From Lachnospiraceae bacterium UBA4380 (lineage in GTDB: Bacteria > Bacillota > Clostridia > Lachnospirales > Lachnospiraceae): a stretch of 19,963 nucleotides of DNA. A program made the translations under genes and the position numbers. The stretch lies in contig DGRU01000125.1 of NCBI GenBank assembly GCA_002390025.1, positions 28,435-48,397 on the forward strand, given 5' to 3'. Under the pieces are notes generated by a model. The model was not told where the DNA came from. It ran no database searches and saw nothing but the letters and a program-made list of their open reading frames with translations. This document shows, in pieces, positions 1-19,963 of the stretch (its first letter is position 1; each line of letters begins with the position of its first letter).

Positions 1-150
1 AAGGCCTGCCGGTCTGAGCGGGCAGAGGGTCCGGGGACGGAAGAGCAGGTGACGGCGCCTGTGCACGGATGCGGTCCGGCATGTCAGGCAGAGGAAGGTG
101 AAACACAGTCAATCTCTATGTGTCGACGGGAGGTATTGCACAGTACATGA
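1..150 (+). CDS. Possible 3' end of an upstream gene (partial)
   Basis: Frame 1 is open from the first base to a TGA at 148-150, giving 49 residues. The TGA overlaps the ATG at 147 of the next gene as ATGA, an arrangement typical of translationally coupled genes in polysaccharide operons. The translated tail is rich in Cys, Glu and Gly and matches no family I recognise. The other two plus frames stop at 17 and 52. The open frame could therefore be chance, and the true upstream gene may end earlier. The overlap is the only real support. Confidence 0.2.
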   Translation, partial: KACRSERAEGPGTEEQVTAPVHGCGPACQAEEGETQSISMCRREVLHST

Positions 151-1373
151 TCAGACTCAACGAAAAAAAAGACTGCTGCGGATGCGGCGGGTGCAGCAAT
201 GCCTGCCCCGTGCACTGCATACAGATGAAGGCGGACGCGGAAGGATTCCTGTATCCGGAAGTGGACGAAACGACCTGTATTGATTGCGGTCTGTGTGAAC
301 GGGTATGTCCGGTGCTGCGTGCGGGAGAGGATGTTCCTTTTTCGCAGGCAGCATATCTTTTGCAGTACAAAAATGAAAAGGTCCGCCGGCAGAGCACATC
401 CGGCGGCGCTTTTACTGCCATCGCCCGCTATGTGCTGGACCGCGGAGGCATCGTCTACGGCGCTGCCTTTGACGACCGGCTGCGGGTACATCACACATCT
501 GCGGTCAGCCCCAAAGGACTGCAGATCTTCAGAAACAGCAAGTATGTCCAGAGCGATACGGAGAAGACCTTCACCCAGGTGCGGGACCATCTTCGCACCG
601 GCCGCCTTGTCTGTTACAGCGGGACGCCCTGCCAGATCGAAGGGCTCCTGTCCTTCCTGGAACCTGCCGGGACAGAGGGCTCCCGGGAGGAGCTTCTCGA
701 CCGCCTGGTCACAGTGGATGTAGTCTGCCACGCAGTGCCTTCCCCTCTGGTCTGGGAGAGATATCTGGAGATGCAGAGAGAGAAGCTTGGCACGGAGATC
801 GCGGACGCAAAATTCCGGGACAAGCATTTCGGCTACAACTATTCGACCATGACCCTCCTCGACGACAGCGGAGAGGAGCGGTATGTACAGGGAATCGACA
901 CGGACCAGATGCTGCGGGCCTTTTTCTCCAACATCTGCGACCGGCCTTCCTGCTATGATTGTGCTTTCAAAAAGCGCTACAGAAAGAGCGACTTTACCAT
1001 CTGGGACTGCTATCCGGTCTATGCCTTTGACAAGAAGCTGGATGACGACAGGGGGACTTCCCGGGTCCTGATCCACTCGGACAAGGGCCGCCGCATTTTC
1101 GAGGAGGTCCGGCAGAGGTGCCGCGTCCTCGAGGTGGAGCCGGATCGTCTCACGGCAGGCGTCAGGGAGATGTTTCACAGTGTGGACAGCAATCCGCGCA
1201 GAGAGGAATTCTTCGAGGATGCCGCCTGTATGGAAGCCCGGACTTTCTTCAACAAGTATTTTCCCATGACGGCCAGGGTGAAGCTGGAGCGGACAGCCCG
1301 CATAGTCTGCTATAGGACCGGCGTCTATGCTCTCGCCAAGAGGGCTGCGAGAAAGATCCTGAAAAAGGACTGA
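147..1373 (+). CDS. 4Fe-4S ferredoxin / FrhB-like (coenzyme F420 hydrogenase beta family) protein of a polysaccharide operon
   Basis: The start is taken as ATG 147, with GGGAGG at 128-133. A GTG at 120 is in frame but its spacing is poorer. The protein is 408 residues. Two 4Fe-4S motifs sit at the N-terminus: C10/C13/C16/C20 and C44/C47/C50/C54. A GTPCQ motif and a C-terminal patch with conserved Cys around residues 264-272 (RPSCYDC) follow, as in the FrhB N- and C-terminal domains. Members of this family without hydrogenase partners are common in Firmicute and Bacteroidetes exopolysaccharide clusters, often beside pyruvyltransferases. They are thought to be cytoplasmic flavin/Fe-S oxidoreductases acting on a sugar or a pyruvyl group, but the exact reaction is not established. 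It is the first complete gene of a same-strand run of five. Family call is firm; substrate is unknown. Confidence 0.85.
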   Translation: MIRLNEKKDCCGCGGCSNACPVHCIQMKADAEGFLYPEVDETTCIDCGLCERVCPVLRAGEDVPFSQAAYLLQYKNEKVRRQSTSGGAFTAIARYVLDRGGIVYGAAFDDRLRVHHTSAVSPKGLQIFRNSKYVQSDTEKTFTQVRDHLRTGRLVCYSGTPCQIEGLLSFLEPAGTEGSREELLDRLVTVDVVCHAVPSPLVWERYLEMQREKLGTEIADAKFRDKHFGYNYSTMTLLDDSGEERYVQGIDTDQMLRAFFSNICDRPSCYDCAFKKRYRKSDFTIWDCYPVYAFDKKLDDDRGTSRVLIHSDKGRRIFEEVRQRCRVLEVEPDRLTAGVREMFHSVDSNPRREEFFEDAACMEARTFFNKYFPMTARVKLERTARIVCYRTGVYALAKRAARKILKKD

Positions 1374-1429
1374 GAGATCGATCTGGACGCCTCCGGTTTT
1401 GCTGCGATGCGGCGGGAAAGGATGGATAT

Positions 1430-2539
1430 ATGACTGATTATGCGGAAAAAATCGTAAATACAGAGAAATCTGCAGACGGAGCCGGCAGCAGTGTCAGCGC
1501 GCCGGCAATCAGTATCATTGTGCCGGTCTACAAGGTGCCGGAACAATATCTGCGCAAATGCATCGAGAGCTGCATGTCTCAGACGCTGGACGACATCGAG
1601 ATCCTGCTGGTGGACGACGGATCACCTGACCAGTGCGGAGAGATCTGCGACCAATATGCGCAGAGGGATCCCAGGATCCGTGTGCTCCACAAGGAGAACG
1701 GGGGGCTCTGCAGTGCCCGGAACGCCGGTTTTGCCGCCGCCCGCGGCGAGTGGATCATGTTTGTAGACGGAGATGACTGGATCGACGCCGACATGTGCGA
1801 GCAGATGCTGGAGCCGGGCACCAGGGAGCAGGTCGACCTGGTCATGTGCGGGATCACCCGGGAATATGAGCATTCCTCTCAGGATTACAAATTCTATCTG
1901 CGCGACTATACGACGAGCGGAAAGGTCTACCGGGGCAGAGAATGCAGGTGGCTGCAGCAGCAGCTCCTGGTCTACAACTGCAATATCGCGGTCGCATATT
2001 CCAAGATCATCCGCCGCAGCCTCCTTGAAGAACACGGCATTGTACACGATGAGCTGCTGCGCCAGGGTGCAGAGGGGCTGGAGTTCAATATCCGCCTGTT
2101 CGAGCAGATTCAGAGCGCCCTCTTTATCAACAGGCCTTTTTACCACTATCTCTATAACGAAAACTCTATTTCCTCCTCTCACAGCGAGGAGAACCATCGC
2201 TTTGTCATCCGCTGTTTTGAAAAGATCCGTGACCTGATCGAGACCAGCAGCAACCGGGACAGACTTCTGCCCTGGTTCGACAACCGTCTGCTCTACGTGA
2301 TCATCACGACTGCCATCAGCGGATATTTCAATCCTGACAATCCGGCTCCTTTTTCCGAGAAGAAAAAGGGGTATCAGCAATATCTGCAGCAGCCCATTGT
2401 ACAGCAGGCCCTGCAGACCGACAACCTGCGCGGCCTCTCCAGACAGAGGCGGGTCGTGCTGTTTCTGATCAGGCACAGACAGTTCCGGGCCCTGGATGCC
2501 ATGGGGCGTGCCAGAAAATTCCAGAAAGAGCATCTGTGA
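1430..2539 (+). CDS. Family 2 glycosyltransferase
   Basis: A protein of 369 residues that transfers a sugar from a nucleotide sugar to a growing lipid-linked glycan at the inner face of the membrane. The GT-A fold begins at VPVYK (31-35) and continues through VDDGSPD (61-67) and NGGLCSARNAG (90-100) to the metal-binding DGDDW (113-117, the DxD motif). The ~20 residues before the fold are a nonconserved tail. An AAAGGA ribosome site lies about 7 bases before the ATG. The gene starts 56 bases after the Fe-S protein gene and is followed by a flippase, so it belongs to the same surface polysaccharide operon. The C-terminal half (from about 200) is variable, so donor and acceptor cannot be read from sequence. 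No transmembrane helices are evident, so membrane association would be peripheral. Confidence 0.9.
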   Translation: MTDYAEKIVNTEKSADGAGSSVSAPAISIIVPVYKVPEQYLRKCIESCMSQTLDDIEILLVDDGSPDQCGEICDQYAQRDPRIRVLHKENGGLCSARNAGFAAARGEWIMFVDGDDWIDADMCEQMLEPGTREQVDLVMCGITREYEHSSQDYKFYLRDYTTSGKVYRGRECRWLQQQLLVYNCNIAVAYSKIIRRSLLEEHGIVHDELLRQGAEGLEFNIRLFEQIQSALFINRPFYHYLYNENSISSSHSEENHRFVIRCFEKIRDLIETSSNRDRLLPWFDNRLLYVIITTAISGYFNPDNPAPFSEKKKGYQQYLQQPIVQQALQTDNLRGLSRQRRVVLFLIRHRQFRALDAMGRARKFQKEHL

Positions 2540-2657
2540 CCACAGGCGGAAGCGGCCGCAGGCACGGCTGCTGAAGGCCTCTGCATGCGGGGCTGCACAA
2601 CAAAGATGTGCAATCATTTCAAATTGACTGACTGTAAGTAGAAACAGAGGTAGAGGA

Positions 2658-4118
2658 ATGGGAAAGTTTCTGCAAAAATACCGGAATATGTCTGTCCAGG
2701 TGAGAGCTTCCTTCTGGTTTCTGATCTGTTCTTTTTTGCAGAAGGGCATTTCTTCCATCACAACACCGATCTTCACAAGACTTCTGACGACAGAGGAATA
2801 CGGGCAGTACGGCGCTTTTAACTCCTGGCTGGGGATTATCACTATTTTTGTCACCCTGAATCTTTTCTATGGTGTGTATACACAGGGACTGGTCAAATAT
2901 GAGGAGCAGCGGGCCGTCTATTCGTCCAGCCTGCAGGGACTGACCCTGACCCTGTGTCTGGTCTGGACGGCAGTCTATCTGGTGAAGAGAGACTTCTGGA
3001 ACAGCCTGTTTTCACTGACCACTGTTCAGGTACTGGCCATGCTGGTCATGATCTGGGCGACTGCTGCCTTTAATTTCTGGGCGGCGGAGCAGCGCGTGAT
3101 GTACAGCTACAGGAGACTTGTGGCACTGACCCTGCTTGTGTCTGTGGCCAAGCCGGCTGTGGGGATTTTTTTCGTGATCCATGCACAGGACAAGGTGACA
3201 GCCAGGATCCTGGGACTTGCTCTTGTGGAACTTGTGGGCTACACGGGGCTTTTCGTAATCCAGATGGTGCGGGGAGGTGTCTTTTATTCCGGAAAATTCT
3301 GGCGGTATGCGCTGCTGTTCAATCTGCCTCTTGTGCCGCATTATTTGTCGCAGACGGTGCTGTCCAGTGTCGACAGGATTATGATCCGTGACATGGTCGG
3401 CAAAAGCGAGGCGGGTATCTATAATCTGGCGTATCAGATTTCTCTTCTCATGACACTTTTCAACACGGCGCTCTCTCAGACCCTGAGTCCGTGGATCTAT
3501 CAGAAGATCAAAGCGGGAAGGGCAAAGGACGTTTCACAGGTCTCCTTTATGGCGATGGGATTGATTGCCGGCGCAAATCTTCTTCTGATGCTGCTTGCGC
3601 CGGAGGCAGTGGCTGTTTTCGCACCGAAGGCTTATTACAATGCCATCTATGTCATTCCTCCGGTCTCCATGAGCGTGTTTTTCATGTTCAGCTATGACCT
3701 TTTCGCCAAATTTGAATTCTACTTTGAGAAGAGGTCTTTCATTATGGTGGCCAGTGTTACGGGCGCTCTTCTGAATCTGGTCACAAACTATATTTTCATT
3801 CAGATATACAGTTATTACGCAGCGGGTTATACGACCCTGTTCTGCTACCTGGTCTATGCTGCAGGACATTACCTGATGATGAACCGGGTCTGCGACCGCT
3901 TTCTCGGCGGAATCCGCCCCTTTCCGGCCGCACAATACTGGGGGCTGTCAATTGCATTCATGTCTGCGGGATTTGTGCTGCTCTTCACTTATCAGTCGAG
4001 GATCATGCGATACGGCCTGCTGTTTCTTCTGATGGTCCTGGCACTGATCTTCCGCAGGCGTCTGAAGGCAATCGCAAAGAGTCTGGTCAATGTCCGCAAG
4101 GAAGGTAAAAAGAAGTAA
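2658..4118 (+). CDS. Wzx-type polysaccharide flippase (MOP superfamily)
   Basis: A strongly hydrophobic protein of 486 residues with about 12-14 membrane spans, the size and shape of RfbX/Wzx and MATE-like exporters. The N-terminus (FLQKGISSITTPIFTRLLT, then EEYGQYGAFNSW) is the usual opening of the family, where the first helices line the substrate cavity. A central stretch around 230-260 (LPLVPHYLSQTVLSSVDRIMI) is another family hallmark. It should flip the undecaprenyl-linked repeat unit from the inner to the outer leaflet. The last ~20 residues are basic and cytoplasmic. AGAGG lies 7 bases before the start. It is separated from the upstream glycosyltransferase by 118 bases, a longer gap than the others, in which I see only a weak TGCAC/GTGCA hairpin and no convincing promoter or terminator. 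Confidence 0.9.
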   Translation: MGKFLQKYRNMSVQVRASFWFLICSFLQKGISSITTPIFTRLLTTEEYGQYGAFNSWLGIITIFVTLNLFYGVYTQGLVKYEEQRAVYSSSLQGLTLTLCLVWTAVYLVKRDFWNSLFSLTTVQVLAMLVMIWATAAFNFWAAEQRVMYSYRRLVALTLLVSVAKPAVGIFFVIHAQDKVTARILGLALVELVGYTGLFVIQMVRGGVFYSGKFWRYALLFNLPLVPHYLSQTVLSSVDRIMIRDMVGKSEAGIYNLAYQISLLMTLFNTALSQTLSPWIYQKIKAGRAKDVSQVSFMAMGLIAGANLLLMLLAPEAVAVFAPKAYYNAIYVIPPVSMSVFFMFSYDLFAKFEFYFEKRSFIMVASVTGALLNLVTNYIFIQIYSYYAAGYTTLFCYLVYAAGHYLMMNRVCDRFLGGIRPFPAAQYWGLSIAFMSAGFVLLFTYQSRIMRYGLLFLLMVLALIFRRRLKAIAKSLVNVRKEGKKK

Positions 4119-4144
4119 GGTGTTCATTTCACCGGGAGGATTAT

Positions 4145-5128
4145 ATGAAAAGTGCAGAGGATCTGATCTCGGTGATCATCCCTGTCTATAATGTCAAACC
4201 CTATCTGCGGATGTGCGCGGACAGCGTCTTCTCGCAGACATTCCGGAATCTGGAGATCATCTTTGTAGATGACGGATCAACTGACGGGAGCGGTGAGCTC
4301 TGTGATGAACTCGCAGCGGAAGACTCCAGAGTCCGTGTCATCCATCAGGCTAACGGAGGTCTCTCCGCTGCCCGCAACACCGGCATTGATGCGAGTACGG
4401 GGGCATACCTGTATTTCCTGGACAGTGATGATGCCATTTCTCCGGTCACAATCGTACATCTGTGGACGGCCTGTGTCCGCACAAAGGCGGATGTCGCCGT
4501 CGGGGATTTCATCCGCTTCAGCGAGGAAGCTGTTCCGGAAGAGAGAAGGAAATTTACCAGTGAGGCCTTCGGCACCGAGGAGGCGCTCCGGCGCATGCTC
4601 ATGAATGAGGGATTCGGACATCAGGCCTGGGGAAAGCTTTTCAGGCGCAGCCTCTGGGAGAATTACCGCTATACCAAAGGTCTCCTGTATGAGGATTACG
4701 CCGTCATCTACGATGTCATGCTGGGGGCCAAGAAGGCCGCCGCCGTCACGGATGCCCTGTATTTCTACAGGATGCAGGCGGGTTCTATTATGCACAGCCG
4801 GATCGGGGAGAGAAACCTGACCCTTCTGGATACGTCCGAGCGTGTGACAGAGATGATCTCCAAAGAATATCCCGCCCTGCGGGGTGCGGCAGTCCGTCTC
4901 CAGGTTGTGACTTACATGCGTTTCCTCTCGGACATGCTCGCGACGGATTATCACCTCTTCCCGGATGTCCAGAAACGGATCATCGATACGGTTCGAGGAC
5001 TCAGGAAGGAATTTCTGCATGCGCCCGGCGTGCGCAGGATTGACAAGATGAAACTGCGTGCCCTGATGACAGGAAAAAGGATCTTCTATCTAATGTACAG
5101 GGCTTCCGATGCCAGGAAAAAAGAATAG
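4145..5128 (+). CDS. Family 2 glycosyltransferase
   Basis: Second GT2 enzyme of the operon, 327 residues. The GT-A signature is complete: IIPVYNV (11-17), VDDGSTDGSG (41-50), NGGLSAARNTG (70-80) and the DxD site FLDSDD (91-96). Unlike the first glycosyltransferase, it starts almost directly with the fold. A later stretch (about 155-180, QAWGKLFRRSLWENYRYTKG, then LLYEDY) is the acceptor-side segment seen in many capsule and LPS GT2 enzymes. GGGAGG lies about 5 bases before the ATG, and the gene starts 26 bases after the flippase stop, consistent with co-transcription. The sugar is unknown. The two GT2 enzymes differ enough over their C-terminal halves to catalyse different linkages (inference). 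Confidence 0.9.
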   Translation: MKSAEDLISVIIPVYNVKPYLRMCADSVFSQTFRNLEIIFVDDGSTDGSGELCDELAAEDSRVRVIHQANGGLSAARNTGIDASTGAYLYFLDSDDAISPVTIVHLWTACVRTKADVAVGDFIRFSEEAVPEERRKFTSEAFGTEEALRRMLMNEGFGHQAWGKLFRRSLWENYRYTKGLLYEDYAVIYDVMLGAKKAAAVTDALYFYRMQAGSIMHSRIGERNLTLLDTSERVTEMISKEYPALRGAAVRLQVVTYMRFLSDMLATDYHLFPDVQKRIIDTVRGLRKEFLHAPGVRRIDKMKLRALMTGKRIFYLMYRASDARKKE

Positions 5129-5157
5129 TGATTCTATGAATCTTTCTGGAGGTATCA

Positions 5158-6402
5158 GTGGGCCAGTATTTTGCTGTTTTTTTTATATCCATACTGATTT
5201 GCGCTGCGGGAGAGTGGGCGTGCAGAAGGAGCAGGACTGCAGGTACTTTCCTCTGCTGTCTGTCCGTCGCCTTTCCTGTGATTCTGGCGGGTGCAAGGGA
5301 CTATTCTGTGGGGACAGACATTGCGACTTACGGAAACTATGTCTTCCGGGGTGCCTGTAATGCGCGCAGACTCCGCGCCTTTCTGCGCACCCAGTCGGAG
5401 ATCGACCTTCTCTACAAAGGGCTGGCCTATGCGGTCTCCAGATTTACCAACAATCCCCACCTGTTTTATCTGGTGACAGCGCTCATCATCTGCGGGTTTA
5501 CCATGGCGGGACTGTGGTACTACAGGCGCTGGTGCTCCATCACTCTGGGCTGGGCCTGCTTCCTCTTTCTGTTTTACGGAGACACGCTCAACACCATGCG
5601 CCAGTGTCTGGCCCTGGCAATCATTTTCGCGGCTTTCCCCTTTTTTCTGGAAAAAAAGTATCTGCTCTTTGCGGTCTTTAACGCGGCAGCCATCCTGTTT
5701 CACGCGACAGGCCTCATCGCCCTGACGCTGCCGGTATTGTACCTGGTAATGAAAAAGATGCCGCCCCGCTGGCTGCAGTTCTTCCTCATCATCGCATGCA
5801 TGGGTGTGATCCTCTTTTACAGTCCCCTCCTGCGCATCGTATTGAACATGAACCTTCTGCCTGCCAAGTTCGCCAGGTACATGGCAAAGGGTGTCGCTGT
5901 GGCGCTCAATCCGACCATCCTGCGCCTGCCCTTCCTGATTCCTGTCATTCTTTATTACGACCGCTTCTGCGGATTTGAGGACATCACGGGAGACGGAGTG
6001 CTGGCGGGATCAGCGCAGGTCACTGATCCGGAGCCTGCGGCAGAAGATCCGGAGACAGGGGGAAAAGGGACATTCTGGGAGGACAGATCCGGGACACAGG
6101 TCCTGGGCATGTTCGTCGTGATCATGCTGCTCTTGGAAATCTGCACAGTGCAGCTTCGCAGCGTGCGCCCGGCCCTGTACAGGATCAGCTACTACTTCGG
6201 CTACTACAGGTTCATAGCCTATTCCCGCCTTGTCCGCATCCTGCGCAGAGACAACCGCGCCATTGTCGCCCTTGCCCTGCTCGTCTATCTGGCGGCTCTG
6301 TGGTATTACCAGAATGTCATTCAGGGCAACAACGAGATTTATCCCTATGTCTATGCGCCGGACTGGTTTCACAGGATTATCTATGTCATGCCTGCGGAAT
6401 GA
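5158..6402 (+). CDS. EpsG/Wzy-type polysaccharide polymerase
   Basis: A polytopic membrane protein of 414 residues starting at GTG 5158, chosen because GGAGG (5148-5152) lies five bases upstream and no ATG fits. Features of the EpsG family are visible: RDYSVGTDIATY (47-58) after the first two spans, TMRQCLALAI (146-155), and FHATGLIAL (181-189), followed by further membrane spans. These proteins join flipped repeat units at the outer face of the membrane. An unusual hydrophilic, Pro/Glu/Gly-rich stretch at about 272-313 interrupts the hydrophobic pattern between two late helices. It lies 29 bases after the second glycosyltransferase and is the last gene of the operon here. No terminator follows directly; the next feature is a MITE-like element. 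Confidence 0.85.
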   Translation: MGQYFAVFFISILICAAGEWACRRSRTAGTFLCCLSVAFPVILAGARDYSVGTDIATYGNYVFRGACNARRLRAFLRTQSEIDLLYKGLAYAVSRFTNNPHLFYLVTALIICGFTMAGLWYYRRWCSITLGWACFLFLFYGDTLNTMRQCLALAIIFAAFPFFLEKKYLLFAVFNAAAILFHATGLIALTLPVLYLVMKKMPPRWLQFFLIIACMGVILFYSPLLRIVLNMNLLPAKFARYMAKGVAVALNPTILRLPFLIPVILYYDRFCGFEDITGDGVLAGSAQVTDPEPAAEDPETGGKGTFWEDRSGTQVLGMFVVIMLLLEICTVQLRSVRPALYRISYYFGYYRFIAYSRLVRILRRDNRAIVALALLVYLAALWYYQNVIQGNNEIYPYVYAPDWFHRIIYVMPAE

Positions 6403-6527
6403 CAAAAGCCGCACAGACTTCCCGCACCGGGAAACTGCCGCACAGGCGGCCCCTGAACCGGTATCTGCTTTTGGCCCCGCGCCGGATCCTGCCAGTGATC
6501 CCCTCCGCGGGAGTGCAGAAGTGAATA

Positions 6528-6697
6528 CATAAATCGTTACTGTACCCGCCCCCTCGAAGGGCGTGTACATGTAACGCTGCGCGCGGCGATTCCAATACGC
6601 TTTGCGTGCGCCGCGCGCCGTTACACTCGGGATTTGCGCGAAAAAGCCGCGCAAAACACCTCGAATTTCAGGTTTGTTTGTACTGTAACCATAAATC
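6528..6697. mobile_element. MITE-like palindromic element with 8-bp flanking direct repeats
   Basis: The body at 6536-6689 (154 bp) begins with GTTACTGTAC and ends with GTACTGTAAC, which are inverted repeats matching at 9 of 10 positions. A perfect 8-bp direct repeat, CATAAATC, abuts both ends (6528-6535 and 6690-6697), as expected for a target-site duplication. Inside are three hairpins: 6535-6551/6559-6576 (about 16 pairs), 6571-6588/6609-6624 (16 pairs with a 2-base bulge), and 6634-6640/6648-6654 (7 pairs). The first two share GTAACG at 6571-6576, so they are alternatives. It is too short to encode a transposase, so it would be non-autonomous. Transposase family is not identified. Confidence 0.7.
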
Positions 6698-6701
6698 AAA
6701 C

Positions 6702-6721
6702 GAAAGGACTATGTAACAAAT
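6702..6721 (+). promoter_or_regulatory. malQ ribosome site with a start-stop codon pair
   Basis: AAAGGA at 6703-6708 is followed by ATGTAA (6711-6716), a start codon immediately followed by a stop, and then by the real malQ ATG at 6722. The distance from the ribosome site to 6722 (13 bases) is long, and to 6711 (2 bases) short. Initiation at 6722 is supported by protein homology. Confidence 0.4.
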
Positions 6722-8266
6722 ATGAAAAGAGAAAGCGGAATTCTGTATCCCGTATCATCCCTTCCCTCTCGCTTCGGAATCGGAAGCTTTTCCAGAGAGG
6801 CCTATGAATTCATCGATTTCCTCAAGGAAGCCGGCCAGTCCTACTGGCAGGTCCTGCCCCTCTGCCAGACCGGTTTTGGCGATTCGCCTTATCAGTCTGT
6901 CTCCTCCTTTGCAGGAAATCCCTACTTCATCGATCTGGAAAAGCTGATCGAAGAGGGACTTCTCACCTGGGATGAAGTGAACAGTTTTGATTTCGGCAGT
7001 GATCCCGAAAAAGTCGACTACGGTGCGCTCTACAATAACCGCTACAGCGCCCTGAAGATCGCTTTTGAGCGCTTCCGCTCTCTTGAGAATTCAGAAAGCC
7101 ACAGCAAATATCACGCAGAGTATCAGGAATATCTGGAGAGAGAGCATTACTGGCTCTTTGACTATGCCCTGTATATGGCTCTGAAGAAAAAATATGAGGG
7201 TAAATCCTGGACAGACTGGGACAAGGGCGAGCGCCTGCGCCAGAAGAGAGCCCTGACCCTCGCGGCAAAGGAACTCTCCGATGATATCGATTTCTACCGC
7301 TTCCTGCAGTTCCAGTTTGACCGCCAGTGGAAAAAGCTCCACGCATATGCGGCGGAGCAGGGTATCAAGATCATCGGCGACATCCCCTTCTATGTTGCCA
7401 TGGACAGCGCGGCGACCTGGGCGCATGCGGATATCTTCCGTTTCGACAAGGATCTGGTTCCCACTGTCGTGGCGGGATGCCCTCCGGATGCTTTCTCCCT
7501 GACCGGTCAGCTCTGGGGCAACCCTGTCTATGACTGGAAAAAACTCAAAAAGAACGGCTATGACTGGTGGATCCAGCGCTTTGCCCGCAACTTCGAGTTC
7601 TACGATGTGGTCCGACTCGACCACTTCAACGGATTTGCAGAGTACTACGAGGTGCCTTACGGCGACGAGACCGCCGAGCACGGCACAGTCGTCAATGGAC
7701 CCGGCAGCGATTTCTTCAATGCTGTGAAGAAAAAACTCGGTGATGTCGCGATCATCGCAGAGGACCTGGGCAATATCACCCCCGCTACAGAAGCGCTTCT
7801 GGCAGAAACCGGCTATCCGGGCATGAAGGTGCTCCAGTTTGCCTTTGACCCCAGTGAGTCCAGCTACTATCTGTCCTACAATCACGTGAAGAACGCGGTT
7901 GTCTACACAGGCACTCACGACAACACCACCACCCGCGCATGGATCGAGCAGTGCAGCGACCACGACCGCGATTTCGCCCGCCGCTTTATCCACTCCGAGT
8001 ACACCGATTACGGCGCATTCACCTGGGACTTCATCCGGGAAGCCTTCCGCAGCGTCTGCGACCTGTGCATCGTTCCTATCCAGGACTTCCTGGTCAAGGG
8101 TGAGGAAGCCCGCCTGAACACCCCCGGAACCGCCCAGGGCAACTGGCAGTGGCGCGTCGTTCCCAACCTGCTGTCCCACGACCTGGCCCGCAGCATCTAT
8201 GATCTGACAAAGACCTACGGACGCCTGCCCAAGGCAGACAAGGAAACCGCGGATCAGAAAAAATAA
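6722..8266 (+). CDS. malQ: 4-alpha-glucanotransferase (amylomaltase, GH77)
   Basis: Disproportionates maltodextrins by moving alpha-1,4-glucan segments between chains, in the cytoplasm, during starch, glycogen or maltodextrin use. The 514 residues match the usual length. The N-terminus (SGILYPVSSLPSRFGIGSF) is the family opening. Three catalytic acids are present in order: nucleophile D300 in VRLDHFNGF, acid/base E347 in IIAEDLG, and the transition-state stabiliser D400 in GTHDNTTT. The C-terminal WQWRVVPNLL block is also typical. It sits alone between the MITE-like element and a strong terminator; no other maltose gene is visible. Because the mobile-like element ends about 24 bases before the start codon, its promoter must lie within or beyond that element unless it is read through from the polysaccharide operon (inference). 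Confidence 0.96.
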   Translation: MKRESGILYPVSSLPSRFGIGSFSREAYEFIDFLKEAGQSYWQVLPLCQTGFGDSPYQSVSSFAGNPYFIDLEKLIEEGLLTWDEVNSFDFGSDPEKVDYGALYNNRYSALKIAFERFRSLENSESHSKYHAEYQEYLEREHYWLFDYALYMALKKKYEGKSWTDWDKGERLRQKRALTLAAKELSDDIDFYRFLQFQFDRQWKKLHAYAAEQGIKIIGDIPFYVAMDSAATWAHADIFRFDKDLVPTVVAGCPPDAFSLTGQLWGNPVYDWKKLKKNGYDWWIQRFARNFEFYDVVRLDHFNGFAEYYEVPYGDETAEHGTVVNGPGSDFFNAVKKKLGDVAIIAEDLGNITPATEALLAETGYPGMKVLQFAFDPSESSYYLSYNHVKNAVVYTGTHDNTTTRAWIEQCSDHDRDFARRFIHSEYTDYGAFTWDFIREAFRSVCDLCIVPIQDFLVKGEEARLNTPGTAQGNWQWRVVPNLLSHDLARSIYDLTKTYGRLPKADKETADQKK

Positions 8267-8369
8267 GGAAAAACTGCAGCTGCATTCAGTCAGGCACAGG
8301 CAGGCATATGATCCGCAGACAGATTTTTATGGATTCTGCATGAATAACTGAATAAAAATACTTCATGAA

Positions 8370-8418
8370 AAAAAGTACCCGGCGGCTGCAGAAGCAGCCG
8401 TCAGGTACTTTTTGTTTT
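8370..8418. terminator. Bidirectional intrinsic terminator between malQ and licD
   Basis: The left arm 8370-8389 and right arm 8394-8413 pair at 18 of 20 positions plus one G-U, around the loop AGAA. An A-run on the left and a T-run on the right make it functional in both directions. It closes malQ on the plus strand and the tagD-like/licD pair on the minus strand. Confidence 0.92.
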
Positions 8419-9243
8419 TTAATTCAGTTCTTCGTCCGGTCCGGTCAGGTCGAAGCTGAGGCGGACGGGATCATGAGTGACCCTTTTTTCGACAGGAGGG
8501 AGTTCCATATAGTTTTTTCCGTAGATGTGTTCCAGGATATACAGGTAATCACAGGGAGCATCATATTCCCGGTCCTCAAATTTCAGGCGGACAGGTTTGC
8601 CGAAATATTTTTTGGCGATCGTCTGCTTGCGGATGTTGTATTTGCTTCCCAGATTGATATAGTAGCCTGCATTGTCATTTTTGTTGAGCGTGGCGATCCC
8701 GTGCCGGATCCGCCACAGTCCCTTCCTGGTGAAGAGCGCGGCCGGGATCCTGGCCGCTTTGGGAAGGTCGGGGCGCAGTCCGCATTTGAGGAAATAGAGG
8801 ACCGTGAATTTTTCCACCAAAAACTTCTGTGCCTGCTGGATGCCCTTTTCCTTTTTGGCATTGTCGAGAGGGAAGATGTCGACGAAGATGCCCATGTCGG
8901 TCTGATCCTGAAGAGAATCCAGATATCCCTCCACGAACACCGTGTTCTTGGCTCGCACCTTGGCAAAGTTGTTGGTGAGGAAATTGCAGTTGTACCGGCT
9001 CTGGCAGTAGAAGCGCGGAGAGATCTTGTCATTGCAGATTTTGAGGAATTTCTCATAATCCGTCCGCGGCATGACAATATCCAGATCGTCATCCCAGGGG
9101 ATGAAGCCTCCGTGACGCACAGCACCCAACAGGGTTCCGGCCGTAATGTAATAGCGGAGATTATTCTCATGACAGACACGGTCGATCTCGTCAAGTATTT
9201 CCAGTTCAAAACGGTGAAGTTTGTCCAGTGTTTCCTTTTTCAA
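8419..9243 (-). CDS. LicD-family phospho-alcohol transferase
   Basis: A protein of 274 residues. The core signature AGTLLGAVRHGGFIPWDDDL (35-54, continuing DIVMPR) is that of LicD proteins, whose nucleotidyltransferase-like fold uses the DDDLD acids to bind metal. LicD proteins transfer phosphocholine, or in other clades phosphoribitol, phosphoglycerol or phosphoethanolamine, from a CDP-linked donor onto surface glycans, at the cytoplasmic face. The start is TTG at 9243, supported by AGGAGG five bases upstream on the minus strand; no ATG is suitably placed. The gene lies 57 bases downstream of a cytidylyltransferase gene, which fits supply of the CDP donor. The actual alcohol cannot be read from sequence. 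Confidence 0.88.
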   Translation of the reverse strand: MKKETLDKLHRFELEILDEIDRVCHENNLRYYITAGTLLGAVRHGGFIPWDDDLDIVMPRTDYEKFLKICNDKISPRFYCQSRYNCNFLTNNFAKVRAKNTVFVEGYLDSLQDQTDMGIFVDIFPLDNAKKEKGIQQAQKFLVEKFTVLYFLKCGLRPDLPKAARIPAALFTRKGLWRIRHGIATLNKNDNAGYYINLGSKYNIRKQTIAKKYFGKPVRLKFEDREYDAPCDYLYILEHIYGKNYMELPPVEKRVTHDPVRLSFDLTGPDEELN

Positions 9244-9300
9244 ATCAACCTCCTGTACTGCATGAAAAAGCAGAGAAACCCTTCCATGGCCTTTTGCCGG

Positions 9301-9747
9301 TTATTCGTCTTCCGATTCTTCCTTGAGTGTGTAGAGTACTTCGGACAGAAGCGTCGAGGACACGCCTTCTGTGTGAGGCAGGAATACGACATCGACGCCG
9401 ACCTTCGAGAACTGCTCGATCATATTGTTGTACATGTCGGAGCCCTTCCAGTCCGACCCGTGAAAGAGAGCGTCGAAATGGTATTGTTTCCACGCCTCCA
9501 TTTTGTCCATGGAAACCTGCGGGACAGCCTGGTCCACGCAGCGAAGCTCCCGGACGATCGCGATCCTCTCCTCAAAAGGGATGATCGGAGCCCTGTGCTT
9601 GTAGCTCTCGACAACTTCATCCGTGCTGACGCCGACGATCAGATAGTCGCAGCGCTCCTTGGCTTTTTTCAGAATATTCAAATGCCCGATGTGGAACATG
9701 TCATATACACCGGTCGTATATCCAACTTTATATTTCTTTTCGCTCAT
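9301..9747 (-). CDS. TagD-like cytidylyltransferase
   Basis: A cytoplasmic enzyme of 148 residues of the glycerol-3-phosphate/ethanolamine-phosphate cytidylyltransferase type, expected to join CTP with a phospho-alcohol to give a CDP-alcohol and pyrophosphate. Motifs are in the expected order: GVYDMFHIGHLN (13-24) with the HxGH nucleotide-binding site at 19-22, RELRCVDQAV (67-75, the position of TagD RYVDEVI), GSDWKG (97-102), and TEGVSST (126-132), equivalent to TagD TEGISTT. The length is slightly above TagD (about 130) owing to an acidic C-terminal tail. AAGGAG lies seven bases before the ATG, and a good promoter lies at 9837-9866. It is the first gene of a two-gene operon with licD. Whether the product is CDP-glycerol, CDP-ethanolamine or another CDP-alcohol is open. 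Confidence 0.85.
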   Translation of the reverse strand: MSEKKYKVGYTTGVYDMFHIGHLNILKKAKERCDYLIVGVSTDEVVESYKHRAPIIPFEERIAIVRELRCVDQAVPQVSMDKMEAWKQYHFDALFHGSDWKGSDMYNNMIEQFSKVGVDVVFLPHTEGVSSTLLSEVLYTLKEESEDE

Positions 9748-9784
9748 TCATAAACTCCTTCGGGTAATTGAAAGCATAGCTGCC

Positions 9785-9806
9785 TTTCCGGACAGGTGAC
9801 CGGAAA
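9785..9806 (-). other. Hairpin in the tagD-like leader
   Basis: TTTCCGG (9785-9791) and CCGGAAA (9800-9806) form a perfect 7-bp stem with an 8-base loop in the 5' untranslated region expected for the minus-strand operon. It has no T-run, so it is not a terminator. Role unknown. Confidence 0.4.
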
Positions 9807-9836
9807 CGCATGAATAGAATGCCTGTATTTCTCTGA

Positions 9837-9866
9837 ATTATAACCCAGGGTGCGGATGCTTTTCAA
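9837..9866 (-). promoter_or_regulatory. Promoter for the tagD-like/licD operon
   Basis: On the minus strand, TTGAAA (9861-9866) is followed after 18 bases by a perfect TATAAT (9837-9842). Transcription would start near 9830, leaving a leader of about 80 bases before the ATG at 9747. Confidence 0.6.
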
Positions 9867-9983
9867 TAGAGAAACGCGTCCTCTTCCGGATCAGACAGGG
9901 GGGACGGAGAGTAGGCCGGGCAGATTTCACTTGTATAAACACATGCGATTGCACAATGTTTTGTTCAATGCTGTCGAACTGTA

Positions 9984-10055
9984 TATGAAAAGTTCATAAA
10001 AAAAGTGTTTGTCAAGAAGATTTTCATGGATTTTTTTAAAATCCCTGTTTATAAT
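9984..10055 (+). promoter_or_regulatory. Upstream regulatory region of carB
   Basis: A perfect TATAAT lies at 10050-10055, but no good -35 box is found 16-18 bases upstream. Further upstream is a perfect inverted repeat, TATGAA-aag-TTCATA (9984-9998), and a GGATTTT/AAAATCC hairpin lies close to 10028-10044. The region is AT-rich and is the likeliest promoter and operator zone for carB. The palindrome is not spaced like a standard ArgR box, and the regulator is unknown. Confidence 0.4.
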
Positions 10056-10092
10056 GAGGGGTGGCAAATTTTAAGTTAAAAGGAGCATAACT

Positions 10093-10209
10093 GTGCTGAC
10101 CGGGCCGGAAGAACAAGTCCCGGTTACCGCAGGCTATGATTGGCGGAAGTGTGTTGCCGCCAGAGAGGAGATTAAATGCCCCAGAGAACTGACATCCACA
10201 AGGTATTGA
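10093..10209 (+). CDS. Possible carB leader peptide (uORF)
   Basis: A GTG at 10093 sits seven bases after a strong AAAAGGAG (10078-10085) and opens a frame of 38 codons ending at TGA 10207-10209. It runs across the carB start (10176) in a different frame. The peptide resembles no family I know and lacks a run of any amino acid that would suggest classical attenuation. Two hairpins lie within it: GACCGGG/CCCGGTT (10098-10125) and TGGCGG/CCGCCA (10141-10162), the latter ending just before the carB ribosome site. Translating ribosomes would open the second hairpin, so translational coupling is plausible (inference). Confidence 0.35.
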   Translation: MLTGPEEQVPVTAGYDWRKCVAAREEIKCPRELTSTRY

Positions 10210-13200
10210 TCATCGGCTCCGGCCCGATCGTGATCGGCCAGGCCTGTGAATTTGACTACTCGGGGACGCAGGCATGCAAGGCTTTGCGCAGCCTGGGATA
10301 TGAGATTGTGCTGGTGAATTCCAACCCGGCTACCATCATGACAGACCCGGAAATGGCAGACAGGACCTATATCGAACCTCTGAATGTCGACAGGGTCACG
10401 CAGATCATCAAAAAAGAGCGTCCTGACGCCCTGCTCCCCAACCTGGGAGGACAGTCCGGACTGAACCTTTGCGCCGAACTCTACAAGGAAGGCGTTCTGG
10501 ATAAATATGGTGTCAAGGTCATCGGCGTTCAGGCAGACGCCATCGAGCGAGGCGAGGACCGCATCGAATTCAAAAAGACCATGGATATGCTGGGCATCGA
10601 GATGGCCCGCAGTGAAGTGTCCTACAGCGTGGAAGAGGCACTGGCGATCGCCGACAAGCTCGGCTATCCCGTAGTCCTTCGTCCCGCCTATACCATGGGC
10701 GGCGCCGGCGGCGGCCTCGTATACAATAAAGAAGAACTGAGAACTGTCTGTGCCCGCGGCCTGCAGGCTTCCCTGATCGGCCAGGTCCTGGTTGAAGAGT
10801 CCATCCTGGGCTGGGAAGAGCTCGAGCTGGAAGTCGTCCGCGACAAGGACAACAACATGATCACTGTCTGCTTCATCGAGAACGTCGACCCCGTCGGCGT
10901 CCACACCGGTGATTCCTTCTGCACGGCCCCCATGCTGACCATCGATGAGGACCTTCAGAAAAAACTGCAGGAGCAGGCCTACAAGATCGTCGAGCACATC
11001 GGCGTCATCGGCGGCACCAATGTCCAGTTTGCCCATGACCCTAAGAGCGGCCGCGTGATCGTCATCGAGATCAACCCCCGCACCTCCCGTTCCTCCGCCC
11101 TGGCCTCCAAGGCGACCGGCTTCCCGATCGCGCTGGTCTCCGCAAAGCTTGCGACAGGTCTGACCCTGGCGGATCTGACGGACTCCCGTTTCGGGACCCT
11201 GGACAAATACGTCCCCACCGGCGATTTCGTCGTCGTCAAGTTTGCCCGCTGGGCATTTGAAAAGTTCAAGGGTGTCGAGGACAAGCTGGGCACGCAGATG
11301 CGCGCCGTCGGCGAAGTCATGAGCATCGGCAAGACCTACAAGGAAGCCTTCCAGAAAGCCATCCGCTCCCTGGAGAAGGGACGCTATGGTCTCGGCCATG
11401 TGAACGGCTATGACAAAATGTCCCTCGAAGAACTCAGAAAGCTCCTGGTCAACGTCTCCTCCGAGCGCCACTTCATCATGTATGAGGCCCTCCGCAAGGG
11501 CATGACCGTGGATGAGATTTTTGACATCACCAAGGTCAAACACTATTTCGTCCAGGAAATGAAGGAACTCGTGGAAGAGGAAGAGGCTCTGGTAAGAGAA
11601 TTCAAGGGCCGCATTCCCTCTGATGAGGCTCTGCTCCAGGCCAAGAAAGACGGCTTCTCTGACCACTATCTGGCACAGATCCTGGATGTGAAACAGGATG
11701 ACATCCGCAACGCCCGCGAAGCTCTCGGCTGCACCGAGAACTGGGAAGGCGTCCATGTCAGCGGCACACAGGACAGCGCCTATTACTATTCGACCTACAT
11801 CGGCGAGGACAAGAACCCGATCAACACCGACAGGCCCAAGATCATGATCCTGGGCGGCGGCCCTAACCGCATCGGACAGGGTATCGAGTTCGACTATTGC
11901 TGTGTCCACGCCGCTCAGTCCCTGCGCAAGCTGGGCTTTGAGACCATCATTGTCAACTGCAACCCCGAGACTGTCTCCACAGACTATGACACCTCCGACA
12001 AGCTCTATTTCGAGCCTCTGACCCTGGAGGATGTCCTCTCGATCTACAGAAAAGAAAAGCCCGTCGGCGTCATCGCCCAGTTCGGCGGACAGACACCTCT
12101 GAACCTGGCTTCCAAGCTGGAAAAAGAAGGCGTCAAGATCCTCGGAACCTCCCCTGCGGTCATTGACCTCGCTGAGGACCGCGATCACTTCCGCGCCATG
12201 ATGGACAAGCTGGGCATCCCCATGCCCGAGGCCGGCATGGCAACCACCGTGGAAGAGGCCCAGGAGATCGCCGGCAAGATCGGCTATCCCGTCATGGTCC
12301 GTCCCTCCTATGTTCTGGGCGGACGCGGCATGGAAGTCGTCCACGACGATGAGCAGATGGCAGACTATATGGCGGCTGCAGTCGGAGTAACACCCGACCG
12401 CCCGATCCTGATCGACCGCTTCCTCCACAACGCCATGGAGTGCGAGGCAGACGCGATCTGCGACGGAACCCACGCCTTTGTGCCCGCAGTCATGGAGCAC
12501 ATCGAGCTGGCCGGTATCCACTCCGGTGACTCCGCCTGCATCATTCCTTCCGCGCATATTTCCGAGAAGCACCTGCAGACCATCCGCGAGTACACCAGAA
12601 AGATCGCCGAGGAGATGCATGTCGTCGGCCTGATGAACATGCAGTACGCCATTGAAGACGATGTCGTCTACGTACTTGAGGCCAATCCCCGTGCCTCCAG
12701 AACCGTTCCGCTTGTCTCCAAGGTCTGCGGCATCCGCATGGTGCCTCTGGCCACCGAGATCATCACCGCGGAGCTGACCGGACGCAAGTCCCCTGTGCCG
12801 GACCTGAAGGAGAAGGATATCCCTTACTACGGCGTCAAGGAAGCCGTCTTCCCCTTCAACATGTTCCCGGAAGTCGACCCCGTACTCGGACCCGAGATGC
12901 GCTCCACCGGCGAAGTTCTGGGCATTTCCCGTTCCACCGGCGGTGCCTTCTACAAGGCCCAGGAAGCAGCAAAGATGATCCTTCCTCTGGAGGGAACCGT
13001 GCTCATCACGGTCAGCGAGCCTGACCGCCCCTATGCGCCCGAAATCGCGCGCAGATTTCACGAGGCCGGTTTCAAGATCCTGGCGACTGACCAGACCTGC
13101 AAGGCGATTGCCCAGGCCGGCATCCCCTGCGAGCGCGTCAACAAGAACTATGAGGGCCGTCCCAACATCCTCGATCTCATCACCAACGGCGAGATCCAGA

Positions 13201-13406
13201 TGGTCGTCAACACCCCCATGGGCAAGGGTGCCCGCCATGATGACAGCTACCTGCGCAAGGCAGCCATCAAGGCCAAGATCCCCTATGTCACCACCACGGC
13301 AGCAGGCCTCGCCGCAGCAGAGGGCATCAGCCATCTCAAGCGCAGAGGCAAGGGCCTCATCCTGCCCCTGCAGGAGTGGCACGCCATGATCAGGGACAAG
13401 GACTGA
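10176..13406 (+). CDS. carB: Carbamoyl-phosphate synthase large subunit
   Basis: Makes carbamoyl phosphate from bicarbonate, ATP and ammonia delivered by the small glutaminase subunit CarA, feeding pyrimidine and arginine synthesis in the cytoplasm. The 1076 residues are full length. The opening (MPQRTDIHKVLIIGSGPIVI, then GQACEFDYSG) is nearly invariant in CarB. Two duplicated ATP-grasp halves are seen, the second beginning near 550 with MILGGGPNRIGQGIEFDYCC. The C-terminal MGS-like allosteric domain (about 935-1076) carries the NTPMGKG and VTTTAAG segments that shape the effector pocket. AGAGGAG lies five bases before the ATG. carA is not next to it on either side, which is unusual; the small subunit must be encoded elsewhere. 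Codons are strongly biased to C-ending forms, suggesting high expression. Confidence 0.98.
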   Translation: MPQRTDIHKVLIIGSGPIVIGQACEFDYSGTQACKALRSLGYEIVLVNSNPATIMTDPEMADRTYIEPLNVDRVTQIIKKERPDALLPNLGGQSGLNLCAELYKEGVLDKYGVKVIGVQADAIERGEDRIEFKKTMDMLGIEMARSEVSYSVEEALAIADKLGYPVVLRPAYTMGGAGGGLVYNKEELRTVCARGLQASLIGQVLVEESILGWEELELEVVRDKDNNMITVCFIENVDPVGVHTGDSFCTAPMLTIDEDLQKKLQEQAYKIVEHIGVIGGTNVQFAHDPKSGRVIVIEINPRTSRSSALASKATGFPIALVSAKLATGLTLADLTDSRFGTLDKYVPTGDFVVVKFARWAFEKFKGVEDKLGTQMRAVGEVMSIGKTYKEAFQKAIRSLEKGRYGLGHVNGYDKMSLEELRKLLVNVSSERHFIMYEALRKGMTVDEIFDITKVKHYFVQEMKELVEEEEALVREFKGRIPSDEALLQAKKDGFSDHYLAQILDVKQDDIRNAREALGCTENWEGVHVSGTQDSAYYYSTYIGEDKNPINTDRPKIMILGGGPNRIGQGIEFDYCCVHAAQSLRKLGFETIIVNCNPETVSTDYDTSDKLYFEPLTLEDVLSIYRKEKPVGVIAQFGGQTPLNLASKLEKEGVKILGTSPAVIDLAEDRDHFRAMMDKLGIPMPEAGMATTVEEAQEIAGKIGYPVMVRPSYVLGGRGMEVVHDDEQMADYMAAAVGVTPDRPILIDRFLHNAMECEADAICDGTHAFVPAVMEHIELAGIHSGDSACIIPSAHISEKHLQTIREYTRKIAEEMHVVGLMNMQYAIEDDVVYVLEANPRASRTVPLVSKVCGIRMVPLATEIITAELTGRKSPVPDLKEKDIPYYGVKEAVFPFNMFPEVDPVLGPEMRSTGEVLGISRSTGGAFYKAQEAAKMILPLEGTVLITVSEPDRPYAPEIARRFHEAGFKILATDQTCKAIAQAGIPCERVNKNYEGRPNILDLITNGEIQMVVNTPMGKGARHDDSYLRKAAIKAKIPYVTTTAAGLAAAEGISHLKRRGKGLILPLQEWHAMIRDKD

Positions 13407-13470
13407 TTGCCGGACAAAGGTATTTTGACAAAGTTATTTAGTCAAATGTATTCTTTTTGTGATTATAAAG

Positions 13471-13503
13471 CCTGCTTCTGCAAACCGCAGAGGCAGGTTT
13501 TTT
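13471..13503 (+). terminator. carB intrinsic terminator
   Basis: CCTGCTTCTGC (13471-13481) pairs with GCAGAGGCAGG (13487-13497) over 11 positions, one of them G-U, with loop AAACC and six T residues after it. Confidence 0.88.
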
Positions 13504-13676
13504 ATGAAAAGCGAAGCGGCAGAGCTGTCCCGGAAGAGAAAGATCACCCATGCCCGGAAAGGAGCAAAGCGACTGAAGGAGATAGCGGGCAAAAGGTCAC
13601 CACTAGCCCGAAAAAGTGAAGCGACCGAGCTGTCCAAAAAAGGAAAGGCCACGCATGTTGAAAAAGGAAAGCGCAT
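13504..13676. repeat. Degenerate ~52-bp tandem repeat (three copies plus a fragment)
   Basis: Units run approximately 13504-13552, 13553-13606, 13607-13657 and a partial 13658-13676. The shared core is GAAGCGRCNGAGC-like (13513, 13566, 13618), and most units end in a CACCCATG-like block. Copies 1 and 3 agree at 21 of their first 24 aligned bases (from 13507 and 13612). An open frame of 58 codons from ATG 13504 spans it, giving a basic peptide with a repeated KSEA(A/T)ELS motif. It has no ribosome site and starts straight after the terminator T-run, so I treat it as a repeat rather than a gene. Confidence 0.6.
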
Positions 13677-13679
13677 ATA

Positions 13680-13721
13680 AAAAACAGCTTCCGCATCAAT
13701 CGAGATGAGGAAGCTGTTTTT
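13680..13721. terminator. Bidirectional terminator between the repeat and pncB
   Basis: AAAAACAGCTTCC (13680-13692) and GGAAGCTGTTTTT (13709-13721) are perfect 13-base inverted repeats. An additional CATC/GATG pair lies within the loop. A- and T-runs at the two ends allow termination of pncB on the minus strand and of anything reading from carB on the plus strand. Confidence 0.92.
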
Positions 13722-13760
13722 CAATTTTCATCCTGTATTTTTTTCTGTTGAGAAAACAGA

Positions 13761-15236
13761 TCAGGCATCTGCCATTTTCATTTTCTGCTCTGTGATCTCA
13801 TCGAGCAGGCGGAGCTTGTTTTCATAGAGCTTCTGGGACAGGTCTACGTAGACCTGGTGAGGGTTGACCAGACGGCGGGACTCCTCCCAGAGCGTTTCCT
13901 GTTCTTTCATGCAGTATGCGCGGATATCCATGGTCTTGGGAGACTCGTAGACACATTTGCCGTCCTTGAAGAGCGGCACCATCAGCTCGCGCAGAGAGAA
14001 TTCGCCGGGAGCCAGGCGGGTCTTTTTCCAGGGCTCGACGGGATCGAAGAGGGTGATCTGCTCGTTCTCGCTGTATGTCTCTTCCTCAAGACAGATGATA
14101 TCTGCCTGGATCTTGTGCTCGGGCTCATTGTAGACACGGTAGATCTTCTTGTTGCCGGGATTGGTGACCTTCTCGGTGTTCTCGGACAGCTTGATCTTGG
14201 GAATGAAATTGCCCTTGTCATCCTGGATGGCAGCCAGTTTGTAGACGCCGCCAAAAGAAGGATTGTCTTTGGCTGTGATCAGGTTGGTGCCGACGCCCCA
14301 GGAAGTAATTGTCGCTCCCTGGTCTTTCAGGGAGTTGATCAGATGCTCGTCCAGGTCGTTGGAGGCGGAGATGATCGCATCCGGGAAACCTGCCTCATCG
14401 AGCATCTTTCTGGCCTTTTTGGAGATATAGGCAAGGTCGCCGCTGTCGAGGCGGATACCGTAGCCTTTGCCCAGAGTGCCCTTGTCGCGCATATACTGGA
14501 AGGTCTTGATCGCGTTCGGGACACCGGATTTCAGCGTATCATAGGTGTCGGCCAGCAGGATGCAGGCATTGGGATAAAGGTCCGCATAGGTCTTGAAGGC
14601 GGTCAGCTCATCCGGGAAGCTCATGATCCAGCTGTGTGCATGGGTGCCCTTGACGGGAACGTCGAAGAGCTCGCCGCACAGGACGTTGGAGGTTCCGACA
14701 CATCCCGCGATGACGGCTGCACGTGCGCCGTAGGTGCCGGCATCGGGACCCTGCGCGCGGCGGAGGCCGAACTCCATGACGCCGTCGCCCTTGGCGGCAT
14801 AGCAGATGCGGGCTGCCTTGGCGGCGATCAGACTCTGGTGGTTGATGATATTGAGGATCGCAGTCTCCATCAGCTGGGCCTGGGCGATTGGGGCGATGAC
14901 TTTGACCATGGGCTCGCGGGGGAACATCAGAGTTCCCTCGGGAATCGCATAGATGTCACCTGTAAATTTGAAATCTGCCAGATAATCCAGGAAGTCCGCG
15001 TCAAAGATCTCCAGGCTGCGAAGATATTCGATGTCCTGGCTGCTGAAATGCAGGTCTTTCACATAGCGGACCAGCTGTTCAACACCGCACATGATGGCAT
15101 AGCCGCCCCCGAAGGGATTGGTGCGGTAGAAAGCATCGAAAATAACGGTTCGGTTTTCTTCTTTGTTCTTGAAATAGCCCTGCATCATGGTCAGTTCATA
15201 CAGGTCAGTAAGAAGGGTCAGGTTTTGTCTGTCCAT
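13761..15236 (-). CDS. pncB: Nicotinate phosphoribosyltransferase
   Basis: Converts nicotinate and PRPP to nicotinate mononucleotide, the entry step of the Preiss-Handler NAD salvage pathway. The start is set at ATG 15236, because AAAGGAG lies nine bases upstream and the protein then begins MDRQNLTLLTDLYELTMMQG as in the family. An in-frame upstream extension to 15281 has no such support. The protein is 491 residues. FGLRRAQGPDAG (156-167), GTHAHSW (197-203, with the probable phosphorylated His at 199) and LDSGDL (263-268, PRPP-binding region) are visible. It is a single-gene unit, convergent with carB and divergent from dapL. The transcript probably has a long leader through the shared spacer. 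Confidence 0.96.
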   Translation of the reverse strand: MDRQNLTLLTDLYELTMMQGYFKNKEENRTVIFDAFYRTNPFGGGYAIMCGVEQLVRYVKDLHFSSQDIEYLRSLEIFDADFLDYLADFKFTGDIYAIPEGTLMFPREPMVKVIAPIAQAQLMETAILNIINHQSLIAAKAARICYAAKGDGVMEFGLRRAQGPDAGTYGARAAVIAGCVGTSNVLCGELFDVPVKGTHAHSWIMSFPDELTAFKTYADLYPNACILLADTYDTLKSGVPNAIKTFQYMRDKGTLGKGYGIRLDSGDLAYISKKARKMLDEAGFPDAIISASNDLDEHLINSLKDQGATITSWGVGTNLITAKDNPSFGGVYKLAAIQDDKGNFIPKIKLSENTEKVTNPGNKKIYRVYNEPEHKIQADIICLEEETYSENEQITLFDPVEPWKKTRLAPGEFSLRELMVPLFKDGKCVYESPKTMDIRAYCMKEQETLWEESRRLVNPHQVYVDLSQKLYENKLRLLDEITEQKMKMADA

Positions 15237-15318
15237 ACTGTTGATCTCCTTTGTTATTGCCGGAACTGCAGCACATACCATTCAAGAAAGAAGAACATGG
15301 TGGAGTTCTCAGTGAAAG

Positions 15319-15389
15319 GATTTACCGGCTGCTTCCCGGGCTGTCAAGACACATGTACATACATGATACTCTATTTAGACATGTTTAGC
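15319..15389 (-). promoter_or_regulatory. Candidate pncB promoter and operator palindromes
   Basis: On the minus strand a perfect TTGACA (15342-15347) is followed after 17 bases by a weak TAAATC (15319-15324). Just upstream of this are two related imperfect palindromes, GACACATGTAC (around 15348-15358) and TAGACATGTTTA (around 15376-15387, 10 of 12 symmetric). NAD-salvage genes of Firmicutes are often controlled by the repressor NiaR, which binds short palindromes. This assignment is a guess from position and symmetry only. Confidence 0.35.
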
Positions 15390-15398
15390 AATGTAGAG

Positions 15399-15514
15399 AT
15401 TGCAGGTTACCGGTCACGAACTGGCTTCGAAGCGGTAAGCCTTAGTACAGCTCTGCGAAAAAAGCTGACCGACACGGGAGGTATACCTTGAAGGCGACTT
15501 CCTAAGGGCGCAAT
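15399..15514. ncRNA. Possible structured RNA in the pncB/dapL spacer (strand undecided)
   Basis: A compact branched fold can be drawn: ATTGC (15399-15403) with GCAAT (15510-15514) closes two adjacent arms, TTACCG (15407-15412)/CGGTAA (15433-15438) and GCCTTAG (15439-15445)/CTAAGG-GC (15502-15509). The first arm holds a CGAA/TTCG hairpin. The second holds a CAGCT (15448-15452)/AGCTG (15463-15467) hairpin. On the minus strand it would be part of the pncB leader; on the plus strand it precedes the promoter at 15524. I could not match it to T-box, lysine, TPP, SAM, cobalamin, 6S or SRP consensus sequences. Not confirmed as transcribed. Confidence 0.35.
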
Positions 15515-15523
15515 AAATCTGTA

Positions 15524-15552
15524 TTGACATATACGCTTTCCGGAAATACTAT
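15524..15552 (+). promoter_or_regulatory. Promoter upstream of dapL
   Basis: A perfect TTGACA (15524-15529), a 17-base spacer and TACTAT (15547-15552) make one of the best sigma-A-type promoters in the window. Transcription would start near 15559. Confidence 0.7.
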
Positions 15553-15580
15553 TACAAAGGAGCATCAAAGGCGATACGCC

Positions 15581-15620
15581 CTTCAATGCGATCATCGTAG
15601 AATCGCATGAAGTTTTTTAT
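15581..15620 (+). terminator. First terminator in the dapL leader
   Basis: CTTCAATGCGAT (15581-15592) pairs with ATCGCATGAAG (15602-15612), 11 pairs with one bulged A, loop of nine bases, followed by six T residues. It lies only about 55 bases from the expected transcription start. It would end a very short RNA or act as an attenuator. Confidence 0.7.
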
Positions 15621-15654
15621 AAGTATTATTGTTTTTATAGTTGCAACAGAGCAA

Positions 15655-15695
15655 AGGCGCTCGGGGGCCTATCCTCGTGCGCCTGTTTTTGTTTT
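15655..15695 (+). terminator. Second terminator in the dapL leader
   Basis: AGGCGC-t-CGGGG (15655-15666) pairs with CCTCG-t-GCGCCT (15673-15684), 11 pairs including one G-U around one T-T mismatch, followed by TTTTTGTTTT. It lies about 100 bases upstream of the dapL ATG. Confidence 0.75.
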
Positions 15696-15792
15696 AGGAA
15701 CACTTGCAAATCGGCAGGAACCTGACCGCAAACCGGAAAGAGAATAACCGGTTGATGATCGGGCAGCCGGCTTTACACAGGAGGGAAGGCAC

Positions 15793-17013
15793 ATGGCAAA
15801 GGCAAATGACAATTATCTGCGTTTACCGGGAAATTATCTTTTTTCAACGATTGGGAAGAAGGTCCGGGAGTACCAGGAGGCACATCCGGAGGCAGACGTG
15901 ATCCGTCTGGGGATCGGAGATGTGACGCAGCCGCTTGCTCCGGAGATCATCGGGGCGCTCCACAGGGCAGTTGACGAGATGGGAGCGGCGGAGACTTTTA
16001 AAGGATATGCGCCGGATCTGGGATATGCTTTTCTGAGGGAGAAGATTGCGGCTTTCGATTATCAGAGCAGGGGCTGTGATATTTCACCGGAGGAGATTTT
16101 TATCTCCGACGGCTCCAAGTGCGACTGCAGCAATATTCAGGAAATCTTCAGCCTCGACAATACGATCGCAGTGTGCGATCCTGTCTATCCGGTCTATGTG
16201 GATTCCAACGTGATGGCAGGAAGGACAGGGCTGTATGATACGGCGGCGGGAGCCTACCGGGATGTGGTCTATATGCCCTGCACAGCGCAGAACGGTTTTG
16301 CACCGGAGCTGCCTCAGGGAAAGGCTCCGGATCTGATCTACCTGTGCTTCCCCAACAATCCTACGGGCGCTGTCATGAAAAAGGACAGGCTTCAGGAGTG
16401 GGTGGACTACGCCAACAAAAACGGGTCCATCATCCTCTACGATGCGGCCTATGAGGCCTACATTTCGGAAGAGGATGTGCCGCACAGTATCTATGAGTGC
16501 GAGGGCGCCAGAGGCTGTGCGATCGAGTTCCGTTCCTTCTCCAAGACTGCCGGTTTTACAGGCCTGCGTCTGGGCTTCACAGTTATTCCGGAAGATCTGG
16601 AGGCGGACGGAGTCAGGCTTTGGCCCCTCTGGGCAAGGCGCCACGGAACCAAGTACAACGGCGCGCCCTACATCGTCCAGAGAGCGGGAGAGGCCGTTTA
16701 CACAGATGCGGGAAGAGCCCAGATCAGGGATCAGATTGCTTATTATATGGATAATGCCAGGATCATCTATGAGGGGCTGCAGAGCGCCGGCTACGAGGTC
16801 TCCGGCGGGGTCAATGCGCCCTATATCTGGCTGCGGACGCCGGACAATATGACCAGCTGGGAGTTTTTTGACAGCCTTCTGTCAAAAGCAAATGTGGTTG
16901 GAACCCCCGGCTCCGGCTTCGGACCGGCCGGAGAGCACTACTTCCGCCTGACCGCTTTCGGAACAAAGGAAAATACCATCCGTGCCATCGAAAGGATCCG
17001 GGAGAGGATGTGA
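15793..17013 (+). CDS. dapL: LL-diaminopimelate aminotransferase
   Basis: A PLP enzyme converting tetrahydrodipicolinate and glutamate directly to LL-diaminopimelate, a one-step route to lysine and peptidoglycan precursors found in many Clostridia, chlamydiae, cyanobacteria and plants. The 406 residues match the family length. The N-terminus ([20 protein letters not shown], then REY) is diagnostic for DapL, as is [10 protein letters not shown] (39-48). The fold-type I residues are present: N189 in FPNNPTG, D217 and Y220 in YDAAYEAYI, and the PLP lysine K251 in [16 protein letters not shown] strong AGGAGGGAAGG precedes the ATG. It is a single gene, divergent from pncB. The leader contains a promoter followed by two terminator-like hairpins, so regulation by attenuation is possible, but no lysine riboswitch consensus is seen. 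Confidence 0.96.
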
Positions 17014-17038
17014 GGGGACTTATAACCTCTTTACTTTT

Positions 17039-17137
17039 TTGGAAATATTTGTTAGAAACTTTTATTAGAAAATTCTATAGGGAACTCTTATTGGAGACCT
17101 TGTTAAAATTCTTTATTGGGAACTTATTCGGGAAAAG
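17039..17137. repeat. Degenerate 13-bp tandem repeat
   Basis: Beginning at 17039 the sequence can be written as consecutive related units: TTGGAAATATTTG, TTAGAAACTTTTA, TTAGAAAATTCTA, TAGGGAACTCTTA, TTGGAGACCTTGT, TAAAATTCTTTA, TTGGGAACTTA and TTCGGGAAAAG. The first five are exactly 13 bases and the last three 11-12. It lies in the short gap between convergent dapL and the DNA glycosylase gene. The unit length is not a multiple of three and the region has no ORF. Confidence 0.65.
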
Positions 17138-17152
17138 AGCACATAATAGATA

Positions 17153-17183
17153 GCCCTGCGTCAGGCACAGGCATTTATTTTTT
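17153..17183 (+). terminator. Weak terminator for dapL
   Basis: GCC(C)TG (17153-17158) can pair with CAGGC (17168-17172), followed by a T-rich TTTATTTTTT. The stem is short and bulged, so efficiency is doubtful. Confidence 0.35.
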
Positions 17184-17192
17184 GGTTCTGTC

Positions 17193-18101
17193 TCAGTGTC
17201 CGGCGCGGTGCCGGTAATAGGCAAACATATACTGCTGATAGATTCCGTTATAGGGAGAATACTGGTCGTAGGGATAGCCGTCAGGATATTCCTGCGACAG
17301 TATTTTTTTGACCCATACATCAATGGGAAAAGCGTCCACGTGGTGCAGGCCGAACAGAGACACGCAGCTGGCAACCTTTATGCCGACACCATAGAGCGCG
17401 GTGAGAGACTTCATCGCGCTCTTTTCATCTGACGCGGTCAGTTCCTCGAGATTGATCTTTTCCGTAAGGACAGCTTCTGCCGCTGCCTTCACATATTTGC
17501 AGCGGTATCCCAGCCGGCATTGTGCAAGTGCATCATCTGAGAGAGAGGCAATCTGCTGTGGTGTCGGAAAGGCATAATAAGGAATTCTGCGGGAATCAAG
17601 TCTCTTTTCTCCGCAGCTTTGGGAGAGAGATTCCACACAGCGGCGGATTCCCGGAATATTCTTGTTCTGGGAAATGATAAAGGTGATCAGCATCTCCCAG
17701 GGATCCTGGCGAAGGATGCGGATTCCTTTTTCCTGCTCTGCCGCCTCCCAGAGGAATGGATCCCGGGCTCGATCAATCCGCTCACGGATGCAGCGGTAGT
17801 TTTCACCCAGATCGAAGTAGCTGTGCCAGAAGTTTGAGAAGTCCTCTTCGGAACAGCCTAGCTCATAGAGCCCTTGGCCGGCATCCAGCTCAGTGATATA
17901 CAGGCAGGAATTACCTGCAAGGATGCGGTATGTGCAGGGGTGACTTGCGCTGTCTGCTTTATTTCTCTGCTTTTCAGTCTCCTGCTTATTCATAGGAGAG
18001 CAAGAATCGTTTTCAATAGCGTCTGTCTTTTCCCACCGGAAACACTGCCCGCTCTCCGCTATTTTTTCCAAATCAAAATCATCTGATATCTGTGTGATCA
18101 A
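17193..18101 (-). CDS. OGG1-type 8-oxoguanine DNA glycosylase (HhH-GPD)
   Basis: A base-excision repair enzyme expected to remove 8-oxoguanine and nick the abasic site. The 302 residues include an N-terminal OGG_N-like region (SGQCFRW at 17-23), a segment DPWEMLITFIISQNKNIPGI (133-152) typical of the family, and the helix-hairpin-helix LYGVGIKVASCVSLFG (236-251) with Schiff-base lysine K242 and catalytic Asp D261 in PIDVW. The start is TTG 18101, with GGAGG nine bases upstream. Residues about 27-56 form a hydrophilic, Lys/Glu/Ser-rich stretch between early beta strands that is not typical of the family and is probably a flexible loop. The gene is convergent with dapL. The C-terminus (YQQYMFAYYRHRAGH) is the normal family end. 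Confidence 0.92.
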   Translation of the reverse strand: MITQISDDFDLEKIAESGQCFRWEKTDAIENDSCSPMNKQETEKQRNKADSASHPCTYRILAGNSCLYITELDAGQGLYELGCSEEDFSNFWHSYFDLGENYRCIRERIDRARDPFLWEAAEQEKGIRILRQDPWEMLITFIISQNKNIPGIRRCVESLSQSCGEKRLDSRRIPYYAFPTPQQIASLSDDALAQCRLGYRCKYVKAAAEAVLTEKINLEELTASDEKSAMKSLTALYGVGIKVASCVSLFGLHHVDAFPIDVWVKKILSQEYPDGYPYDQYSPYNGIYQQYMFAYYRHRAGH

Positions 18102-18234
18102 CCTGACTTACCTCCGGTTTTCTGACATCTTTGCTACCAGTCCAAAAATGTAAAAATCTTGAAAAAAATAGAAAAATGAAATCAGTTGACTGTCCGGAAA
18201 GGACGGTTTCTGATTCGATTGATTCATCTTATCA

Positions 18235-18372
18235 TTGACGCCGAAGGATGACAATCTGAAGCTTACGGCAGAAATAGCAGCTGCTACAGAAGCGCATAGA
18301 GCTATAGCAGAAACGACTGTCTGGATGATGAAACGTCTGGTTTGCTTTTACAAAGGGTCAAAAATGGAGTAG
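18235..18372 (+). pseudogene. Possible small ORF or coding remnant
   Basis: A frame of 45 codons from TTG 18235 to TAG 18370-18372 encodes a helix-prone peptide with LTAEIAAATEAHRAIAETTV followed by WMMKRLVCFYKG. It reads like real protein rather than random translation, with an amphipathic Ala-rich helix. No ribosome site precedes the TTG and no ATG is available, so it may be a remnant of a lost gene. I do not recognise its family. Confidence 0.25.
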
Positions 18373-18452
18373 GATAAAACCTCGCAGGAGCAGTAAGTGC
18401 GAAGAGAATAATCTTTTAAAGTCTCCGCTACAAAACAAGATGTTTTCAATAA

Positions 18453-18483
18453 TATAATAAAAATATAGTAAGACACTATATTT
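18453..18483 (+). promoter_or_regulatory. Candidate -10 box and operator palindrome for the lipoprotein gene
   Basis: TATAAT lies at 18453-18458, without a clear -35 box. Directly after it is a perfect inverted repeat, AAATATAGT-aagac-ACTATATTT (18461-18469 and 18475-18483). A repressor bound there would cover the start of transcription (inference). Confidence 0.35.
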
Positions 18484-18555
18484 GGCGGCATTGTCTGGAG
18501 AGTTTAATTGTTTGGAGTGTTTATTAAGAAAGTTTTTTGCAGAAAGGAGTTTGTG

Positions 18556-19878
18556 ATGTTCAGAAAACTATTATCGACAATAAGCATTGCGTTTTTCTGT
18601 ATTTGCTTGTCGGCCTGTTCTTTTGGGGGATTTAACCCAATAGACAAGGAAATGATAAACAAGCTCAATCCTCTGAGCAAAAAGCAATCAGAGGAATCTT
18701 CGGAACGATCAGAGGAATCCTCGGAAAATTCAACTGATTATCCGGTCTATCGTTTAACCAAAATAATTTCTTTGTATTCTGAAGGAGAGGAGACTGATTG
18801 TACGTATGATCAGGATGGAAGGCTTTGTGGTATTCATGGAAGAGATCGCGATTGTTCCTATGAATATTATGACAATGGTCTATTGAAAACAATGGTTTGG
18901 GATATGAAGGGAATTTATATCCTGACTTTTCCTCATTGTCCTAACCACATAGAGGTGCACTGCGACGATACAGGCGCATTTGAGAGTGTTGAATCGTCAT
19001 TGGACCGGGAACTGTATCTTGAACAAAATCTGGACATTCCGGTTTATGAGATTGAAGTAACGGGGAGAAGAGAGTTATGCTTTCAGGGATATTTTGAGGA
19101 CGATGTTGATACGACTTTTAAATATACACAAAAATACAGTGATGACGGGTCAGTCATGATTGATCGGGAACTTGAACGCAATGGTCAGTTTGCATATAAA
19201 GCTGATCTCACCTTAAATGAATTGGGATTGATGGAAACATCTTTATACCAGTACCAGAATGGAGAAGAAAGTAAAAGCCATACACATTATACATATGATG
19301 CTAACGGTAACCCGAAGTTTTCTTTTACTGAATTTGATGATGCAGATAATTGGGATGGCGACGTTCTTTACTATGAGGATATAAGAGGAACAGAAAGTCC
19401 TTCACAACCTGCTTTTGATGAAAGTGCTGCAAAGAGCCTGGTAGAGGAGTTCTTTGATGCCGCGTTCAAGGATGATTCGCAGAAGGTATGGGATAGCATC
19501 TACAGACCAATGCAGGAGGGTTATACCCTTATGGGTGTGAATGCAGGTGATATTATCAGTCTGATTGGTGATGAATTGCAGCCGGAAGATGGAGAACCCA
19601 GGATAGAAATTTCAAGATGTCAGAAGCTAAGTGATATGCCGTCGCCTGAATGGGAAAATGACAGGCTCGCTGATGGTGAAGATTCTTTTTCCGGTTCTTC
19701 GCAAGATGAGTCAGACATTCACTATTATGCACCGATTGCCTATGCTCTTAGAGAAATGGATGGCTATGTCATGACAGTGGAGATCTACTCAGCGGGGAAT
19801 AGAGATGAGTACAGTGAGCATGAAGTATACTTCGTCAGTGACGATGCCGGGGAATCAGGAGTAATTATAAACGACTAA
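18556..19878 (+). CDS. Putative lipoprotein of unknown function with YD-like repeats
   Basis: The start is ATG 18556, with GAAAGGAG six bases upstream; an in-frame TTG at 18508 lacks support. The protein is 440 residues. A signal peptide (MFRKLLSTISIAFFCICLSA) ends in a lipobox, LSAC, so C21 would be lipidated and the protein anchored outside the membrane. A Ser/Glu-rich linker (45-59) follows. The middle contains segments like Rhs/YD repeats (TYDQDGRL, YEYYDNGLL, YTYDANGNP), which suggest short beta hairpins. From about 290 (SLVEEFFDAAFKDDSQKVWD) it resembles NTF2-like or DUF4878-type domains of Firmicute lipoproteins. It is AT-richer than upstream genes and stands alone, suggesting recent acquisition. 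The function cannot be named. Confidence 0.75.
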   Translation: MFRKLLSTISIAFFCICLSACSFGGFNPIDKEMINKLNPLSKKQSEESSERSEESSENSTDYPVYRLTKIISLYSEGEETDCTYDQDGRLCGIHGRDRDCSYEYYDNGLLKTMVWDMKGIYILTFPHCPNHIEVHCDDTGAFESVESSLDRELYLEQNLDIPVYEIEVTGRRELCFQGYFEDDVDTTFKYTQKYSDDGSVMIDRELERNGQFAYKADLTLNELGLMETSLYQYQNGEESKSHTHYTYDANGNPKFSFTEFDDADNWDGDVLYYEDIRGTESPSQPAFDESAAKSLVEEFFDAAFKDDSQKVWDSIYRPMQEGYTLMGVNAGDIISLIGDELQPEDGEPRIEISRCQKLSDMPSPEWENDRLADGEDSFSGSSQDESDIHYYAPIAYALREMDGYVMTVEIYSAGNRDEYSEHEVYFVSDDAGESGVIIND

Positions 19879-19963
19879 AAATATCAACGTGCCAATTATG
19901 ATCGTCTGTCTATCAGATGCAAAAAAGGCCGGAAAGAAGAATATGAAAAATTAGCTGCATCTC
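19879..19963 (+). pseudogene. Start-less fragment resembling a small ribbon-helix-helix-type protein (runs off the window)
   Basis: Immediately after the lipoprotein TAA and in the same frame, the sequence reads KYQRANYDRLSIRCKKGRKE followed by EYEKLAAS to the window end. The pattern NYDRxxIRxxKGxKEE is what I associate with small DNA-binding, Arc-like proteins common in Clostridia and their mobile elements, where it normally follows an initiating Met and 5-15 residues. No ATG, GTG or TTG is available in frame after the stop. The N-terminus therefore appears lost, perhaps by recombination at the end of the lipoprotein gene. Confidence 0.45.

Follow-up and report, generated by a model that had tools for sequence, protein, structure and literature searches.

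A gene-less, hairpin-forming miniature element with an 8-bp target duplication upstream of malQ in a Lachnospiraceae genome

The malQ locus

The stretch of DNA analysed here (the window) comprises 19,963 nucleotides from Lachnospiraceae bacterium UBA4380. Within it, a short element lies between malQ and its own upstream neighbour, an EpsG-like gene. The features of the locus are listed below.

6528-6535, no strand: left-hand CATAAATC of the 8-bp target duplication; an exact repeat, single copy at the empty site of G054
6536-6689, + strand: gene-less MITE of 154 bp, recognised by its ends, its duplication and its own-genome relatives; top family-model score in G000, with the window copy among the model rows
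6536-6546, + strand: left terminal inverted repeat GTTACTGTACC, matching the GTTAC[AT]GT.CA ends of IS66-like elements save for the last base
6536-6575, + strand: hairpin H1, with the left end inside; folds, and its outer helix shows 99.1% pairing over the 44 copies aligned
6579-6618, + strand: hairpin H2, stem 6579-6588 with 6609-6618; stem letters vary among copies and pairing is maintained
6625-6665, + strand: hairpin H3 region with the motif ACTCGGG..stem..CACCTCGAA; inner stem 6633-6640 with 6648-6655
6679-6689, - strand: right terminal inverted repeat, GTTACAGTACA on the - strand
6690-6697, no strand: right copy of the target duplication CATAAATC, an exact repeat
6698-6721, + strand: malQ leader of the host, lying outside the element and containing the likely ribosome-binding site (GAAAGGAC); a single base is different at the empty site
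6722-8266, + strand: malQ, a host gene for 4-alpha-glucanotransferase (PF02446, E = 1.2e-176; TIGR00217, above cut-off)

The length of 154 bp includes the terminal inverted repeats, whose outermost bases, GTTACTGTAC at 6536-6545 and GTACTGTAAC at 6680-6689, are complementary at nine of ten positions. The element folds into three hairpins both as RNA (z = -4.6) and as single-stranded DNA (z = -5.0), and in each case none of 200 shuffled sequences was equally stable. The inverted repeats, the three hairpins and the exact 8-bp repeats at both borders had been described in the original prediction, and all are seen in the sequence and its folds. The distance of about 24 bases given there between the element and the malQ start is likewise correct, since exactly 24 bases separate the right duplication from the ATG at 6722. 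No open reading frame of at least 90 aa is contained in the element, and a transposase gene is absent.

Copies, target duplications and an empty site

When the copy in the window was used as query, six further places in its own genome were matched, three over ~140-154 bases and three over 34-60 bases. An own-genome relative used as query returned 31 matches at E ≤ 1, itself included; among these were nine full-length copies (again counting the query) that are 98-100% identical and lie on nine contigs. Across the genus, 11 of 62 genomes match the MITE at E ≤ 0.001, in a survey that scored at most 13 candidates per genome and whose copy numbers are floors. At this search sensitivity the close MITE family appears confined to one clade, because the carriers coincide exactly with the 11 genomes whose malQ is at least 87% identical to that of the window. 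An exact-pattern scan of named genomes, from which host-genome records may be left out, returned 83 stretches. Among the 80 listed, all came from Lachnospiraceae or Eubacteriales assemblies or from 'Sarcina sp. DSM 11001', apart from one Paraburkholderia contig, which carries a 22-base pattern only, without the hairpin, and was judged a chance match.

Target duplications were assessed in 73 distinct full-length copies from the loci analysed, chosen by their ends and right-hand motif with the flanks ignored. The 8-bp flanks agree with at most one mismatch in 61 of these copies (exactly in 48), against 0-4 for shifted 8-mer controls, and 12 copies have no duplication within one mismatch. The target 8-mers vary from site to site, and the base before the left end is preferentially C (49 of 73). 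Further copies with different flanking 8-mers, which the original prediction had proposed to look for in related genomes, are thus present. Since relatives occur elsewhere in the genome and the duplications so far exceed the shifted controls, the pairing of terminal repeats with an abutting duplication is, as had been argued, not a product of chance. MITE copies adjoin many different genes, and 52 of 65 (taken from the same 73) are intergenic by a crude ORF test.

An empty site upstream of an orthologous malQ, another proposed check, was found in the sister genome G054, whose malQ protein is 98% identical to that of the window. Here CATAAATC occurs once and is followed by the same leader, with one base different, and the start codon. 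This empty site indicates that the element before malQ was inserted there and that the insertion spared the likely ribosome-binding site. The locus therefore holds an element of less than 300 bp with inverted ends, dispersed copies, varied 8-bp duplications and an empty site (one site tested), all of which are MITE criteria. The predicted MITE with an 8-bp target duplication is borne out by the varied 8-mers, by the empty site and by a like-ended insertion sequence in a sister genome, described below.

Two further arrangements were observed. At L105:150-440, in the element's own genome, the left part of the contig crosses the target site without the element and is followed by a run of N and then by the occupied version; the two may represent alleles with and without the element in the population sampled, perhaps joined by scaffolding. 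In G017 (L247), the region just upstream of malQ contains the truncated right end of a further MITE copy, at a different position.

Conservation of the fold and relatives in other genera

Fold conservation within the genus was assessed by aligning the 44 element sequences of 150-156 bp, out of 81 distinct ones. Across helices H1 and H2, 97.9% of cells are paired, compared with at most 57% when the partner was slid along the alignment, and both sides have changed in 11 of the 24 H1/H2 pairs. Seven different H2 stems occur, each with full complementarity across ten pairs, and H2 pairing is perfect in 33 of the 44 copies. Taken without tree correction, these paired changes are strong evidence for the H1/H2 fold; the copies are related, and the further pair types (18, against a shuffle mean of 20.9) do not exceed the shuffles. 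Longer copies bear extra small hairpins.

A covariance model was built from the 44 aligned copies and used to search 299 genomes of the family at a threshold of E ≤ 1e-5. Matches were obtained in 17 genomes, namely the host and 16 of the 298 others, each of a different other genus; G030, a further genome of the host's genus, gave no match at this threshold. We examined 40 of the 54 other-genus matches listed, a set in which each of the 16 genomes is represented. Of these, 39 are complete, and almost all carry ends of the same type. The flanking 8-mers, which were unseen by the model, are duplicated exactly in 27 of these 39 and with one mismatch in six more (33 of 39). At least one copy with a duplication of at most one mismatch is present in 13 of the 16 other genera; G286 and G336 have none, and the copy in G298 is cut. 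In 0.8 Mb of G163, seven end pairs with a duplication were found, all of them exact, against 0 in the shift control.

By eye, the motif CTCGGG..TTTT-stem-AAAACACCTCG or something close to it was recognised on the right-hand side of 31 of the 40 other-genus relatives; the right half of the remaining nine is different. In the 99 sequences parsed (of 113), the fourth base of the motif and its partner are G-C in 94, C-G in two, A-T in two and A-C in one. When RNAalifold was applied to a mixed-genus MAFFT alignment of 31 rows selected for the H3 motif, five from the genus and 26 from other genera, only the two ends were paired; the 26 other-genus rows gave short internal helices. Since only the ends pair in this alignment, the case for a common fold between genera is based on the H3 motif with its basal pair and on the model search.

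Small recurrent modules were seen among the hairpins. The 15-mer CAAAGCTTCGCATTG occurs 44 times in six of seven genomes searched, its reversed pattern not once, and it is absent from G000. In the 31 contexts read, it mostly lies, by eye, inside family hairpins (H1, H2 or H3, depending on the copy). It is a 15-nt imperfect hairpin that recurs in different MITE hairpins (L280, L303 and others), and at two loci it forms short tandem runs with a ~17-bp period. A second module of ~24 nt (AACACACT..AGTGTGTT or AACAAACT..AGTTTG) is found in the 3' arm of H2 at L121, L171, L187, L206, L217 and L073. Three of the seven G163 copies (contig C1, 91036-91268, 161325-161557 and 721916-722148) have a common ~90 bp insert in H2 with its own hairpins, and each has an exact 8-bp duplication. 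One idea is that such modules arise by fold-back template switching.

Taken as a group, the relatives look like an old MITE superfamily whose three-hairpin fold is kept by paired changes and which gains small hairpin modules. A stronger version, which we regard as tentative and rather doubtful, is that of a long-lived superfamily of structured MITEs with the internal three-hairpin fold, besides the ends, as its conserved unit, needed for mobility or survival, undergoing compensatory change over the 17 genera with matched relatives, and gaining and swapping hairpin modules of 15-90 nt. The fold would then be recognised as single-stranded DNA or RNA, or be read by the transposase.

A candidate source of transposase

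IS66 elements usually carry a tnpA/tnpB/tnpC set and GTAA ends, the accessory tnpB (IS66 Orf2) being a defining feature. An insertion sequence of 2628 bp in the sister genome G043 (L144:1877-4504), reached by following the longer ends GTTACAGTTCAGGCCCACCTG of other small sister-genome elements, has the ends GTTACAGTTCAGGCCCTACTGA and GTTACAGTTCAGACCCATCTGA and the duplication CAAAAATT on both sides. It holds two genes, one for a 124-aa protein of no known family and one for a 568-aa protein with an IS66 transposase domain (PF03050, E = 1.3e-10; score 41.6 bits, gathering threshold 23.1). The transposase scores 110 bits with the NCBIfam IS66 model NF033517, below the cut-off of 180, and no sequence match to it was found among solved structures. 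Because the first gene has no Pfam or NCBIfam match, and hence none to tnpB (IS66 Orf2), the element is called IS66-like. This small first gene (L144:3800-4174) is common to these IS66-like elements, with homologues in L270, L271, L273, L146 and L148.

The original prediction had also proposed a search for a full insertion sequence with the same ends. One with ends of that kind was found in this sister genome but none in the host assembly (75% complete), which gave no transposase match at E ≤ 1e-40. Paired MITE left ends in G043:C12 (1076 bp) and G026:C32 (688 bp) were considered as autonomous copies and rejected as a MITE near another end and a broken copy.

Among the 62 genomes, close homologues of the transposase (93-100% identity, E ≤ 1e-40) occur in G043 and G033, which are only two of the 11 MITE-carrying genomes; the G033 homologue is truncated where its contig stops. 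Four genomes without a MITE match (G001, G002, G034 and G057) hold homologues at 35-42%. Nine loci with such transposases were searched for inverted ends flanked by an exact 8-bp duplication, with the end sequence left free. Six of them, including all four of the 35-42% homologues, returned a GTTAC-type pair, and L148, L269 and L274 returned none. Five elements with GTTAC-type ends and an 8-bp duplication around homologous transposases were recognised (L144 and L270-L273), together with a more distant sixth in G039 that has GTTACTATTCACAG ends and the duplication CTCTTTCA. A MITE right end in G017, GTTACAGTTCAGGCCCACCTG, agrees with an insertion-sequence end in G033, GTTACTGTTCAGGCCCACCTG, at 20 of 21 letters. 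In pairwise comparison, the MITE and the insertion sequence have no homology beyond the end and short chance matches. Another MITE type, in G042 (L087, L092, L117-L119, L122, L124 and L125), also has the ends GTTACAGTTCAGGCCCACCTG and 8-bp duplications, and is perhaps served by the same kind of transposase.

Given the like ends and the 8-bp duplication of IS66-like elements in the genus, trans-mobilisation is the best mechanism, and we infer that the MITE was very probably moved in trans by an IS66-like DDE transposase making an 8-bp staggered cut. The full insertion sequence would supply this transposase, which would recognise the GTTAC[AT]GT.CA ends of the gene-less element; insertion at the staggered cut, followed by gap filling, would yield the 8-bp duplication. 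In the window, the element landed between the EpsG-like gene and malQ, 24 bp ahead of the malQ start codon. The conserved hairpins may matter for mobility or survival.

Alternatively, the MITE may be moved by another transposase that uses GTTAC-type ends and produces an 8-bp duplication, the IS66-like elements being convergent or former partners. This would agree with the lack of hits at E ≤ 1e-20 when a profile of six IS66-like transposases was run, with no positive control, against the 16 genomes of other genera. It would also agree with the tblastn result for the 0.8 Mb of G163, where no IS66-like transposase was detected, yet the exact duplications suggest fairly recent moves. However, the ends and the 8-bp duplication fit the five elements and the distant sixth in G039, and no other gene-sized element with these ends and this duplication is present among the elements listed, so that we consider a different mover fairly unlikely.

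The malQ leader

Two regulatory roles suggested for the element fared less well. It had been proposed to have replaced or supplied the malQ control region; instead, the 24 nt that precede the ATG are identical to those at the empty site except for a single base, and a consensus scan detected no sigma-70-like promoter on the + strand of the malQ leader in either the filled or the empty genome. A folding model gives the start codon a mean unpaired probability of 0.44 with the element and 0.69 without it. Since the start codon is predicted to be less open when the element is present, some effect on malQ may exist.

The second suggestion was a cis-acting RNA switch in the malQ leader, with two hairpins vying for the same GTAACG. 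The element is indeed located in the presumed leader, and alternative pairings in the window copy differ by only about 2 kcal/mol. However, the competing GTAACG/CGTTAC pair is found in only 2 of the 44 aligned copies, and the diversity of genes next to other copies also argues against the switch. Moreover, no full-length element was seen in the 330 bases upstream of malQ in ten sister genomes (G054 having the empty site, G017 the partial right end and G024 a run of N), and no Rfam match was obtained at E ≤ 1 in positions 6000-7200 of the window or, at E ≤ 0.05, in the 11 other-genus loci (of 40) that were scanned. We therefore regard such a switch as highly improbable. Even less credible is a simple bidirectional terminator or immobile conserved intergenic repeat, which the strong hairpins and mostly intergenic copies would suit but which the empty site and the site-to-site variation of the duplications refute as a complete account, and a terminator scan listed none inside the element.

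Comparison with known systems

MITE interiors are usually regarded as disposable filler. Here, a common fold and, in most relatives, a common motif are kept in several genera while the stem letters change in pairs. If selection for structure is the cause, it becomes testable whether a parasite of a DDE transposase uses folded DNA or RNA for moving or for avoiding harm. The family also gives clean insertion sites for comparing rumen-type Lachnospiraceae, and it points to a two-gene IS66-like subgroup as the likely transposase source. No publication on an IS66-linked MITE family of Lachnospiraceae was found among the titles and abstract openings searched, which cover the literature in part.

As described in the available excerpts, the IS66 elements ISPpa5a (2829 bp) and ISPpa7 (2731 bp) are both tabulated with 8-bp direct repeats (PMC3281130). 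The G043 element resembles this family in its size class (~2.6-2.8 kb), its 8-bp duplication and its PF03050 domain. It differs in having two genes, the first of them unmatched, in a NF033517 score of 110 bits against the cut-off of 180, and in its GTTAC ends.

Among bacterial MITEs, excerpts of the respective reports tie MITEPsy1 of Pseudomonas syringae to ISPsy2, with a duplication of 4 nt (PMC3189936), and MITECca01 of Cardinium to an IS982-family element (PMC9769881). Both, so far as described there, are like the element here in being short and gene-less, with inverted ends resembling those of a related insertion sequence and with several copies, and MITEPsy1 also duplicates its target (PMC3189936). 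The element here differs from these two in its duplication of 8 bp, its IS66-like candidate partner, its three hairpins maintained by paired changes and its relatives matched in 16 other genera.

REPINs, according to the portions of PMC3116915 consulted, are REP doublets linked to RAYT tyrosine transposases, in which compensatory hairpin changes are common. They share with the MITE a gene-less, dispersed and hairpin-forming nature and such compensatory changes. The MITE, however, duplicates 8 bp of its target and has the ends of DDE-type elements, its candidate partners, which argues against its being a REPIN. Because REPIN hairpins with compensatory changes are already known (PMC3116915), the MITE fold is not by itself novel in kind. 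What is new here is the link to IS66, the distribution over several genera and a fold that is both conserved and modular.
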